The notes below the pieces were generated by a model. The model had not been told where the DNA came from and made no database searches. It saw nothing but the letters and a program-made list of their open reading frames with translations. From Bacillus rhizoplanae (GTDB lineage Bacteria; Bacillota; Bacilli; Bacillales; Bacillaceae_G), in NCBI RefSeq assembly GCF_917563915.1, contig NZ_CAKJTI010000006.1, positions 62,001 through 126,000 on the forward strand: a stretch of 64,000 nucleotides of DNA, read 5' to 3'. Numbering within the stretch: the first letter of the stretch is position 1; each line of letters opens with the position of its first letter. Made by a program: the position numbers and the translations under genes. Shown here piece by piece: positions 1 through 64,000 of this stretch.

Positions 1-58
1 CGTAAAGTTTAAACAATATGTCGATAGTCATGTCGTTCAAAATGCTATGACATTGTAA
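1..58 (+). CDS. 3' end of an unidentified gene
   Basis: An open frame enters from the left edge (first full codon at position 2) and ends with TAA at 56-58. Only 18 residues remain, ending in VVQNAMTL, too few to name a family. A hairpin terminator follows at 94-123, which supports a real gene ending here. Confidence 0.45.
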   Translation, partial: VKFKQYVDSHVVQNAMTL

Positions 59-93
59 GAAAAAACATGAATTGAATAAAGTAATTTGATGAA

Positions 94-125
94 AAAACGT
101 CTCAAGTTTTCTTGAGGCGTTTTCT
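94..125 (+). terminator. Rho-independent terminator
   Basis: A 13-bp stem (AAAACGTCTCAAG with CTTGAGGCGTTTT) is followed by T-rich sequence. It closes the gene that enters from the left edge. Confidence 0.8.
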
Positions 126-163
126 TGTATAGTAATGTTGAAGTATTAAAAAATATAAATTTT

Positions 164-191
164 TGAAACCAAAACATTCCATATTCTATCT
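164..191 (+). promoter_or_regulatory. possible ECF-type promoter
   Basis: TGAAAC at 164-169 is a typical ECF -35 motif. It is followed 16 nt later by CTATCT, a weak match to an ECF -10. This would fit autoregulation of the sigma gene, but the leader would be very short, so the call is tentative. Confidence 0.25.
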
Positions 192-213
192 AATAAGTGG
201 AAGGAGGGATAAG

Positions 214-774
214 ATGGATGAAATAAAATTAGTGAAAAAAGCGAAAAAAGGTGATGATGCAGCGTTTGAACAACTCATTAGCCTCCATCAGGACCAATTA
301 TATCGAACTGCTTATATGTATGTACAAAATAAAGAAGATGCATTAGACGTAGTACAAGAAACTGTTTATAAAGCGTACTTATCCTTAGATCAATTAAAGA
401 AACCAAACTTTTTTATGACGTGGTTGACGCGTATTTTAATACATAATGCTTATCAGCTGTTGAATGAGAAGAAGAAGGTTCAAAAATTAGAAGATAGCAG
501 GGAATCTGCTGTTTACGGGGATGTACGGAACAAGGTAAACCAAATTGAGCAAAACATTGATTTACAAGTAGCGATTGGACAATTAAATGAAAATTATCAA
601 ACAGTCATCATTTTACATTATTATTATGATCTTCCGATAAATCAAATTGCTTGGCATATGCATGTACCTGAAGGAACTGTCAAAACGTATTTGCATAGAG
701 CGAGAAAATCGTTAAAGAAATTACTAGGAGGGAGTGATGAGAATTGGATAAACAGTGGTTTAATGATGAAATAA
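214..774 (+). CDS. ECF-type RNA polymerase sigma factor
   Basis: This 186-residue protein has the two-part sigma-70 layout. Region 2 near the N-terminus carries the DALDVVQETVYKAY helix, and region 4 near the C-terminus carries an HTH ending in PEGTVKTYLHRARKSL. I chose ATG 214 because GGAAGGAGGG lies 5-14 nt upstream; an in-frame start at 163 has no ribosome site. The 3' end overlaps the next gene by 31 bp, so the pair is translationally coupled. The neighbour is a single-pass membrane protein of the DUF4179 family, often found beside such sigma factors, which suggests a sigma/anti-sigma pair. The signal sensed cannot be told from the sequence. Confidence 0.9.
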   Translation: MDEIKLVKKAKKGDDAAFEQLISLHQDQLYRTAYMYVQNKEDALDVVQETVYKAYLSLDQLKKPNFFMTWLTRILIHNAYQLLNEKKKVQKLEDSRESAVYGDVRNKVNQIEQNIDLQVAIGQLNENYQTVIILHYYYDLPINQIAWHMHVPEGTVKTYLHRARKSLKKLLGGSDENWINSGLMMK

Positions 775-2135
775 ACAAAATCGAAGTTCCTCGGGAAGAA
801 TTACATATAGCGATAAAAAAAGGTATGAATAGAGCACAACAAGAAAAACCAGCCAAAAAAATATACAAACGAAGAAAGATTGCATGGCTAACAGCAGCAT
901 CAGTATGTATGTGTGTGCTAGGGTCAGGATTTGTTTTTCCACAAATGAATCGTGTATTAGCAGAAGTTCCGATTATAGGGAAAGTATATGATTATTTTCA
1001 TGATACGATAGGGCAAAATCTCACAGAGAGTAAACTTGTGACAGAATTAAATCAACAAGCAGTGAGCAATGGAATTAGTATAACGATGAAAAGTGTTTAT
1101 TATGATGGTGGCCGGATTGGTATAACGTTTAAAGTTGATAATCCAGATAAAGTAGCAAAAAACGGCTCGAAAAATGATTTTTATTATACTGCTAAGATTG
1201 CTGATGGTGATCAGAAATGGATGAATAGTGCTTCGATGGATGGGAAAGTAACAAAGGACGGTTGGTTTGGCAATATTGAGATTGACTATCCAGAAAAAGA
1301 ATTACCTCCAAATGCAACATTACCAATTACCATCACATCTATTGATGAAATGAGAGGATTTTGGAAATTTGATATTCCAGTGAAGCAATTAGAGAATAAA
1401 AAAATTAATACTCAGCAGTCCATTAGTAGCGAAGATCAAGAGCATACGTTTAACTTTGAAACAATTACAGTCGGCAAAGAATCATCAGCAATTGATTATA
1501 AAGCAATTTATCCGCTTGCAGGGGAGCACGATTTAGCACGAATTGAAAAAATAACAGATGATCAAGGAAAAGAAGTTAATATGTTCACTTCAGGCATTGA
1601 ATTTGGCAGAGAAAAAGTGGGTGATCGTGTAGAATCTGAAGAACGTTCTATTTTCGGAAAAATTCCTGAGGATGCGGAGTTTATTACAATGTATCCTGTT
1701 GTACGATTATCTGAAAAACCAGTGATTGTTAAACTAAATGAAAAAACACCATTTGAAATAAAGAGTACGCGCAGTGATCTGAAAATAATTATTAATAAAA
1801 TTCAGCATAAGAATCAGCGCTTAATTGTGCAGTACACACTTCAAAATGTGGATACAAAACGTAAATCTATGGATGAACTAATCAATTGCGGTGAGGTAAT
1901 GAACCTAAATGATTCTGCGTATATAGATAAGGAGTTTGCGCCGATTGGTCATGTTATAAAGGGAAGTAACGTGAAAGTATTAGATAAGGAAAAATTGCAG
2001 TTTCAAGCAACGTTCCAATTGGACGGAGAGTATGGCGTGAAGAATTTCAGCTTAAATGATTATGTATTAGAAGTGGGGATGTCACCGTTCCATCCTGAGA
2101 AAACATTGCCGCCAGTTCAGGTTAAATTAAAGTAA
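744..2135 (+). CDS. DUF4179-type membrane protein, probable anti-sigma partner
   Basis: This 463-residue protein starts at TTG 744, inside the end of the sigma gene. The GGAGGG about 10 nt upstream decides the start; the ATG at 737 runs into a stop after four codons. A basic cytoplasmic N-terminus (KKIYKRRK) leads into one membrane segment around residues 52-72, followed by a large extracytoplasmic part with immunoglobulin-like strands. That layout and the overlap fit a membrane-bound regulator that holds the sigma factor. The DUF4179 assignment is from memory of similar proteins; the anti-sigma role is inferred from context. Confidence 0.8.
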   Translation: MDKQWFNDEINKIEVPREELHIAIKKGMNRAQQEKPAKKIYKRRKIAWLTAASVCMCVLGSGFVFPQMNRVLAEVPIIGKVYDYFHDTIGQNLTESKLVTELNQQAVSNGISITMKSVYYDGGRIGITFKVDNPDKVAKNGSKNDFYYTAKIADGDQKWMNSASMDGKVTKDGWFGNIEIDYPEKELPPNATLPITITSIDEMRGFWKFDIPVKQLENKKINTQQSISSEDQEHTFNFETITVGKESSAIDYKAIYPLAGEHDLARIEKITDDQGKEVNMFTSGIEFGREKVGDRVESEERSIFGKIPEDAEFITMYPVVRLSEKPVIVKLNEKTPFEIKSTRSDLKIIINKIQHKNQRLIVQYTLQNVDTKRKSMDELINCGEVMNLNDSAYIDKEFAPIGHVIKGSNVKVLDKEKLQFQATFQLDGEYGVKNFSLNDYVLEVGMSPFHPEKTLPPVQVKLK

Positions 2136-2206
2136 AACGATCCTTCATGATTTTACGTGCAATTGGTTATAGTAACAAAGGAACTATAATCAAGGAGGCT
2201 ACACCA

Positions 2207-2329
2207 GTGGACAACAGTAGTAACTTTTTAGAGAAATTGCACGATACACAGGAAAAAGCTGAAAGAAATAAAAAGCGTCAAGGTAACGGGAATCCAGGCA
2301 AAAAAAAGCCAAATAAAACGCACAAATAA
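2207..2329 (+). CDS. small DUF4023-like protein
   Basis: This 40-residue very hydrophilic protein starts MDNSSNFLEKLHDTQEKAE and ends in a Lys/Asn-rich tail (GNPGKKKPNKTHK). GTG 2207 is preferred because AAGGAGG lies 6-12 nt upstream; the longer in-frame start at 2147 lacks a ribosome site. The sequence resembles the short DUF4023 family of Bacillus, whose function is not known. A strong bidirectional terminator follows. Confidence 0.65.
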   Translation: MDNSSNFLEKLHDTQEKAERNKKRQGNGNPGKKKPNKTHK

Positions 2330-2348
2330 TCACGAAAAATTCATGTAA

Positions 2349-2396
2349 AAAAACACCTCCGTATTGAAATTGAGACAAGCGGAGGTGTTTTTTCTT
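2349..2396. terminator. bidirectional terminator
   Basis: The stem AAACACCTCCG / CGGAGGTGTTT has A-tracts upstream and T-tracts downstream, so it can serve both the small + strand gene and the - strand DedA gene. Confidence 0.85.
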
Positions 2397-2419
2397 TGTT
2401 TTTAGTCTTTTTTTCTTTC

Positions 2420-3034
2420 TCATGTACATCGCTTCGCATTTGCTTTTTTACTGCGAACATATAGCAAGACGAAAAGTGCGAGAACGAGTAAAACAACTAA
2501 TAAGATAGAAGCATAACGGTGAATGGAATGGCCGATTAGATGCCAATCTTTCCCGAATATCATTCCTAATTTAATAAAAGTGAAACTCCATATGAATGCT
2601 CCCGTGTAAGCGTAAAGGCAAAATTTCCGAAAGCCCAAACGGGAAATACCAGTTAAATAGGCGGTGACATGCCTAACTCCCGGAATGAAGTAACCAAAAA
2701 TTAATAAAGGTGGACCAATTTTTTGAAAGAGAGTTTGTGTCCGAGCTATTTTATTTTCGGTAATGTGCAATTTAGGACCAAATTTCTTTAAGAAGGGAAG
2801 TCCAAGTGTTTTTCCTAATATATAACTCAGTGTAATACCAATTGAAGAGCCAATCCATGCAGTTAGTAAGGCAAGAGAAAATACCATCTTTTTTTGAAAT
2901 ATAGAGTACCCTACAAAAGTTAACAAAGTTTCATCGGGTATCGGTAATCCGATAATTCCTCCAACTAAAGCAATGATCAGTCCGAAATATCCATAATGAG
3001 AAATGATATAAGTTAATTGCTGTTCTATTTGTAA
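2420..3034 (-). CDS. DedA family membrane protein, start codon unclear
   Basis: DedA proteins are membrane proteins linked to lipid flipping and envelope homeostasis. The family signatures are here: the loop GLPIPDE, the FIPGVRHVTAYLTG motif, and several membrane helices. The first recognised start in frame (TTG 2926) would remove the GLPIPDE region. The frame stays open to codon 3034 (stop TGA at 3037), and this extension reads QQLTYIISHYGYFGLIIAL, typical DedA N-terminus, so it is part of the gene. No ATG, GTG or TTG exists there. A ribosome-site-like GGACGGTGAT overlaps the stop and points to TTA 3034, CAA or ATA 3028. Either a non-standard start is used or the start was lost by point mutation. 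Confidence 0.75.
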   Translation of the reverse strand, partial: LQIEQQLTYIISHYGYFGLIIALVGGIIGLPIPDETLLTFVGYSIFQKKMVFSLALLTAWIGSSIGITLSYILGKTLGLPFLKKFGPKLHITENKIARTQTLFQKIGPPLLIFGYFIPGVRHVTAYLTGISRLGFRKFCLYAYTGAFIWSFTFIKLGMIFGKDWHLIGHSIHRYASILLVVLLVLALFVLLYVRSKKANAKRCT

Positions 3035-3224
3035 TCACCGTCCGTCTCATATGCATTAAGAATTACTATGTATTCTTTTTAGTTTCACCCAATTACATGT
3101 AATCATTACTATACGGATCATTTACTTTGCTCGAAATAGCACGCATAAAAACGCCCCGTAATTAAATACTAAACATATTAAATTTGCTATGTTCTTTATT
3201 ATAATCCAAAAAGGGGCTGTAAGC

Positions 3225-4112
3225 ATGATTTTAAAACAACCGTATAAGTTGTGGATTGCCTTAGTGAGCGTACTATTCATCATAACAAATCTCGTTTTTC
3301 CGCTTGAAAAGGCATTCGCAGAAGTGATGGATCATACGAAGTATCAAATGGATTGGAGTTATAGTAAATCTTTAAAGAAACCAATTCGAACTGAGCTTAT
3401 TAAAACAGCAGATGGAAAAATTGCCTTTTGTTTAAATGTGCATTTAAAATCACCAAGCGGTCAGGATTTACCTGAAATAGGAAAAGCAGATATTGGAGTA
3501 TACCGTGTATTACTCAATGGATATCCGCAAAAAAGTCCGCAAGAGCTCGGTGTATCGACTTGGGAAGAAGCGCATTATGCTACGCAGTTAGCTGTATGGA
3601 ATGCGCTGAAGCAAATCGATATCAATGATTTAGATCATCGCAATAAAAATGTAGGAAAAGCAATGAAAGAAATTGTTGCGAATGCGGAGAGCAGCCAAGA
3701 AGTGCAAGAGATTACGATGAATGTCACTCCAACAGAAAAGCAAACAGCAACGTTAAAAGATGATTTTTTTGAAACCAATTTGTATACAGTTGAAACAAAT
3801 GCGACAAAAGGTACGTACCAAGTGCAAGCAACGAATGCACCTGAAGGCGTAAAGTTTGTGAATGAAAATGGCGAAGCAAAAACACAGTTTAATGTAGGAG
3901 AAAAATTTCGTGTTTTAATTCCAAAAGCAACAAAAACAGGAGAATTTAGTTTTAAAGTTGTTGCAAACCTTTCGAAGTTACAAGCTATTAAATATAAAGG
4001 TACTCCTGCAATCCAAGATGCAACAGTTCTTTTAGAACGAGGAGAAGAGAAAACAAGTCCTGATTTGTTAGTGAATTGGGAAGCGCCAGCACCTTCTAAA
4101 AAGAAAAGGTAG
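3225..4112 (+). CDS. thioester-domain (TQXA) secreted protein
   Basis: This 295-residue protein has an N-terminal signal peptide (hydrophobic stretch about 8-26, then FAEV). A thioester-type domain follows: Cys69 in AFCLNVH and Gln121 in ATQLAVWN, the pair that forms an internal Cys-Gln thioester in TQXA adhesins of Gram-positive bacteria. A beta-rich second domain occupies about 150-285. The C-terminus is APAPSKKKR, with no LPXTG motif and no anchoring helix, so it is either released or a shortened adhesin. ATG 3225 has AAAAAGGGG about 9 nt upstream and is better placed than the in-frame start at 3189. Function as a host or surface adhesin is inferred from the family. Confidence 0.8.
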   Translation: MILKQPYKLWIALVSVLFIITNLVFPLEKAFAEVMDHTKYQMDWSYSKSLKKPIRTELIKTADGKIAFCLNVHLKSPSGQDLPEIGKADIGVYRVLLNGYPQKSPQELGVSTWEEAHYATQLAVWNALKQIDINDLDHRNKNVGKAMKEIVANAESSQEVQEITMNVTPTEKQTATLKDDFFETNLYTVETNATKGTYQVQATNAPEGVKFVNENGEAKTQFNVGEKFRVLIPKATKTGEFSFKVVANLSKLQAIKYKGTPAIQDATVLLERGEEKTSPDLLVNWEAPAPSKKKR

Positions 4113-4121
4113 TAATAAATT

Positions 4122-4165
4122 AAAAAGCCCAACGATTCGAGGTAGCATGAAACGTTGGGCTTTTT
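4122..4165. terminator. bidirectional terminator
   Basis: AAAAAGCCCAACG pairs perfectly with CGTTGGGCTTTTT, directly after the thioester-domain gene. Confidence 0.9.
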
Positions 4166-4275
4166 AATTTCTAAAATTTTTTTAAAAACGACGGACATAA
4201 AATCACATATCCTTTCGAATAATATAGTGGAGCGTTATAAACACAATATTTATATATAAAGAGGAGAGAAGGAAC

Positions 4276-4542
4276 ATGATAGAAAAATATGAAGATATTG
4301 CTGAAGTATTAAAGGTATTAGCACATCCTGTGCGTTTATGCTTAGTAGAAACAATGCTTACAAAAGGCCCTACGAATGTAACAACAATGTATGAAAAATT
4401 GGGAATGCCTCAAAGTACAATTAGTCAACATTTAGCTAAGTTGAAAGCTGCTAAAATCGTTTCGGGCACTCGAAAAGGATTAGAAATTTATTATGAAGTA
4501 GTGGATAATCGTGCAAAAACGATATTATTAAACCTTGCTTAA
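4276..4542 (+). CDS. ArsR family transcriptional regulator, PagR-like
   Basis: This 88-residue winged-helix protein has the ArsR/SmtB pattern: AHPVRLCLVETML helix, recognition helix QSTISQHLAKLKAA, and wing RKGLEIYYEVVD. No metal-binding ELCVCDL motif is visible, so metal sensing is unlikely. The recognition helix and wing recall PagR of the B. anthracis virulence plasmid, which also lacks metal sites; this is from memory and only a similarity. GAGGAGAGAAGG lies before ATG 4276. No neighbour suggests its target. Confidence 0.85.
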   Translation: MIEKYEDIAEVLKVLAHPVRLCLVETMLTKGPTNVTTMYEKLGMPQSTISQHLAKLKAAKIVSGTRKGLEIYYEVVDNRAKTILLNLA

Positions 4543-5015
4543 ATGAAATAGTCATTTTTATGCTTTTGTAGTAAACGGGTGACACGGAAACTGTGGAACT
4601 TGCTACTTTCGCAAAAGACATAAAACACCCTCAATTTGGGGTATCACATTCCGATCACTTTTTCAGTCTAATGCTATTTTTTAACAGTCTAATACTTTAT
4701 CGTAGATTTTAAAATATTTCTTAATAAAATATTAGGCTGTTAACCGAATAATAGAGAAAAGAAAATAAAAATTATAAAAAAGCGCAATTCTTTCAGAAAA
4801 GAATTGCGCTTTTTTATGTGAATTATATTTTTATGTCAGAAAAACTAACATGACTTGTTTTTTGTGTAAGTGTTAGTATTATTGAGTATTTGCAAGAAAA
4901 ATAGAGAATTAAAGAGATACATTTATATGTAATTGTTGTTTTGTCGAAAATTGTTGATTTTTGAACGATTTTAGGATACAATTCAGTTTATGTGAGAAAA
5001 AAGGGAGGGGACAAT
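4543..5015. other. intergenic stretch with a terminator and an inverted repeat
   Basis: No gene is supported in these 473 bases. AACAGTCTAATA (4683-4694) and TATTAGGCTGTT (4730-4741) form an inverted repeat with one mismatch, and CAGTCTAAT also occurs at 4664. A terminator sits at 4777-4816. The last 150 bases are AT-rich and should hold the promoter of the symporter gene. Confidence 0.5.
4777..4816. terminator. bidirectional terminator
   Basis: A perfect 17-bp stem, AAAAAAGCGCAATTCTT with AAGAATTGCGCTTTTTT, with a 6-nt loop. Confidence 0.85.
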
Positions 5016-6449
5016 ATGATTGACATTTTAGAAAAATTCATCGGAGTAACGAATGATATTCTATGGACTTATGTTATTATTGCAATGTTAATTGGCTTAG
5101 GCCTTTATTTTTCTTTTAAACTTAAATTTGTTCAAATTCGTCATCTAGGGGAAATGATGCGTTTAATGACGGATGGATTGACAGGAAAGACGCGTAAAAA
5201 AGGTAGCGTTTCTTCTTTCCAAGCTTTCTGTATGAGTTCTGCAGCCCGTATTGGGATCGGGAACTTAGCAGGTGTAGCACTAGCGATTTCTTTGGGAGGT
5301 CCAGGTGCGGTATTTTGGATGTGGTTAATTGCGCTTATTGGGGCATCTTCAAGTTTTGTAGAGAGCACATTAGCGCAAATTTATAAAATAAAAGATGGCA
5401 GCGGGTTCCGCGGCGGTCCAGCTTATTATATGGAAAAAGGTTTAAATAAGCGTTGGATGGGAATTGTATTCTCGATCTTAATTACAATTAGTTATGGACT
5501 GATTTTCAACTCAGTACAAGCGAACACAGTTACACTTGCATTTAAGAATGCATTTGGTCTTGAACGTTATGTAGTTGGAATTGTACTTTCTCTTTTAGTT
5601 GGAGTTATTATTTTTGGCGGTGTTAAGAGTATCGCACGTATGTCAGAACTGATTGTGCCACCAATGGCAATTGTATATATTGGAATTGCATTGTTTGTTG
5701 TTATTAAAAACATCACATTGCTTCCAGATGTATTTACAGAAATCTTCATGAATGCATTTGGTTTACAAGAAGCAGTGGGCGGCGGCGTTGGTGCTGCGAT
5801 TATGATGGGTATTAAGCGTGGTTTATTTGCGAACGAAGCAGGTATGGGTAGTGCACCGAATGCAGCAGCAACAGCGAACGTATCTCACCCTGCGAAGCAA
5901 GGGTATATTCAAACGATTGGTGTATTAGTTGATACGTTTTTAGTATGTACATCTACAGCATTTATCGTACTATGCTCTGGTGCTTACAAAACGCCAGGTT
6001 TAACAGGTATTGAGTTAACACAAGTTGCGTTAAGTTCACAAGTCGGATCTTGGGCAAGTGGTTTCTTAGCGATTATTATCTTTTTATTTGCTTTTAGTTC
6101 TCTACTAGGAAACTATTATTATGGTGAAACAAATATTGAGTTTATTAAAAGGAGCAAGACTTGGTTAACGGTATATCGTATTGCGGTAGTTGGAATGGTT
6201 ATGTTCGGTTCTGTTGCAGCTGTACAAATTGTTTGGGACATGGCTGATTTATTCATGGGCTTCATGGTAATCACAAACTTAATTGCAATTGCATTTCTTG
6301 GTAAATTTGCATTTGCTGCACTTAAAGACTATGTGAAGCAGAAAAAGCAAGGGAAAGACCCTGTATTCCATGCAAGCTCTATCCCAGGATTAAAGAATAC
6401 GGAATGCTGGGAAGATTCAGTTGCTGGAAAAGAAAAACAAGTAGGGTAG
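5016..6449 (+). CDS. alanine/glycine:cation symporter (AGCS family)
   Basis: This 477-residue polytopic membrane protein imports an amino acid (alanine, glycine or glutamine in known members) with sodium. It carries the family signatures GIGNLAGVALAISLGGPGAVFWMW near residue 85 and GIKRGLFANEAGMGSAPNAAA near 270, and about ten hydrophobic helices. ATG 5016 follows GGGAGGGG with 4-nt spacing; the in-frame GTG 4992 overlaps that ribosome site. The gene is monocistronic between two terminators. AlsT-type members in Bacillus are related, but the substrate cannot be settled from sequence. Confidence 0.9.
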   Translation: MIDILEKFIGVTNDILWTYVIIAMLIGLGLYFSFKLKFVQIRHLGEMMRLMTDGLTGKTRKKGSVSSFQAFCMSSAARIGIGNLAGVALAISLGGPGAVFWMWLIALIGASSSFVESTLAQIYKIKDGSGFRGGPAYYMEKGLNKRWMGIVFSILITISYGLIFNSVQANTVTLAFKNAFGLERYVVGIVLSLLVGVIIFGGVKSIARMSELIVPPMAIVYIGIALFVVIKNITLLPDVFTEIFMNAFGLQEAVGGGVGAAIMMGIKRGLFANEAGMGSAPNAAATANVSHPAKQGYIQTIGVLVDTFLVCTSTAFIVLCSGAYKTPGLTGIELTQVALSSQVGSWASGFLAIIIFLFAFSSLLGNYYYGETNIEFIKRSKTWLTVYRIAVVGMVMFGSVAAVQIVWDMADLFMGFMVITNLIAIAFLGKFAFAALKDYVKQKKQGKDPVFHASSIPGLKNTECWEDSVAGKEKQVG

Positions 6450-6452
6450 TAG

Positions 6453-6495
6453 TGCCAAAAGAGCATAGAAGAAAGGTTCTATGCTCTTTTTTTGG
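6453..6495. terminator. bidirectional terminator
   Basis: The stem GCCAAAAGAGCATAGAA with TTCTATGCTCTTTTTTTGGC sits four bases after the symporter stop codon. Confidence 0.9.
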
Positions 6496-6757
6496 CTATT
6501 TTTCCCTTTAAAAAATATATTGCATTTCTGAAAGATAACGCTTACAATTTGCTTATGGATAGAACAAAATGATATCATTCTCATATTCCACATGAACTAT
6601 GTAGTAGTATATAAATTTGCACAATGCAAACGCTTACTAGTGTAGGCGGTAAATTGTTTTTAGAGATACTTATTTTTTTAATCTGAATTGTCAGACGTCT
6701 ATCGTTCAACAACTAATAGGGAATGATAGATTAGACAAAAAAATGGAGGATTCACGT
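6496..6757 (+). promoter_or_regulatory. nucleoside transporter upstream region with two cre-like sites
   Basis: Two AACGCTT cores stand at 6533-6546 (AGATAACGCTTACA) and 6625-6638 (TGCAAACGCTTACT). Each matches the CcpA catabolite-responsive element TGWAANCGNTNWCA with two mismatches. Control of the nucleoside transporter by carbon source is thus possible but only inferred. Confidence 0.35.
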
Positions 6758-7939
6758 ATGAAATATGTCATGTTTCTTGTAGGATTAATTGCTGTATTTA
6801 TACTAGCGTTTCTTGTAAGTAGCGATCGGAAAAAGATTAAATATAAGCCAATTGCTCTTATGCTTGTTATTCAATTAGGATTATCATATTTCTTACTAAA
6901 TACACAGATTGGATATTATTTAGTTAAAGGAATTTCTGACGGATTTAGTGCAATTTTAAAATATGCGGATGCTGGAATTAGTTTTGTATTTGGTGGGCTT
7001 GTAAATAAAGGAGAATATACGTTTTTCCTTTCTGTATTACTTCCAATTATTTTCCTTGCGGTGTTAATTGGAATTCTGCAACACCTTAGAATTTTACCAG
7101 TTATTATTAGAGCAGTTGGATTTTTATTAAGTAAAGTAAATGGTTTAGGAAGACTAGAATCTTATAATGCAGTAGCAGCGGCAATTGTTGGTCAAGGGGA
7201 AGTTTTCATTACAGTAAAAGATCAACTAAGCAAATTACCAAAAAATCGTTTATATACACTATGTGCGTCTTCTATGTCGACGGTTTCCATGTCAATCGTT
7301 GGTTCTTACATGAAAATGATTGACCCTAAGTATGTTGTAACAGCACTTGTTTTAAACTTATTTAGCGGATTTATTATCATCCACATTCTAAATCCTTACG
7401 ATGTGAGTGAAGAGGAAGATATTTTAGAGTTACAAGAGGACAAGCACCAAACGTTCTTCGAAATGTTAGGCGAGTACATTATGTTAGGATTTTCAATTGC
7501 AGTTACAGTAGCAGCGATGTTAATCGGATTCATTGCATTGATGGCAGCAATTAACGGTCTATTTGATTCTATTTTCGGTATTACATTCCAAACGATCTTA
7601 GGATATGTGTTCTCACCATTAGCGTTCATCATGGGTATCCCAGCATCTGAGATGGTAACAGCTGGACAAATTATGGCAACAAAATTAGTAACAAACGAAT
7701 TCGTTGCGATGCTTGATTTAGGAAAAGCAGCAGCTCACTTAACACCTCGTACAATTGGTATTTTATCTGTATTCCTTGTATCATTTGCGAACTTCTCATC
7801 TATCGGAATTATCGCAGGTGCAACGAAGAGTATCGACGCAAAACAAGCAAACGTTGTATCTTCTTTCGGATTAAAACTTGTATACGGTGCAACGTTAGTA
7901 AGTATCTTATCAGCGATTATCGTTGGGGTAATGCTATAA
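6758..7939 (+). CDS. nupC: concentrative nucleoside transporter (NupC type)
   Basis: This 393-residue protein has the CNT fold: about eight membrane helices, the gate motif with VVGQGEVFI-like AIVGQGEVFITVKDQL near 142, and a late PASEMVTAGQIMATKLVTNEFVAM region that carries the conserved EF pair of the family. It imports nucleosides with protons or sodium. ATG 6758 is chosen because TGGAGG lies 7-12 nt upstream; the in-frame ATG 6743 overlaps that site. The gene stands alone and ends at a strong terminator, into which a group II intron has inserted just downstream. Confidence 0.88.
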   Translation: MKYVMFLVGLIAVFILAFLVSSDRKKIKYKPIALMLVIQLGLSYFLLNTQIGYYLVKGISDGFSAILKYADAGISFVFGGLVNKGEYTFFLSVLLPIIFLAVLIGILQHLRILPVIIRAVGFLLSKVNGLGRLESYNAVAAAIVGQGEVFITVKDQLSKLPKNRLYTLCASSMSTVSMSIVGSYMKMIDPKYVVTALVLNLFSGFIIIHILNPYDVSEEEDILELQEDKHQTFFEMLGEYIMLGFSIAVTVAAMLIGFIALMAAINGLFDSIFGITFQTILGYVFSPLAFIMGIPASEMVTAGQIMATKLVTNEFVAMLDLGKAAAHLTPRTIGILSVFLVSFANFSSIGIIAGATKSIDAKQANVVSSFGLKLVYGATLVSILSAIIVGVML

Positions 7940-7946
7940 AAAAGGA

Positions 7947-7983
7947 AAAAAGCAATGAGCTGCGGGCTCATTGCTTTTTTTGT
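7947..7983 (+). terminator. terminator of the nucleoside transporter, intron target
   Basis: AAAAGCAATGAGC pairs with GCTCATTGCTTTTTTT. The T-tract continues TGTTGC and the group II intron begins at once, at 7987. Confidence 0.9.
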
Positions 7984-7986
7984 TGC

Positions 7987-8758
7987 GTGCCCAGCTAAGC
8001 TGGGCACTGCTCACTGGTGAAAGTCCGGTCTAGGTAAGAATCAAGCCGCCTAGTAACTGACAGGCAATCGGGGGAGAAATTCTAAGATTGAAGCCCTGTG
8101 ACAAAGTAACTTCTTACTAGAAGTGCGAGCGAATTAGCAGACCGTAACATAAAGTGAACCTTGCCGCCTCGTCAAGAGCACCCTAGCAATAGGAGAAGTC
8201 GAAATTAGTGAATACGTGGGACGGAAAAGAGGGATTTAATTTTCTTGGATTTCATCATCGGAAATTTCCAAAACATGTGAAAGGCGGGAAGAGAGTGCAT
8301 ATCATGGCACATGTACCGAGTAAGAAAGCCATGAAGAACATGCGAGAGCGCATCAAGAAGTACACAGAGCTTAGAAATAAACTGTACTTACAATTGAATG
8401 AGATGGTGAAAGGGTTAAACCGAATCTTACAAGGATTTAAGAATTATTATAGCCTATCTCCAATGGGGCAGAAATGGCTTGGCAAAATAGGCTGGTACGT
8501 TCTGGAACGACTGAATCTTTTCTGGAACAAGAAAAGAAATGTTCGAAAGAAACATATTCGTATTAAGGACTTGATGAAGAAAACAACATACACACTCGTG
8601 AAAGTGGGAAGCTAGAACAAAACTGAAAGCCAAAGAAAGAAGAACATCGGAAAGCCGTATGAGGGAAAACCTCACGTACGGTTTGATGAGGGGAAACCGG
8701 AACAGAAAAGAGATGGCAAAGCCATCTATAAGACATCTGTTTCAGTTTTCTACTCTAC
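7987..8758 (+). mobile_element. group II intron with internal deletion (copy 1)
   Basis: The 5' end is GTGCCCAGCTAAGCTGGGCA, and positions 7987-8202 match copy 2 (11128 onward) almost base for base, so they are the start of ribozyme domain I. The match stops at 8202, where the reading frame of the intron-encoded protein begins mid-protein. The 3' end keeps domain V (AAAGCCGTATGAGGG ... CCTCACGTACGGTTT, 8651-8684) and a domain VI helix ending TTTTCTACTCTAC at 8758. Domains I (3' part) to IV are therefore missing, and splicing should not occur. Insertion directly after a terminator T-tract is typical of bacterial class C introns, but the class was not tested. Confidence 0.85.
8203..8615 (+). 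pseudogene. fragment of intron-encoded reverse transcriptase/maturase
   Basis: About 136 residues of the C-terminal part of a group II intron protein remain. GFNFLGFHHRKF is the last conserved reverse-transcriptase block, and HVPSKKAMKNMRERIKKY to LKGFKNYY-like ILQGFKNYYSL is the maturase X domain. Blocks 0-6, including the catalytic YADD, are missing. The frame is open through the junction (KLVNTWDGKEG), so the GTG at 8208 is an internal codon and not a true start. A short basic tail follows and no HNH endonuclease domain is seen. Confidence 0.88.
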
Positions 8759-8939
8759 TACCTCTGAGCCCGCCTAGGCATGGCGAACTGCTCTTTACCG
8801 TTTAAAAAGAAAGAGGAGTACATAGATTATTTACAATACACAAAATCGTAACAAAGTAGACAGTATATTTAGAGATTTCAAAAGGTGTATGTCACTTTCT
8901 TGTTGAATAAGTTATGTAGAGAATTTTGATCAAATAAAA

Positions 8940-8971
8940 ACCCGAATCATAGATAAACATGATTCGGGCTA
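8940..8971. terminator. terminator of the NADH dehydrogenase operon
   Basis: CCCGAATCAT and ATGATTCGGG form a 10-bp stem just after the - strand stop at 8981, with an A-tract on the + strand (T-tract for the - strand). Confidence 0.85.
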
Positions 8972-8980
8972 TCATTCAGA

Positions 8981-10159
8981 TTAGTAAGCTAAGCTGAATA
9001 ATCCTTTAATGTGTGATAAGTAACGAACGTTACTTGCTTCTTTCATTAATGATGCTGGTAAGCCTTTAAGTGGAGTTGAGCTTGCTCCGATTGAAGCAAC
9101 AGCATCTTTACGTCCTAGACTTGCAAGTGTTCCAGAGTTTACTGGTGCGAACTCTTCGAATGCTTTGCCTTCTAGTGCCGCGTATAAGTTGTATCCAATT
9201 AACTCACCCATTTGCCAAGCGATTTGTGCAGTTGGTGGGTATGGACGACCGTCTGGAGCGAAGACAACAGCGCTGTCTCCAGCAACGAATACGTTTTTGT
9301 GAGAAGTAGATTGTAGGTATGCATCAACTGTTGCACGACCACGGTTTACTTCAAGACCTGATTCACCGATTAATGGGTTACCTTGTACGCCGCCTGTCCA
9401 AACAAATGTGTTAGCAACGATTTTTTGACCGTCTTTTAAGTCGATTTCATTGCCAGCAACGTTTGTTACAGGAAGACCTGTTAAGAATTGAACGCCGCGT
9501 GCTTCTAAGCTAGTAGTTGCACGTTCAATTAAATGGTCAGGTAATACTGGAAGGATTTTTGGACCTGCTTCAACAAGAAGAAGTTTAACTTCTTTTGGAT
9601 TTACGCCGTGGCTTTTTGCAAGCTTTGGCATAATGTCAGCAAGTTCACCAACTAGCTCAACGCCAGTTAATCCGCCGCCGCCGATTAAGATTGTAGCATC
9701 AGCTTCGTTTTTCGTTTTAGCGTATTCACGAATACGGTCTTCAACGTGTTTGTAGATTTTGTTTGCATCAGCAGCAGATTTTAATACCATGCTGTTTTCT
9801 TCTAGTCCTGGAATACCGAAGTAAGCAGTTTTACTTCCTAAAGCAACTACAAGTGCATCGTAAGATAAAGTAGTGCCACCAGCTAGTTTAATTTCTTTGC
9901 TATCAACTGAGAATGACTCAACTGTTGCAATTTTAAGATCGATGTCTTTACCTTTGAAAAGTTTTTCAAGTGGCATTGCAACTGCTTGCTCAGAAACGTT
10001 ACCTGCTGCAAGGCGGTGTAGTTCCGTAATAATTTGATGTGTTGGATATTGGTTGATAACTGTAACTTGTGCTTCTGATTTGCTGTAATGTTTACGTACA
10101 TTTAAAGCTGCAAGAAGTCCGCCATAACCAGCACCTAAGATGACAATTTGTTTTGACAT
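8981..10159 (-). CDS. ndh: type II NADH dehydrogenase
   Basis: This 392-residue flavoprotein passes electrons from NADH to menaquinone at the inner face of the membrane without pumping protons. It has an FAD-binding GAGYGG at residues 9-14, a second dinucleotide fold with GGGGLTGVE at 160-168, and VFVAGDSAVVF near 290. A C-terminal amphipathic tail (SHIKGLFSLAY) fits membrane attachment. It is the second gene after a DUF1641 gene, the same order as B. subtilis yjlC-ndh (yjlD). A Rex-like operator stands upstream of the pair, so NADH level probably controls it. Confidence 0.93.
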   Translation of the reverse strand: MSKQIVILGAGYGGLLAALNVRKHYSKSEAQVTVINQYPTHQIITELHRLAAGNVSEQAVAMPLEKLFKGKDIDLKIATVESFSVDSKEIKLAGGTTLSYDALVVALGSKTAYFGIPGLEENSMVLKSAADANKIYKHVEDRIREYAKTKNEADATILIGGGGLTGVELVGELADIMPKLAKSHGVNPKEVKLLLVEAGPKILPVLPDHLIERATTSLEARGVQFLTGLPVTNVAGNEIDLKDGQKIVANTFVWTGGVQGNPLIGESGLEVNRGRATVDAYLQSTSHKNVFVAGDSAVVFAPDGRPYPPTAQIAWQMGELIGYNLYAALEGKAFEEFAPVNSGTLASLGRKDAVASIGASSTPLKGLPASLMKEASNVRYLSHIKGLFSLAY

Positions 10160-10203
10160 AGTATGATATCCCCCGTCTTTACTAATTGTTGTGTAAGAAA
10201 GAA

Positions 10204-10644
10204 TTATTTATGATTGCGTTCTGCAGTAATTTGAAGATAAGCGTTTACAAAGCGAAACATTTTTTGTGCTTGCGGATCTTTTAGCATTCTTAAAAGGCCA
10301 AAAAGACCGATAACTTCGTTGCTTTCTTCAGCGCGATCTTTCGCTTCGATAGCAGTTGCAGCAATGGTTTTCACTGTATCTTTTACAGGTTCTGCAAGTT
10401 CTTGGATTGCTCCAACAGTATCATTTTTTAATACTTCATCAGTAGCGACTGCTTGAGCGAAATCATAAGACTTTGTTAAAATGTTAACGAGCTCAGTTAA
10501 TTTTGGAAGTTGTTCTACTAATGTAGTTAAAGACTCTTGAACTTCAGGCTTTAATAGCTGATCAAGTACATCAAGCTGTCCTTGGCTAGCTGAAATTTGT
10601 AATGATTTTTGTTCAGGCTTTGTTTGAGTGATTGTTTCTGGCAT
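10204..10644 (-). CDS. yjlC: DUF1641 protein, YjlC-like
   Basis: This 146-residue mostly helical soluble protein starts MPETITQTKPEQKS. ATG 10644 has AAAGGAG about 9 nt upstream and is better than the longer frame from 10677. It has the DUF1641 pattern with a conserved GLFGLLRMLKDPQ segment near the C-terminus. It sits 44 bp upstream of ndh in the same orientation, as yjlC does in B. subtilis. Its role beside NADH dehydrogenase is unknown. Confidence 0.85.
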   Translation of the reverse strand: MPETITQTKPEQKSLQISASQGQLDVLDQLLKPEVQESLTTLVEQLPKLTELVNILTKSYDFAQAVATDEVLKNDTVGAIQELAEPVKDTVKTIAATAIEAKDRAEESNEVIGLFGLLRMLKDPQAQKMFRFVNAYLQITAERNHK

Positions 10645-10756
10645 CTCCAATTCTCCTTTACGATAGCAAGATAGCAATACTTCTTAAATTTTTGGTAATG
10701 AAAGAAGATTCCCCATTACAGGTAAGATTTCTTCGTCCGTAACAACTCGAGGAAAT

Positions 10757-10774
10757 TTGTAAAACTTTACACAA
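10757..10774 (-). promoter_or_regulatory. Rex-like operator upstream of yjlC-ndh
   Basis: On the - strand the site reads TTGTGTAAAGTTTTACAA, which matches the Rex consensus TTGTGAA-N4-TTCACAA at 12 of 14 fixed positions. It lies 113 bp before the yjlC start. Rex senses the NADH/NAD ratio and is known to bind upstream of this operon in B. subtilis. Confidence 0.7.
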
Positions 10775-11079
10775 AGATTTAGGGCAAAATGCTCTTAAAG
10801 TTACTATTGCCGGTGAATATGTCTTTTCAAACCGTTGCAACATTCGAATGAACTATAAGTAATCACCGAATCTGAAATAGTAAATTTTAAAAGGCTAGTT
10901 GCGTCCTCTAGCTTATGGACTTGTCCAGTAAAAGACTTTGTCTACCAACTGAGTATATTATATACTATAATACACCTATGTTAACATAAAAATGATTATT
11001 AAGCATTCGATTTTAATGACTATAATCTACGAACTTACAGGGCGTTATATCTGTTGTTTTATTTCAATTTTACAATGTA

Positions 11080-11124
11080 AGAAGCATAAATTGACGAAAG
11101 CGGTTGATTTATGCTTTTTTTGTT
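11080..11124. terminator. former ferritin terminator, split from its gene by an intron
   Basis: AAGCATAAATTGA pairs (two mismatches) with TTGATTTATGCTT and a T-tract follows on the + strand. Without the intron at 11128 this hairpin would begin about 10 bases after the ferritin stop codon, so it was probably ferritin's own terminator. Confidence 0.65.
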
Positions 11125-11127
11125 TGC

Positions 11128-11857
11128 GTGCCCAGCTAAGCTGGACACTGCTTACTGGTGAAAGTCCAGTCTAGGTAAGAACCAAGTCGCCTAGTAGCTG
11201 ACAGGCAACTGGTGGAGAAATCCTAAGGTTGAAGCCCTGTGAAAAAGTAACTTCTAATAGAAGTGCGAGCGAATCAGCAGACCGTAACATAAAGTGAACC
11301 TTGCCGCCTCGTCAAGAGCACCCTAGCAATAGGAGAAGTCGAGCCTGGAGTAAATAGGCGAAGACCATGGAAGATGTGAATAACTTGGAAAGGCAACATC
11401 GAAGAATCCCTCGGGGTAAGGAGGACGGTATGTTGATAAAGTAGTGTCTGGAAGTGGGGAGGCGCTCCTTTGCCCTTTCTTTTAGAAAGGAGAAATGAAA
11501 CCTATAAGCGTAAGTGAAATGGTGGAATGCAAATAGGGAGTCGGAGGAGGTCATAGTACTGAACATCATAACGACAACACAAGGTTATGTAGGGAAGGAC
11601 CTCTACTTTGTTCATAAGTTGGAAGGAGGTAAGAGTGAGTGAATGCTGGAAACAGCTAACTACACCAATGTGAAAGCTCGAGAACTTCGGAAAACTTTAT
11701 ATCTTTGTGCCAAAGTTAAACATAACTGAATACCAAAGAAAGAAGAACATCGGAAAGCCGTATGAGGGAAAACCTCACGTACGGTTTGATGAGGGGAAGC
11801 TGAAACAGAAAAGAGATGGCAAAGCCATCTCTTTTCTGTTTCAGTTTTCTACTCTAT
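11128..11857 (+). mobile_element. ORF-less group II intron (copy 2)
   Basis: This 730-bp element begins GTGCCCAGCTAAGCTGGACA and ends TTTTCTACTCTAT. Its first 216 bases match copy 1; then it continues through sequence that looks like the rest of domains I-III. There is no protein-coding frame. Domain V (AAAGCCGTATGAGGG ... CCTCACGTACGGTTT) is at 11752-11785 and is followed by a long domain VI-like hairpin (GCTGAAACAGAAAAGAGATGG with CCATCTCTTTTCTGTTTCAG). A short loop replaces the domain IV ORF. It could splice if a related protein is supplied from elsewhere. It lies antisense to ferritin, exactly at its stop codon. Confidence 0.85.
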
Positions 11858-12363
11858 TACTCAGCTGGTGGAGTAAACGTGCGTTTTTCTAATTCAGCAT
11901 CTAACATAAACAATGCGTTTGAATCGTTTGTAATTCGCTTTAATTTTTGAATGATGCTATCGAAAGATGATTCTTCTTCAACTTGCTCGTCAACGAACCA
12001 TTTTAAGAAGGTGATCGTAGCATGCTCGCGCTCATCCCACGCAATATCAGATAAGTGATAAATTCGCTTTGTAACTTCACGTTCATGTTCGAGTCCAGTT
12101 TCAAAAGCAGTTAAAATGGATTCGTACTCGTTATTTGGATTCTCAAATCCAGTAATAATAGCACGCTCACCGCGATCATTAATATAATTGTAAAGCTTCA
12201 TTGCATGGAAACGCTCTTCCTCTGCTTGTACAAGAAAGAAGTTGGCAAATCCATCGTAGTTTTCTGACGTACAGTAAGCCGCCATTGCCATATACACATG
12301 GGCGGAGTAAAACTCAAAGTTCATTTGATCATTTAGTGCTTCACGTAATGTTGGAGATAACAT
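11857..12363 (-). CDS. ftnA: non-heme ferritin
   Basis: This 168-residue four-helix protein oxidises and stores iron as a 24-mer cage. The ferroxidase ligands of bacterial ferritins are in their usual places: Glu17 (FEFYSAH), Glu50 and His53 (AEEERFH), with later Glu residues in FETGLEHERE and FVDEQVEEE. ATG 12363 follows GAAAGGGGC. The last base of the TAA stop codon is supplied by the intron whose 3' end is at 11857. Next to it, upstream, are a perfect palindrome and a Fur-like box. Dps and suf genes elsewhere in the window share the iron theme. Confidence 0.93.
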   Translation of the reverse strand: MLSPTLREALNDQMNFEFYSAHVYMAMAAYCTSENYDGFANFFLVQAEEERFHAMKLYNYINDRGERAIITGFENPNNEYESILTAFETGLEHEREVTKRIYHLSDIAWDEREHATITFLKWFVDEQVEEESSFDSIIQKLKRITNDSNALFMLDAELEKRTFTPPAE

Positions 12364-12383
12364 AAAAAAGCCCCTTTCATATT

Positions 12384-12422
12384 ATTACGATATAATCATA
12401 TCGTAATTGAAAATAATTCTCA
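12384..12422 (-). promoter_or_regulatory. ferritin promoter region: palindrome and Fur-like box
   Basis: A perfect 10-bp inverted repeat (ATTACGATAT, 4-nt spacer, ATATCGTAAT) is at 12384-12407. Next to it TGAAAATAATTCTCA (12408-12422) matches the Fur 7-1-7 consensus TGATAATNATTATCA at 12 of 14 fixed positions. Both lie between the ferritin start and the upstream gene. Which protein binds the palindrome is unknown. Confidence 0.5.
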
Positions 12423-12426
12423 CTTA

Positions 12427-12741
12427 TTATTCGAATCGCTTGGAGAGTTTCTTAACATGCGTTTCCATAATATCTTGTAAATCTAAATTATATTTTTGCG
12501 CTAAAATAATAAGATTTCCTAAAACATCTCCAATTTCTTCTTTTAATTCAATTGTTAATTCTTCTTCGCTCTTTTTTCGTTCATCTGGACGATCACGACC
12601 AATTTCAATAGCACGCACGACGCGAGAAACTTCGCCCACTTCCTCCGCTAAAAAATTAACACGAATAAAGGAATTATATTGTGCCCAGCCCCGCTCATAA
12701 TAAAATTGTTCCACCCAGCTTTGAAATTCATTCGTGTTCAT
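12427..12741 (-). CDS. MazG-like nucleotide pyrophosphohydrolase
   Basis: This 104-residue all-alpha protein has the MazG metal-binding pattern: EEVGEVSRVVRAIE in the second helix and ELKEEIGDVLGNLIILAQ further on, giving the EExxE...ExxD set. Such enzymes hydrolyse nucleoside triphosphates to monophosphates and pyrophosphate, often to clean the nucleotide pool. ATG 12741 is preceded by GGAAAAGGATG; the longer frame from 12870 runs into the divergent LOG gene and is not likely. It shares an upstream region with that gene. Confidence 0.85.
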   Translation of the reverse strand: MNTNEFQSWVEQFYYERGWAQYNSFIRVNFLAEEVGEVSRVVRAIEIGRDRPDERKKSEEELTIELKEEIGDVLGNLIILAQKYNLDLQDIMETHVKKLSKRFE

Positions 12742-12813
12742 CCTTTTCCCATCCTCCCAATATGTAGTATGATTACATTGTAGCATAACAATATGTAGTT
12801 TTGGGGTGGAGTA

Positions 12814-13392
12814 ATGAAACGTATTTGTGTATTTGCAGGATCTAATGTTGGAGAGCGTCCAGAGTTTCAAACAGAAGCTCGGCAGCTTGGTGAAATATTA
12901 GTTCAAAATAATATAGAGCTTGTGTATGGAGGCTCTTGCGTTGGATTAATGGGAGAAGTAGCGAATCAAGTATTAGAGCTAGGCGGCCGTGTAACAGGTG
13001 TCATGCCTCGCGGATTATTTAGAGGAGAAATTGTTCATCACGGCTTAACAGAACTAATCGAAGTGGAAACGATGCATGAGAGAAAAGCGAAAATGAGTGA
13101 ACTTGCTGATGCATTTATTGCACTTCCAGGCGGTTATGGAACATTTGAAGAGCTGTTTGAAGTGGTATGTTGGTCACAAATTGGGATTCACGAAAAGCCT
13201 GTTGGATTACTGAACATTGCAGAATTCTACACACCGTTATTACAAATGGTGGACCGTGCAGCAGAGGAAGGCTTTATGAATCCATCGAATAAAGAATTGC
13301 TTGTATCTGCAAAAACGGCTAATGAGTTGATTCCTAAAATGAAAGAGTACAAACGACCAGTGATGGGGAATAAGTGGAAGCAGTTAACATAA
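12814..13392 (+). CDS. LOG family protein (nucleotide phosphoribohydrolase type)
   Basis: This 192-residue protein has the complete LOG signature PGGYGTFEE at residues 105-113 and the upstream MHERKAKM motif at 88-95. Members release the base from nucleoside monophosphates (cytokinin riboside phosphates in plants); bacterial substrates are less clear. GGGGTGGAG sits just before ATG 12814. It resembles B. subtilis YvdD in length and motifs. It is monocistronic with a terminator at once after the stop. Confidence 0.9.
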   Translation: MKRICVFAGSNVGERPEFQTEARQLGEILVQNNIELVYGGSCVGLMGEVANQVLELGGRVTGVMPRGLFRGEIVHHGLTELIEVETMHERKAKMSELADAFIALPGGYGTFEELFEVVCWSQIGIHEKPVGLLNIAEFYTPLLQMVDRAAEEGFMNPSNKELLVSAKTANELIPKMKEYKRPVMGNKWKQLT

Positions 13393-13398
13393 ATAAAA

Positions 13399-13429
13399 AA
13401 CCGAGCGGAATTGTCCCGCTCGATTTTTT
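13399..13429. terminator. bidirectional terminator
   Basis: CGAGCGG (13402-13408) pairs with CCGCTCG (13416-13422), with an A-tract before and a T-tract after. Confidence 0.85.
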
Positions 13430-13434
13430 GGTGT

Positions 13435-13560
13435 GATATTTGTCGAATGTGGTCGAAGGGTCTTTATATTGTGTCGAATCGCCGATATATTGTAAAAAAC
13501 GCCGATAAATGATGCGTTTGCGCCGATATATTATGAAAAGCGCCGATATATCGCTAAGCT
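13435..13560. repeat. 20-bp-period repeat array (CGCCGATATAT core), copy 1
   Basis: Four units with the core CGCCGATATAT (reverse: ATATATCGGCG) recur at about 20-bp steps. They are preceded by a tail with GTCGAATGTGGTCGAAGGG, then TCTTTATATTGTGTCGAA. Copies in either orientation occur at 31425, 41755 and 60005. This copy keeps the TCTTTATATTG site empty, whereas the copy at 41755 has bcr1 inserted there. It lies between two convergent genes. Confidence 0.8.
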
Positions 13561-13573
13561 GCTGCCGTTTTTC

Positions 13574-14014
13574 TTATTGATTCAAGAATGCGCGTAACAT
13601 CCATGCGTGTTTTTCAAGTTCTGTATAGATGCCAAGTAGTAAATCAGATGTCGTTTCATCGTCTGCATCTTGTGCGATTTCCATGCCTTTTTTGAGTTCA
13701 AGAAGCATTGCTTCATAGTCTTTCATAATTGCTTCGACCATTCCTTCTGCAGTTTCTCCGTAAGCTGCTTCTTGAACAGAAGATAGTTCTAAGTATTCTT
13801 TCATTGTTGCTACTGGTTTGCCGCCGATTGCTAAAATACGTTCTGCAATTTCATCGATGTGCGTAGCTGCTTCTGTATAAAATTGTTCGAATTTCTCATG
13901 TAATGTAAAGAACTGAGGTCCTGTTACGTACCAGTGGTAGTTGTGTAATTTTGTAAATAAAACGTTCCAGTTTGCTACTTGTTTGTTTAATACTTCAATA
14001 ACTTGTGTATTCAT
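13574..14014 (-). CDS. dps: Dps family ferritin-like protein
   Basis: This 146-residue protein forms 12-mer cages that oxidise iron with hydrogen peroxide and protect DNA. Intersubunit ferroxidase ligands are visible: His27 (NYHWYV), His39, Asp54 and Glu58 (HIDEIAERI), spaced as in Listeria and B. anthracis Dlp proteins. ATG 14014 follows GAAGGAGATTG; the longer in-frame starts lie upstream of that site. A PerR box 47 bp upstream suggests induction by peroxide, as for B. subtilis mrgA. Confidence 0.93.
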
Positions 14015-14060
14015 AATATCAATCTCCTTCACGTTTTTTTGTTTTATATCAATTACTAAT

Positions 14061-14075
14061 TTATAATTATAATAA
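14061..14075 (-). promoter_or_regulatory. PerR box upstream of dps
   Basis: TTATAATTATAATAA matches the PerR consensus TTATAATNATTATAA at all but one position. It lies 47 bp before the dps start codon, a fitting place for a repressor site. Confidence 0.75.
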
Positions 14076-14206
14076 TCTAATAGAGGGTATAAAATCAACC
14101 CATTTTGCATATATAATTTTAAACATTTTGTGACGCAGGTGTAGGTTTAAAACAGGAGATAATGTGACATATAGATAAAAGAGAATAAATAGAAGGGAGA
14201 ATGAAG

Positions 14207-14641
14207 ATGCAGCTTCTATCTCAAAAGATATATCAACAAGCTGGGAACTGGTATGTACTTGATGAAGATTTTCCATGGGATATAAATCAAGTGCAGAGGG
14301 ATGTGTTCTCATTAATTGAACGGCGTGAGGTATCTGTATTTTTCTGTGATACGTGTGAAACAAATGATGTGTTAGTCCGACTAGGAGAAGAGGAAGAAGA
14401 ATTTTTATTTCCGCTGAACGGATTTTATCATAAAGAACAGCGTTTAATTTTCGTTTGTATGTGGCAGGAGTATGAGTGCTTATTGGAAACATTGTTGCAT
14501 GAGTTTCGGCATGATATGCAGCATGAACGGAAGTTATTATATGTCGGTAATGAAATGTATGAAAAGCGGTGGATTGAGAAGGATGCAAGAGTGTTTGCGA
14601 AGAGAAAGATGAGAGAATATAGGAGAAGGTGTGCAAACTAA
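14207..14641 (+). CDS. small protein with HEXXH motif (DUF3920-like)
   Basis: This 144-residue soluble protein of unknown function contains LLHEFRHDMQHE near residue 104, an HEXXH zinc-binding motif followed by a third His, as in small metalloproteases. It also has a CDTC pair near residue 48. GAAGGGAGA is 7 nt before ATG 14207; ATG 14201 is too close to it. I recall this as DUF3920 in the B. cereus group, but am not sure. There is no signal peptide, so it acts in the cytoplasm. Confidence 0.7.
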   Translation: MQLLSQKIYQQAGNWYVLDEDFPWDINQVQRDVFSLIERREVSVFFCDTCETNDVLVRLGEEEEEFLFPLNGFYHKEQRLIFVCMWQEYECLLETLLHEFRHDMQHERKLLYVGNEMYEKRWIEKDARVFAKRKMREYRRRCAN

Positions 14642-14672
14642 AACATAGTGAATCCGGCACTATGTTTTAGTT
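14640..14672. terminator. terminator
   Basis: AAACATAGTG pairs with CACTATGTTT right after the stop codon, followed by TAGTTTTA. Confidence 0.75.
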
Positions 14673-14702
14673 TTACTTACAAAAAGAAAGTAATTGACAT
14701 TT

Positions 14703-14726
14703 CTATAGTTTAGTTCTAAACTATAG
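14703..14726 (+). promoter_or_regulatory. palindromic operator upstream of marR
   Basis: A perfect inverted repeat with 11-bp half-sites CTATAGTTTAG and CTAAACTATAG around TT, 25 bp before the MarR start. MarR proteins bind such palindromes, so this is probably an autoregulatory site. Confidence 0.7.
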
Positions 14727-14751
14727 TTACAAAGCTTAGCGAGGTGATGGA

Positions 14752-15165
14752 ATGAAAACAGATGAACGACTTGGTTTATTAGTATGGTTTCGTTTATCAC
14801 GCTTTTACAACCAAAGTATTAGAGAAACGAATCAACATTTAAAAAAATGGGATTTGTCTGCTGCACAATTTGATGTATTAGTACAAATTGGGACAGGGGA
14901 TCGTTTAACGCAGCAAGAATTGGGTCAAAAGCTTTTCGTTACAAAAGGAAACGTTACGCAGCTTTTGAGTAAAATGGAGCAGCTTGATTTGATTCAAAGA
15001 GAGCAAGAAGGAAAAACGAAGTATCTTTCCTTAACAGAGAAAGGTAAAGCACTGTATGAAGAAGTTGTTCCGCCCCAAGAAAGATTTCAAGCAGCGCAAT
15101 TTTGCAAGTTGGATCGCGAGGAACAGAAACAGCTGTTAGCATTACTTCGTAAATTACAATCATAA
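14752..15165 (+). CDS. MarR family transcriptional regulator (MhqR-like?)
   Basis: This 137-residue winged-helix repressor has the MarR layout: an N-terminal dimerisation helix, recognition region LTQQELGQKLFVTKGNVTQLLSKMEQ, and wing QREQEGKTKYLSLTEKG. GCGAGGTGATGG stands before ATG 14752. Two palindromes flank it: one before the gene and one before the pirin gene that follows 48 bp later. The second palindrome closely resembles the operator I remember for B. subtilis MhqR, which responds to quinones and catechols. That makes a quinone or electrophile sensor plausible. No conserved redox Cys of the YodB type is evident (one Cys near the C-terminus, in QFCKLD). Confidence 0.85.
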   Translation: MKTDERLGLLVWFRLSRFYNQSIRETNQHLKKWDLSAAQFDVLVQIGTGDRLTQQELGQKLFVTKGNVTQLLSKMEQLDLIQREQEGKTKYLSLTEKGKALYEEVVPPQERFQAAQFCKLDREEQKQLLALLRKLQS

Positions 15166-15179
15166 AAATTTCAAATAAA

Positions 15180-15197
15180 TATCTCGAGTTCGAGATA
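15180..15197 (+). promoter_or_regulatory. MhqR-type palindrome upstream of pirin
   Basis: TATCTCGA and TCGAGATA flank GT in a perfect 8-bp inverted repeat, 16 bp before the pirin start. It nearly equals the MhqR operator of B. subtilis as I remember it (TATCTCGAATTCGAGATA). It may repress the pirin gene separately from marR. Confidence 0.7.
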
Positions 15198-15213
15198 AAA
15201 TGAGGTGAAGGAT

Positions 15214-15912
15214 ATGTTCAAAAAAATTGATCATAAACAAATGGGAAGAGCAAATCACGGTTGGTTAAATACACATTTTCATTTTTCATTTGCAGATTAC
15301 TACAACCCAAATAATATGAGATTTGGTGCACTTCGCGTAATTAATGATGATTTAGTAGCAGCACAAACAGGATTTGATACGCATCCACACCGTGATATGG
15401 AGATTATTTCTTATGTAGTGGACGGAGCATTAACGCACCAAGATAGTATGGGAAACCGCGGGACAATTGAGCGCGGTCATGTGCAATATATGAGTGCTGG
15501 AACAGGTGTCTTCCATAGTGAGCACAACTTAGGAGATGAAACATTGCGTCTTCTGCAAATTTGGATTTTACCAGACCGCGCTGGCCATATGCCAAATTAC
15601 GGTGAATTTAAATTTGATTGGAGTAAACGTGAGAATACATGGTTCCACATGGTTTCACCAATTGATGGCGGTGCACCGATTGAAATTCATCAAGATGCAA
15701 ATCTGTATTCTCTTGCTTTAGAAAAAGGAAAAGAGATTACATTCCCAGTTGGTGAAGGGCGTCAAGCTTACTTGGTTCAAATTGAAGGAAGCGGCATTGT
15801 GAATGGTGAAGCGTTAGTGATGAGAGATGCAGCAGAAGTAATTGAAGAAGATATCCACATTCAAGCAGCAGAAACAGCTCATTATTTAGTAATTGAGATG
15901 AAGAAACAATAA
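15214..15912 (+). CDS. pirin family protein
   Basis: This 232-residue bicupin protein has the pirin metal ligands: DTHPHRDMEI (His-X-His) and VFHSEHN with a later Glu. E. coli YhhW and human pirin of this family act on quercetin, releasing carbon monoxide; the natural substrate in bacteria is often unknown. ATG 15214 follows GAGGTGAAGG; the GTG at 15205 overlaps it. It follows a MarR gene and carries its own palindromic operator, which suggests a response to aromatic or electrophilic compounds. Confidence 0.9.
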   Translation: MFKKIDHKQMGRANHGWLNTHFHFSFADYYNPNNMRFGALRVINDDLVAAQTGFDTHPHRDMEIISYVVDGALTHQDSMGNRGTIERGHVQYMSAGTGVFHSEHNLGDETLRLLQIWILPDRAGHMPNYGEFKFDWSKRENTWFHMVSPIDGGAPIEIHQDANLYSLALEKGKEITFPVGEGRQAYLVQIEGSGIVNGEALVMRDAAEVIEEDIHIQAAETAHYLVIEMKKQ

Positions 15913-15957
15913 TTAAGAGAAACTTTCAACAGTGAGGGGGCTTACTGCCCGTTAATA
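15913..15957 (+). repeat. decayed bcr1 remnant
   Basis: GAAACTTTCAACAGTGAGGGGG and CTTACTGCCCGTTAATA recall the two ends of the bcr1 repeat, with the middle deleted. Similarity is clear but degraded. Confidence 0.5.
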
Positions 15958-15968
15958 AAAAATATGCC

Positions 15969-16004
15969 ACGAGTAGCGTCTACAGATAGCGCTGCTCTTT
16001 TTTT
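15969..16004 (+). terminator. terminator of the pirin gene
   Basis: GAGTAGCG pairs with CGCTGCTC (one G-T pair), followed by seven T residues. Confidence 0.75.
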
Positions 16005-16112
16005 GTATGAATTTTCTGTCGAAATTTTCTAAAATTTAAACGGAAGGTTATTACTATTATCTCTAGAATTGTATAAAAGTGTCAAAACATTAGGGGATGG
16101 GGAGTGTTGTTT

Positions 16113-17762
16113 TTGAAAAAGAAGGTTTTATCTTCAACGTTAGCTTTATCTCTAGCTTTAGGGGCATTTGCGACATTAGGTACGTCACGTACATATGCAG
16201 CAGAGCAAAAAATTCAATACAACCAAGAATTTCAGACACCATCTTATATTGGGGAAGAGTGGAAAGCACCGGAAGGACTAGATAAAAAAGAAACGGTGTT
16301 TGAGTATTTAAAGAGTAAGAAAGACATGTTTAAATTAGCAGGAAATATGGAGAAACATTTTGAAATCGTCGGAGAAGAAAAAGACGCAGAAGCGGGAACA
16401 ACGCATGTGAAGCTTATTGAAAAATATAATGGTGTTCCTGTATATGGCTCTGACCAAACAGTAGCACTTGATAAAGACAATAATGTGAAAGCATTTTTCG
16501 GACAAGTTATTCCAAACTTAGAAAATAAAAATATCCCAGCAACTGCAAGTATTTCAGAAGATGAGGCTGTAAATATTGCAAAAGCTGATATTGAGAAAGA
16601 AATTGGAAAAGTAGATAACTATGATGGTATTAAGAAAGATTTATATGTATATGAAAAAGAGGGACAATATTATCTTTCCTATCTTGTAAAAGCATCTGTT
16701 TCAAATCCAGCACCAGGCTATTGGCATTATTTCGTTGATGCGACAAATGGTAATGTGATTGAAAAATATAATGCAGTTGATCATATGGCTGGGTTTGGAT
16801 ATGGTGTGTTAGGAAATCGAACAACGTTTGAAATGTCACAAAATGAAAAGACAGGCACTTTTCAATTATTTGATGGCACGCGTGGACAAGGTATTCATAC
16901 ATTCGATGCGAAGAACATGAATGAATTTATATTTAACATATTGTCACAATGGCTTGGATATACAGGTGATGAAATTGAAAGTAGAAACAAATTCTTTGAA
17001 GATAAAGCAGCTGTTGATGCGCATGCTAACGCTGAGAAAGTATACGATTATTATAAGAAAACATTTAAGCGTAATTCCTTTGATAATGAAGGGGCGAAAT
17101 TAATCTCTTCTGTTCATGTAGGGGAAAACTGGAATAATGCAGCGTGGAATGGTGTCCAAATGATGTACGGGGACGGTGATGGAAAAGTATTCATTCCATT
17201 ATCAGCAGGACTTGATGTTATTGCGCATGAGCTGACTCATGCAGTAACAGAATACTCCGCAAATCTAGAGTATAAAAACGAATCGGGTGCATTAAATGAA
17301 TCGTTATCTGATATTATGGGTGCGATGGTAGATCGTGATGATTGGGAGATGGGAGAAGATATTTATACGCCAGGTAAAGCGGGAGATGCACTGCGTTCTT
17401 TAAGTAATCCTGCTGCTCTTCCAAATCCATTAAAACCAACTGAAGGTTATCCAGATCATTATAGTAAACGCTACACAGGAACAGTTGATAACGGCGGTGT
17501 TCATATTAATAGTAGTATTAACAACAAAGCTGCATATCTCGTTTCTGAAGGTGGTACACATTACGGCGTTGCTGTAAATGGTGTAGGCCGCGCAGCAACA
17601 GAGAAAATTTATTACCGTGCTCTTACAAAATATTTAACTGCAAACTCAAACTTTAGCATGATGCGCCAAGCTGCCATTCAAGCGGCTGCAGATTTATATG
17701 GTCAAAACTCTGATGCGGTATATGCTGTAACGAAAGCGTATGATGCAGTAGGTGTAAAATAA
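16113..17762 (+). CDS. secreted neutral metalloprotease (M4, bacillolysin)
   Basis: This about 549-residue preproprotein belongs to the thermolysin family. It has a signal peptide (KKKVLSSTLALSLALGAF then SRTYAAE), an FTP/PepSY propeptide of about 200 residues, and the catalytic domain. Zinc ligands and catalytic residues are HELTH at 372-376 and Glu396 (ALNESLSD), with the thermolysin spacing of 24. GVHINSSINNKAAYL supplies the later catalytic His. TTG 16113 is chosen because GGGGATGGGGAG lies about 9 nt upstream; GTG 16104 directly abuts that site. It is a likely extracellular nutrient or virulence protease, expected to be growth-phase controlled. Confidence 0.92.
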   Translation: MKKKVLSSTLALSLALGAFATLGTSRTYAAEQKIQYNQEFQTPSYIGEEWKAPEGLDKKETVFEYLKSKKDMFKLAGNMEKHFEIVGEEKDAEAGTTHVKLIEKYNGVPVYGSDQTVALDKDNNVKAFFGQVIPNLENKNIPATASISEDEAVNIAKADIEKEIGKVDNYDGIKKDLYVYEKEGQYYLSYLVKASVSNPAPGYWHYFVDATNGNVIEKYNAVDHMAGFGYGVLGNRTTFEMSQNEKTGTFQLFDGTRGQGIHTFDAKNMNEFIFNILSQWLGYTGDEIESRNKFFEDKAAVDAHANAEKVYDYYKKTFKRNSFDNEGAKLISSVHVGENWNNAAWNGVQMMYGDGDGKVFIPLSAGLDVIAHELTHAVTEYSANLEYKNESGALNESLSDIMGAMVDRDDWEMGEDIYTPGKAGDALRSLSNPAALPNPLKPTEGYPDHYSKRYTGTVDNGGVHINSSINNKAAYLVSEGGTHYGVAVNGVGRAATEKIYYRALTKYLTANSNFSMMRQAAIQAAADLYGQNSDAVYAVTKAYDAVGVK

Positions 17763-17769
17763 GAAACGA

Positions 17770-17806
17770 AGAAGACCTGACTTTAATAATGTCAGGTCTT
17801 TTTTTA
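17770..17806. terminator. bidirectional terminator
   Basis: AAGACCTGAC pairs with GTCAGGTCTT and a T-tract follows. It separates the protease gene from the convergent Fe-S factor gene. Confidence 0.9.
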
Positions 17807-17807
17807 T

Positions 17808-18122
17808 CTAATCGCGAATTCCTAGTGCGATTTTTGCCATGCGTGACATACGTTCTTTGGACCAAGGTGGATTCCAAACAACATTTACTTCTATTTCGTT
17901 GACCTCTGGAACATTTGTCGATAATACCTTTTTTACATCAGATACAATTTGTCCAGCCATTGGACAACCAATAGAAGTCATTGTCATTGTAATAACAGCA
18001 TTATTTTGTTCATCAGTTGTGACATCATATACTAGCCCAAGGTTTATAATATCTACACCAAGCTCAGGGTCAATTACAGCTTCTAAATTGGCATATACTT
18101 TATCTTCTAAAGTTTGAGACAT
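17808..18122 (-). CDS. Fe-S cluster maturation factor, MIP18/SufT type
   Basis: This 104-residue DUF59 protein has DPELGVDIINLGLVYDV near residues 18-32 and MTMTSIGCPMAGQIVSDV with the conserved Cys near 55. DUF59 proteins such as SufT help load or mature iron-sulfur proteins. ATG 18122 has AGAGGTG 6 nt upstream; the in-frame start at 18140 precedes this site. Its context fits the suf operon elsewhere in the window. The last residues (WNPPWSKERMSRMAKIALGI) are also typical of this family. Confidence 0.9.
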   Translation of the reverse strand: MSQTLEDKVYANLEAVIDPELGVDIINLGLVYDVTTDEQNNAVITMTMTSIGCPMAGQIVSDVKKVLSTNVPEVNEIEVNVVWNPPWSKERMSRMAKIALGIRD

Positions 18123-18143
18123 ACGAACACCTCTATTCATGAT

Positions 18144-18158
18144 TGATAGTTATTCTCA
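18144..18158 (-). promoter_or_regulatory. Fur-like box upstream of the MIP18/SufT gene
   Basis: TGATAGTTATTCTCA matches the Fur consensus TGATAATNATTATCA at 12 of 14 fixed positions. It lies 22 bp before the start codon, a fitting position, but two mismatches leave doubt. Confidence 0.4.
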
Positions 18159-18306
18159 TTATACAAGATGAGAAGAGAAGATGCAGTGATTGAGCTCACA
18201 GCATTTTTTTCTAGATCAAAAAAGTATTCCTCATAAAGTTTCACTTTATCCTATTTAATCATATTTTAGTAATCTCCAACTTCGACTTATACGCGCTATA
18301 CATAGA

Positions 18307-18341
18307 AGAAAAACTCTCTTCATTTTGAAGAGAGTTTTTCT
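18307..18341. terminator. terminator of the methyltransferase gene
   Basis: AAAAACTCTCTT pairs with AAGAGAGTTTTT and abuts the - strand stop codon at 18340. Confidence 0.85.
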
Positions 18342-19140
18342 ATATATTTTTGGCGATCAGTGTATATAGTCCAGGGATGCGATGTTCAATTCCTTCCGGC
18401 GCGTGAGGTGGAAAGACCCATTTTTGCTTTGCACCACATTCTTCTGTGAGCTCTTCGATACGGAGTCCTGCTTGGGCGATTTTTGTTACAATTTCTCCTA
18501 ATGTCCATCTGCGAATCGTATTTTTAGGTAAAGAGGAGCGCTCTGCTTCTGATAAGAGCATACTGTAGGCTACATCTACTTCGATTACATTTTCATAAAA
18601 GTAATTCCCATTTGCGATTGCTTGGTTATCTTCTATTTGCAGAAGTTTTGTATACATTGGATGATAGTCGCGTAAAAGGAATGTTCCACCTTGTTTTAGT
18701 AATTGAGAAATAAGTGTAAATAAAGGCTCTAAATCTATGAAATAGTGGAGCACACCAAGCTCAAGTAATACTATGTCGAATGAGCCTATTGTTTCTGGTA
18801 AATCTAGTACATCCGACACGATGTATTCAATATGTGTTTCAGCGGCTGCGGCAAGTTCTTTAGCATATTTCGCATTACTCTCTGAAATATCGACAACTGT
18901 TACTTCTGCTCCTAATAATGAAAGGGCAACCGCTTTACTCCCCTTTGATCCCATTAAATTTATAACTCGTTTTCCTTGCACTTCACCGATGTAAGGCAAA
19001 TAATAAGCGACCTCGGCAGTAGGGTTTTCCCGTATTTGCTTGCTAAAAGAATGCAGCGTTCCGTGGCGATTTGTCCAAGCTTCATAAGCGGCTTTACTCC
19101 AGCCCGCTTTATTCTTTGCGCTTAATTGCTGTTGATTCAA
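18340..19140 (-). CDS. class I SAM-dependent methyltransferase
   Basis: This 266-residue protein has the Rossmann methyltransferase motifs: RVINLMGSKGSKAVALSLLGAEVTVVDIS (motif I and the acidic end of strand 2, about 74-104), then DVLDLPETIGSFDIVLLELGVLHYF (motif IV). Motif I has GSKGSK where GxGxG is usual. The substrate is unknown; the C-terminal region (EECGAKQKWVFPPHAPEG) could form its pocket. The start has GGAAAGGAG just upstream on the - strand. It is monocistronic. Confidence 0.85.
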   Translation of the reverse strand: MNQQQLSAKNKAGWSKAAYEAWTNRHGTLHSFSKQIRENPTAEVAYYLPYIGEVQGKRVINLMGSKGSKAVALSLLGAEVTVVDISESNAKYAKELAAAAETHIEYIVSDVLDLPETIGSFDIVLLELGVLHYFIDLEPLFTLISQLLKQGGTFLLRDYHPMYTKLLQIEDNQAIANGNYFYENVIEVDVAYSMLLSEAERSSLPKNTIRRWTLGEIVTKIAQAGLRIEELTEECGAKQKWVFPPHAPEGIEHRIPGLYTLIAKNI

Positions 19141-19286
19141 AATGATCGCTCCTTTCCGTGAAGGAGTATAAATTCTTCATAAACCTGAAAATTCCTTTCG
19201 ATGGAATGAATTGCAATTTTTTTGTAATAAAACAAAAATAGTTTGATTTTTCTGTATAATATTATAAAATGTAAATTACATATGAA

Positions 19287-19590
19287 AAGCGTTGAAGAGG
19301 AAAAGTAGAATGAAATCATTCTTTCCAGAGAGCTTCGGTAGCTGAGAAGAAGCAAGAATGCTCATTTGAACAATGGCCTCTGAGCTTCGTCCTGAACTTA
19401 TCGCTTGATAATAGTAGGCGGCGACGAGTGTTGGCTCTCGTTATCAAAGTCACAGTATACGAGCAATAGTTGCTCCGTACTTGCAGAGGTCAGTCGTGTA
19501 AGCGATTGATGAAATAAGGTGGTACCACGACTGTATATACAGCCTCGTCCTTATCTTTTTAGAAGATAAGGACGAGGCTTTTTTATTTTT
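19287..19590 (+). ncRNA. T-box leader, methionine specific
   Basis: The leader has AGAGAGC, GGTAGCTGAGA, a specifier region GAACAATGGCCTCTGAGC with ATG (Met) at 19373-19375, the T-box AAGGTGGTACCACG at 19516-19529, and an intrinsic terminator (AGCCTCGTCCTTATCTT with AAGATAAGGACGAGGCTT) at 19541-19582. Uncharged tRNA-Met should favour antitermination. A possible promoter is TTTGAT (19242) with TAAAAT (19265), spacing 17. Confidence 0.92.
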
Positions 19591-19606
19591 AAAGGGGGAA
19601 TGTAGG

Positions 19607-21241
19607 ATGAATATTTTTATTGGAGGCGCTTGGCCATATGCAAATGGTTCATTGCACCTTGGTCATATTGCTAGTTTACTGCCAGGAGATATTTTAGCAC
19701 GTTATTATCGCTTAAAAGGAGATAAGGTGTTATATGTATCAGGAAGTGACTGTAACGGTACACCGATTACGATTCGTGCTAAGCAGGAGGGAGTAAGTGT
19801 AAAAGAAATTGCTGATCGCTATCATGAGGAATTTGAGCGATGTTTTCAAGAGCTAGGTTTTTCCTATAATTGTTATACACGTACTGACTGTGTTCATCAT
19901 CATGAAGTGGTTCAACATATCTTTTTAGAACTGTTAGAAAAAGGGTTTATTTATAAAAAGACTGTAGAACAAACATATTGTGAGACTTGTGCGCAGTTTT
20001 TGCCGGACCGTTATGTGGAAGGGATTTGTCCGCACTGCGGTGCAGGAGCGCGTGGTGATCAATGCGATGCATGTTCTGCTATTTTAGATCCGATAGATTT
20101 GTTGGAGAAAACATGTAAACTATGCGGCAATGCACCGACAATTAAGGAGACAGAACATTTTTATTTTTCATTAACTTCATTACAGCAGAAGCTAGAAGAA
20201 TATGTAGAAACAGTAAAGAAAAATGGTACATGGCGTGAGAACGCCGTGCAGCTGACGCAGCGATATTTACAAGAAGGGTTACAAGACCGTGCTGTTTCAA
20301 GAGATTTGCCAATTGGAGTAAGCGTTCCAGTTGCTGGGTACGAAGATAAGAAGGTGTATGTTTGGATCGAGGCTGTGTCTGGTTATTATTCAGCAAGTAA
20401 ACAATGGGCACAAGAAACGAACTGTGATGATACATCATTTTGGCAAGGGGATACACGAACGTATTATGTGCACGGCAAAGATAATATTCCATTTCATACA
20501 ATTATTTGGCCAGCCATTTTGCAGGGAATACAGGCGAAAGCGTTACCAGAGTATATTGTGTCTAATGAATATTTAACGGTGGAAAAAAGGAAATTATCTA
20601 CGAGTAGGAACTGGGCTGTATGGATACCAGAAATGTTAAAGGAATATAATCCTGATTCGATACGTTATTTTTTAACTATAAACGCACCAGAAAATCGAGA
20701 TACAGATTTTTCGTGGCGAGAATTTATTTATAGTCATAATAGTGAATTGTTAGGAGCATATGGAAACTTTGTTAATAGAACGCTAAAGTTTCTTGAAAAA
20801 TATTATGAGAATACTGTACCAGTTGGAAAAATCAAGCAAGAAATTGAAGGGAAGCTAAAAGGATTATATGTGGAAGTAGGACGATTGATTGAAAAAACGT
20901 ACTTTAAACAAGCGCTAGAAATGATTTTTGAAACGATTCGCTATGCTAATAAATATTTCGATGAAAGGCAGCCATGGAAATAAATAAAAGAGGACAAGAG
21001 AGCCTGCGATGAAACAATGCGAAATTGTGTTCATTTCATTGTAAATTTTGCACAAGTATTAGCGCCGTTTCTTCCGTTTTCAACTGCACAAGTACAACAA
21101 ATGTTAGAGGTTTCTCAGAGCAAATGGAATTACATTGCTGAATGTCCAGCTTGTATTTCGAATGTGTCACCTCTATTTGAACGTATTGATGTGAAGAAAA
21201 TTGAGGAGGAAGTAGAAAAGCTGTACGGGTCTTTAGGATAA
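19607..21241 (+). pseudogene. metG: methionyl-tRNA synthetase cut by one stop codon
   Basis: The full frame would give 544 residues that charge tRNA-Met. HLGH at 17-20 is the HIGH motif, four CxxC-type pairs near 122-172 form zinc knuckles, and KLSTS at 329-333 is the KMSKS motif. TAA at 20981-20983 stops it after 458 residues, in QPWK. The same frame then continues without shift as IKEDKRACDE and TMRNCVHFIVNFAQ to 21241, the normal end of the anticodon-binding helical domain. One base (probably CAA to TAA) explains the break. The shortened protein keeps all catalytic motifs but lacks 85 residues. The T-box leader in front is intact. Bacillus cereus group strains usually carry a second metG, which is outside this window. 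Confidence 0.88.
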
Positions 21242-21461
21242 AATAAATATCTTATTAGGTTAAACAGCGTGAAATTCGTATATGTTTGATAGAGTTTTTA
21301 GATTTTATGTATTTGTCCAAGCAGTTTTTTGGAATTTCCATTTTATAGTAAGGGAGAGCTATTCACATTTTAATGGAAAAGTTAAGGAATCAGGGCACAT
21401 AAAAACGTTAAAATATGAATGTCCTTTCTATTATCTCTATAAAAAGGAGGGAAATTTGAAA

Positions 21462-21992
21462 ATGGATTTTGGTAAAAAACATGATAATGATGAACGGCCG
21501 ACTGTCATCTTTGAAAGAGACGGAGAAAGATTTGTTGTTATGCCTTCTCCATCTGAAAAAAAGAAGAATGTGATTGTCATCAACAACCAGTTTACTAGTG
21601 CACCAAATACTACACAAATCGCGAGTGGGGCCGGACGAAACAGTGCTGCAGGGAATAATGCTGCTCTTGATTCATCGAATAGTGAACAACAACAAAGTGT
21701 GGGGGCTCAGGGAACAGCGAGAAATACAGGTATAGAAGGTAATCAGACTGAACCGCACACTGAACATGAACATTGCCACGATGAGCAAGAAAATGTGATT
21801 GTTATCAATAATCAAATCAATGTAGGTCAGGAACAATCTGCGGCTACTCAGGTTGCAAGTGGGGCTGGAAAAGACAGTACAGCTGGAACAAATGCGGCAA
21901 TTGAAAGTTCCAATACTAAACAGCAACACGCTGTTGGTGGCGGTGGCCTTGCAGAAAACGATGGTGAGAGAGGCGACCAAGTAGAATCCTAA
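21462..21992 (+). CDS. two-repeat protein of unknown function
   Basis: I do not recognise this 176-residue protein. A 35-residue head (MDFGKKHDNDERPTVIFERD) leads into two repeats of about 57 residues. Each starts with NVIVINNQ, continues with Thr/Ala and a SGAG block (QIASGAGRNSAAGNNAALDSS and QVASGAGKDSTAGTNAAIES, about 20 residues each), and ends in a Gln-rich then Gly-rich piece. Between them is an acidic, His-rich linker (TEHEHCHDEQE). There is no signal peptide or membrane segment. GGAGGG lies before both TTG 21456 and ATG 21462. Low complexity and the Bacillus setting suggest a spore surface role, but that is only a guess. Confidence 0.7.
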   Translation: MDFGKKHDNDERPTVIFERDGERFVVMPSPSEKKKNVIVINNQFTSAPNTTQIASGAGRNSAAGNNAALDSSNSEQQQSVGAQGTARNTGIEGNQTEPHTEHEHCHDEQENVIVINNQINVGQEQSAATQVASGAGKDSTAGTNAAIESSNTKQQHAVGGGGLAENDGERGDQVES

Positions 21993-22637
21993 CCTAACTA
22001 CCTGGAACAAGCTTAAAGAAAATTAACTTCTTATAATTTGCGTTATCGTGATGATATCCTAAGCTTGCTACAAAGTACGAATCAAGGTATTATTTCTTAC
22101 CTTCTGGAATAAATGGCAAGTAAGGTATTAAGCTAATGAGTACTTTAGTAACTATCGATAACATTAATTATGTGAATGAAAAGTCCCTTCAGATCTTAAA
22201 ATGTACCCTTTGTAAAGGACATTAATGTAGATTGACATAATTGTACCAACTTAAGTGACACGATTATCCCTACTTTGTTTATTTGGGTACCGCCAACATT
22301 TCGGAAATTTTGTATGCTAAGCGAATTTTAACCTAAAAAAAGTCGAATTCCTGTACGCTAAGGAACCGACTTTTTTAGATTGGCTTGTTCAACTAAAGCA
22401 CCCGTTAGTTCAAGAAAAGTGTACCTTTCAGCAAAAAGCCAAAGGGTACACTTTTGTGTGCAGTATTTTTCTTTTCTTAACTGGTAATGCGTAAGCCTGT
22501 TATACGGTAGTTTGTTTATACTCTACGAATCATTTTTTTGTTTTTTCATTTTAAATTATTTGATTGAGTGTTACCTACGATCTAAAAAAAGTTCGAATGA
22601 ACGCAAAGTGAGACAATATCTTAAAGTTTGATTAATA
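21993..22637. other. intergenic stretch with hairpins only
   Basis: No gene is supported in 645 bases. A terminator-like hairpin stands at 22336-22378 (AAAAAGTCG ... CGACTTTTT). AGTGTACC and GGGTACACT form another at 22418-22456. TTCAACTAA and TTAGTTCAA form a third at 22388-22415. AATGTACCCTTTGTAAAGGACATT at 22199-22225 resembles the loop of the terminator at 24448. Confidence 0.5.
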
Positions 22638-23297
22638 TTATTTCTTATCCAATGACTTGTGTGAGCCGTCACAGTTGGGCTGCTTTTGAGATAGCCCACA
22701 AGTACAATCATTTAATCCCTTTCCATCGAGAATTCTCTGGATATATTTTTCAACCCTTGACTCTCGAGTTTTGGATTGTTTGGGTTGAGAAAAATAAAGA
22801 ATGTATGCTCTTTGCCGTCCCGGTGTCAATGATTTAAAAGCAGTTTTAAAAGTAGGCATTTCATCCAATTTATTTTGAAGTTCTTCAGGAATTATGAACT
22901 CTTTATGCTCTTTCTTTTTCACTTCTAAACCGGCTTTTTCAACTTCAATGGCTTCATAAATATAGGCTTTCAAGATGGTTTCCATTTCAACTATTTCTTG
23001 AACATTGGTGAACCGAATCTGGCGCCCCGCCTGTACATTCTCCGTTTGTTGGATTAGAATCCCATGAGTATCCTGTAACAAGGCACCTTTGTGAAACAGA
23101 AGCGCACAATATTCTTTAAATCCATGTATTAAAACTATGTTTTTTTTCTCAAACGTGTAACAAGGATGCATCCATTTAAATTCTTCGGTTAGCTCACAGT
23201 CAAGAACGATATTTCTCAACTTCTCATATTCTTCCTTCCACTCTTTGGCTGCATTTAAAAATTCATCAACCTTAGGATTCATTCTACTATTTATCAT
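22638..23297 (-). CDS. YdeI/DUF1801 protein with C-terminal CDGSH motif
   Basis: This 219-residue protein has an N-terminal DUF1801-like domain (FKWMHPCYTFEKKNIVLIHG, about 42-61) and a C-terminal YdeI/OmdA region (LTPGRQRAYILYFSQPKQ near 158). After the usual end (RILDGKGL) an extra 20-odd residues read C-T-C-GLS-QKQ-P-N-CDGSH. This matches the CDGSH signature CxC-xx-S-xxx-P-x-CDGSH, which binds a 2Fe-2S cluster through three Cys and one His. As I remember, B. subtilis YdeI stops before this tail. ATG 23297 has GAGGGGTG 6 nt upstream. The role is unknown. Confidence 0.85.
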   Translation of the reverse strand: MINSRMNPKVDEFLNAAKEWKEEYEKLRNIVLDCELTEEFKWMHPCYTFEKKNIVLIHGFKEYCALLFHKGALLQDTHGILIQQTENVQAGRQIRFTNVQEIVEMETILKAYIYEAIEVEKAGLEVKKKEHKEFIIPEELQNKLDEMPTFKTAFKSLTPGRQRAYILYFSQPKQSKTRESRVEKYIQRILDGKGLNDCTCGLSQKQPNCDGSHKSLDKK

Positions 23298-23327
23298 CAA
23301 GGAACACCCCTCTGCAATTTTACAATC

Positions 23328-23412
23328 AGCTGACAGTCAAGAATAATCATACTCAATTTCCCCGATTCTTTCTGTAACTTTTTGGCTGCATTTAAAAATT
23401 CATCAATCTTGA
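23328..23412 (-). repeat. decayed duplicate of the 5' end of the YdeI gene
   Basis: This stretch repeats 23207-23283: both hold GACAGTCAAGAA / CACAGTCAAGAA and the 23-base run of TTTGGCTGCATTTAAAAATTC followed by ATCAA. The copy has lost its frame. It is a partial tandem duplication of codons near the start. Confidence 0.75.
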
Positions 23413-23431
23413 ATCATTTTCCATAATCCAC

Positions 23432-23662
23432 TTGGCAAGCTTTCTTGATTTTCCGGGAGAAGGACTCGAAGTATCCTTTGTGCGCACAGGAATGAATTTT
23501 GGAAGAGAACAGTTTGGAATCCATACGGTTTCTTTAGCTGTTGCAGCATTTAATGAACGAGCGGTTAAGGTGTATAAGAAAGTTGGATTTGTGCCGGTTC
23601 AAACGCTTCTGCAGCAAACAATTGGGAGTGAGTATGAGTTTGTGGAGATGATTTCCAAATAG
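23432..23662 (+). pseudogene. C-terminal fragment of a GNAT acetyltransferase
   Basis: Up to 76 residues remain open, ending with the GNAT acetyl-CoA region and last strand: VSLAVAAFNERAVKVYKKVGFVPVQ. Motifs A and the N-terminal half are missing and no ribosome site precedes the TTG at 23432. The left part abuts the decayed YdeI duplicate, so a rearrangement probably removed the rest. Confidence 0.75.
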
Positions 23663-23809
23663 TATATAAAAAACCCCTTCTTACAAAAATGTAATCTTAT
23701 TGTAAGCCATTGAGATAGTACTCCCGGTAACACGTATTATACAATAATAATAATACGAAATGAGTACGTTATAGAAGATTGAATATCAGCAAGAAAAGGA
23801 GAGATCGAC

Positions 23810-24424
23810 ATGGAATGGGTTCATGAATTATTTCAACAATACGGGTACTATGTTGTACTCGTTGGACTGTTGTTAGAGTATATTGCATTTCCGTTTCCGG
23901 GAGAGCCAACATTAGTGTATGCAGGATATTTAGTGCATACAGGTGAGTTACACTTAACATTATTAATCTTCTTCTCTTTTCTAGGGACAAGCGTTGGTAT
24001 GACAATTCAATATTTTGTAGGAAACAAGCTCGGTATGCCATTTATTCAAAAGTACGGAAAATATGTCTTTCTAACGCAGCGTAAAATTGATTTAACGCGG
24101 AAGTGGTTCGATAAGTATGGGTATTCCCTAATATTTCTTGCATTTTTTATTCCTGGTGTGCGTCATTTTACAGGGTACTTTGCAGGTATTATTAGTTTAC
24201 CATTTCGCCGCTTTGCGATAACAATTTATTGCGGGGCATTATTTTGGGTGTCATTCTTCTTAGTAGGCGGTTATTGGTTAGGTGGAAACATAGATGCTAT
24301 TTTTGGAGTGTTTGAAGATCATATCGGAAAGATTATTATCGGTGTTGTTGTGGTCGTGGCAGCAGGTGTAGCGATAGGGTTCCGTAAACAAATTAAACGT
24401 GTGTTTGCTCAAACAGTAAATTAA
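23810..24424 (+). CDS. DedA family membrane protein
   Basis: This 204-residue membrane protein has the DedA signatures FPFPGEPTLVYAGYL at about 27-41 and FFIPGVRHFTGYFAGI near 120, with helices to the end and a basic tail. DedA proteins influence lipid asymmetry and envelope stress. AAAGGAG is 8 nt before ATG 23810. It is the second DedA gene in the window; unlike the one at 2420 it has a normal start. It is monocistronic with a strong terminator. Confidence 0.9.
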   Translation: MEWVHELFQQYGYYVVLVGLLLEYIAFPFPGEPTLVYAGYLVHTGELHLTLLIFFSFLGTSVGMTIQYFVGNKLGMPFIQKYGKYVFLTQRKIDLTRKWFDKYGYSLIFLAFFIPGVRHFTGYFAGIISLPFRRFAITIYCGALFWVSFFLVGGYWLGGNIDAIFGVFEDHIGKIIIGVVVVVAAGVAIGFRKQIKRVFAQTVN

Positions 24425-24445
24425 AAATATCCATTCTATGTCGAA

Positions 24446-24506
24446 AAAGGTGGTCTCTGAAATGTACCCTTTACAAAGGGCACATTTCAGAGACCACCTT
24501 CTTTTC
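24446..24506. terminator. long bidirectional terminator
   Basis: AAGGTGGTCTCTGAAATGT pairs with ACATTTCAGAGACCACCTT across a loop containing ACCCTTTACAAAGGGC. It serves the DedA gene and the convergent membrane-protein gene. Confidence 0.9.
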
Positions 24507-24508
24507 TA

Positions 24509-24886
24509 TTACGAATTACTTTCCATTTGAACGTGGTTTTCATCCTGTAATAAATTAAAGATATCTGCTACGCAAAATGCGATAAACCAAGTCCAAAGAC
24601 CATGGAAGAACGCTGTACTGAGTTGCAGAGGTAAATCATAAGTTGTTGTTGAAAATGAGATACAACCGCCGACAATTCCAATCATCGTTAAAAGTGTCGT
24701 TTTTCTTGCGTTTTCTTCCGGATTAAAAAGGAAGAGAGTAAACAAACCTAAAATTGAAGCGCTTACAATAGAATCGATTCCATTCATATATATATTTTCA
24801 CCAGTATGAGTATTTGTCCAAAAGCATACGAGACCACCTGCTATGGCAAATAATGTTGCAATTATAAATCTAATTCGTTTGTTCAT
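24509..24886 (-). CDS. small membrane protein of unknown function
   Basis: I do not recognise this 125-residue protein. It has four hydrophobic segments (about 6-22, 40-56, 66-82 and 92-112) and a short acidic, cytoplasmic-type tail (LLQDENHVQMESNS). AAAGGAGATGAACG lies upstream of ATG 24886. It shares its terminator with the convergent DedA gene. No motif suggests a substrate. Confidence 0.65.
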   Translation of the reverse strand: MNKRIRFIIATLFAIAGGLVCFWTNTHTGENIYMNGIDSIVSASILGLFTLFLFNPEENARKTTLLTMIGIVGGCISFSTTTYDLPLQLSTAFFHGLWTWFIAFCVADIFNLLQDENHVQMESNS

Positions 24887-25094
24887 ACGTTCATCTCCTT
24901 TATCATCATAATTTGAACAGGAGGACCTGAATTTTAATTAATAAAAATTAAATAAGAAGCTATAGTCATTATCTACTTTTATGATATATACATAGTATAA
25001 CATGTTTTAGATTTGAACAAAAATAATTATCTGATATTTCTAGTTTTTGATGTTTCAAATAGTTATAAACATCATTTCATTTTCTTCTATATCA

Positions 25095-25280
25095 TAAAGT
25101 GAAACTTCCATCAGTGGGGGTTTTTTTCATCCCCCACTGATGGTTAGTTGAACCAATCGGGCTTTTACGGGCAGTTATCCCCCACCTATCTTCTTCGATT
25201 TTCTCTGAATCTTGAGGTGGGGGTCTTACTGCCCGTTAATGCGGGATAAAGTGAAACTTCCATCAGTTAGGCTTTTACGG
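25095..25280 (+). repeat. bcr1 repeat plus a short second copy
   Basis: The core runs from GTGAAACTTCC (25099) to TTAATGCGGGA (25246), flanked by TAAA on both sides. It folds into two hairpins: CATCAGTGGGGG with CCCCCACTGATG, and ACGGGCAGTTATCCCCCACC with a partner in GGTGGGGGTCTTACTGCCCGT. A truncated second copy (GTGAAACTTCCATCAGT) follows at 25251-25280, sharing the TAAA. The name bcr1 is from memory of the B. cereus-group element. Confidence 0.85.
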
Positions 25281-25298
25281 AACTCTTTTATATGCAAA

Positions 25299-25331
25299 TA
25301 AAAACGCAAGGATTTCCTCCTTGCGTTTTGT
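25299..25331. terminator. terminator of the YitT gene
   Basis: AAAACGCAAGGA pairs with TCCTTGCGTTTT next to the - strand stop codon. Confidence 0.85.
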
Positions 25332-26224
25332 TATATACGTTTAAATCGTCCAACCACTTCTACTGTTTCTGTAATGTTAATAAAAGCATGGCTATCAACG
25401 TGACGGATCAGACGTTTAATTTCTCCTAATTCATAGCGCGTAACAATTGTGTAAATCACTTTTTTCTTATGATCTGTATATCCACCGACAGCATCAACCA
25501 TTGTTACACCGCGAATCCCGTTTTGTAGTAATGCTTTTTTAATGGCACTTCCTTTTTCTGTAACGGTCATCACTGTTAATTTAATGTGCTTTGTATGAAT
25601 AGAATCGATGACTTTACTTACAACAAATCGGCTGATAAGTGTGTAAAGTGTAATATCCCATCCAAAAATAAAACCACCGACTGCAAGTAGAATAAGGTTA
25701 AAGGCAAAAATAATGGATCCAATAGAAATATCTTTATGTTTTGCTACAATTAACCCAATAATATCGAATCCACCTGTTGAAGAGGCAAACCGGAAAATGA
25801 TTCCCGTCGCAGCTCCGCATAATACACCACCAAAAACAGAAGACAACAAAACATCCTCAGAAATTTGATGAACTGGAATGATATTCATAGCAAGAGTCGA
25901 TACAGCAAGAAAGTATGCTGTTAAAAAAGTTGTTTTCTTTCCTAAGTAAAAATAGCTAAGAAAAAGTAGTGGAATGTTTAATAAAAAGATGAGTGCACCA
26001 ATACTGTAGTGCATTAAGTAACCGATAATCATCCCAACGCCAGCAAAGCCGCCACTAATCATGTGGTGTGGAATAAAAAACATATTCATTGAAAATGCAT
26101 AGAGAATTGAAGCAACTGAAATAACAACAAGTTGAATGATGAATTCTAAATGCAATGTTTTTGCAGCTCGGAATGATAAAAAGGCGGTATCGGGAACGTA
26201 ATCGGCGTCTCCTAGTTGGCCCAT
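25331..26224 (-). CDS. YitT family membrane protein
   Basis: This 297-residue protein has five to six membrane helices with the family pattern FFIPHHMISGGFAGVGMI near 52 and GGFDIIGLIVAKHK near 165, then a soluble C-terminal DUF2179 domain of about 80 residues (GVTMVDAVGGYTDHKKKVIYTIV). B. subtilis has several paralogs (YitT, YpjC, YqfU and others) of unknown transport role. ATG 26224 follows GGAGATG at rather long spacing. It is monocistronic. Confidence 0.85.
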   Translation of the reverse strand: MGQLGDADYVPDTAFLSFRAAKTLHLEFIIQLVVISVASILYAFSMNMFFIPHHMISGGFAGVGMIIGYLMHYSIGALIFLLNIPLLFLSYFYLGKKTTFLTAYFLAVSTLAMNIIPVHQISEDVLLSSVFGGVLCGAATGIIFRFASSTGGFDIIGLIVAKHKDISIGSIIFAFNLILLAVGGFIFGWDITLYTLISRFVVSKVIDSIHTKHIKLTVMTVTEKGSAIKKALLQNGIRGVTMVDAVGGYTDHKKKVIYTIVTRYELGEIKRLIRHVDSHAFINITETVEVVGRFKRI

Positions 26225-26379
26225 AGTCTGTTTTCATCTCCATATTCGTTTTTTATTACAAGAAGAGAATAATGCTTTTTTCAAGCACTGGCAATAGTTT
26301 TATTATTATACAAAAATTTTATAAAATTTTTACAATTTAAGTGTATGGATAAAAACATGAATATGTAAAATATAAGGAA

Positions 26380-26407
26380 TTTACATGTTGAAGTAGTATG
26401 ATATAAT
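26380..26407 (+). promoter_or_regulatory. sigma-A type promoter of the small ORF-yidC unit
   Basis: TTTACA (26380-26385) and TATAAT (26402-26407) are separated by 16 nt. The predicted transcript starts about 15 nt before the small ORF. Confidence 0.6.
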
Positions 26408-26429
26408 CCTGTCATAAGGATGTGAAGAG

Positions 26430-26723
26430 ATGGAATTCCTGTTGCAAGATGCAATGTTATGTATATCTGTTGTAACAACGGCACTTTGTTTATTAGAAGT
26501 CTTATTTCTCACTAATGTTTCACGTTTTGTACGTCAGCAAACATATAGGGGCAGACAGAAAGCTTTCGCAGTCGTTGAAACATGTGAGGAACATATAGGG
26601 AATAGCTTACTTTTCTCTATCTTTTATAAACATGGAATGGCCCACTCAGTTCGCAGGCAAGAAGCAAGCGGAGAGAGTGACGATGTAGGTCCGTATATAA
26701 CCAATGTTTCGCTAACGAATTAA
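26430..26723 (+). CDS. small membrane ORF upstream of yidC, MifM-like candidate
   Basis: This 97-residue protein has one hydrophobic segment near the N-terminus (about residues 9-28, LCISVVTTALCLLEVLFL) and a hydrophilic C-terminal half ending EASGESDDVGPYITNVSLTN. Its stop codon is 22 bp before yidC. The 5' arm of a hairpin (26701-26710) codes for its last residues, and the 3' arm overlaps the yidC ribosome site. In B. subtilis the 95-residue MifM has the same position, size and N-terminal membrane segment; it stalls the ribosome when membrane insertion is poor and so opens the yidC2 ribosome site. I see no close sequence match to MifM; the analogy rests on layout. Confidence 0.65.
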   Translation: MEFLLQDAMLCISVVTTALCLLEVLFLTNVSRFVRQQTYRGRQKAFAVVETCEEHIGNSLLFSIFYKHGMAHSVRRQEASGESDDVGPYITNVSLTN

Positions 26724-26733
26724 GAAACATTGG
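26701..26733 (+). promoter_or_regulatory. hairpin that covers part of the yidC ribosome site
   Basis: CCAATGTTTC (26701-26710) pairs perfectly with GAAACATTGG (26724-26733). The last two G residues of the 3' arm are the first two of the GGAGG ribosome site (26732-26736) for yidC at 26746. A ribosome held at the last codons of the upstream ORF would unwind the 5' arm. Confidence 0.7.
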
Positions 26734-26745
26734 AGGAATATATAT

Positions 26746-27537
26746 ATGTTTAAATCATACCGAGCTTGGCTCGTAAGTTTATCTTTATTACTTGTTGTTG
26801 TTTTATCTGGTTGTAGTAATGCGAATGCAAATGCAGGACCAGTTGATGCGAATAGTCCAGGATTTTGGAATCACTTTATTGTATATCCAATTTCTGTTAT
26901 GCTGCAGTTTGTGGCGCACCATTTGCCGAATCATAGCTTTGGGATTGCCATTATCATTATTACGATTGTAGTTCGTACGATATTACTGCCGCTGACGATT
27001 ACGCAATATCGCAGCCAATTAAAAACGAAAAAAATGCAGCCAAAGCTTCAGAAATTGAAGGAAAAGTATGGCGATACGACGAAGAATCCGGAAAAACAAA
27101 AGCAATATCAACAAGAAATGATGACTTTAATGAGAGAGGGCGGTGTAAACCCGCTGATGGGTTGTTTACCATTGCTGCTGCAAATGCCGGTCTTCTCAGG
27201 ATTGTACTATGCAATTAGTCACACGGAAGAGATTCGTTCATCTTCTTTCTTATGGGTAAATTTAGGACATGCAGATCCTTATCACATTTTACCTGTCCTT
27301 GCTGCTATGTCAACATTCCTGCAAATGAAAGTATTTCAGTCTAATATGACAGGAGAGCAAAGCCAAGTATTAAAAGTCCAGCAGTTTATAATGCCGGCAA
27401 TGATTTTATTTATGGGATCTGCTGCACCATCAGGACTTGTCTTGTACTGGATTACAAGTAACTTATTTACTGTGATTCAAACTATAGTATTGAGGAAAGT
27501 TATGGATCGTGAAGATGTACAAGTGCAAAGCGCATAA
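26746..27537 (+). CDS. yidC: membrane protein insertase YidC (OxaA)
   Basis: This 263-residue lipoprotein inserts proteins into the membrane, alone or with SecYEG. It has a lipobox (LVVVLSGC, Cys23), five membrane segments, and the charged coiled segment RSQLKTKKMQPKLQKLKEKYG after the first core helix. The hydrophilic groove Arg is in IVVRTILLPLTITQYR. It lacks the large periplasmic domain, as expected in Gram-positive bacteria. GGAGG is 10 nt before ATG 26746 but partly paired in a hairpin. Gram-positive species often have two paralogs (SpoIIIJ and YidC2); the regulated one is usually YidC2, and the layout here suggests this is that one. Confidence 0.93.
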   Translation: MFKSYRAWLVSLSLLLVVVLSGCSNANANAGPVDANSPGFWNHFIVYPISVMLQFVAHHLPNHSFGIAIIIITIVVRTILLPLTITQYRSQLKTKKMQPKLQKLKEKYGDTTKNPEKQKQYQQEMMTLMREGGVNPLMGCLPLLLQMPVFSGLYYAISHTEEIRSSSFLWVNLGHADPYHILPVLAAMSTFLQMKVFQSNMTGEQSQVLKVQQFIMPAMILFMGSAAPSGLVLYWITSNLFTVIQTIVLRKVMDREDVQVQSA

Positions 27538-27553
27538 GAAAAGTTTACTTTTA

Positions 27554-27614
27554 TAAAGTGAAATTTCCATCGATGGGGGCATCCGCCCGCCTAATCGGGT
27601 TTTTACTGCATAAA
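27554..27614 (+). repeat. shortened bcr1 copy
   Basis: TAAAGTGAAATTTCCATCGATGGGGG begins like bcr1 and ends in ATCGGGTTTTTACTGCATAAA, with most of the middle deleted. Both ends keep TAAA. Confidence 0.7.
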
Positions 27615-27615
27615 T

Positions 27616-27651
27616 AAGACAGTGCTCTAGTGAGCACTGTCTATTTTTTTG
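27616..27651 (+). terminator. terminator of yidC
   Basis: GACAGTGCTC pairs perfectly with GAGCACTGTC, loop TAGT, followed by TATTTTTTT. Confidence 0.9.
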
Positions 27652-27884
27652 TGATTTCGATATACGAAATTGATGCATTAATGTAATGACCACTTGTTAT
27701 CGGCTTGATTATGAAGGAGCTTGGAGGTTAATAGAGAGGAAACTTTATATCTGTTATATTATACCGGTATAATTTGTGTATGTAATATAAAACACTCTTG
27801 CATTTTTTCAAAAATTCAATATAATGAACAGTAACAACAAAATTCGACAATATAAAAGTATTGATAAGGACATGATCTATTTTT

Positions 27885-28117
27885 TACGATTCTCAGAGAG
27901 GGAAGCCTTAGGCTGTAAGCTTCCTAATACGAAAGAATAGTTTACCACCTTTGAACTGCAGCAGTGAACGAACATCTAGTAATTGTTTGCCGGCAACAGC
28001 CGTTATCTGAAACTTGAGCAATTGGCGTTTTTTGTCTTCGTGTCAATTGGAACAAGGGTGGAACCGCGAATCAAACACTCGTCCCTTTTTTTAGGGAAGA
28101 GTGTTTTTTTTATTTTA
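27885..28117 (+). ncRNA. T-box leader, threonine specific
   Basis: The leader has AGAGAGG near its start, a specifier region TTTACCACCTTTGAAC with ACC (Thr) at 27944-27946, the T-box AAGGGTGGAACCGCG at 28054-28068, and a terminator stem (AAACACTC-GT-CCC with GGG-AA-GAGTGTTT) ending near 28112. The specifier frame is set by comparison with the Met leader at 19373, where ATG is followed by GCCTCTGAGC in the same way. It precedes a transporter of the serine/threonine exchanger type, which agrees with Thr. Confidence 0.87.
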
Positions 28118-28154
28118 TTTAGATCAAACTAGGATTAGAGGGAGGAGACGCAGT

Positions 28155-29462
28155 ATGCATCACGATGACAAAAATAAAATTGGCCTAACAGTCGCACTAT
28201 CAATCGTTATCGGAACAATTATCGGTTCTGGCGTATTTATGAAGCCGGGTAAGGTATTGGATTACGCAGGTAGTTCTAACATGGCAATCTTTGCTTGGGT
28301 AGTTGGGGGTATTTTAACATTAGCAAGCGGTTTAACTGTTGCAGAAATTGGGGCACAAATTCCAAAAAATGGTGGTTTGTATACGTATTTAGAAGAGATT
28401 TATGGAAGATTTTGGGGTTATTTATCTGGATGGATGCAAACACTTGTATATGGACCAGCAATTATTGGAACATTAGGATTGTATTTTAGTTCGTTAGTTT
28501 TGAACTTTTTCCATATTGATAAAGTGTGGAATTTACCAATCGCGATTGGGACAGTTGTATTTCTTGGTGCTGTAAATAGTGTTGGAACAAAGTATGGGGG
28601 TATTGTTCAAACTGTGACAACGATTGGGAAAATGATCCCGGTTGTACTTATTATTGTGATGGGACTTTGGAAAGGGAATAGCGATATATTTAACGTCGTT
28701 GTACCAGAGTCCGCAAATCAAAGTATTGGGATGGCAATTTTAGCAACATTATTTGCATATGATGGTTGGATTTTACTAGCGTCTATCGGTGGTGAAATGA
28801 AAAATCCAACAAAGCTATTGCCAAAAGCACTGATAACTGGAATTCTTGTGGTAACAGCAGCGTACGTATTGATTAACGTTGCATTATTAAAAGTGTTACC
28901 AGCTCCGCAAATTGTTGCACTTAGCGAGAATGCAACAGCGAAAGCAGCTGAAGTGTTATTAGGTGAATATGGCGGGAAATTGATTAGTATTGGTGTTATC
29001 GTTTCAATCTTCGGATGCTTAAATGGGAAAATTTTAACATTCCCACGCATTCCAGTATCAATGGCAGAGCTTGGCCAGTTGCCGTTTTCAAAGTTCATTG
29101 CGAAAATTAATGATAAGTTTAAAACGCCAGCAAATGCAATTTTTGTAGAGATTCTACTTGGTATTATTTTAATGATTATAAGTGATCCGAATAAATTGTC
29201 CGAGATTTCCGTATTTATTATTTATATTTTCTATATGATGACATTTATCGGTGTATTTATTTTACGAAAACGTAATGCAGGACAAAAACGTGAATATAGT
29301 GTTCCTTTATATCCAATCGTACCAATTATAGCAATTTTAGGCTCATTATTTGTAATTGGAAGTGCGATTATCAATGATCCATTTAGTTGTTTCTTATCAA
29401 TTGGTATCGTGCTTACAGGATTACCGGTTTATTGGTATTTGAATAAGAAACAGGTTAATTAA
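28155..29462 (+). CDS. steT: APC amino acid transporter, serine/threonine exchanger type
   Basis: This 435-residue transporter has about 12 helices and the APC/LAT signature IGTIIGSGVFMKPGKVLDYAGS near residues 20-41, plus ENGGLYTYLEEIYG-like KNGGLYTYLEEIYGRFWGYLSG. It resembles SteT (YkbA) of B. subtilis, an exchanger for serine, threonine and aromatic amino acids. ATG 28155 follows GGGAGGAG with 7-nt spacing; the frame back to 28101 includes leader terminator sequence and is not translated. The Thr T-box in front supports uptake of threonine as the regulated function. Confidence 0.88.
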   Translation: MHHDDKNKIGLTVALSIVIGTIIGSGVFMKPGKVLDYAGSSNMAIFAWVVGGILTLASGLTVAEIGAQIPKNGGLYTYLEEIYGRFWGYLSGWMQTLVYGPAIIGTLGLYFSSLVLNFFHIDKVWNLPIAIGTVVFLGAVNSVGTKYGGIVQTVTTIGKMIPVVLIIVMGLWKGNSDIFNVVVPESANQSIGMAILATLFAYDGWILLASIGGEMKNPTKLLPKALITGILVVTAAYVLINVALLKVLPAPQIVALSENATAKAAEVLLGEYGGKLISIGVIVSIFGCLNGKILTFPRIPVSMAELGQLPFSKFIAKINDKFKTPANAIFVEILLGIILMIISDPNKLSEISVFIIYIFYMMTFIGVFILRKRNAGQKREYSVPLYPIVPIIAILGSLFVIGSAIINDPFSCFLSIGIVLTGLPVYWYLNKKQVN

Positions 29463-29472
29463 TAGAGATTTT

Positions 29473-29507
29473 GAAAATAGGCATCTTTTAGAGATGCCTA
29501 TTTTTTT
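29473..29507 (+). terminator. terminator of the transporter gene
   Basis: AAATAGGCATCT pairs with AGATGCCTATTT, then a T-tract. Confidence 0.9.
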
Positions 29508-29563
29508 GTGTAAGGATATTGAAAGAGATTGTGGAATATCTTGTTACAAGGAGGTGGATGATA

Positions 29564-29894
29564 GTGACAATGTTAACGTCTGTTATTGGTTTTCTATTTA
29601 TCCCGCATTAACGGGCAGTAAGCCCCCACCTCAAGGTTCAGAGAAAAGCGAAGAAGATAGGCGGGAGATAACTGCCCGTAAAAGCCCGATTGGTTCAACT
29701 AACCATCAGTGGGGGATGAAGAAAACCCCCACTGATGGAAGTTTCACTTTACGATACTTCCTATTGTAGTACTTGCTTTTGTGTTTCGGTGGATTCGGTT
29801 TATATATATGAACTCAGAAGAACAAATGAAACAAAATCAGCAAATTATTTCATTATTATCCGATATAAAGAAACAAAATGAAGAACGGACATGA
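29564..29894 (+). pseudogene. small membrane protein gene interrupted by bcr1
   Basis: AAGGAGGTGG precedes GTG 29564, and the frame reads MTMLTSVIGFLF, then meets bcr1 and stops (TAA) in it. If the repeat (about 29601-29751) and one TTTA copy are removed, the frame joins without shift to ILPIVVLAFVFRWIRFIYMN and ends KKQNEERT at TGA 29894. The restored product is a 59-residue protein with one membrane segment and a charged coiled tail, a common small-protein design in Bacillus (DUF4083-like). The gene is thus inactivated by a repeat insertion. Confidence 0.8.
29597..29752 (-). repeat. bcr1 repeat inside a small gene
   Basis: This is a full-length copy in reverse orientation, from TTTATCCCGCATTAACGGGC to ATGGAAGTTTCACTTTA. 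It is flanked by TTTA (29597-29600 and 29748-29751), probably the target duplication. Confidence 0.87.
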
Positions 29895-29927
29895 GGGAAA
29901 GTTCATTTCCAGCCATGTCCGTTTTTT
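29884..29927. terminator. bidirectional terminator
   Basis: AACGGACATG pairs with CATGTCCGTT, followed by a T-tract on the + strand; it overlaps the end of the broken small gene and serves the convergent TrmB gene. Confidence 0.8.
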
Positions 29928-30685
29928 TAATAGCGTAATTTCATTAAAATACTTCGAATTTCCTCATCGTTCATAAATAAATCATGATGCTTTTCTGTAA
30001 TTTTCGCAAGGGCAACGTCATGATAGAAAAATTCTGTGAAAAATTTAACGAATGGCTGAGACATTGTTTTCATTGCTTGCCATGAATTTTGTTCAACACC
30101 TGCAAATAAAATTTCATGATCATCGATAATGATGAGTAAAAAGCGCTCAAGTGCATCATGTTCTTCTGTTGGAATGAGGAGGTGAATTTGTTCTAGTGTT
30201 GTATCAAGATTCCCTACAACAAGTGCTTCTATCTCTACACCTTGCTTTTTCTTCTCTTCTAATAGCGGCATATATTCTAGGAACGTATCATTCCATGCAG
30301 ACATACGAATGGATTTCTTCGCTTCCTGCACAAGTTGTTTACTTTGCGCATGAATAGAAGACTGCATTTTTAAGCTCCAAACACGGTCATCTGTAAATAT
30401 TTTTTTCGATACGTTGTTTTGTAACTCTTCAATATTTGATTGAAATTCTGCGGTTAACTTTTCGATAGCAAGCTGAAGCGGCAAGGCGATATATAGTTTT
30501 TTCTTTTCAGAAACAGAATCCATCACCATGCCTTTATCAATAAGACGTGCCAATACTTCGTATATCTTTGCTTTCGGAACACCAGAATACTTCACGATGC
30601 TCGTTGCATCAAGCGGCTCTTCGCTTGAAACGAGGACTTCGTATGCTTGACTTTCATATTGTGAAAAACCGAATCTTTGTAACAT
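29927..30685 (-). CDS. TrmB family transcriptional regulator
   Basis: This 252-residue protein has an N-terminal winged helix (GFSQYESQAYEVLVSSEEP, then SGVPKAKIYEVLARLIDKG) typical of TrmB, and a C-terminal domain with the phospholipase-D-like fold of this family, without the catalytic HKD motif. TrmB proteins bind sugars and control sugar uptake, mostly in archaea but also in Bacillus. GGAGGAAC stands before ATG 30685. No sugar gene is adjacent, so its target is unknown. Confidence 0.87.
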   Translation of the reverse strand: MLQRFGFSQYESQAYEVLVSSEEPLDATSIVKYSGVPKAKIYEVLARLIDKGMVMDSVSEKKKLYIALPLQLAIEKLTAEFQSNIEELQNNVSKKIFTDDRVWSLKMQSSIHAQSKQLVQEAKKSIRMSAWNDTFLEYMPLLEEKKKQGVEIEALVVGNLDTTLEQIHLLIPTEEHDALERFLLIIIDDHEILFAGVEQNSWQAMKTMSQPFVKFFTEFFYHDVALAKITEKHHDLFMNDEEIRSILMKLRY

Positions 30686-30725
30686 AGTTCCTCCTGAACG
30701 AAAATTTCTTCTTTCTTAAGAATAA

Positions 30726-31358
30726 GGAACTCTCTTCGTGAATACAAGAGAAGAAGCTTCTTCTCTTGTGATTGAAACAGAAGCGGCAGCTGATAAGCTT
30801 GAACATAGTGTACAGTCTATTCAAAATTTAGTTGAGCTTATTAAAGGAATTTCTGATCAAACAAATTCATTAGCATGAAATGCTTCCATTGAAGCAGCGT
30901 GTGCAGGGGAACAAGGAAAAGGTTTTGCTGTTGTTGCAGAAGAAGTACGGAAATTAGCGGAGCAATCAAAGGAAGCGACTGGAGATATCACATCTATTAT
31001 TGGAGAAGTGCAGCATGAAGTGTCTCGCGTTGTAGAAGTTGTCGGCAATTTAAAAGAAATTGCAAATGTACAAGGTCATGTAACGACCGATGCTGAGAAA
31101 GCATTCAAAATTGTTATTTCTATTGAAAACATTTCTACTGAAGTGCGAAATATTGGACATGAGCAGAAAGATATTACACAAGTTATGCAAACCATCGCTG
31201 AAACAAGTCAGGAGAGTGCAGCTGTATCAGAAGAAGTTAATGCGGCGACAGAAACACAGGTATCTCATCTAGAAAAAGTGTCAGGAACGATGAAGCAATT
31301 AACGGTGGAAATGAGCCATTTAGAAAAGTTAGTAGAACAATTTAAAATAGAACTTTAG
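30726..31358 (+). pseudogene. decayed methyl-accepting chemotaxis protein, signalling tip
   Basis: The frame gives the cytoplasmic signalling domain of a chemoreceptor: IQNLVELIKGISDQTNSLA, then a stop codon TGA at 30877-30879, then [30 protein letters not shown] and about 145 more residues to 31358. The normal reading is LALNASIEAARAGEQG, so TTA became TGA and CGT became TGT. The sensor and membrane parts are missing. No ribosome site or promoter is evident. Confidence 0.88.
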
Positions 31359-31388
31359 GCTGTCGGGATTTTCCCGACAGCCATTTTT
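31356..31388 (+). terminator. terminator
   Basis: GGCTGTCGGGA pairs perfectly with TCCCGACAGCC (loop TT), then ATTTTT. Confidence 0.85.
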
Positions 31389-31424
31389 GAATGTTTTTTG
31401 GGGCGTATTCATCTCGTATATTGT

Positions 31425-31512
31425 CGGAAGGTCGATATGTTGTGTCGAAGCGCCGATATATGAAGAGATTGCGCCGATATTTCGTGAAAAGCGTCGATAT
31501 ATTGAGATTGTA
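31425..31512. repeat. 20-bp-period repeat array, copy 2
   Basis: Units with CGCCGATATAT, CGCCGATATTT and CGTCGATATAT recur at about 20-23 bp. GGTCGATATGTTGTGTCGAAG stands at the left, a shortened form of the tail seen at 13435. It lies between the chemoreceptor remnant and a convergent lipoprotein gene. Confidence 0.75.
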
Positions 31513-31525
31513 ACCTTTTTCATAT

Positions 31526-32149
31526 TTAATTATGGACAGCTTGGAATGTGAGGGTGCCGTTACTTTCTGTTACCATTAATGTCCCGCCAATAGCTTGTGT
31601 TGTATATTGATGGGATGTACGATCAGTTAATCCAAGTTGTTCTAAAATAGACATAACACCTTGCTGACCAAGAGAAGGGTCTAAACTCAAAATAACAAGA
31701 CCTACCGTTGCATAAAAGGCTGAAGTGTCTTGTTCAGAAGCATCTGAACCGACAACAGCAACAGCACCGATATTGCCGTTAGATTTATAAATTGTCGTGC
31801 CAAATCCTAAACCATTGCTGAATGTTCCATTGTACGTAACGGTTGCTTGATCCTCTGTGAATAGCTTAACATTTCCTAATTTATATCCGGACGGCTTTCC
31901 AAGACGATTAAAAGTGGAAACAAATTCTTGGATAGTTCGAGTTGTCTCAACTTGTGCTGGTTGATGTGGATCAGGTTGGCTCGGTTGAGGAGCAGGTTGT
32001 GGAATAGGAGCTGGAGCTGGTATTTGTTCTGGTGGAACTGGCTTTTCAACTGGAGGAGAAGAAGTTGGTTTTTCTTTTTCTTTCTCACATGCTGCTGTTC
32101 CTAGCAGAAGACTTCCTGCTAATAATGAGGTAATAAATAAACGTTTCAT
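31526..32149 (-). CDS. lipoprotein of unknown function
   Basis: This 207-residue protein has a lipoprotein signal peptide with lipobox LLGTAAC (Cys21), then a linker of about 50 residues rich in Pro, Glu and Gln (VEKPVPPEQIPAPAPIPQP), and a compact C-terminal domain of about 135 residues with no family I can name. It should sit on the outer face of the cell membrane with the linker in the wall. AAAGGGAGTGGCCC lies upstream of ATG 32149. Confidence 0.8.
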   Translation of the reverse strand: MKRLFITSLLAGSLLLGTAACEKEKEKPTSSPPVEKPVPPEQIPAPAPIPQPAPQPSQPDPHQPAQVETTRTIQEFVSTFNRLGKPSGYKLGNVKLFTEDQATVTYNGTFSNGLGFGTTIYKSNGNIGAVAVVGSDASEQDTSAFYATVGLVILSLDPSLGQQGVMSILEQLGLTDRTSHQYTTQAIGGTLMVTESNGTLTFQAVHN

Positions 32150-32391
32150 GGGCCACTCCCTTTCAAAGTTGCGAAAATGCGATTTTTTGCAGAAGTGATA
32201 CCAATATATGCAGGGCGGATAGAAAAGAGTTACGGTAGATAAGCATATTCAGAGAAAATAAATTAGTTTATTGAATTCCTTCATTTCAAATAGAGCATTA
32301 GGTTATTAAGTGATAGATAGTTCAAAAGATGAAAAATAGATTTACGTAAGTATATAATGTAGGAAATTAAGAAGAAAATTTTGTACAATAA

Positions 32392-32519
32392 TAAAGTGGA
32401 ACTTTAATCAGTGGGGGCCCTCGCTGATTATTAGTCGAACCAATCGGGCTTTTACGGGCAGTTTATCCCACACATAACTTTGAGGTGGAGGTATTACTAC
32501 CCGCAAATAGCGGGATAAA
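32392..32519 (+). repeat. bcr1 repeat, diverged
   Basis: TAAAGTGGAACTTTAATCAGTGGGGG to AATAGCGGGATAAA, 128 bp, with a shortened first hairpin. It lies in the 395-bp gap before the thiamine-binding gene; apart from this copy I see nothing but AT-rich sequence there. Confidence 0.8.
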
Positions 32520-32544
32520 GAATCTACAGAAGAGGTGAACAGAA

Positions 32545-32847
32545 ATGGCAATTGTTGATGTTACCATTATTCCAGTTGGAACAGGAACTACAAGTGTAAG
32601 TGAGTATGTAGCAGAAATACAAAAAGTACTTGAGAAAAATGCAGATCGCGTGAAGTATCAATTAACACCAATGAATACAATTATTGAAGGAGAACTTCCG
32701 GTGTTATTTGAAGTCATTCAACAAATGCATGAAGTTCCATTTTCTAAAGGCGCAGGCCGCGTAGCAACAAATATTCGCGTTGATGACCGCCGTGATAAAG
32801 TCAGCTCCATGGAGAAGAAGTTACAGTCTGTACAGTCGAAGTTATAA
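32545..32847 (+). CDS. MTH1187/YkoF-type thiamine-binding protein
   Basis: This 100-residue ferredoxin-like protein has the family pattern VDVTIIPVGTGTTSVSEYV at the start and TPMNTIIEGE near 42. Homologs such as B. subtilis YqgV bind thiamine or related compounds; the cellular role is unsettled. AGAGGTGAAC is 8 nt before ATG 32545. It is enclosed by two bcr1 copies, and its TAA stop codon lies in the TAAA of the second, so the insertion came exactly at the gene end. Confidence 0.88.
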   Translation: MAIVDVTIIPVGTGTTSVSEYVAEIQKVLEKNADRVKYQLTPMNTIIEGELPVLFEVIQQMHEVPFSKGAGRVATNIRVDDRRDKVSSMEKKLQSVQSKL

Positions 32848-32929
32848 AGTGAAACTTCCGTCAGTGGAAAGGTTTTTCATCCCCCACTGATGGAAAGCTC
32901 TCATCAATCGGGCTTTACTGCCCGTATAG
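32845..32929 (+). repeat. bcr1 repeat with lost 3' half
   Basis: TAAAGTGAAACTTCCGTCAGTGG at the left edge is standard. The copy ends near CTTTACTGCCCGTATAGG; the long second hairpin is deleted. It overlaps the stop codon of the preceding gene. Confidence 0.75.
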
Positions 32930-32962
32930 GGGAAGCAGCTAAGTAGGGCTGCTTCTTTTTTT
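32930..32962 (+). terminator. terminator
   Basis: GAAGCAGC pairs with GCTGCTTC, then a T-tract. It would close the thiamine-binding gene after the inserted repeat. Confidence 0.75.
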
Positions 32963-33054
32963 ATATGACTTAAAAAAGCAGGACAAGAAATTTGTTTCTA
33001 TCTTTAAATTTCTTTACTATCAAATATGAAGAAATACGAAGGAGGGCTAGAGGG

Positions 33055-33300
33055 ATGAGTGACAAATTTCAAGAACAGTTTGACGGCTTGCTACAGAAGT
33101 ATACAGAGCTATTATTAGGAGAGAGCAACGAAGAATATAAACAAAAGGTTGAGAAATGGGCATTATATTCGTATATTGCTAAAACGATGCCAGCTCTTGT
33201 AAAGCATTGGAATGAAACGTATCCAGATGCAAAAGAAGAGATGGTAAAGTTAATTACAGAAATTAAAAAGCGAAATGATGAACATAGACAAAATAAGTGA
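33055..33300 (+). CDS. YusU-like small protein (DUF2573)
   Basis: This 81-residue helical acidic protein starts MSDKFQEQFDGLLQKYTELLLG. I believe it belongs to DUF2573 (B. subtilis YusU), a family without known function; the order relative to the proline dehydrogenase and fad genes agrees with B. subtilis. ATG 33055 has GGAGGGCTAGAGGG upstream; the frame from 32992 precedes that site. Confidence 0.7.
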   Translation: MSDKFQEQFDGLLQKYTELLLGESNEEYKQKVEKWALYSYIAKTMPALVKHWNETYPDAKEEMVKLITEIKKRNDEHRQNK

Positions 33301-33692
33301 AAAATAGGAAAAGGCTACTTGTATAAGTGGTCTTTTCTTATTTTTGATGAATAGGTATATGAGTTATTTTTATATAATGTTTGTTTATCTGTATACCATT
33401 TTTTATATGAAATGGAAGGAGTGTTTATAGAGAGGAGAAGATGTTAAAAAACATTTGTCGAAATTATTTTTCGTAGAAGGCATTTTACTATATTGTTACT
33501 CATACCTCCGAAATTTCTGTATGTCGAAAAATTTTCATTTCGTTTTTTCCTTTTAAAATTCGACTATGCAAGCATTCCACTATTATTATGTTAATTATCT
33601 AAATAATTATTTGTATCAAATAATTTTAAACAATGATATAATTTAGAAGAGGGGTAAAAAACAGACAAAGTACAGTCATAGGGGTGAAATAC
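33301..33692. other. intergenic region with terminator
   Basis: No gene is supported. An imperfect hairpin (AAAAATAGGAAAAGGCTACTT with AAGTGGTCTTTTCTTATTTTT) at 33300-33345 probably ends the YusU-like gene. The rest is very AT-rich and should carry the proline dehydrogenase promoter. Confidence 0.5.
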
Positions 33693-34610
33693 ATGGAACA
33701 ATTAATGCGTAACTCTTTCTTGTTTTTATCAAAAAATAAAGCGCTAACAAAACTAGCGAAAAAATACGGTTTACGTTTTGGAGCAGGACGCTTTGTTGCG
33801 GGAGAAACAATTGATTTAGCAGTAGCTGCAATTAAAGATTTAAACAAACAAAACCTTTGCGTTACGATCGACTATTTAGGGGAATTTGTTGATAACGAAG
33901 CAGAGGCAAATGAAATGGCGGATGAATCGATTGAAGCGATTCGTGCAATCGGTCGCGAAAAGCTAGATTCTCAGCTTTCATTAAAAATGACTTCTATGGG
34001 TTTAGATATCTCAGAAAATTTAGTTATGAACAATATGCGCCGTATTTTAGACGCAGCGAAAGAAAACGGTGTGTTTGTAACAATTGATATGGAAGATTAT
34101 TCACGTTGCGGAAAAACAATTGATATCTTCATGAAACTAAGAGAAGAATATGATAATGTTGGTACAGTAATTCAAGCGTATTTATATAGAACAGAGAAAG
34201 ATATAGATGATTTGAATGCGTATCATCCAAATTTACGTCTTGTAAAAGGGGCGTATAAAGAGTCTGAAGAAGTTGCATTCCCAGAGAAGAAAGATGTAGA
34301 TGACAATTATAAAAAGATTATTAGAACGCACTTATTAAATGGTAATTATACAGCAATCGCTTCACATGATGATGCAATTATTGAATATACAAAAAAACTT
34401 GCTGAAGAATACAACATTTCCCGTGATCAGTTTGAATTCCAAATGTTATATGGTATTCGTACAGAGCGTCAACTTGAGCTTGTGAAAGAAGGATATAAAA
34501 TGCGCGTGTATGTACCATATGGAAACGACTGGTACGGCTACTTCATGCGCCGCTTAGCAGAACGTCCAGCTAACGTAGCATTCGTATTAAAAGGAATGGT
34601 TAAAAAATAA
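33693..34610 (+). CDS. putA: proline dehydrogenase
   Basis: This 305-residue TIM-barrel flavoenzyme oxidises proline to pyrroline-5-carboxylate. Conserved blocks are visible: TIDYLGEFVDNEAEA near 55, ISLKMTSMGLDIS-like SLKMTSMGLDISENL near 98, TIDMEDYSR near 130, VIQAYLYRT, LRLVKGAYKESEEVAF, and the C-terminal RVYVPYGNDWYGYFMRRLAERPAN with the YxRRLxER motif. ATG 33693 follows GGGGTGAAA; the in-frame GTG 33684 lies in that site. It is the short monofunctional form; the second enzyme is elsewhere. Its closest counterpart is B. subtilis YusM (fadM). Confidence 0.93.
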   Translation: MEQLMRNSFLFLSKNKALTKLAKKYGLRFGAGRFVAGETIDLAVAAIKDLNKQNLCVTIDYLGEFVDNEAEANEMADESIEAIRAIGREKLDSQLSLKMTSMGLDISENLVMNNMRRILDAAKENGVFVTIDMEDYSRCGKTIDIFMKLREEYDNVGTVIQAYLYRTEKDIDDLNAYHPNLRLVKGAYKESEEVAFPEKKDVDDNYKKIIRTHLLNGNYTAIASHDDAIIEYTKKLAEEYNISRDQFEFQMLYGIRTERQLELVKEGYKMRVYVPYGNDWYGYFMRRLAERPANVAFVLKGMVKK

Positions 34611-34640
34611 CCAAGGAAGTTTAAACTTCCTTGGTTATTT
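34605..34640. terminator. bidirectional terminator
   Basis: AATAACCAAGGAAGTTT pairs with AAACTTCCTTGGTTATT, overlapping the stop codons of both convergent genes. Confidence 0.9.
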
Positions 34641-35474
34641 TAATTGTTCAAAAGCATAGTCTGCCATCTTTTTTGCATCAGGGTACAGTGTTTTGCGGTC
34701 AGAAGAGAGGACAACGGTAATAACCCTTTTACCGTCTTTTTCATCTATTGTGACGACTGTATATTCTGCTAATGTAGAAAGACCGCTTTTACTTCCAATC
34801 GCATGTGGATCAGCGTACAGTTCTTCACGTCCATAGTTTGCGATTTTTTTCGTTTGCATGGATGTATGTATAGTTGTATGAATGGTATTCATATCCTGCA
34901 AGACTTCTGGATACTTTAATACTTCTTTTGTAATAAGTGCTAAATCATATGGTGAAGTTTTGTTTCCAAGCGCATCAGCCCCGCTTGCATTTTTAAACGT
35001 TGTATGTGTCGCTCCGAGCTGTTTTGCTCGTTCATTCATCATTTTTGCGAATTTTTCTTTGGAACCAGCGATATGTTCTGCCACCGATTCAGCGATTGGA
35101 TCGGCGCTAATAACAAGCATCAACTTTAATGCCTCATCGCGCTTTAGCTTTTCTCCAGCATGTAGTGTAATCTTTTTACTTTGGCTTTCTGTTTTTATTG
35201 CATGTTCTGTAACGGTAATTTCTTCATCTTCTTTTACATTTTCTAGTAGAAGAAGAGCAGTCATCATTTTCGTTACACTTGCTGGGTAGGAGCGTTCATG
35301 TTCACGTTTTCCATATAAAACTTCTCCTGTATTTGCATCGATTGTCACGCCGTACTTTCCGTATATATCAGGCTGGGCAGCACTGGCTACTTTTTGTCTG
35401 TGTGTATATAAGGAAAAGATCATCGTAATAAATAATGTAGCAGTAATAACAAGTAGTGTAATCGTTCGTTTCAT
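34635..35474 (-). CDS. D-alanyl-D-alanine carboxypeptidase family protein, atypical motifs
   Basis: This 279-residue secreted penicillin-binding-type protein has an N-terminal signal or anchor segment (RTITLLVITATLFITMIFSL). The catalytic SVTK (PASVTKMM) is normal. The second motif reads SAD (VISADPIAESVAEH) where SxN is usual, and the third reads KSG (GSKSGLST) instead of KTG. It also lacks the extra C-terminal beta domain of DacA/DacF. It may trim peptidoglycan peptides, but the altered motifs leave activity uncertain. ATG 35474 has AAAAGAGGG upstream. Confidence 0.85.
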   Translation of the reverse strand: MKRTITLLVITATLFITMIFSLYTHRQKVASAAQPDIYGKYGVTIDANTGEVLYGKREHERSYPASVTKMMTALLLLENVKEDEEITVTEHAIKTESQSKKITLHAGEKLKRDEALKLMLVISADPIAESVAEHIAGSKEKFAKMMNERAKQLGATHTTFKNASGADALGNKTSPYDLALITKEVLKYPEVLQDMNTIHTTIHTSMQTKKIANYGREELYADPHAIGSKSGLSTLAEYTVVTIDEKDGKRVITVVLSSDRKTLYPDAKKMADYAFEQLK

Positions 35475-35557
35475 TCTGTACCCTCTTTTATGTATGGAAT
35501 AGGCAGCGATATAGCCTATTTTTCATTATGCCACGTTCGCTGCCTATAGTTGTACTC

Positions 35558-35704
35558 TTATTTTTCACCCATGTTTTGTTTTTTATATTGCTGATTATTT
35601 CCTTGTCGGCCTTTTTCGATGCCGCGATCAACTGGACCAGCATTTCCTGTTACGCTTGTAGAACTAATACCTGCTTTTGATGGGTTTTTCTTAATTTTTG
35701 CCAT
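35558..35704 (-). CDS. YuzL-like small protein
   Basis: A 48-residue basic protein starts MAKIKKNPSKAGISSTSVTG and ends YKKQNMGEK. I recall the YuzL family of Bacillus as having this start and a place next to the fad genes, as here. GGAGG is 9 nt before ATG 35704. Its composition (Lys, Gly, Asn) recalls small spore proteins, but the function is unknown. Confidence 0.75.
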   Translation of the reverse strand: MAKIKKNPSKAGISSTSVTGNAGPVDRGIEKGRQGNNQQYKKQNMGEK

Positions 35705-35728
35705 AAGTTATGCCTCCGTGTGATCAAA

Positions 35729-35866
35729 TTTATCCCGCTTTAACGGGCAGTAAGACCTCCACATCAAGATGCAGAGAAAAGCGAGGAAGCTAACTGCCCG
35801 TAAAAGCCCGATTGGTTCAACTAACCATCAGTGAAAAAATCATTCACTGATGGAAGTTTCACTTTA
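35729..35866 (-). repeat. bcr1 repeat, reverse
   Basis: TTTATCCCGCTTTAACGGGC to ATGGAAGTTTCACTTTA, 138 bp, between the YuzL gene and the fad operon. The first hairpin loop has diverged (GTGAAAAAATCATTCAC). TTTA stands at both ends. Confidence 0.85.
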
Positions 35867-36061
35867 TGGATTTTTAAAGTGTGACTAACCTTTTTAGGAG
35901 AAGGTGTTTTAAGAAAGGAAGTTCACTACATATCATGCCCAAAATATAAAAAAAGAAATAATTTCAGAAAATTTTATCTTTAAATATATTGCGAAAATTT
36001 AAACAATATCATATATTTATTAGTAGAGGCTCATTCATAGATTGCGACGTTTGTCGAAAAA

Positions 36062-36081
36062 TTGAATGAGCATTCATTCAA
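36062..36081 (+). promoter_or_regulatory. FadR-type operator in front of fadN
   Basis: TTGAATGA and TCATTCAA flank GCAT in a perfect 8-bp inverted repeat, 20 bp before the fadN start. It matches the FadR (YsiA, TetR family) operator of B. subtilis, which acyl-CoA releases. A half-site CTCATTCAT lies at 36030. Confidence 0.75.
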
Positions 36082-36100
36082 GAATAAGGGGGAGAATTGG

Positions 36101-38482
36101 ATGTTCCAAATTAAAAAGGCTGCAGTTCTTGGTTCTGGTGTAATGGGTTCTGGAATTGCTGCGCATTTAGCTAACATCGGTATACCGACATTATTGCTTG
36201 ATATTGTACCGCCAACGCTTACAAAAGAGGAAGAAGCGAAGGGACTTACATTAGAACATAAAAGTGTACGAAATCGTTTCAGTAACGGAGCGCTGCAAAA
36301 ATTGTTAAAGCAAAAACCAGCTCCTCTTACAATGAAAGAAAACTTAACGTTAATTGAAGCTGGCAATATGGAAGATGATATGGAACGCCTTGCTGACGTT
36401 GATTGGATTATCGAAGTTGTTGTTGAAAATTTGGAAATTAAGAAGAAAGTATTTGAGAAAATAGAAGCTGTTCGCAAGTTAGGTTCTATTGTTAGCTCAA
36501 ATACATCGGGTATTTCCGTTGAAAAAATGGTAGAAGGGCGTTCAGACGATTTCAAAAAACACTTCTTGGGAACGCACTTTTTTAACCCTCCACGTTATTT
36601 AAAACTTCTTGAGATTATACCGACAGAAGAAACAGCTCCTCATGTGTTAGACTTCATGAAACTATTTGGCGAGGATGTACTTGGAAAAGGTGTTGTTGTT
36701 GCAAAAGACACACCAAACTTTATTGGAAACCGCATCGGTACGTACGGACTGCTTGTAACACTGCAAGAAATGGTAAAACGCGGTTATAGCATTGGCGAAG
36801 TAGATTCAGTAACAGGCCCGTTAATTGGCCGTCCGAAAAGTGCAACGTTCCGCACATTAGATGTTGTCGGATTAGATACATTTGTTCACGTTGCAAATAA
36901 CGTATATGAAAACGTGCAAGAAGAAGAGCGTGAAGTCTTCAAAGTACCAGCTTTCATGCACGACATGTTAGAACGAAAATGGCTTGGAAGTAAGACAGGT
37001 CAAGGCTTCTTCTTAAAACAAGGAAAAGAGATTTTAGAGTTAAATCCTGAAACGATGGAATACGAAGCACGTAAAAAATTGAACACGGCTTCTGTTGAAT
37101 TAAGTAAACAGGAAAAAGGATTAGCAAACAAATTGAAAGCGCTTGTATATGCAAAAGACCGCGCTGGCGAATTATTATGGAACATTATTACGCCAACTCT
37201 TCTATATTCAGCGAAGCTTATGAAAGAAATTGCTGATAATATTGTTGCAATTGATAATGCAATGAAGTGGGGCTTTGGCTGGGAGCAAGGACCATTTGAA
37301 ATTTGGGATGCAATTGGCGTTGAGAAGTCCGTTCAAAAAATGGAGGAAGACGGTCAAGTTGTTCCTGCTTGGGTAAAAGAGATGATCGAGAAAGGCATTA
37401 CATCGTTCTATAAACATGATAATGGTGAGAGCTATTACTATGATAACGGTGAATATAAACAAATCGTTCGTAATAAAAAGGCAATTTCTTTAAAACAACT
37501 GAAAGAGAAAAATGGCGTACTGAAGAAAAATAGCGGTGCGAGCCTTATTGATTTAGGCGATGGCATCCTTTGCTTAGAATTCCATTCAAAGAGTAACGCA
37601 ATCGGTATGGATATTACGCAAATGATTAATTACGCTGTCGATGAAGTAGAGAAGAATTATAAAGGACTTGTCATTGGAAACCAATCGAAGAATTTCTGCG
37701 TTGGTGCGAACCTTGCGATGGTTTTAATGGAAGCGCAAGATGACAATTATTTTGAAATTGAGTGGGTCGTGAAAAACTTCCAAGATGCAATGATGAAAAT
37801 GAAGTACTGCTCAAAGCCAGTCGTGGCAGCGCCTTATGGGATGACACTTGGCGGCGGTACAGAGGTTTGCTTACCGGCAGCTAGCATTCAAGCGTCTAGC
37901 GAAACGTACATGGGATTAGTAGAAGTTGGTGTTGGTTTAATCCCTGGCGGAGGCGGCAACAAAGAGTTATACATTAAACATTTGAACAAAATGGCAAATG
38001 GTGTTGAATTTGATCTGCAAAAAGTTGCAAACAAAGTGTTCGAAACAGTAGCGATGGCGAAAGTTTCAACATCTGCACAAGAAGCAGCTTCTCATAACTT
38101 CTTAGGCGATAAAGATGGTATTAGCGTCAATGGCAATCACTTACTATATGATGCAAAACAAAAAGCGCTTGCGTTATATGAAGCAGGTTATAAAGCGCCT
38201 GTTCGTAAAAAGATTCCAGTTGTCGGTGAAACAGGATATGCAACGCTTGTACTTGGGGCAGAAGCAATGCACTTATCTGGCTATATTTCCGAATATGACT
38301 TACACATTGCGAAAAAACTCGCATATGTCATTGCTGGCGGAAAAATCCCATATGGAACAGAAGTTGATGAGCAATATTTATTAGATGTGGAACGCGAAGC
38401 ATTTATCAGTTTAGTGAGCGAAATGAAATCACAAGCAAGAATGCAGCACATGCTTGTAAAAGGAAAACCATTACGTAACTAA
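36101..38482 (+). CDS. fadN: 3-hydroxyacyl-CoA dehydrogenase/enoyl-CoA hydratase
   Basis: This 793-residue enzyme does two steps of fatty acid beta-oxidation. The N-terminal part binds NAD with AVLGSGVMGSGIAAHLANIG at residues 8-27, and SSNTSGIS and GTHFFNPPRYLKLLE belong to the 3-hydroxyacyl-CoA dehydrogenase domain. The C-terminal part (about 470-690) has the crotonase fold with FCVGANLAMVL and AAPYGMTLGGGTEVCLPA. ATG 36101 has AAGGGGGAG 6 nt upstream; the frame from 36062 would begin inside the FadR operator. It leads the fadN-fadA-fadE operon. Confidence 0.95.
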   Translation: MFQIKKAAVLGSGVMGSGIAAHLANIGIPTLLLDIVPPTLTKEEEAKGLTLEHKSVRNRFSNGALQKLLKQKPAPLTMKENLTLIEAGNMEDDMERLADVDWIIEVVVENLEIKKKVFEKIEAVRKLGSIVSSNTSGISVEKMVEGRSDDFKKHFLGTHFFNPPRYLKLLEIIPTEETAPHVLDFMKLFGEDVLGKGVVVAKDTPNFIGNRIGTYGLLVTLQEMVKRGYSIGEVDSVTGPLIGRPKSATFRTLDVVGLDTFVHVANNVYENVQEEEREVFKVPAFMHDMLERKWLGSKTGQGFFLKQGKEILELNPETMEYEARKKLNTASVELSKQEKGLANKLKALVYAKDRAGELLWNIITPTLLYSAKLMKEIADNIVAIDNAMKWGFGWEQGPFEIWDAIGVEKSVQKMEEDGQVVPAWVKEMIEKGITSFYKHDNGESYYYDNGEYKQIVRNKKAISLKQLKEKNGVLKKNSGASLIDLGDGILCLEFHSKSNAIGMDITQMINYAVDEVEKNYKGLVIGNQSKNFCVGANLAMVLMEAQDDNYFEIEWVVKNFQDAMMKMKYCSKPVVAAPYGMTLGGGTEVCLPAASIQASSETYMGLVEVGVGLIPGGGGNKELYIKHLNKMANGVEFDLQKVANKVFETVAMAKVSTSAQEAASHNFLGDKDGISVNGNHLLYDAKQKALALYEAGYKAPVRKKIPVVGETGYATLVLGAEAMHLSGYISEYDLHIAKKLAYVIAGGKIPYGTEVDEQYLLDVEREAFISLVSEMKSQARMQHMLVKGKPLRN

Positions 38483-38497
38483 GGGGGAAGAGTGTTC

Positions 38498-39673
38498 ATG
38501 AGAGAAGCTGTTATTGTTGCAGGGGCAAGAACGCCAGTTGGGAAAGCGAAGAGAGGATCATTAAAAACAGTACGTCCCGATGATTTAGGGGCATTAGTTG
38601 TAAAAGAAACATTAAAACGTGCGAATAACTATGACGGTCCAATTGATGATTTAATTTTTGGCTGTGCGACGCCAGAAGCAGAGCAAGGTTTAAATATGGC
38701 GCGTAATATCGGTGGATTAGCAGGACTTTCTTATGATGTTCCGGCTATTACAATTAACCGTTACTGCTCTTCTGGACTGCAAAGTATCGCTTTCGGTGCA
38801 GAGCGTATTATGCTTGGTCATTCAGAAGCAGTATTATCTGGCGGTGCCGAATCTATGAGTTTAGTGCCGATGATGGGACACGTTGTTCGCCCAAACAACC
38901 GCCTTGTTGAAGCAGCTCCAGAATATTATATGAGCATGGGACATACAGCGGAGCAAGTAGCGATGAAATATGGAATTTCCCGTGAAGAGCAAGATGCATT
39001 TGCCGTAAGAAGTCATCAACGTGCAGCAAAAGCATTAGTGGAAGGAAAATTCGTAGATGAAACAGTACCGGTGGATGTAACACTTCGCACTGTTTTAGCA
39101 AATAACAAATTACAAGAAGAAACAATTGTGTTCTCACAAGATGAAGGTGTAAGAGCAGATACGACGTTAGATGTGCTTGGGAAACTACGACCAGCATTTA
39201 ACGTGCGCGGTTCGGTAACAGCTGGGAATTCTTCGCAGCTGAGCGACGGCGCAGCAGCAGTGCTACTGATGGATCGTGAGAAAGCAGTAAGCGACGGACT
39301 AAAGCCGCTTGCGAAATTCCGTTCCTTCGCAGTAGCAGGTGTACCGCCAGAAGTAATGGGAATCGGTCCGATTGCAGCGATTCCAAAAGCGTTAAAATTA
39401 GCAGGCTTAGAACTATCTGATATTGGTTTATTTGAGCTAAATGAAGCATTCGCTTCTCAATCGATTCAAGTTATTCGCGAACTTGGACTAGATGAAGAAA
39501 AAGTAAACGTAAACGGCGGAGCGATTGCCCTTGGACATCCACTTGGCTGTACAGGAGCGAAACTAACATTATCTCTTATTCATGAAATGAAACGCCGTAA
39601 TGAGCAATTCGGTATCGTAACAATGTGTATCGGCGGCGGAATGGGTGCTGCTGGAGTGTTTGAGTTATTGTAA
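38498..39673 (+). CDS. fadA: acetyl-CoA C-acyltransferase (thiolase)
   Basis: This 391-residue thiolase splits 3-ketoacyl-CoA in beta-oxidation. Active-site residues are Cys90 ([10 protein letters not shown]), His in [16 protein letters not shown] and Cys in [10 protein letters not shown]. It begins 15 bp after fadN, with GGGGGAAGAG before ATG 38498, and is the second gene of the operon. Length and motifs are those of the usual enzyme. Confidence 0.95.
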
Positions 39674-39675
39674 AA

Positions 39676-39795
39676 AATAAAAAGTGGAAGCGGCTCGCTC
39701 AGAATGTGAGGGGGATGGAGCTTCTGACATAGAGGCGTCCTTTGCCTCGCAGGAAGAAGCGAAGCCACCGAACATTCTAACCGCTGGAACTGGAT
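39676..39795 (+). repeat. intergenic repeat, second family (GGAAGCGGCTCG)
   Basis: AAAAGTGGAAGCGGCTCGCTCAGAATGTGAGG ... CCGAACATTCTAACCGCTGG (each piece broken here by differing bases from its relative) lies between fadA and fadE. A shorter reverse copy stands at 50252-50321. Function is unknown; it may fold through the CAGAATGTG/CATTCTAA ends. Confidence 0.55.
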
Positions 39796-39924
39796 TCAAT
39801 AAAAGTGAAACTAGATAGATAAAGAGTGGAAGCGACTAAAGGGTATGAAAACAAACAAAGGGAGGGCTAGCTTCTCTTACAACAAGAGAAGCAGCCTATG
39901 AAAATATGAAGGAGGAAATTTTTC

Positions 39925-41709
39925 ATGGAAAAAATAGTAGGAAGTGCAGTAAAAGGCGGCAGCTTTTTAGTTGATGATTTTACAATTGATCAAGTGTTTA
40001 CACCTGAAGATTATACAGATGAGCATAAAATGATTGCGAAAACGACAGAGGACTTTATCGTAAATGAAGTACTACCAGAGCTTGAATATTTAGAGCAGCA
40101 TGAGTTTGATCGTTCTGTTCGTTTATTAAAAGAAGCAGGTGAGCTTGGATTATTAGGTGCTGATGTACCAGAAGAGTACGGCGGCATTGGCCTTGATAAA
40201 GTTAGCTCTGCGTTAATTGCAGAGAAATTTTCTCGTGCGGGCGGCTTTGCGATTACGCACGGTGCTCACGTAGGGATCGGATCGTTGCCAATCGTATTAT
40301 TTGGTAACGAGGAGCAAAAGAAACAATATCTTCCTGCATTAGCAACAGGCGAAAAGCTAGCTGCGTACGCATTAACTGAGCCAGGATCTGGATCTGATGC
40401 ATTAGGAGCAAAAACAACGGCTCGTTTAAATGCGGAAGGTACACACTATGTATTAAACGGTGAAAAACAGTGGATTACAAACTCCGCTTTCGCTGACGTA
40501 TTCATTGTATACACAAAAGTAGATGGCGAACATTTCACAGCGTTTATCGTAGAGAGAGAATACGCTGGCGTATCCACAGGCCCGGAAGAAAAGAAAATGG
40601 GTATTAAATGTTCTTCGACTCGTACGTTAATTTTAGAAGACGCATTAGTGCCAAAAGAAAATGTACTTGGTGAAATTGGGAAAGGTCATGTAATCGCATT
40701 TAACATTTTAAATATCGGCCGTTATAAATTAGGTGTTGGTACAGTTGGTTCGGCTAAACGTGCTTTAGAAATTTCAGCACAATATGCAAATCAACGTCAG
40801 CAGTTTAAGCAGCCAATTGCTCGCTTCCCATTAATTCAAGAGAAGCTTGCAAATATGGCAGCGAAAATTTATGCAGCGGAAAGCTCTGTATATCGTACAG
40901 TTGGTTTATTTGAAAGCCGTATGAGTACATTATCAGAAGAAGAAGTAAAAGACGGTAAAGCTGTAGCAGCCTCTATCGCTGAATATGCAATTGAGTGTTC
41001 TTTAAATAAAGTATTTGGTTCTGAGGTATTAGATTATGTAGTAGATGAAGGTGTTCAAATTCATGGTGGTTACGGATTTATGGCAGAGTACGAGATTGAA
41101 AGAATGTACCGCGATTCTCGTATTAACCGTATTTTCGAAGGTACGAATGAAATTAACCGCTTAATCGTACCAGGTACGTTCCTGCGTAAAGCAATGAAAG
41201 GTGAATTACCACTTCTCGAAAAAGCACAAAAACTACAAGAAGAATTAATGATGATGATGCCGGAAGAAGTAGGCGATGAGCCATTAGCACTGCAAAAACA
41301 TTTAGTGAAGAATGCGAAGAAAATCGGCTTAATGGTAGCTGGATTAGCTGTTCAAAAGTATGGTAAAGCTTTAGATAAAGAACAAGAAGTTCTTGTGAAT
41401 ATCGCTGATATCGTAAGCAACCTATACGCAATGGAATCAGTAGTTCTTCGTACAGAAAAAGCAATTAAAACAACTGGCCTTGAGAAAAACAAACAAAAAG
41501 TATTATACACTGAAGTATTCTGCCAAGAAGCGTTTAATCAAATCGAAGCAGATGCGAAAGAAACAATTATCGCTGTAGAAAATGGCGATATGCTGCGCAT
41601 GATGTTATCTGCGCTTCGTAAATTCACTCGTCACACACCGCTAAACGTAATTCCGAAGAAACGTGAAATTGCGGCGAAAGTGTTAGAGGATGAGCGTTAT
41701 ACAGTTTAA
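39925..41709 (+). CDS. fadE: acyl-CoA dehydrogenase
   Basis: This 594-residue flavoenzyme makes the first oxidation of beta-oxidation. The conserved AYALTEPGSGSDALGAKTTA (about 146-165) binds FAD and substrate, QWITNSAFADVF follows, and QIHGGYGFMAEYEIERMYRD and FEGTNEINRL mark the C-terminal helical domain. An extra C-terminal part of about 180 residues is shared with B. subtilis FadE (YusJ). GGAGG is 9 nt before ATG 39925. A hairpin (GCTTCTCTT with AAGAGAAGC, 39870-39892) lies in front. It belongs with fadN and fadA, though a 250-bp repeat gap separates them. Confidence 0.95.
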   Translation: MEKIVGSAVKGGSFLVDDFTIDQVFTPEDYTDEHKMIAKTTEDFIVNEVLPELEYLEQHEFDRSVRLLKEAGELGLLGADVPEEYGGIGLDKVSSALIAEKFSRAGGFAITHGAHVGIGSLPIVLFGNEEQKKQYLPALATGEKLAAYALTEPGSGSDALGAKTTARLNAEGTHYVLNGEKQWITNSAFADVFIVYTKVDGEHFTAFIVEREYAGVSTGPEEKKMGIKCSSTRTLILEDALVPKENVLGEIGKGHVIAFNILNIGRYKLGVGTVGSAKRALEISAQYANQRQQFKQPIARFPLIQEKLANMAAKIYAAESSVYRTVGLFESRMSTLSEEEVKDGKAVAASIAEYAIECSLNKVFGSEVLDYVVDEGVQIHGGYGFMAEYEIERMYRDSRINRIFEGTNEINRLIVPGTFLRKAMKGELPLLEKAQKLQEELMMMMPEEVGDEPLALQKHLVKNAKKIGLMVAGLAVQKYGKALDKEQEVLVNIADIVSNLYAMESVVLRTEKAIKTTGLEKNKQKVLYTEVFCQEAFNQIEADAKETIIAVENGDMLRMMLSALRKFTRHTPLNVIPKKREIAAKVLEDERYTV

Positions 41710-41718
41710 TATGTAAAA

Positions 41719-41747
41719 AGCAGGAGTCGTTTAGAGCGGCTCCTTTT
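41719..41747 (+). terminator. terminator of fadE
   Basis: AGGAGTCG pairs with CGGCTCCT (one G-T pair), then a T-tract. Confidence 0.8.
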
Positions 41748-41751
41748 TTCG

Positions 41752-42013
41752 TGTCCATCGATATATCGGCGGAAGTGGTGGATATATCGGCGCTATTCGC
41801 AATATATCGGCGCAAGTTCACCATTTATCGACGCTTTTTCTAATATATCGGCGCTTCGACACAATATAAAGTGAAACTTCCATCAGTGACGCTTTTCTCA
41901 CTGATGGTTAGTTGAACCAATCGGGCTTTTACGGGCAGTTTTCTTCCCAGCTCTTCTCCATCTTTTACTGCCCGTTAATGCGGGATAAAGACCCTTCGAC
42001 GATGTTCGACACG
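41752..42013 (+). repeat. 20-bp-period repeat array, copy 3, with nested bcr1
   Basis: Five units with ATATATCGGCG or near forms stand at 41761, 41782, 41802, 41824 and 41843, a step of 20-21 bp. The tail GGCGCTTCGACACAATATAAAG is split by bcr1 (41867-41989) and continues as ACCCTTCGACGATGTTCGACAC. The uninterrupted tail is seen at 60084-60127. Confidence 0.85.
41867..41989 (+). repeat. bcr1 repeat nested in another repeat
   Basis: The core GTGAAACTTCCATCAGTG ... TTAATGCGGGA (41871-41985) is flanked by TAAA at 41867-41870 and 41986-41989. The copies at 13435 and 60005 show the same site with one TAAA and no insert, so ends and target duplication are defined. Confidence 0.9.
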
Positions 42014-42052
42014 GGAATCTTTTTTTGCACAAAAATGGAATTTTCAGTGACA

Positions 42053-42096
42053 AAAACTAATACCATTAGTATAATAAAACTAACGTCATTAGTTTT
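42053..42096 (+). promoter_or_regulatory. tandem operator, ACTAA-N5-TTAGT
   Basis: Two palindromes, ACTAA-TACCA-TTAGT (42056-42070) and AAAACTAA-CGTCA-TTAGTTTT (42076-42096), have centres 23 bp apart. They stand directly before the MBL-TetR pair, so the TetR protein probably binds them. Confidence 0.75.
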
Positions 42097-42114
42097 TGAA
42101 AGGGAGCTGGAAAT

Positions 42115-42837
42115 ATGAGAATGATGCATGAGAAAACGGTATATCAATTGTCATTTTTGCCAAGAGTGTTTCCTGTGAATTGTTACTTTGTGGAGGAAGA
42201 AGACGGTTTAACTTTAATTGATGCGGCGCTGCCATATAGTGCAAAAGGCATCTTACACGCGGCTCAAAAAATCGGAAAACCGATTACTAATATTGTATTA
42301 ACACATGCACATGATGATCACATTGGTGCGCTAGATGCATTAAAGGAAGTACTTCCTGATGTTCCTGTTTATATTTCTAAGCGGGATGCGCGTTTGTTAG
42401 AAGGGGATACGACATTACAAAGAGATGAACCAAATACGCCAATAAAAGGCGGTGTACCTAAAAAAGTGAAAACGAGACCGGATGTTTTATTAGAGGATGG
42501 AGATCGAATTGGATCGCTTCTTGCGATTATGACACCGGGACATACACCAGGTTCTATGTCATTTCTGGATACGCGAAATAACGCCCTTATTGTTGGTGAT
42601 GCATTTCAAACAAGAGGAGGCACTGCCGTTTCAGGACAAATGAAGTTTTGGTTTCCGTTTCCTGCGATGGCAACGTGGAGTAAAGAAGTGGCATTACAGA
42701 GTGCAGAGAAGCTAAGAGAATATGAACCTTCCTTGCTTGCGGCAGGGCATGGGAAAATGATAAATAATCCAGTCGCTGCAATAGATCGTGCTATTAAGGA
42801 AGCAAAACGAAATGTAGAAAGTGTGAAAGAGGGTTAA
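42115..42837 (+). CDS. MBL-fold metallo-hydrolase
   Basis: This 240-residue protein has the metallo-beta-lactamase motif THAHDDHIG (about 62-70), giving the HxHxDH two-metal site, plus TPGHTPGSMSF, VGDAF and AAGHGK for the remaining ligands. The substrate is unknown; family members include hydrolases of thioesters and lactones. GAAAGGGAG lies before ATG 42115. The TetR gene follows after 3 bp, and tandem TetR-type operators precede the pair, so expression is probably induced by the compound that TetR binds. Confidence 0.9.
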   Translation: MRMMHEKTVYQLSFLPRVFPVNCYFVEEEDGLTLIDAALPYSAKGILHAAQKIGKPITNIVLTHAHDDHIGALDALKEVLPDVPVYISKRDARLLEGDTTLQRDEPNTPIKGGVPKKVKTRPDVLLEDGDRIGSLLAIMTPGHTPGSMSFLDTRNNALIVGDAFQTRGGTAVSGQMKFWFPFPAMATWSKEVALQSAEKLREYEPSLLAAGHGKMINNPVAAIDRAIKEAKRNVESVKEG

Positions 42838-42840
42838 TTT

Positions 42841-43398
42841 ATGTCACCGAGAATTGGACTTACATTACAAAAAATTGTAGACACAGCAGCAGAAATCGCG
42901 GATACAAATGGGATACAAGAAGTAACACTAGCGTCATTATCGCAAAGGTTGGGAATACGTTCTCCCTCTCTATATAATCATGTGAAAGGGTTACAAGACG
43001 TACGAAAAAACCTTGGTGTTTACGGAATAGAACAGCTGTATGGGGCGCTTAAAGAGGCAGTAGAGGGTAAAAGTATGGATGAAGCAATTCATGCATTAGG
43101 AGAGGCGTACGTGTCGTTTGTCCGAAAACATCCTGGATTGTATGAAGCAACTTTTTTACGAGATGAAGAAGTGCAACAAGCAGGAGATGGAATTGTAGAG
43201 CTTTGCCTTCATGTTTTACAACATTATGGTTTAGAAGGTGAAAATGCACTTCATGCGACGCGCGGATTAAGAAGTATTTGTCATGGATTTGCGTCAATTG
43301 AACAGCAAGGTGGATTTGGTTTGCCGATGGATTTAGATACAAGTTTACATTTATTATTGGAAACGTTTATTAAAGGGCTACATGTAATAAAAGAATAA
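42841..43398 (+). CDS. TetR family transcriptional regulator
   Basis: This 185-residue repressor has an N-terminal HTH (VTLASLSQRLGIRSPSLYNHVKGLQDVR, about 29-56) and a ligand-binding C-terminal domain of the WHG type (GLRSICHGFASIEQQGGFG). It begins 3 bp after the MBL gene with AAAGAGGG upstream and is cotranscribed. The tandem palindromes at 42053-42096 are its likely binding sites. Confidence 0.9.
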   Translation: MSPRIGLTLQKIVDTAAEIADTNGIQEVTLASLSQRLGIRSPSLYNHVKGLQDVRKNLGVYGIEQLYGALKEAVEGKSMDEAIHALGEAYVSFVRKHPGLYEATFLRDEEVQQAGDGIVELCLHVLQHYGLEGENALHATRGLRSICHGFASIEQQGGFGLPMDLDTSLHLLLETFIKGLHVIKE

Positions 43399-43415
43399 AT
43401 AAGGAGAGAGAAACC

Positions 43416-43496
43416 ATGAATTTTTTGCTGTTCATGCTTCTTTTTACAGTAGGTTGCGGCTTGTTAGAGATGAAAGTGCAAAAGGATGTGAAGTGA
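43416..43496 (+). CDS. 26-residue membrane peptide
   Basis: AAGGAGAGAG is 5 nt before ATG 43416. The product MNFLLFMLLFTVGCGLLEMK plus six residues is a single hydrophobic segment with a charged tail. It ends 1 bp before the next gene and is thus probably translationally coupled. No family is known to me. Confidence 0.5.
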   Translation: MNFLLFMLLFTVGCGLLEMKVQKDVK

Positions 43497-43497
43497 A

Positions 43498-44073
43498 GTG
43501 TTTGCAGGACATTTTGGCTTAGCTGCAGCAGTGAAAGTGAAGTCACCGAAAATACCGCTTTGGGCTCTTATGTTAAGCACACAACTATTGGATGTCATCT
43601 TTGTGCCGCTTTATGTTTTAGGAGTGGAGACAATGGTGCCTATTGGTGGTAATGGTTATGGTGAAGTTGTGATTCATGCGGATTATTCACACTCTTTAAT
43701 AGGAGCGCTGTGTATTGCCTTTTTTGCAGGAATAGTGGGTATGAAGTTTTGGGGAAGACGAAGTGGCTTTGTTATTGGAGCGGTAGTTTTTAGTCATTGG
43801 ATCCTTGATTTACTTGTGCATCGCGCTGATTTGCCGTTACTTCCAGGGAATTTCGGAGACTTACCTATGCTTGGCTTTGAGTTGTGGCGATTTCCGGCTA
43901 TTAGTATCGCATTGGAATGTATTCTTATTGCGTTAGGTGGTATATTATATTTCCGATTTGTTGTTTCAAATGTAGAGCAACAAAAGAAATTTATAGCAAG
44001 AATAGTCGGCGGTGTAGTAGTTGTGTTATTAATTCTTTCGTTAATTACAGATGTAGTTGGCTTTGCGGCTTGA
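43498..44073 (+). CDS. membrane protein, YdjM/DUF457-like metal-dependent hydrolase family
   Basis: This 191-residue protein has four or five membrane segments and conserved polar positions of the YdjM family: GHFGLAAAVK at the start, TQLLDVIFVP, ADYSHSLIGAL and SHWILDLLVHRADLPL. Such His/Asp pairs recall phospholipase-C-like membrane hydrolases, but activity has not been shown to my knowledge. It starts at GTG 43498, with AAAGGATG upstream. It follows the TetR and the 26-residue peptide genes and may belong to the same transcript. Confidence 0.75.
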   Translation: MFAGHFGLAAAVKVKSPKIPLWALMLSTQLLDVIFVPLYVLGVETMVPIGGNGYGEVVIHADYSHSLIGALCIAFFAGIVGMKFWGRRSGFVIGAVVFSHWILDLLVHRADLPLLPGNFGDLPMLGFELWRFPAISIALECILIALGGILYFRFVVSNVEQQKKFIARIVGGVVVVLLILSLITDVVGFAA

Positions 44074-44076
44074 GTA

Positions 44077-44231
44077 TAAAGTGAAACTTCCATCAATGGT
44101 TTTTTTTTCATCCCCCACTGATGGCTAGTTGAAGCAATCGGGCTTTTACGGGCAGTTATCCCCCACATATCTTCCGCGCTTCTCTCTCAATCTTGAGGTG
44201 GGGGTCTTACTGTCCGTTAATGCGGGATAAA
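44077..44231 (+). repeat. bcr1 repeat
   Basis: TAAAGTGAAACTTCCATCAATGG to CCGTTAATGCGGGATAAA, 155 bp, full length with both hairpins. It begins 4 bp after the stop codon of the membrane protein gene. Confidence 0.87.
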
Positions 44232-44238
44232 TAAGAGG

Positions 44239-44268
44239 AAACCTTAGAAGCGATTCTAAGGTTTTTTT
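44239..44268 (+). terminator. terminator
   Basis: AACCTTAGAA pairs with TTCTAAGGTT, then a T-tract. It probably ended the MBL-TetR-membrane protein transcript before bcr1 came between. Confidence 0.85.
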
Positions 44269-44335
44269 AGTGCATACAATTCAAAAATAAATAGATACTA
44301 AATGTTGAATGAACAAAGAAAGGAAGGCCGTTACG

Positions 44336-44521
44336 ATGCAAAATTTAAACGAGCTTGAAGTGGAGAATTTACGTCATCTTATTGGCGGGCATGCAACAGT
44401 TATTAACAAATTAGAAGAGTATGCGCAGGGATGTACGGATCCGCAGCTGAAGCAGATGCTGCAAAAAGATGTACAGGACGCAAGAAATACGAAGCAACAA
44501 TTAATGTCTTTTCTAGGATAG
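44336..44521 (+). CDS. small CotF-like helical protein
   Basis: This 61-residue protein starts MQNLNELEVENLRHLIGGH and has two amphipathic helices, like the first half of CotF-type spore coat proteins. ATG 44336 has GAAAGGAAGG upstream; the frame from 44309 precedes it. The next gene, 13 bp later, looks like the second half. The pair may form a split CotF-like four-helix bundle, an inference from shape. Confidence 0.75.
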   Translation: MQNLNELEVENLRHLIGGHATVINKLEEYAQGCTDPQLKQMLQKDVQDARNTKQQLMSFLG

Positions 44522-44534
44522 GAGTGTAAAGAAC

Positions 44535-44783
44535 ATGAATGAAAAAGATATGGTAAATGATTATTTAGCTGAATTAAATGCAAGTTTAACAGGCTATGCG
44601 AATTACATTGCTCAAACGAATAATGATCAATTATATCAAACGTTAATTCAAATTCGTAATCAAGACGAAATGCGTCAACGTAATCTGTATCAATACGCAA
44701 AACAAAAGAATTATTATCAACCAGCAGCTCCTGCTAATCCAACGATTGTTCAGCAGTTGAAGAATCAATTAAGTGCGCAATAA
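44535..44783 (+). CDS. CotF-like spore coat protein
   Basis: This 82-residue protein (DMVNDYLAELNASLTGYANY, then ETLIQIRNQDEMRQRNLYQYA-like QTLIQIRNQDEMRQRNLYQY) has the end pattern of CotF family proteins, including Tyr- and Gln-rich C-terminal residues (KNYYQPAAPANP). Relatives in B. subtilis (YraF, YraG, YhcQ) are spore coat or spore-membrane proteins. AGGAGTG lies before ATG 44535. It is coupled with the preceding small gene and a terminator follows. Confidence 0.8.
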   Translation: MNEKDMVNDYLAELNASLTGYANYIAQTNNDQLYQTLIQIRNQDEMRQRNLYQYAKQKNYYQPAAPANPTIVQQLKNQLSAQ

Positions 44784-44797
44784 GAAAAGAGATTTTT

Positions 44798-44838
44798 TAA
44801 AACGGGTGACGTGATTAAGACGTTACCTGTTTTTTTGT
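44798..44838 (+). terminator. terminator of the CotF-like pair
   Basis: AAAACGGGTGACGT pairs with ACGTTACCTGTTTTTTT (G-T and one mismatch allowed). Confidence 0.75.
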
Positions 44839-44902
44839 GAAAGTAAAATGTTCGTGACTTTGTCGAAAATATGTACAAGGGGACATAAAACGTCCATATT
44901 AT

Positions 44903-44920
44903 TTGTGATATATTTCACAA
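44903..44920 (+). promoter_or_regulatory. Rex operator upstream of ldh
   Basis: TTGTGATATATTTCACAA matches the Rex consensus TTGTGAA-N4-TTCACAA at 13 of 14 fixed positions. It lies 95 bp before ldh, upstream of a TATAAT at 44952. Lactate dehydrogenase is a standard Rex target in Gram-positive bacteria. Confidence 0.85.
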
Positions 44921-45014
44921 ATTGTACATGGTTTCCATGGTAAAAACTTCTATAATAAAAAGTGTAAAGAACACAACACAAAGAAAATTACACTAAGAAG
45001 CAGGTGAGGTTGTC

Positions 45015-45965
45015 ATGAATAGAAACACAAGAAAGATTGCGATTATTGGTACTGGATTAGTTGGATCAAGCTGTGCGTATTCTATTGTGAATCAAGGAAT
45101 CTGTGAAGAATTAGCGTTAATTGATCTCAATCATGAACGAGCAGTTGGCGAAGCAATGGATTTATCACACTGCATTAATTTTACAAATACAAGAACAAAA
45201 GTATATGCAGGAACTTATGAAGACTGCAAAGATATGGACATTGTTATTATTACTGCAGGACCTGCTCCAAAGCCAGGTCAAAGTCGCCTTGATACTTTAG
45301 GGGCAAGTGCGAAAATTATGGAAAGTATCGTACCAGGTGTAATGAAGAGCGGATTTGATGGCATTTTCCTAATCGCGTCAAACCCAGTTGATATTATTAC
45401 TTATCAAGTTTGGAAATTATCAGGCCTGCCAAGAAATCGCGTTCTTGGTACTGGGACATCATTAGATTCTTCACGTTTAAGAACAATTTTATCTGAAATG
45501 TTGGAAGTTGACCCTCGTAGCATTCACGGTTATTCATTAGGTGAGCATGGCGATTCACAGATGGTTGCTTGGTCACATGTAACAGTAGGTGGAAAGCCTG
45601 TCTTGCAAATTTTAGAGGAGCAAAAAGAGCGTCTAGGTGAAATTGATTTAGATGAAGTTGTGGAAAAAACAGCAAAAGCTGGTTGGGAAGTTTATAAACG
45701 GAAAGGAACTACTTATTACGGTATTGGTAACTCACTTGCTTATATTGCAAGATCTATCTTTAATGATAATTATCGTATAATTGCTGTTTCAGCAATTTTA
45801 GAAGGTGAATATGGCGAATTTGATATTTGTACAGGTGTACCAGGGATTATTACAAGAGATGGTGTGAAAGAAGTTGTCGAACTGAACTTAACAGAAGCTG
45901 AACAAAGCCGATTTGGAAAATCAAATGATATTTTACGCGACTACATGAAAACAATCGGTTACTAA
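45015..45965 (+). CDS. ldh: L-lactate dehydrogenase
   Basis: This 316-residue enzyme reduces pyruvate to lactate with [17 protein letters not shown] (12-24) binds NAD; Asp in LIDLNHE sets NAD preference; [10 protein letters not shown] and the catalytic His178 in SLGEHGDSQ are standard. CAGGTGAGG lies before ATG 45015. A Rex site in front suggests derepression at high NADH, as under low oxygen. The next gene, a PTS-like permease, follows 20 bp later and is probably cotranscribed. The B. cereus group has several ldh paralogs. Confidence 0.95.
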
Positions 45966-45985
45966 ACTAGAAGAAGGTGAAACAG

Positions 45986-46999
45986 ATGAAGGAATATATC
46001 ATGCCTCGTATATTCAAAGGATCTGCTGGAATTGCACAAGGTATTTTCGTATCTATTGGAATTGGGCTGCTCATTGAAAATATAGGAAGAATTGCTGATA
46101 TTCCTATGTTAATTACAATCGGAGTTGTTGCGAAATCACTTATGGCGCCAGCAATTGGGGTAGGGATTGCTTTTATGCTCGGAGCAAATGGTCTTGTTAT
46201 TTTCTCAGCAATGGTTGCAGGAGCGATTGGAGCTGGATCGATTTCGATTACTGCAGCCGGTCTGATAATTAAAACTGGTGAACCAATCGGTGCGTTAGTA
46301 GCTGCAACTTTAGCAGTTTATATTGGAAAACGTTTAAGTGGAAAAACTTCTTTAGATATGATGCTTGTTCCTTTTGTGACAATTTTACTTTCAGGTATTG
46401 TTGGAATTTGGTTATCACACCATATTAGCCCTGTATTAAATACTGTTGGAGCATTTATTAAAGATAATTCAGCTGGTACCCCGTTTATTTCTTCTGTCGT
46501 ACTTTCGGTTGTTTGGGGTTTGTTATTAATTTCTCCAGCGTCATCAGCGGCTCTAGCAATTGCACTTAGCTTAGATGGCGTGGCAGGTGGTGCAGCCCTT
46601 GCAGGATGCGTTGCCCAGTTTATCGGATTCGCTGTTATCTCTGCGAAGGAAAATGATTTAGGGGGTATTTTAGCACAAGCCCTTTGTACACCAAAAGTAC
46701 AACTTCCTAACATTACTAAAAATCCAATGATTCTTGTACCAACTGTTGTTGCTAGTGCGATTGTAGGTCCTGTATCGGCGCTTGTCTTTCAAATGACAGC
46801 AGGGAAAGAAATTGCAGGTATGGGACTTAGTTCTCTTGTCGCACCAATTAACATGATTTCAAACGAAGGATTAAGTGTTGTTCCAGCGATGGTGATTACT
46901 TATATCGTAATTCCGGTAGCTGTTTCTTATATACTGTATATAATTTTGAAAAAAGCAGGTCGCATTAAACCTGGCGACATGACTGTACCGCAATCTTAG
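45986..46999 (+). CDS. PTS-like membrane permease (IIC type)
   Basis: This 337-residue protein has nine or ten membrane segments and resembles the stand-alone PTS_IIC family of Firmicutes, with a start MKEYIMPRIFKGSAGIAQGI and Gly-rich repeats such as AGAIGAGSISITAAG. No IIA or IIB domain is present nearby. ATG 45986 has AGAAGGTGAAAC upstream; the GTG at 45977 overlaps this. Its place after ldh under a Rex site suggests a role in fermentative metabolism. The substrate is unknown. Confidence 0.8.
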   Translation: MKEYIMPRIFKGSAGIAQGIFVSIGIGLLIENIGRIADIPMLITIGVVAKSLMAPAIGVGIAFMLGANGLVIFSAMVAGAIGAGSISITAAGLIIKTGEPIGALVAATLAVYIGKRLSGKTSLDMMLVPFVTILLSGIVGIWLSHHISPVLNTVGAFIKDNSAGTPFISSVVLSVVWGLLLISPASSAALAIALSLDGVAGGAALAGCVAQFIGFAVISAKENDLGGILAQALCTPKVQLPNITKNPMILVPTVVASAIVGPVSALVFQMTAGKEIAGMGLSSLVAPINMISNEGLSVVPAMVITYIVIPVAVSYILYIILKKAGRIKPGDMTVPQS

Positions 47000-47040
47000 A
47001 GACTATAATATACCAATTTGAAAATCTCTTCTTACATAGA

Positions 47041-47080
47041 TAAAAGCAGACTGAAGAAGCCGCAGTCTGCTTTTGTTTTT
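47041..47080 (+). terminator. terminator of ldh-permease
   Basis: AAAAGCAGACT pairs perfectly with AGTCTGCTTTT, then TGTTTTT. Confidence 0.9.
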
Positions 47081-47093
47081 ATAGATTATATGA

Positions 47094-47732
47094 TCATCCA
47101 GCAGGGGCTTTAACCTTTTGTTTACGTAATTCAAATACAGATTGCATAGCAGCATAAAGAAAGCTTGCTACTACGATGCCTGTTATTACATCTATAAAGG
47201 CGTGTTGTTTTGTAAACAAAGTAGATAAAATAATGAGTACGCCAACGAATGTTAATAGACTATATTCCCATTTGTTTTGCTTTTTTCTCTTATATGCTGT
47301 AATCATAATGACAAATGTTGTGAGCACGTGAATGCTAGGAAAACAATTTACAGGTTGATCGATACTGTAAATAAAGCGAACTAAATTAGCAAACACATCA
47401 TTACCAATCACTTCAGGACGTGTTACAGTTGTTTGCCACATATAATAAATGCTAAAAGAAAGAAGGTCACCTAATACAACACTACTTAATGTAACGTAGT
47501 AGAGCTTTCGGTCAGCAAAGCAGTAATAAATTAGAGCACCGTATAGATAGGGAAACCAAAGTAAGTATGGAACGATAAATTCTTTTGTAAAAGGAATCCA
47601 TGCGTCTATTTTTGTTGTTACATTCACAGCACCTACTGCTGATTGATTGAGCACGTCATAAAGAGGACTTACAAGCATGAGTAGCAATATATAACATAAT
47701 GGAAGAAAGGATGAAAGTTTATTATTTCCCAT
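47094..47732 (-). CDS. PAP2 family membrane phosphatase
   Basis: This 212-residue protein has about six membrane segments and the PAP2 active-site motifs NCFPSIHVLTTF (motif 2, with SIH) and STLFTKQHAFIDVITG (motif 3, with H and D). Motif 1 is less clear, as in the inositol-phosphotransferase-like subgroup. It probably removes phosphate from a lipid phosphate at the outer membrane face. The start ATG 47732 has GGAGAACTGCT upstream. Confidence 0.87.
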   Translation of the reverse strand: MGNNKLSSFLPLCYILLLMLVSPLYDVLNQSAVGAVNVTTKIDAWIPFTKEFIVPYLLWFPYLYGALIYYCFADRKLYYVTLSSVVLGDLLSFSIYYMWQTTVTRPEVIGNDVFANLVRFIYSIDQPVNCFPSIHVLTTFVIMITAYKRKKQNKWEYSLLTFVGVLIILSTLFTKQHAFIDVITGIVVASFLYAAMQSVFELRKQKVKAPAG

Positions 47733-47926
47733 AGCAGTTCTCCTATTTCTAATGTAATGAAATAAAACTTGAGAAATTATAAATAGAAAAAATGTAAATG
47801 AGCTATCGATTTTCCTTAAAGCGCTTTCACTATATCATATTGTAAGGTGACGATATGATTCATTTGTATTTTTGATGAAGAGGAGCTGTCAGTAAACAAA
47901 AGTTTGTTTAAGATGTATGTTCGAGT

Positions 47927-48083
47927 TTATCCCGCTATTCGCGGGCAGTAAGATCCCCACCTCAAGAATCAGAGAAAAGCGAAGAAGATAGGTGGGGGAT
48001 AACTGCCCGTAAAAGCCCGATTGGTTCAACTAACCATCAGTGGGGGATGAAGAAAGCCCCCCACTGATGGAAGTTTCACTTTA
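47927..48083 (-). repeat. bcr1 repeat (first of a tandem pair)
   Basis: A full copy from TTTATCCCGCTATTCGCGGGC to ATGGAAGTTTCACTTTA. Its right TTTA (48080-48083) is the left TTTA of the next copy. Confidence 0.87.
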
Positions 48084-48229
48084 TCCCGCTATTCGCGGGC
48101 AGTAAGATCCCCATCTCAAGGTTCAGAGAGAAGAAAAGAAGATAGGTGGGGCTCTTACTGCTGGCATGCACCTGATTGGGCAAGTTTTCGGTTAGTGGGG
48201 GATGAAGAACCTCGCACTGATGAAAAATT
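48080..48229 (-). repeat. bcr1 repeat (second of a tandem pair, decayed)
   Basis: Begins TTTATCCCGCTATTCGCGGGC like its neighbour, then diverges (CTTACTGCTGGCATGCACCTG) and ends in CGCACTGATGAAAAATTATAA. The middle matches the copy at 62886, which also has TGCTAGCATGCGCCTGATTGG. Confidence 0.8.
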
Positions 48230-48350
48230 ATAATAGAAAAATATAAATGAGCAATCGATTTTCCTTAAAGCGTTTTCGCTATAACATCTTCTAAAGTGAC
48301 GATGTAGTTCGTTTGCATTTTCAATAAAAGAGAATTGTCATTAAATAAAT

Positions 48351-48460
48351 GTTTGATTAAGACGTACGTTCGATTTTGTGATCTTAATCAAACGTTTGTT
48401 TAAGATGTATGTTCGATTTTATAGTATTAATTAAACGTTTGATTAAGATATATGTTCTAT
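48351..48460 (+). repeat. 43-bp tandem repeat, 2.5 units
   Basis: Units start GTTTGATTAAGA, GTTTGTTTAAGA and GTTTGATTAAGA at 48351, 48394 and 48437. Each contains TA(T/C)GTTCGATTTT (changed in the last). At each junction TTAATCAAACG / CGTTTGNTTAA makes an inverted repeat. Confidence 0.8.
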
Positions 48461-48487
48461 AATGCTGCACACCTTGTTTAAAAAAAT

Positions 48488-48522
48488 GAAAAAACACTTC
48501 TCAAAAAAATGAAGTGTTTTTC
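48488..48522. terminator. bidirectional terminator
   Basis: AAAAACACTTC pairs with GAAGTGTTTTT. It probably belongs to the - strand gene that ends at 48606. Confidence 0.75.
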
Positions 48523-48605
48523 TGTCTCTAAATATATTATAATAAAAATAGTTAGAATTTTATTATTTCAACAAAATAGTATGTAAGGGCTTAAATAGAT
48601 GGATT

Positions 48606-49037
48606 TTATTCGTTTATGTATTTGGTAACCCTTTCATTTAATGTTGTTAAAAAGTCTGTGAATTCTGAACTATTTGTGCGAATATTATCTATATGTTGTA
48701 AAGAGAGTTTTTCGTTTAAGAGAAATTCACCGTGATGTCCAAATACTTGTATATTAGCATCCATTTGTTCTGAATCTTCTTGTGTTGATACGAGAATGTA
48801 GTGAAATGCTTTTACAGGAATGACATATGTTTTGCGATATGTATTCGTACTGTTTATTCCGGTTTGTTTTATCACTTGAAACTGGAGAATGTCTTTGTTT
48901 ATAGCAACAGACAATGTTGTTGATTTTAACTTTGTGTTTGTTAATTCATCAAGTTCTTCAAGTTGAAAATGGATTGTAGTTTGATCTGAGCAGTTTTGAA
49001 TTTGTTGCTGGATGAATGAGTAAATTTGTAGTTCCAT
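48606..49037 (-). CDS. protein of unknown function
   Basis: I do not recognise this 143-residue soluble protein, which starts MELQIYSFIQQQIQNCSDQT. It seems mostly beta-sheet with a C-terminal helix (FTDFLTTLNERVTKYINE), without signal or membrane segments. AAAGGAG lies 14 nt before ATG 49037, a rather long distance; the longer frame to 49091 begins before it. Low GC and isolation among repeats leave it open whether it is transferred DNA. Confidence 0.6.
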   Translation of the reverse strand: MELQIYSFIQQQIQNCSDQTTIHFQLEELDELTNTKLKSTTLSVAINKDILQFQVIKQTGINSTNTYRKTYVIPVKAFHYILVSTQEDSEQMDANIQVFGHHGEFLLNEKLSLQHIDNIRTNSSEFTDFLTTLNERVTKYINE

Positions 49038-49406
49038 ATAATAAATAATCTCCTTTTCTTTATGTGCTATAAAGATAGAAATATAGAACAAAAGAATTAA
49101 TATAACAGTTTCAAGTAGTAAAAATGATTAAACATTTTTATTGTTCCTTAAAGAGAATACATGACAAATTACTAAAAAACAATATAAATCGATTTAATAT
49201 TTCGAGTTTTAAAAACGTTATATTTAGCATAATTAATATTATGATGGAATAATGTTTGTGGAATCATAAAATATTTTTTTGGAAATTTACGAAAAAGCAA
49301 AGATTTTGCAGGATAAAAGAAATTCTTAGCGAATTAAGTTAAAGTTTGAAATGAAAAAATATTTTCTATATGATAAGGTAAAGGTTAGTGAAAAGTAGGT
49401 GAATGT
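49038..49406. other. AT-rich intergenic region
   Basis: No gene is seen. TTTGAA and TATGAT (49347-49376) with 18-nt spacing could be the promoter for the yusI-like gene. The rest shows no repeat or hairpin of note. Confidence 0.4.
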
Positions 49407-49772
49407 ATGTCAGTAACATTTTATTCATATCCAAAATGTGGAACATGCCAAAAAGCAAAAAAATGGTTAGAGGCAAATGATGTAGCATATGAAATGATTC
49501 ATATTGTCGAAAATCCACCTTCTAAGGAGGAACTTCGCAGTTTATATGAAAAAAGCGAATTACCATTAAAAAAATTCTTTAACACAAGTGGAATGCGTTA
49601 CCGTGAGCTTGGTTTAAAGGATAAGCTAAAAGATATAAGTGAAGAGGAAATGTTGGACATGCTCGCTTCTGATGGCATGTTAATCAAACGACCAATTGTA
49701 ACAGGCAGTAATCATGTAACAGTTGGCTTTAATGAAGAACAATTTGAAAGCGTGTGGAAAAAGTACCGATAA
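49407..49772 (+). CDS. yusI: Spx/ArsC-like thioredoxin-fold protein YusI
   Basis: This 121-residue protein has the ArsC/Spx fold with CGTC at residues 11-14 ([13 protein letters not shown]) and ends in the family's LIKRPIVTG segment near 90-98. YusI-type proteins are neither proven arsenate reductases nor RNA polymerase binders. AGGTGAATG precedes ATG 49407. gcvH follows after 41 bp, as in B. subtilis. Confidence 0.88.
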
Positions 49773-49813
49773 GGTATTTTTACATAATTAATACATTCAT
49801 TGGAGGTACAGAC

Positions 49814-50197
49814 ATGAGCATTCCAAAACAATTACGTTACTCTGAAGAACACGAATGGGTAAAAGTTGATGGCAACCAAGTTGTTATCGGTATTACAGAT
49901 TTCGCACAACACGAATTAGGAGATATCGTATTCGTGGAACTTCCTGAAGTTGGTGCAACAATCGAAGCTGACGAGCCATTCGGAAGCGTAGAATCTGTTA
50001 AAACAGTTTCTGAGTTATACGCACCTGTAGCAGGTAAAGTTGTAGCAGTAAACGAAGAATTAAACGACAAGCCAGAGCTTGTTAACGAATCTCCATACGA
50101 AGGTGCATGGATGATTAAAGTTGAGATTGAAGATGCAGGTCAAGTGGATAACTTATTAACTGCAGAACAATACGAAGAAATGATCAATCAAGACTAA
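49814..50197 (+). CDS. gcvH: glycine cleavage system H protein
   Basis: This 127-residue lipoyl carrier shuttles the aminomethyl group in glycine cleavage and is the lipoyl relay protein in Bacillus. The modified Lys63 is in [13 protein letters not shown]. The start [16 protein letters not shown] is typical. ATG 49814 has TTGGAGG 9 nt upstream; the frame from 49754 overlaps yusI. It ends before a clear terminator. The gcvT and gcvP genes are not in this window. Confidence 0.95.
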
Positions 50198-50200
50198 TAT

Positions 50201-50232
50201 GGAAAGGGCAGCTAATAGCTGTCCTTTTTTAT
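50201..50232 (+). terminator. terminator of gcvH
   Basis: AAAGGGCAGCT and AGCTGTCCTTT (one G-T pair) around AAT, then a T-tract. Confidence 0.9.
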
Positions 50233-50251
50233 TTGTGTCAGCTCTAGTGTA

Positions 50252-50321
50252 TCGTTCGGAATATTCGGTATCTTTATTTCTTCCTCACATTCTGAACGAG
50301 CCACTTCCGCTTTTATTCACA
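50252..50321 (-). repeat. intergenic repeat, second family, short copy
   Basis: Reverse complement reads AAAAGCGGAAGTGGCTCGTT, then CAGAATGTGAGG, close to the left end of the repeat at 39676. The rest is shortened and diverged. Confidence 0.5.
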
Positions 50322-50412
50322 AAAATAAACAGGAAACAACATCGAAATATCGAATATACTATATACTAAAGGTAAGGTTGTATCATAGTATATGGTGATC
50401 GGGTGATGCCAA

Positions 50413-50757
50413 GTGGTCTATGTGGAAAAAGTAATTATTGTTGAAGGTAAATCAGATAAGAAGAAGATTAAAACGATTATTAGAGAACCGGTGGAAATTG
50501 TTTGTACAAATGGTACAATTAGTTTGTCGAAAATGGATGAACTTATTGATCAGCTGTACGATAAAGAAGTGTATGTGCTTGTGGACGCAGATGATGCAGG
50601 AGAGAAGCTACGCAAACAATTCCGCCGAGAATTTCCACATGCTGAACATATTTATATTGATCGTTCGTATCGTGAGGTTGCAACTGCACCATCAAATCAT
50701 TTAGCGAACGTTTTATGGGGAGCCGACATTGACGTTTATACAGAATTTTTACGGTAA
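50413..50757 (+). CDS. yusF: toprim domain protein YusF
   Basis: This 114-residue protein has the toprim motif: Glu in VIIVEGKSDKKKI (about 6-18) and DADDAGEKLRK (DxD, about 58-68). It is like the RNase M5 type small toprim proteins, but its substrate is unknown. GTG 50413 is taken as start, with GGGTGATG upstream; GTG 50422 is possible. The order gcvH-yusF-yusE-yusD matches B. subtilis. Confidence 0.87.
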   Translation: MVYVEKVIIVEGKSDKKKIKTIIREPVEIVCTNGTISLSKMDELIDQLYDKEVYVLVDADDAGEKLRKQFRREFPHAEHIYIDRSYREVATAPSNHLANVLWGADIDVYTEFLR

Positions 50758-50768
50758 GGAATGGTAGA

Positions 50769-51068
50769 ATGATCGATTTGACAGGAAATGAAGCTGTAGC
50801 TGCAGTTGAAAATCAAGATAAAACGGTGTTATACGTATATACGCCAATGTGTGGTACGTGTCAACTTGCTAAAAAAATGTTAACAGTTGTTGAAGCCGCA
50901 TTACCTCATTTGGAAATTGGGATGCTAGATTTAAATTACGCACCGCATTTTGCGCGGGAGTACGAAATTGAAAGCGTTCCGTGTTTACTTATATTTGAGA
51001 AAAATCAACTTATGAAGAAAATATATGCATTTCAATCTGTGGAATATTTATATATGGAATTACAATAG
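50769..51068 (+). CDS. yusE: thioredoxin-like protein YusE
   Basis: This 99-residue thioredoxin-fold protein has the redox motif CGTC in YTPMCGTCQLAKKML (about 28-31) and the cis-Pro in ESVPCLLIF. CGTC differs from the CGPC of thioredoxin, so its redox potential may differ. TAAGGAATGG precedes ATG 50769. It is 11 bp after yusF and cotranscribed. Confidence 0.88.
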   Translation: MIDLTGNEAVAAVENQDKTVLYVYTPMCGTCQLAKKMLTVVEAALPHLEIGMLDLNYAPHFAREYEIESVPCLLIFEKNQLMKKIYAFQSVEYLYMELQ

Positions 51069-51210
51069 GCGGCAAATACTTTGCCGCCTCGACATATTTC
51101 TTGGGAAATATAAGTAACAAGTGATTTTTTGTCGAGAGAAAGATACAGGAGAGCTCGTTATAGAAATGGAATGGTATTATGTAGAACGTGATATGAGGAG
51201 TGTGACGGAG

Positions 51211-51555
51211 ATGAAATTGTATTCACTGCTTCAATCATTTGTAACATATGCCAATACGCAGTATCATTTAGAACCGCTACTGCCGCGATTTGAGCGGGCT
51301 GTTTGTTTTACTTTTCAAGATGAGCGTTATTCCTTGAAAATTTCAAGAGATAAAATTGAGCTTACGAATGGCGCAATGGGAACGGAAGAACTTGTTTGTT
51401 TTCAAGAAGATGACTTGCAGTTATTAATTACAGGACAAGCTCGTTTGCAGTCACTATTGCGTAGAAAGGCCATTACATATAGAGGGACATACCAAACAAT
51501 GTTATTATTAGAATCTGTATTTCATATTTGTAAGCCGCTACGAGTTGGCGCTTAA
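51211..51555 (+). CDS. yusD: YusD-like SCP2-type protein
   Basis: This 114-residue protein starts MKLYSLLQSFVTYANTQYH and has the small SCP2 sterol-carrier-like fold (QEDDLQLLITGQARLQSLL, then RGTYQTMLLLESVF). The start is uncertain: ATG 51211 has GAGGAG 10 nt upstream, while ATG 51166 has AGGAG at 14 nt. Function is unknown. The order gcvH-yusF-yusE-yusD-metN is that of B. subtilis. Confidence 0.75.
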   Translation: MKLYSLLQSFVTYANTQYHLEPLLPRFERAVCFTFQDERYSLKISRDKIELTNGAMGTEELVCFQEDDLQLLITGQARLQSLLRRKAITYRGTYQTMLLLESVFHICKPLRVGA

Positions 51556-51589
51556 ATTTCAGAAAGTTTCTTCTTTACGAAAATTTCTG

Positions 51590-51618
51590 TTGACATCTAT
51601 TTCATGCGTTGATACAAT
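51590..51618 (+). promoter_or_regulatory. sigma-A promoter of the metNPQ operon
   Basis: TTGACA (51590-51595) and TACAAT (51613-51618) with 17-nt spacing, about 60 bp before the riboswitch aptamer. Confidence 0.85.
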
Positions 51619-51681
51619 TCAAAACATGAAATAACGAAAACTTCATAACGACAAAATCAGACGAAATTTATATCTGATTTT

Positions 51682-51856
51682 CTCTTATCAAGAGAGGTGG
51701 AGGGACTGTGCCCTATGAAACCCGGCAACCGTCAACTTATGTTGAAATGGTGCCAATTCCTGCAAGGCGAATGCTTTGAGAGATGAGAGGAAAGGATAAT
51801 AGTAATTTATGTATATAAACCTTTCTGCTCATTTTAAAGCAGAAAGGTTTTTTTGT
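51682..51856 (+). ncRNA. SAM-I riboswitch (S-box)
   Basis: The aptamer has CTTATCAAGAGAGGTGGAGGG, CTATGAAACCCGGCAACC and GGTGCCAATTCCTGCAAGG, and closes with GAGAGATGAGAG near 51789. A terminator (AAACCTTTCTGCT with AGCAGAAAGGTTT, T-tract) ends at 51855. High SAM should stop transcription of the methionine transporter operon. Confidence 0.95.
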
Positions 51857-51949
51857 TGTTTCAGTGTAGGAGGACGCTCAAACAACAACTTCATTTATCG
51901 GTATAGCGGTGAGCCGCTTACACTTTTTAATTAAAAAGGGGTGACATCA

Positions 51950-52975
51950 ATGATTGTATTAGAAAATGTAAAGAAAATATATCGTTCCCAAAACGGTGAT
52001 GTTACTGCTGTTGATAATGCGAATTTACAAATAGAAAAAGGTGAAATTTTCGGAGTTATCGGATATAGCGGTGCCGGAAAGAGTTCCTTAATTCGCTTGT
52101 TTAATCAATTGGAGAAACCGACGTCTGGAAAAATTACTGTTGGAGAGCGTGTGATTTCAGCAATTAGAGGAAAAGAACTGCGAGAAGCACGTCAAGAAAT
52201 CGGGATGATTTTCCAACATTTTAACTTGCTTTGGTCACGAACTGTTCGTGAAAATATTGCTTTTCCGCTTGAAATTGCTGGAGTGACAAAAGAGAAAAGA
52301 ACACAGCGTGTAGATGAATTGATTCGTCTCGTTGGTTTAGAAGGACGAGAAGATGCGTATCCATCTCAGCTAAGCGGTGGACAAAAGCAGCGCGTTGGTA
52401 TTGCAAGAGCATTAGCAAATAACCCGAAAGTACTATTATGCGATGAAGCGACATCAGCACTAGATCCAGAAACAACAGATCAAATTTTAGATTTGCTTCT
52501 CGATATTAATAAACGCCTCGGTTTAACGATTGTACTCATTACACATGAAATGCACGTTATTCAAAAAATTTGTAACCGCGTTGCTGTTATGGAAAAAGGA
52601 AAGATTGTTGAAAGCGGCAGTGTGTTAGATGTATTTCGTAATCCGCAGCAAGACATTACAAAGCGTTTTGTTAAGCAAATAACAGATTCTGAAGATACAG
52701 ATGAAGCAATTGAACATTTAGTAGAGAAATACCCGGAAGGAAAAGTTGTGAAACTGCAATTTATTGGTGAAGCGGTAGAAAGACCAGTTTTGCAGGAGTT
52801 AATGAAGCAAGCTGGAGTGGAAGTGAGCATTCTGCAAGGGAATATTGCTCAAACAACAAACGGGGCGTATGGAAGTTTAATTGTTCATTTAAAAGGTGAC
52901 GAAGATGTAGTTGCAGAGGCAGTTGCAACAATTCAACAAGAGCAAGTAGAGCTGGAGGTGATTGCACATGGATAA
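51950..52975 (+). CDS. metN: methionine ABC transporter ATP-binding protein
   Basis: This 341-residue ATPase drives methionine import. Walker A GYSGAGKSS (about 38-46), signature LSGGQKQRVGIARAL, Walker B VLLCDEATSALD and His in LITHEMHV are present. The last 95 residues form the NIL domain that binds methionine and inhibits transport. AAAGGGGTGA is 5 nt before ATG 51950. It starts the metN-metP-metQ operon behind the SAM riboswitch. Confidence 0.95.
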   Translation: MIVLENVKKIYRSQNGDVTAVDNANLQIEKGEIFGVIGYSGAGKSSLIRLFNQLEKPTSGKITVGERVISAIRGKELREARQEIGMIFQHFNLLWSRTVRENIAFPLEIAGVTKEKRTQRVDELIRLVGLEGREDAYPSQLSGGQKQRVGIARALANNPKVLLCDEATSALDPETTDQILDLLLDINKRLGLTIVLITHEMHVIQKICNRVAVMEKGKIVESGSVLDVFRNPQQDITKRFVKQITDSEDTDEAIEHLVEKYPEGKVVKLQFIGEAVERPVLQELMKQAGVEVSILQGNIAQTTNGAYGSLIVHLKGDEDVVAEAVATIQQEQVELEVIAHG

Positions 52976-53633
52976 TTTGTTTCAAAATGTCGATTGGGAT
53001 CAAATGTTAGAAGCAACACAAGAAACTTTATATATGACGGCAATTGCCACGCTTGCAACGTTCGTATTGGGTCTTATTCTTGGATTAGTACTGTTTCTCA
53101 CAGGAAAAGATAATCTGTGGGAGAACAAGCCAGTCAATATTGTAATTGGCGCGTTTGTAAATATTTTCCGTTCCATTCCGTTCATTATTTTAATCATTTT
53201 ATTGATTCCGTTTACGAAGTTTCTTCTTAATACGATTCTTGGAGCAAGTGCCGCATTGCCAGCATTAATTGTTGGAGCAGCGCCGTTCTATGCGAGAATG
53301 GTTGAAATTGCGCTTCGTGAAATTGATAAGGGCGTTATTGAAGCTTCAAAAGCGATGGGAGCAAAGACGAGTACAATTATCTTAAAAGTATTGATACCAG
53401 AATCTTTGCCAGCACTTATTTCGGGTATTACGGTAACGGCAATTGCACTTGTAGGCTACACAGCAATGGCTGGAGTTGTTGGAGCAGGTGGTCTTGGTAC
53501 ACTTGCTTATTTAGAGGGGTTCCAACGTAATAATGGTGATGTCACTCTCATGGCAACAATTCTTGTACTTGTTATTGTATTTATTATTCAAATACTTGGT
53601 GATCTTCTTACGAAGCGTCTTGATAAAAGATAA
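52968..53633 (+). CDS. metP: methionine ABC transporter permease
   Basis: This 221-residue permease has five membrane segments and the EAA loop EASKAMGAKTSTIILKVLIPESLP near 126-149 that docks with MetN. It overlaps metN by 8 bp, with GGAGGTGATT within metN as ribosome site, so translation is coupled. The MetI name is used in E. coli. Confidence 0.95.
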   Translation: MDNLFQNVDWDQMLEATQETLYMTAIATLATFVLGLILGLVLFLTGKDNLWENKPVNIVIGAFVNIFRSIPFIILIILLIPFTKFLLNTILGASAALPALIVGAAPFYARMVEIALREIDKGVIEASKAMGAKTSTIILKVLIPESLPALISGITVTAIALVGYTAMAGVVGAGGLGTLAYLEGFQRNNGDVTLMATILVLVIVFIIQILGDLLTKRLDKR

Positions 53634-53658
53634 AGGAAATCTAGTTATTACTGGGATA

Positions 53659-53688
53659 AGGAGTTTTCGTCTCATACGAAAACTCTCT
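53659..53688 (+). promoter_or_regulatory. intercistronic hairpin between metP and metQ
   Basis: GAGTTTTCGT pairs perfectly with ACGAAAACTC around CTCAT. No T-tract follows, so it is more likely an RNA processing or stability element, which could raise metQ over metN and metP. Confidence 0.6.
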
Positions 53689-53732
53689 ATAGATTTTATA
53701 TTTAGAATATTGAAAAAAGAGGGTGTCATAAC

Positions 53733-54545
53733 ATGAAGAAGGTATTATTTTCAGCACTTCTTGCTGTATTTGTGTTTGCATTAGCTGCTTGTGGCGGCGG
53801 CGGAAAAGATAAGAAGACACTTGTAGTTGGTGCTTCTAACGTACCGCATGCAGTTATTTTAGAACAAGCGAAACCACTATTAGAGAAAAAGGGTATTACA
53901 TTAAAAATTGAAAAATTCCAAGATTATGTATTACCAAACAAAGCATTAGCTGATAAAGATCTTGATGCGAACTATTTCCAGCACATTCCGTATTTAGAGA
54001 AAGAAATTCAAGAAAAAGGATATAATTTTGTAAATGCAGGAAAAATTCATTTGGAGCCTATGGGTATTTACTCTAAGAAATATAAAAGTTTAAAAGACCT
54101 TCCAAATGGTGCAACGGTCATTATGAGTAATAACGTATCAGAACGTGGACGTATGTTAGGACTTCTGCAAAAAGGCGGCGTTATCAAACTTAAAGATGGT
54201 GTAGATATCGTAAAAGCGACAGAAAAGGATATTGTAGAAAATCCGAAAAACTTGAAATTCAAAACAGATGTTGAGCCAGGGCTTACACCGAAATTATATG
54301 AAAACAATGAAGGCGATGCATTATTCATCAACTCAAACTATGCAATTGATGCAAAATTAAATCCGACAAAAGATGCAATTGCAATTGAAGGATCAGACTC
54401 TCCTTACGCAAATATTATTGCTGTTCGTAAAGGTGACGAAAACAGAAAAGAAATTAAAGAACTTGTCGAAGTATTACATTCAAAAGAAATTCACGATTTC
54501 ATTAAGAAAGAGTACAAAGGAGCTGTACTTCCTGTAAGTGAATAA
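53733..54545 (+). CDS. metQ: methionine-binding lipoprotein
   Basis: This 270-residue lipoprotein captures methionine outside the membrane for MetNP. Lipobox FALAAC (Cys20) and the NlpA family pattern VPHAVILEQAKPLLEKKGI and DLDANYFQHIPYLE are seen. AGAGGGTG precedes ATG 53733. It is the last gene of the operon and is set apart from metP by a hairpin-containing gap of 99 bp. Confidence 0.95.
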   Translation: MKKVLFSALLAVFVFALAACGGGGKDKKTLVVGASNVPHAVILEQAKPLLEKKGITLKIEKFQDYVLPNKALADKDLDANYFQHIPYLEKEIQEKGYNFVNAGKIHLEPMGIYSKKYKSLKDLPNGATVIMSNNVSERGRMLGLLQKGGVIKLKDGVDIVKATEKDIVENPKNLKFKTDVEPGLTPKLYENNEGDALFINSNYAIDAKLNPTKDAIAIEGSDSPYANIIAVRKGDENRKEIKELVEVLHSKEIHDFIKKEYKGAVLPVSE

Positions 54546-54546
54546 G

Positions 54547-54583
54547 GCAAAAAAAGGGCTGGAATTTTATAGCCCTTTTTTCT
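54547..54583 (+). terminator. terminator of the metNPQ operon
   Basis: AAAAAGGGCT pairs with AGCCCTTTTTT across GGAATTTTAT. Confidence 0.9.
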
Positions 54584-54674
54584 TTATATAAGTAGGAAGA
54601 AAGGTGTATCATAATATAATGTGCAGAAAATACCTGCTCGTATTTGTAGAAAAATTGTTACATTTTCTTAACGT

Positions 54675-54703
54675 TTGCGATATCATTTTATTTGATATAA
54701 AAT
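54675..54703 (+). promoter_or_regulatory. sigma-A promoter of the suf operon
   Basis: TTGCGA (54675-54680) and TAAAAT (54698-54703) with 17-nt spacing. Downstream, AATGAGAAT appears twice, two bases apart, at 54707-54726, a possible regulator site in the early transcript. Confidence 0.65.
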
Positions 54704-54781
54704 TAGAATGAGAATAAAATGAGAATGTGAACGTTTTAGGAATTTTTAAAATGTATATAGATGATTAATGGAGGTATTGAG

Positions 54782-55567
54782 ATGGCTGGTTCTACATTAA
54801 CGATTAAAGATTTACATGTATCAATCGATGGCAAAGAAATTTTAAAGGGTGTAAACCTTGAAGTAAAAGGTGGAGAAATCCACGCAATTATGGGTCCTAA
54901 CGGAACAGGTAAATCAACTTTATCTTCTGCAATTATGGGTCACCCAAAATATGAAGTAACACAAGGTAGCATCATCATCGACGGTGAAGATGTATTAGAA
55001 ATGGAAGTAGATGAGCGCGCACAAGCGGGTCTATTCCTAGCAATGCAATATCCAAGTGAAATTAGCGGAGTAACAAACGCTGACTTCTTACGTTCTGCAA
55101 TTAATGCACGTCGTGAAGAAGGCGATGAAATTTCTCTTATGAAATTTATCCGTACATTAGATAAAAACATGGAATTCCTAGAAATGGATCCATCAATGGC
55201 ACAACGTTACTTAAACGAAGGTTTCTCTGGCGGTGAGAAAAAACGTAATGAAATTCTTCAATTAATGATGATTCAGCCAAAAATCGCAATCTTAGATGAA
55301 ATCGACTCTGGTCTTGATATCGATGCGTTAAAAGTTGTATCTAAAGGTATTAACGAAATGCGCGGCGAAGATTTCGGTTGCTTAATGATCACGCACTACC
55401 AACGTTTATTAAACTACATCACTCCAGATCATGTACACGTTATGATGAATGGTCGTGTTGTGAAATCTGGCGGCCCTGAGCTTGCACAACGTTTAGAAGC
55501 TGAAGGTTACGACTGGATTAAAAAAGAACTAGGTATTGAAGACGAAACAGAAGAGCAAGAAGCGTAA
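54782..55567 (+). CDS. sufC: Fe-S cluster assembly ATPase
   Basis: This 261-residue ABC ATPase works in the SufBCD scaffold complex. Walker A is GPNGTGKST (about 38-46), signature FSGGEKKRNEIL, Walker B IAILDEIDSGLDID; the His of the H-loop is in LMITHYQRLL. ATG 54782 has GGAGG 8 nt upstream. It is the first of five suf genes in tight order. Confidence 0.96.
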   Translation: MAGSTLTIKDLHVSIDGKEILKGVNLEVKGGEIHAIMGPNGTGKSTLSSAIMGHPKYEVTQGSIIIDGEDVLEMEVDERAQAGLFLAMQYPSEISGVTNADFLRSAINARREEGDEISLMKFIRTLDKNMEFLEMDPSMAQRYLNEGFSGGEKKRNEILQLMMIQPKIAILDEIDSGLDIDALKVVSKGINEMRGEDFGCLMITHYQRLLNYITPDHVHVMMNGRVVKSGGPELAQRLEAEGYDWIKKELGIEDETEEQEA

Positions 55568-55582
55568 GAGAGGAGCATAAAC

Positions 55583-58516
<2,934 letters not shown>

Positions 58517-58566
58517 TGCAAATGAGTTCCTAAATACGAAGTTTATCCAAGGAGGGATATACGAAC

Positions 58567-59964
58567 ATGGCGAAGCAGTTACCAGATATCGGCGATTATA
58601 AATATGGTTTCAAAGATAAAGACGTTTCGATTTTCCGTGCTGAGCGCGGTTTAACAAAAGAAATCGTAGAAGAGATTTCACGTATGAAAGAAGAACCACA
58701 GTGGATGTTAGACTTCCGTTTAAAATCACTGGATCACTTCTATGAAATGCCAATGCCACAATGGGGCGGCGACTTAAATGATTTAAATTTCGATGAAATT
58801 ACGTACTACGTAAAACCATCTGAGAAATCTGAGAAGTCTTGGGATGAAGTGCCTGATGAAATTAAAGCAACATTTGATAAATTAGGTATTCCAGAAGCAG
58901 AGCAAAAATATTTAGCGGGTGTATCTGCACAGTACGAATCTGAAGTTGTATACCACAACATGAAAGAAGATTTAGAAGAGCTAGGAATCGTATTTAAAGA
59001 TACAGATAGCGCATTAAAAGAGAACGAAGATATTTTCCGTGAGCATTTCGGAAAAGTAATCCCGCCAACTGATAACAAATTCTCTGCATTAAACTCTGCG
59101 GTTTGGTCTGGTGGATCATTTATCTACGTTCCAAAAGGTGTAAAAGTTGATACACCACTTCAAGCGTATTTCCGTATTAACTCTGAAAATATGGGACAAT
59201 TCGAACGTACGCTTATTATCGTAGACGAAGGCGCACACGTACACTACGTAGAAGGTTGTACAGCACCTGTATACACAACAAACTCACTTCACAGTGCGGT
59301 AGTAGAAATCATCATTAAGAAAGATGCATATTGCCGTTATACAACAATCCAAAACTGGGCAAACAACGTATATAACCTAGTTACAAAACGTGCAGTTTGT
59401 GAAGCAAACGCAACGATGGAATGGATTGACGGTAACATTGGATCAAAATTAACGATGAAATACCCAGCTGTTATCTTAAAAGGCGAAGGCGCTCGCGGTT
59501 TAACATTATCAATCGCGATTGCTGGTAAAGGCCAACACCAAGATGCTGGTGCGAAAATGATTCACTTAGCGCCAAACACATCTTCAACAATCGTTTCTAA
59601 ATCGATTGCAAAACATGGTGGTAAAGTAACATACCGTGGTATCGTACAATTCGGACCAAAAGCGACAAACTCTCGCTCTAACATCGAGTGTGACACATTA
59701 ATCATGGATAACCAATCTACATCTGATACAATTCCTTACAACGAGATCAAAAACGATCACGTATCACTTGAGCATGAAGCGAAAGTATCAAAAGTATCAG
59801 AAGAACAATTATTCTACCTAATGAGCCGCGGTATTTCTGAGCAAGAAGCAACAGAAATGATCGTAATGGGCTTCATCGAGCCATTCACTCGCGAACTTCC
59901 AATGGAATACGCAGTAGAAATGAACCGTCTAATCAAATTTGAGATGGAAGGTTCTATCGGTTAA
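58567..59964 (+). CDS. sufB: Fe-S cluster assembly protein SufB
   Basis: This 465-residue scaffold subunit holds the nascent cluster. SufB motifs are [29 protein letters not shown] (Cys near 233) and [19 protein letters not shown], and the C-terminal [20 protein letters not shown]. It is the last of the operon, with AAGGAGG 7 nt before ATG 58567 and a terminator after it. Confidence 0.96.
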
Positions 59965-59971
59965 TTTAAAA

Positions 59972-60005
59972 GTAGAAGCGCCCTGTTTACAGGGCGCTTT
60001 TTTAA
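59972..60005 (+). terminator. terminator of the suf operon
   Basis: AAGCGCCCTGT pairs perfectly with ACAGGGCGCTT across TT, then a T-tract. Confidence 0.92.
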
Positions 60006-60128
60006 TTGGCGGCAAATATATCGGCGGAAGTGGGGTATTTATCGGCGCTTTTCACGAAATATCGGCGCAAATGGGGCATTTATCGGCGCTTCGACACAAT
60101 ATAAAGACCCTTCAACGACATTCGACAT
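60005..60128 (+). repeat. 20-bp-period repeat array, copy 4 (empty site)
   Basis: Units ATATATCGGCGG, ATTTATCGGCGC, AAATATCGGCGC and ATTTATCGGCGC recur at about 20 bp, followed by the tail TTCGACACAATATAAAGACC and TTCAACGACATTCGACA. No bcr1 is inserted at TATAAAG, so this copy is the empty-site reference for 41867. Confidence 0.85.
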
Positions 60129-60282
60129 AGGAAAGGATTTTACAGTTAAAAGAAGAAACTTTTGCTTTTTCCATCAATGAGAGTACAATGTAAAATAGCA
60201 AGAAAAGACGAAAAGTATTTACAGGATTCGAGCTTACATGTAGCGTAAACAAGAAGTATGGAATTGAGAGGAGGTTTTTTCT

Positions 60283-61698
60283 CTGCATATAGATACGGAA
60301 GTAACAATTCACCTTTATCATACAAATGATATACATAGTCATTTTGAAAATTGGCCGCAAATTTCTCGATTTGTTGTAGAAGAGAAAAAGCGTCGTCTTG
60401 CTGCTGGTGAAGCGGTCTTTACATTAGATATTGGCGATCACGTTGATCGCTTTCATATGATTTCTGAGGCAACGAGCGGAAAAGGAAATGTGCAGCTATT
60501 AAATGAAGCGTTGTACGATTATGTAACGATTGGGAACAATGAAGGGATTACACTTGCGAAAGAGCAACTGGATCATTTATATGACAATGCGAATTTTGAA
60601 GTGCTCGTTGCGAATTTATTTGAAATAAATCAAACACGCCCTAGCTGGGTAAAACCATATGTGCTGCAAACACTTGATAATGGGATTACAATTGCATTTA
60701 TCGGTTTAACAGTGGCATATCCTGATTTTTATGCGAAGTTAGATTGGCATATTGAAGATCCATATCTACATTTAGAAGCCATTTTAGAAGAGGTGCGTTC
60801 AAAGGCGGATGTTATTGTTGTATTGTCTCATTTAGGAAAGAATGCAGATGAATATATGGCAGAGCATTATGATATAGATGTTATTTTAGGCGCACATACC
60901 CATCATTTATTTGAGCGTGGTGTATTAGTGAATGGAACGCTTCTTTGCTGTTGCGAGAAGTGGGGACATTATGTGGGGCATGTGCAAATAACGGTGGACT
61001 TACAAACAAAGAAAGTGACGAAAAAAGATGGACGGGCAATTAGTGCGAAGCGATTAGGCACATATGGAGAGCACCATGTTTTATTAGGGGAGCTTGAACA
61101 AGAAAGTAAGTTCATCATGGCAGAGCCTGTTGTAAGTTTAAAGGAATCGTTAGAAATGGACTGGTTTCAGGAAACGAAATTTGCTCATATGCTTGCCGAA
61201 TCCCTTAGGGAATGGTGCGATGCTGAAATTGGTATGGTGAATGCTGGTGTATTACTCGAAGGATTACAGGAAGGTGTAGTTACCCGAGGAGATATTCATC
61301 GCATTTGTCCACATCCGATTAATCCATGCCGCTTGCAAGTGAAAGGGAAAACATTGCGAGATGTTATTTTGAAAGCACGACGTCCAAACATGGAACAGCT
61401 TGAAGTAAAAGGTTTAGGTTTTCGGGGGAAAGTCATGGGGAAAATGATGTATGCTGGCGTAGAAGTTGTACCAGATACGATTCCGGGTAATAAAGTTTTA
61501 CTCGAGGACGTAATCATTAACGGGGAATCATTAGATCTAGAACGAATCTATACAGTAGGAACGATTGATATGTTCACATTCGGTTACTTATACCCAGAGT
61601 TTGCGGTCGTGCCAGAAAAAGAATATTATATGCCGGAATTGCTCCGTGATGTTTTGAAGGATACATTAATGAAATGCGCATCATCTGTAAGATTATAG
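60283..61698 (+). CDS. yunD: metallophosphoesterase/5'-nucleotidase family protein YunD, probable CTG start
   Basis: This 471-residue protein has the calcineurin-like phosphoesterase motifs HTNDIHSHFENW (DxH, about 14-25), LDIGDHVDRF (GDxxD), IGNNEGI (GNxE) and GAHTHHLFE, then a 5'-nucleotidase C-terminal domain (AEIGMVNAGVLLEGL). No ATG, GTG or TTG exists in frame before 60457, but starting there would delete the first two metal motifs. CTG 60283 has GAGAGGAGG 8 nt upstream and fits well as start. No signal peptide is seen, so it is probably cytoplasmic. Confidence 0.88.
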   Translation: MHIDTEVTIHLYHTNDIHSHFENWPQISRFVVEEKKRRLAAGEAVFTLDIGDHVDRFHMISEATSGKGNVQLLNEALYDYVTIGNNEGITLAKEQLDHLYDNANFEVLVANLFEINQTRPSWVKPYVLQTLDNGITIAFIGLTVAYPDFYAKLDWHIEDPYLHLEAILEEVRSKADVIVVLSHLGKNADEYMAEHYDIDVILGAHTHHLFERGVLVNGTLLCCCEKWGHYVGHVQITVDLQTKKVTKKDGRAISAKRLGTYGEHHVLLGELEQESKFIMAEPVVSLKESLEMDWFQETKFAHMLAESLREWCDAEIGMVNAGVLLEGLQEGVVTRGDIHRICPHPINPCRLQVKGKTLRDVILKARRPNMEQLEVKGLGFRGKVMGKMMYAGVEVVPDTIPGNKVLLEDVIINGESLDLERIYTVGTIDMFTFGYLYPEFAVVPEKEYYMPELLRDVLKDTLMKCASSVRL

Positions 61699-61725
61699 CC
61701 TACTGATTGCAGTAGGCTTTTTGTA
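61696..61725 (+). terminator. terminator of yunD
   Basis: AGCCTACTG pairs perfectly with CAGTAGGCT around ATTG, then TTTTT. Confidence 0.88.
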
Positions 61726-61778
61726 TTCACATTCTTTTTTCTCTTTTCATACAGATAAAGGAGAGAGGAGTGTGAACT

Positions 61779-62081
61779 ATGGTTAATATAGAACCAATTA
61801 TAATAAAGGAATACACGTTTATAGCAGTGAGTGTAAAGCTTCCAAAGACAAATTTGTTAGCTGTTATGAGCGATAAAGGATATATTATGTGCGGGGCGTT
61901 AGATGTGGCGTTGTTAAACGAAAAGTTAAGCGATCGCGGCATTCTTGCGGGGCGCGCTGTTGGCGTAAGAACGATTGAGCAGTTGTTAGAAGCACCGCTT
62001 GAATCGGTTACGATTGAAGCGGAAAGGTTAGGGATTACAACTGGTACAATTGGAAAAGATGCACTGCTAAAAATGATCTAA
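61779..62081 (+). CDS. yunC: DUF1805 protein YunC
   Basis: This 100-residue protein belongs to DUF1805 by its pattern NLLAVMSDKGYIMCGALDVALLNEKLSDRGILAGRAVGVRT (core around residues 27-67). The structure of family members is known but not the role. GGAGAGAGGAG is 8 nt before ATG 61779. It stands between yunD and yunB as in B. subtilis. Confidence 0.9.
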   Translation: MVNIEPIIIKEYTFIAVSVKLPKTNLLAVMSDKGYIMCGALDVALLNEKLSDRGILAGRAVGVRTIEQLLEAPLESVTIEAERLGITTGTIGKDALLKMI

Positions 62082-62133
62082 ATATATCGTCCCTCTTTTT
62101 TGCATATACATGTGTAAGAAGGAGGGATTTGTT

Positions 62134-62871
62134 ATGCGTGCGTTTCGCCCCCGGACTTCTCGATTTCGGAAAGGGCCGCTGCCATTTCGGTACGTATTAC
62201 TTATTTCATTTGCTATTTTTATTATACTGACCTTACAGGGATTGTGGCTTGTGAACAAAAGCATTCAGCCAACATTAATGAAATATGCAGAAATGCAGAC
62301 GAAGCAAACTGCGACAGTTGTGATGACGAAAGCTGTGAAAGATAGGATTGCACAAGGGATCAATGTTGATTCATTAATGAAGGTTCAAACGGATAAGAAT
62401 GGAAAAGTATCTACAATCGATTTAAATACAGAAGCAGTGAATGAGATTTTAACATCGACAACAACGTATATAGAGAAATATTTACATCAAGTCGAGAAAG
62501 GGGATACGAAAGGGTTAGGGTTATCAGAAGATGACGGAACTGCACTATCTGTTCCTCTTGGTAGAATTACGGATAATGCATTGCTTGGTAACATAGGACC
62601 AGATATTCCAATTACGTTTACAACAATTGGTCATGTATCCACGAATATTAAACAAGATTTTCAGCAGCAAGGAATTAACAATACGGCTATTAAAATTGTG
62701 ATGGAAATTGAAGTGGCTCTTCAGGTTATTATTCCGTTTCATACGAAGGAAGTAACTGTGAAGCAAGATATTCCAGTAGCCACGCGCATTATTCAAGGAG
62801 AAGTGCCTGGCTATTACGGAAGCGGTGGAGTTGTTGTACCGGAGAAGAAGGAGAAAAAAGCGGATAACTGA
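62134..62871 (+). CDS. yunB: sporulation protein YunB
   Basis: This 245-residue membrane-bound protein has a basic N-terminus (RAFRPRTSRFRKGPLPFR), one membrane segment (about 21-40), and an outer domain with repeated amphipathic strands. In B. subtilis YunB is made in the mother cell and is needed for normal spore formation. ATG 62134 has GGAGGG 6 nt upstream. The lytH gene on the other strand is also a sporulation gene. Confidence 0.9.
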   Translation: MRAFRPRTSRFRKGPLPFRYVLLISFAIFIILTLQGLWLVNKSIQPTLMKYAEMQTKQTATVVMTKAVKDRIAQGINVDSLMKVQTDKNGKVSTIDLNTEAVNEILTSTTTYIEKYLHQVEKGDTKGLGLSEDDGTALSVPLGRITDNALLGNIGPDIPITFTTIGHVSTNIKQDFQQQGINNTAIKIVMEIEVALQVIIPFHTKEVTVKQDIPVATRIIQGEVPGYYGSGGVVVPEKKEKKADN

Positions 62872-62888
62872 GGTTATCCGCTTTTTTT
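62857..62888 (+). terminator. terminator of yunB
   Basis: AAAAGCGGATAAC pairs with GGTTATCCGCTTTT, overlapping the stop codon. Its T-tract runs into the bcr1 copy at 62886. Confidence 0.85.
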
Positions 62889-63043
62889 ATCCCGCTATTC
62901 GCGGGCAGTAAGCCCCCCACCTCAAGATTTAGGGAGAAGCAAAGAAGATAGGTGGGGGATAACTGCTAGCATGCGCCTGATTGGTGAGAGCTTTCCATCA
63001 GTGGGGGATGAAGAAAACCCTCACTGATGGAAGTTTCACTTTG
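62886..63043 (-). repeat. bcr1 repeat after a terminator T-tract
   Basis: TTTATCCCGCTATTCGCGGGC to ATGGAAGTTTCACTTTG, full length. Its middle has TGCTAGCATGCGCCTGATTGG, a variant shared with the copy at 48080. Confidence 0.85.
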
Positions 63044-63060
63044 TAACCGCCGCACTGCGG

Positions 63061-64000
63061 TTATTTTTTGGAGTTCATTCGTTCTTTCCGCTCCCATAAG
63101 CTTAAATGCATGTACGGATCAAACGCCCATTCTGTATAGCCGTTATCTTTATACAATCCAAAGTGCAAGTGAGGCGGGAATTTACCTGCTGTTCCAGGCG
63201 GACCATAACCAGTGCTGCCGACAAATCCAATGACAGTTCCAGGCTCGACGATTTGTCTGAGTTGTATTTCTTTTGAAAATCCGCCTAAATGTGCGTAGTA
63301 ATGGTAGTTGTTATATAAGTCGCGAATACCAATGCGCCAGCCGCCAAGACGATTCCAACCTTTCGTTTCAATAATGCCATAGCAAGTAGAACGAACAGGT
63401 ACACCATAGCCGGCAAAAATATCTGTTCCTTCATGCATACGCCGTCCGCCAAAGCTTCGTTTAGCACCAAATGTACTGCGGTAACTATGATCGCTGCGAA
63501 CAGGCAGAGGGAAAGCGTTACCTTCTAAATTAATCCGATTGTAATGTTTGTACATACGAGCGTAACCTAATATTAACTCTACTGTTTTCGCGCGTTGGTA
63601 GTATTCCCACAACATGATTTTTAGCTGTTCTCGATTTGTCCCGCGTTTCCCTAATATAGTAGCCATTGTATAGAGAACATCTTTTTCATTATTTGCGTCT
63701 GCCAATCCATCGTTGTTTCCGTCTAACCCCATGCCTCCAAATAAGGAGATTGTGTACAGTTTTGTATCATGAGGGTCTGGATTTGCTGGCCCGGACCATA
63801 CTTCTGGTTTGAAGTAAATAGAGATAATAGCATCTGGCTTTTTCGGAATATCGCGGCGAACAGCACGGATATTCCGCTCGTATTGATCGATGGCAGCGAA
63901 GTAGTACCATGGAATAAGGGAGGCTGTCTCCATTTCTTTATATAATGTCATTCGCTTCATGTATATGTCTTCTTGCTTGTTTTCTTGTCCGTAAACAATG
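63061..64000 (-). CDS. lytH: M23 family peptidase LytH, 5' end outside the window
   Basis: At least 312 residues are present and the frame stays open to the right edge (IVYGQENKQEDIY before the first ATG at 63960), so the N-terminus with its signal segment lies beyond. The C-terminal domain has the M23 metal motifs MHEGTDIFAGYG (His, Asp) and FPPHLHFGLY (HxH). In B. subtilis LytH is a sporulation L-Ala-D-Glu endopeptidase that shapes cortex peptidoglycan. A 7-bp hairpin (TAACCGC with GCGGTTA) overlaps its stop codon. Confidence 0.9.
   Translation of the reverse strand, partial: IVYGQENKQEDIYMKRMTLYKEMETASLIPWYYFAAIDQYERNIRAVRRDIPKKPDAIISIYFKPEVWSGPANPDPHDTKLYTISLFGGMGLDGNNDGLADANNEKDVLYTMATILGKRGTNREQLKIMLWEYYQRAKTVELILGYARMYKHYNRINLEGNAFPLPVRSDHSYRSTFGAKRSFGGRRMHEGTDIFAGYGVPVRSTCYGIIETKGWNRLGGWRIGIRDLYNNYHYYAHLGGFSKEIQLRQIVEPGTVIGFVGSTGYGPPGTAGKFPPHLHFGLYKDNGYTEWAFDPYMHLSLWERKERMNSKK

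What the first reader, a model, noticed from the sequence alone, without database searches (positions are those of the whole stretch)
26380..26760. Possible MifM-like ribosome-stalling switch in front of yidC
A 97-residue ORF with one N-terminal membrane segment ends 22 bp before yidC. Its last codons form the 5' arm of a perfect 10-bp hairpin (CCAATGTTTC / GAAACATTGG) whose other arm includes two bases of the yidC GGAGG. A promoter (TTTACA-16-TATAAT) precedes the unit. In B. subtilis, MifM monitors membrane insertion, stalls, and frees the yidC2 ribosome site in this way. The layout is shared but the C-terminal sequence (GESDDVGPYITNVSLTN) does not look like MifM, so it may be an independent or diverged arrest peptide.
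Basis: partly seen in the sequence, partly recalled or inferred. Interest (0 to 1): 0.8.

Follow-up and report, generated by a model that had tools for sequence, protein, structure and literature searches.

The report
Diverged MifM-like switch before yidC
A short membrane-anchored peptide encoded just before a membrane-insertase gene very probably stalls its own ribosome when insertion fails and so switches the insertase on; it looks like a diverged relative of a known Bacillus sensor, with a different stalling sequence.

Summary
A 97-codon ORF (26430-26723) with one N-terminal membrane segment precedes a yidC paralogue (26746). A perfect 10-bp hairpin covers the first two bases of the yidC GGAGG (3 of 20000 shuffles did as well). 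The one clear relative found, 36% identical, lies before yidC on a Priestia aryabhattai plasmid. The block HSVxRQEAxGExDDxGPY is kept as protein (pN 0.16, pS 0.80 in its core). The tail after it is not, but its hairpin is, with 3 of 10 pairs changed on both sides and none broken. Paenibacillus, Listeria and Cytobacillus yidC genes have uORFs of like layout. The published MifM-class criteria that could be tested are met; the B. subtilis MifM core motif is not. Best reading: a YidC-monitoring arrest peptide working like MifM with a diverged arrest sequence. Stalling is inferred, not shown; modelled release of the ribosome site is only partial. The class is known; this subtype's arrest site is not.

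The parts
26380..26407 (+). promoter TTTACA-16-TATAAT with TG before the -10
   Evidence: TATGATATAAT also in the Priestia leader
26413..26429 (+). leader and ribosome site of the uORF, beginning CATAAGGATGTGAA, a 14-nt stretch identical in Priestia
26430..26723 (+). uORF, 97 aa, candidate YidC-monitoring arrest peptide
26454..26510 (+). predicted membrane segment, residues 9-27; N-out/C-in inferred from the positive charges after it
26607..26696 (+). conserved C-terminal block, residues 60-89, ending HSVRRQEASGESDDVGPY (residues 72-89); candidate arrest sequence
26673..26684 (+). acidic patch ESDD, residues 82-85
26701..26710 (+). 5' arm of the hairpin, inside codons 91-94
26724..26733 (+). 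3' arm of the hairpin, pairs off the first two G of the yidC GGAGG
26732..26736 (+). yidC Shine-Dalgarno GGAGG
26746..27537 (+). yidC paralogue, 263 aa (PF02096, E 4.6e-53); below the SpoIIIJ equivalog cut-off (246.4 against 377 bits)

Best explanation
[quoted passage not shown] subtilis MifM, with a diverged arrest sequence. The uORF and yidC are transcribed together from the promoter at 26380 (inferred). In the free mRNA the hairpin masks part of the yidC ribosome site (pairing seen in the sequence; repression inferred). The nascent chain exposes an N-terminal N-out/C-in membrane segment, a type often seen in YidC substrates (inferred). While insertion is slow, the C-terminal block HSVRRQEASGESDDVGPY holds the ribosome near codons 85-89 (inferred). 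A ribosome paused at G87 or later covers the base of the 5' arm and frees the two stem-bound G of the SD, so the second insertase is made. When YidC activity suffices, insertion pulls the chain, the arrest ends, translation terminates and the hairpin re-forms. I expect the pause at about G87/P88: with D85 in the P site the leading edge (+16) would be at about 26698, just before the arm at 26701.
For: (1) Layout confirmed. (2) Homologue before yidC in Priestia: tblastn E 2e-7, 34 of 95 columns identical. (3) Selection splits by place. Residues 72-87: 12 of 16 identical, pN 0.16, pS 0.80. Residues 60-89: 18 of 30, pN 0.25, pS 0.85. Membrane part 1-31: 11 of 31, pN 0.36, pS 0.67. Spacer 32-59: 5 of 23 aligned, pN 0.55. 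Tail 90-97: 0 of 5 aligned. (4) Hairpin at the same place with 3 of 10 pairs changed on both sides and 0 broken; Priestia stem 14, reached by 0 of 20000 shuffles. Of 37 ORFs of 80-120 codons in the window, 4 have a membrane segment, 9 an acidic patch, and 1 both: this one. (6) Of 17 yidC loci examined, the 6 with such a uORF have stronger structure before yidC than the 11 without (Mann-Whitney p 0.001 for z, 0.003 for helix length). (7) The two stem-bound G go from 0.001 and 0.009 unpaired in free mRNA to 0.48 and 0.29 with G87 in the P site.
Against: No stalling, repression or insertion dependence was measured. Only one clear homologue was found; the window's own species group could not be compared. 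The MifM motif is not met. PDB sequence searches with the window ORF, the Priestia ORF, and profiles of two and four uORFs did not retrieve MifM. Only 2 of the 5 SD bases are in the stem. Averaged over all five, SD unpaired probability is 0.37 free, 0.60 at G87 and 0.75 at P88, but already 0.59 with the ribosome at E82, before it reaches the stem. The -14..-6 region of the window is 0.48 unpaired, inside the control range of 0.02-0.66. In the P. polymyxa relative the model predicts no release: 0.20 free, 0.02-0.03 at residues 78-84. Controls without such a uORF can be as structured: Enterococcus L016 has a 14-pair helix, Staphylococcus L015 z -2.40, Lysinibacillus L009 0.02 unpaired. The GPY codons are identical in DNA and may be held partly by pairing with the yidC start region.
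Confidence: 0.83

Rival explanations
1. Plain translational coupling: ribosomes translating the uORF melt the hairpin and reinitiate at yidC; no regulated arrest.
For: The stop codon ends 8 nt before the SD and 22 nt before the ATG, so a terminating ribosome would open the stem; no arrest was measured.
Against: Coupling needs no conserved peptide, yet the C-terminal block has pN 0.16-0.25 against pS 0.80-0.85 while spacer and tail drift. The membrane segment and its distance to the acidic patch (54 in both) are kept.
Confidence: 0.1
2. The uORF makes a small functional membrane protein, for instance a YidC partner, and the conserved C-terminus is its working part.
For: A conserved, membrane-anchored small protein next to yidC would also be under purifying selection.
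Against: It does not explain a hairpin kept by both-side changes inside the last codons. No Pfam or NCBIfam family matches the window ORF up to E 1 or the other five uORFs up to E 0.1. Peptide conservation ends about where a paused ribosome would need it to end.
Confidence: 0.05
3. The hairpin is a transcription attenuator or an accident.
For: Modest folding z of -1.84 in the window.
Against: No T-run follows the stem, the terminator scan does not list it, and Priestia keeps it with other letters.
Confidence: 0.02

Closest known systems
MifM of Bacillus subtilis (mifM-yidC2), and the MifM class of 572 Firmicutes sequences in PMC10987492
   Same: uORF of a secondary yidC, about 95 aa, N-terminal membrane segment, acidic patch at residues 82-85 (MifM 86-89), similar spacer, hairpin over the yidC ribosome site.
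   Different: Core arrest residues RIxxWI and MN are absent; the patch is ESDD, not DEED; the block HSVxRQEAxGExDDxGPY is shared with Priestia only, among the sequences seen. Whether this ORF is among the 572 could not be read (no look-ups in supplements).
SecM of Escherichia coli
   Same: A Gly-Pro pair at the conserved end, recalling the end of the SecM arrest sequence RAGP; a stem-loop over the downstream ribosome site.
   Different: Target gene (secA), signal sequence, and no RAGP; a resemblance of two residues only.
CliM (Clostridia, first named uC_KYxIW) and ApcA (actinobacteria), other arrest peptides before yidC
   Same: uORF of yidC with membrane segment and C-terminal arrest sequence (PMC13183943 and PMC7897499, passages seen).
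   Different: KYxIW and RAPG are not present here.

Membership tests
MifM in the strict sense (B. subtilis motif) | arrest motif RIxxWIxxxxxMNxxxxDEED (PMC7897499, passage) | tested here: not met
   best ungapped placement 3 of 10 residues, reached by 281 of 1000 shuffles
MifM in the strict sense (B. subtilis motif) | sequence homology to MifM | tested here: inconclusive
   only MifM 68-94 was at hand. Direct: 746 of 2000 shuffles as good. Window to Paenibacillus 3 and 1 of 2000; Paenibacillus to MifM 4 and 4 of 2000; 21 pairs tested, uncorrected. PDB searches negative
MifM class as defined in PMC10987492 | yidC uORF with N-terminal localization signal and soluble part of at least 30 aa | tested here: met
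   hydropathy used, not the paper's signal predictor
MifM class as defined in PMC10987492 | minimum 5-residue local charge below -0.3 between residues 70 and 100 | tested here: met
   -0.6 window, -0.8 Priestia, by simple K/R minus D/E counting
MifM class as defined in PMC10987492 | falls into the MMseqs2 cluster that holds MifM | not testable with these tools
Monitoring substrates (SecM, MifM, VemP kind) | C-terminal sequence conserved among homologues | tested here: met
   one clear homologue only
Monitoring substrates (SecM, MifM, VemP kind) | stem-loop sequestering the downstream SD | tested here: met
   two of five SD bases in the window
Monitoring substrates (SecM, MifM, VemP kind) | translation arrest near the C-terminus, released by membrane insertion | not testable with these tools
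   needs toeprinting and reporters
SpoIIIJ (primary YidC) | NCBIfam NF002803 cut-off 377 bits | tested here: not met
   window yidC 246.4 bits, Priestia plasmid yidC 230.4, Priestia megaterium spoIIIJ 474.3; so a paralogue, as the MifM target is

The most novel reading that the evidence does not exclude
This ORF and its Priestia relative stall by their own mechanism: an upstream HSVxRQEA contact plus an acidic patch, with the pause one to three codons past it on a Gly-Pro pair, combining a MifM-like patch with a SecM-like end. Arrest peptides before yidC in Bacillales would then keep membrane segment, acidic patch and hairpin while the tunnel-contacting part is rewritten lineage by lineage.
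Probability: 0.25. Interest if true: 0.55.

Novelty: new variant of a known kind. Interest (0 to 1): 0.36.

Why it matters
A 2026 paper counts three arrest peptides identified before yidC: MifM, ApcA and CliM (PMC13183943, passage). A relative that keeps layout, spacer and acidic patch but not the MifM tunnel contacts gives a natural experiment on which residues stall the Bacillus ribosome. It also suggests that the secondary insertase of this group is under insertion feedback, and that the sensor travels with a plasmid-borne yidC in Priestia.

Tried and rejected
Genome-contig scan with the uORF: one match, L001, on the strand opposite a long reading frame of a Mycolicibacterium contig (an aminotransferase by eye); rejected as chance. 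No other genome of that collection was reached, so absence elsewhere is not shown. Viral-contig scans with the uORF, with A1 and with a YidC alignment: nothing. phages tblastn: one chance hit at E 8. Rfam on 26220-26900: no match up to E 1. PHROGs: none up to E 0.1. Transcription terminator idea: no T-run. The idea that all six uORFs form one alignable family was not upheld: Listeria and Cytobacillus do not align with the window beyond chance (1418 and 976 of 2000 shuffles); only the layout is shared. A3 and A5 (built with a shortened window range by mistake) were not used for counts; A6 was not searched. Literature: searches listed 14, 1 and 15 of 44 papers, none of which I found to describe this ORF, 0 of 14 papers hold 'Bacillus cereus'. 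Searches returned mostly unrelated papers (20 of 4,765 and 15 of 1,437 listed, none with MifM) and say little. Only the open PMC library was searched. Papers: PMC10987492 outline, passages and sections 6, 12, 19; PMC7897499, PMC6037786, PMC4423224, PMC13183943 and PMC8624511 passages only. The RIxxWI motif and the acidic-patch rule come from those passages.

Full report
What is there. With the SD fixed and the 100 nt before it shuffled, 3 of 20000 shuffles gave as long a stem through both G. Folding energy alone is less striking: z -1.84, 27 of 500 shuffles as stable.

The insertase. The protein is a YidC (PF02096, E 4.6e-53) but scores 246.4 bits against the SpoIIIJ equivalog cut-off of 377. 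A Priestia megaterium spoIIIJ next to rnpA scores 474.3. So this is a secondary YidC, the kind of gene that MifM controls. Its neighbours are a YitT-family gene upstream on the other strand and an amino-acid permease downstream.

A relative with the same unit. tblastn of the ORF in 72,556 plasmid records found one match at E up to 1: a 93-aa hypothetical protein before yidC on a Priestia aryabhattai plasmid (E 2e-7). Identity is 34 of 95 columns; the two YidC share 116 of 245. The leader is conserved too: TATGATATAAT and CATAAGGATGTGAA are in both.

Two kinds of selection. In codons 72-87, 12 of 16 residues are identical with pN 0.16 and pS 0.80; in codons 60-89, 18 of 30 with pN 0.25 and pS 0.85. 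The membrane part (1-31) has 11 of 31 and pN 0.36, the spacer (32-59) 5 of 23 aligned and pN 0.55, the tail (90-97) 0 of 5 aligned. Synonymous sites are near saturation, so the ratios are rough. The tail, where the peptide drifts, is where the hairpin's 5' arm lies. There the pairs are kept: CCAATGTTTC against CCAGTATTTT, 3 of 10 pairs changed on both sides, 7 unchanged, 0 broken. The Priestia stem is longer, 14 pairs, reached by 0 of 20000 shuffles. Peptide selection up to Y89 and RNA selection after it is what an arrest-controlled switch needs. One caution: the GPY codons are identical in DNA in both and may also be held by pairing with the yidC start region.

Wider look. I fetched 16 plasmid-collection records with yidC, chosen by hand from searches with 74 and 68 matching records (40 and 60 rows shown), plus the window: 17 loci. 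Six carry a uORF with N-terminal membrane segment and acidic patch: window, Priestia, Paenibacillus polymyxa (L007), P. cellulosilyticus (L006, unannotated), Listeria yidC2 (L011) and Cytobacillus (L012). In the other 11 I saw none directly before yidC. For 5 of these I read ORF lists (L008, L009, L014, L015, L016). For 6 I went by annotation only (L005, L010, L013, L017, L018, L019). L015 does have a 138-aa ORF with a hydrophobic N-terminus, but it ends 335 nt before yidC, so I counted it as a control. Distances from membrane segment to acidic patch were 54, 54, 49, 48, 46 and 52; the published MifM median, to the arrest site, is 54 (PMC10987492 section 12). Structure before yidC is stronger in the six than in the eleven: p 0.001 for z, 0.003 for helix length. 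The loci are few, hand-picked and not independent (L009 and L013 are near relatives; L005/L011 and L006/L008 come from the same strains). I had seen several of the hairpins by eye before this test. L016 (14-pair helix), L015 (z -2.40) and L009 (0.02 unpaired) are structured controls, and the window's own -14..-6 region, 0.48 unpaired, lies inside the control range.

Is it MifM? The MifM motif RIxxWIxxxxxMNxxxxDEED (PMC7897499, passage) is not met: 3 of 10 residues at best, matched by 281 of 1000 shuffles. Direct comparison with MifM 68-94, the only part at hand, is at chance (746 of 2000). The window resembles the Paenibacillus uORFs (3 and 1 of 2000 shuffles as good), and these resemble MifM (4 and 4 of 2000); Priestia to Paenibacillus is weaker (233 and 31 of 2000). 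With 21 uncorrected pairs this chain is suggestive only. PDB sequence searches did not find MifM. The published MifM class is wider: a cluster of yidC uORFs in Firmicutes kept if they have a localization signal, a soluble part and local charge below -0.3 at residues 70-100, 572 sequences in all (PMC10987492 section 19). The window ORF meets these tests (-0.6), but cluster membership could not be checked.

How it would work. In B. subtilis, a stalled ribosome on MifM keeps a stem-loop over the yidC2 ribosome site open, and YidC-dependent insertion of MifM ends the arrest (PMC13183943 and PMC4423224, passages). The geometry here fits a pause at G87-Y89: with G87 in the P site the leading edge (+16) is at 26704 and the two pairs that hold the SD are gone; with D85 it is at 26698, before the stem. 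The two stem-bound G rise from 0.001 and 0.009 unpaired to 0.48 and 0.29 at G87. The mean over all five SD bases is a weaker guide: 0.37 free, 0.60 at G87, 0.75 at P88, but already 0.59 at E82. Among the five relatives the mean rises in four (Priestia unevenly) and not in P. polymyxa, where refolding keeps the SD paired.

Verdict. The layout and both conservation signals support a MifM-like YidC monitor with a diverged arrest sequence. Arrest, repression and dependence on insertion are inferred. The kind of system is known; I found no description of this subtype's arrest block in the open papers that my searches reached.

Noticed in passing
L004:3133-6076: The Priestia yidC with its uORF sits on a 163-kb plasmid, behind a group II intron reverse transcriptase gene and, further upstream, an IS21 pair: an insertase and its sensor carried as plasmid cargo.
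   Followed up: partly
L006:1130-1480: An unannotated uORF before yidC in Paenibacillus cellulosilyticus that overlaps the yidC start by 58 nt; the P. polymyxa one (L007) overlaps by 35 nt, so in both the uORF stop lies inside yidC.
   Followed up: partly
L011:1180-1461: Listeria yidC2 has a 93-aa uORF ending ITDDEDSFSFSNV, whose C-terminal half resembles MifM 68-94 (6 of 2000 shuffles as good), between an acylphosphatase gene and yidC2. Enterococcus (L016) and Limosilactobacillus (L017) have acylphosphatase-yidC with no such uORF seen.
   Followed up: partly
L012:1168-2244: Cytobacillus spongiae linear plasmid: yidC annotated as two fragments (1483-1776, 1957-2244) behind a uORF whose acidic codons also form part of a long hairpin over the yidC ribosome site.
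   Followed up: no
L016:800-935: Enterococcus gallinarum yidC2 has a 14-pair helix over its ribosome site although no uORF with a membrane segment was found there.
   Followed up: no
L015:234-650: Staphylococcus caprae small plasmid: a 138-aa hypothetical protein with a hydrophobic N-terminus lies 335 nt before a plasmid-borne yidC.
   Followed up: no
window 2348-2393: A 14-bp inverted repeat with A-run and T-run ends, found on both strands; looks like a bidirectional terminator.
   Followed up: no
L013: A plasmid deposited as Stenotrophomonas rhizophila carries a yidC region with the same kinds of neighbour genes as Lysinibacillus L009; possibly a mislabelled record.
   Followed up: no
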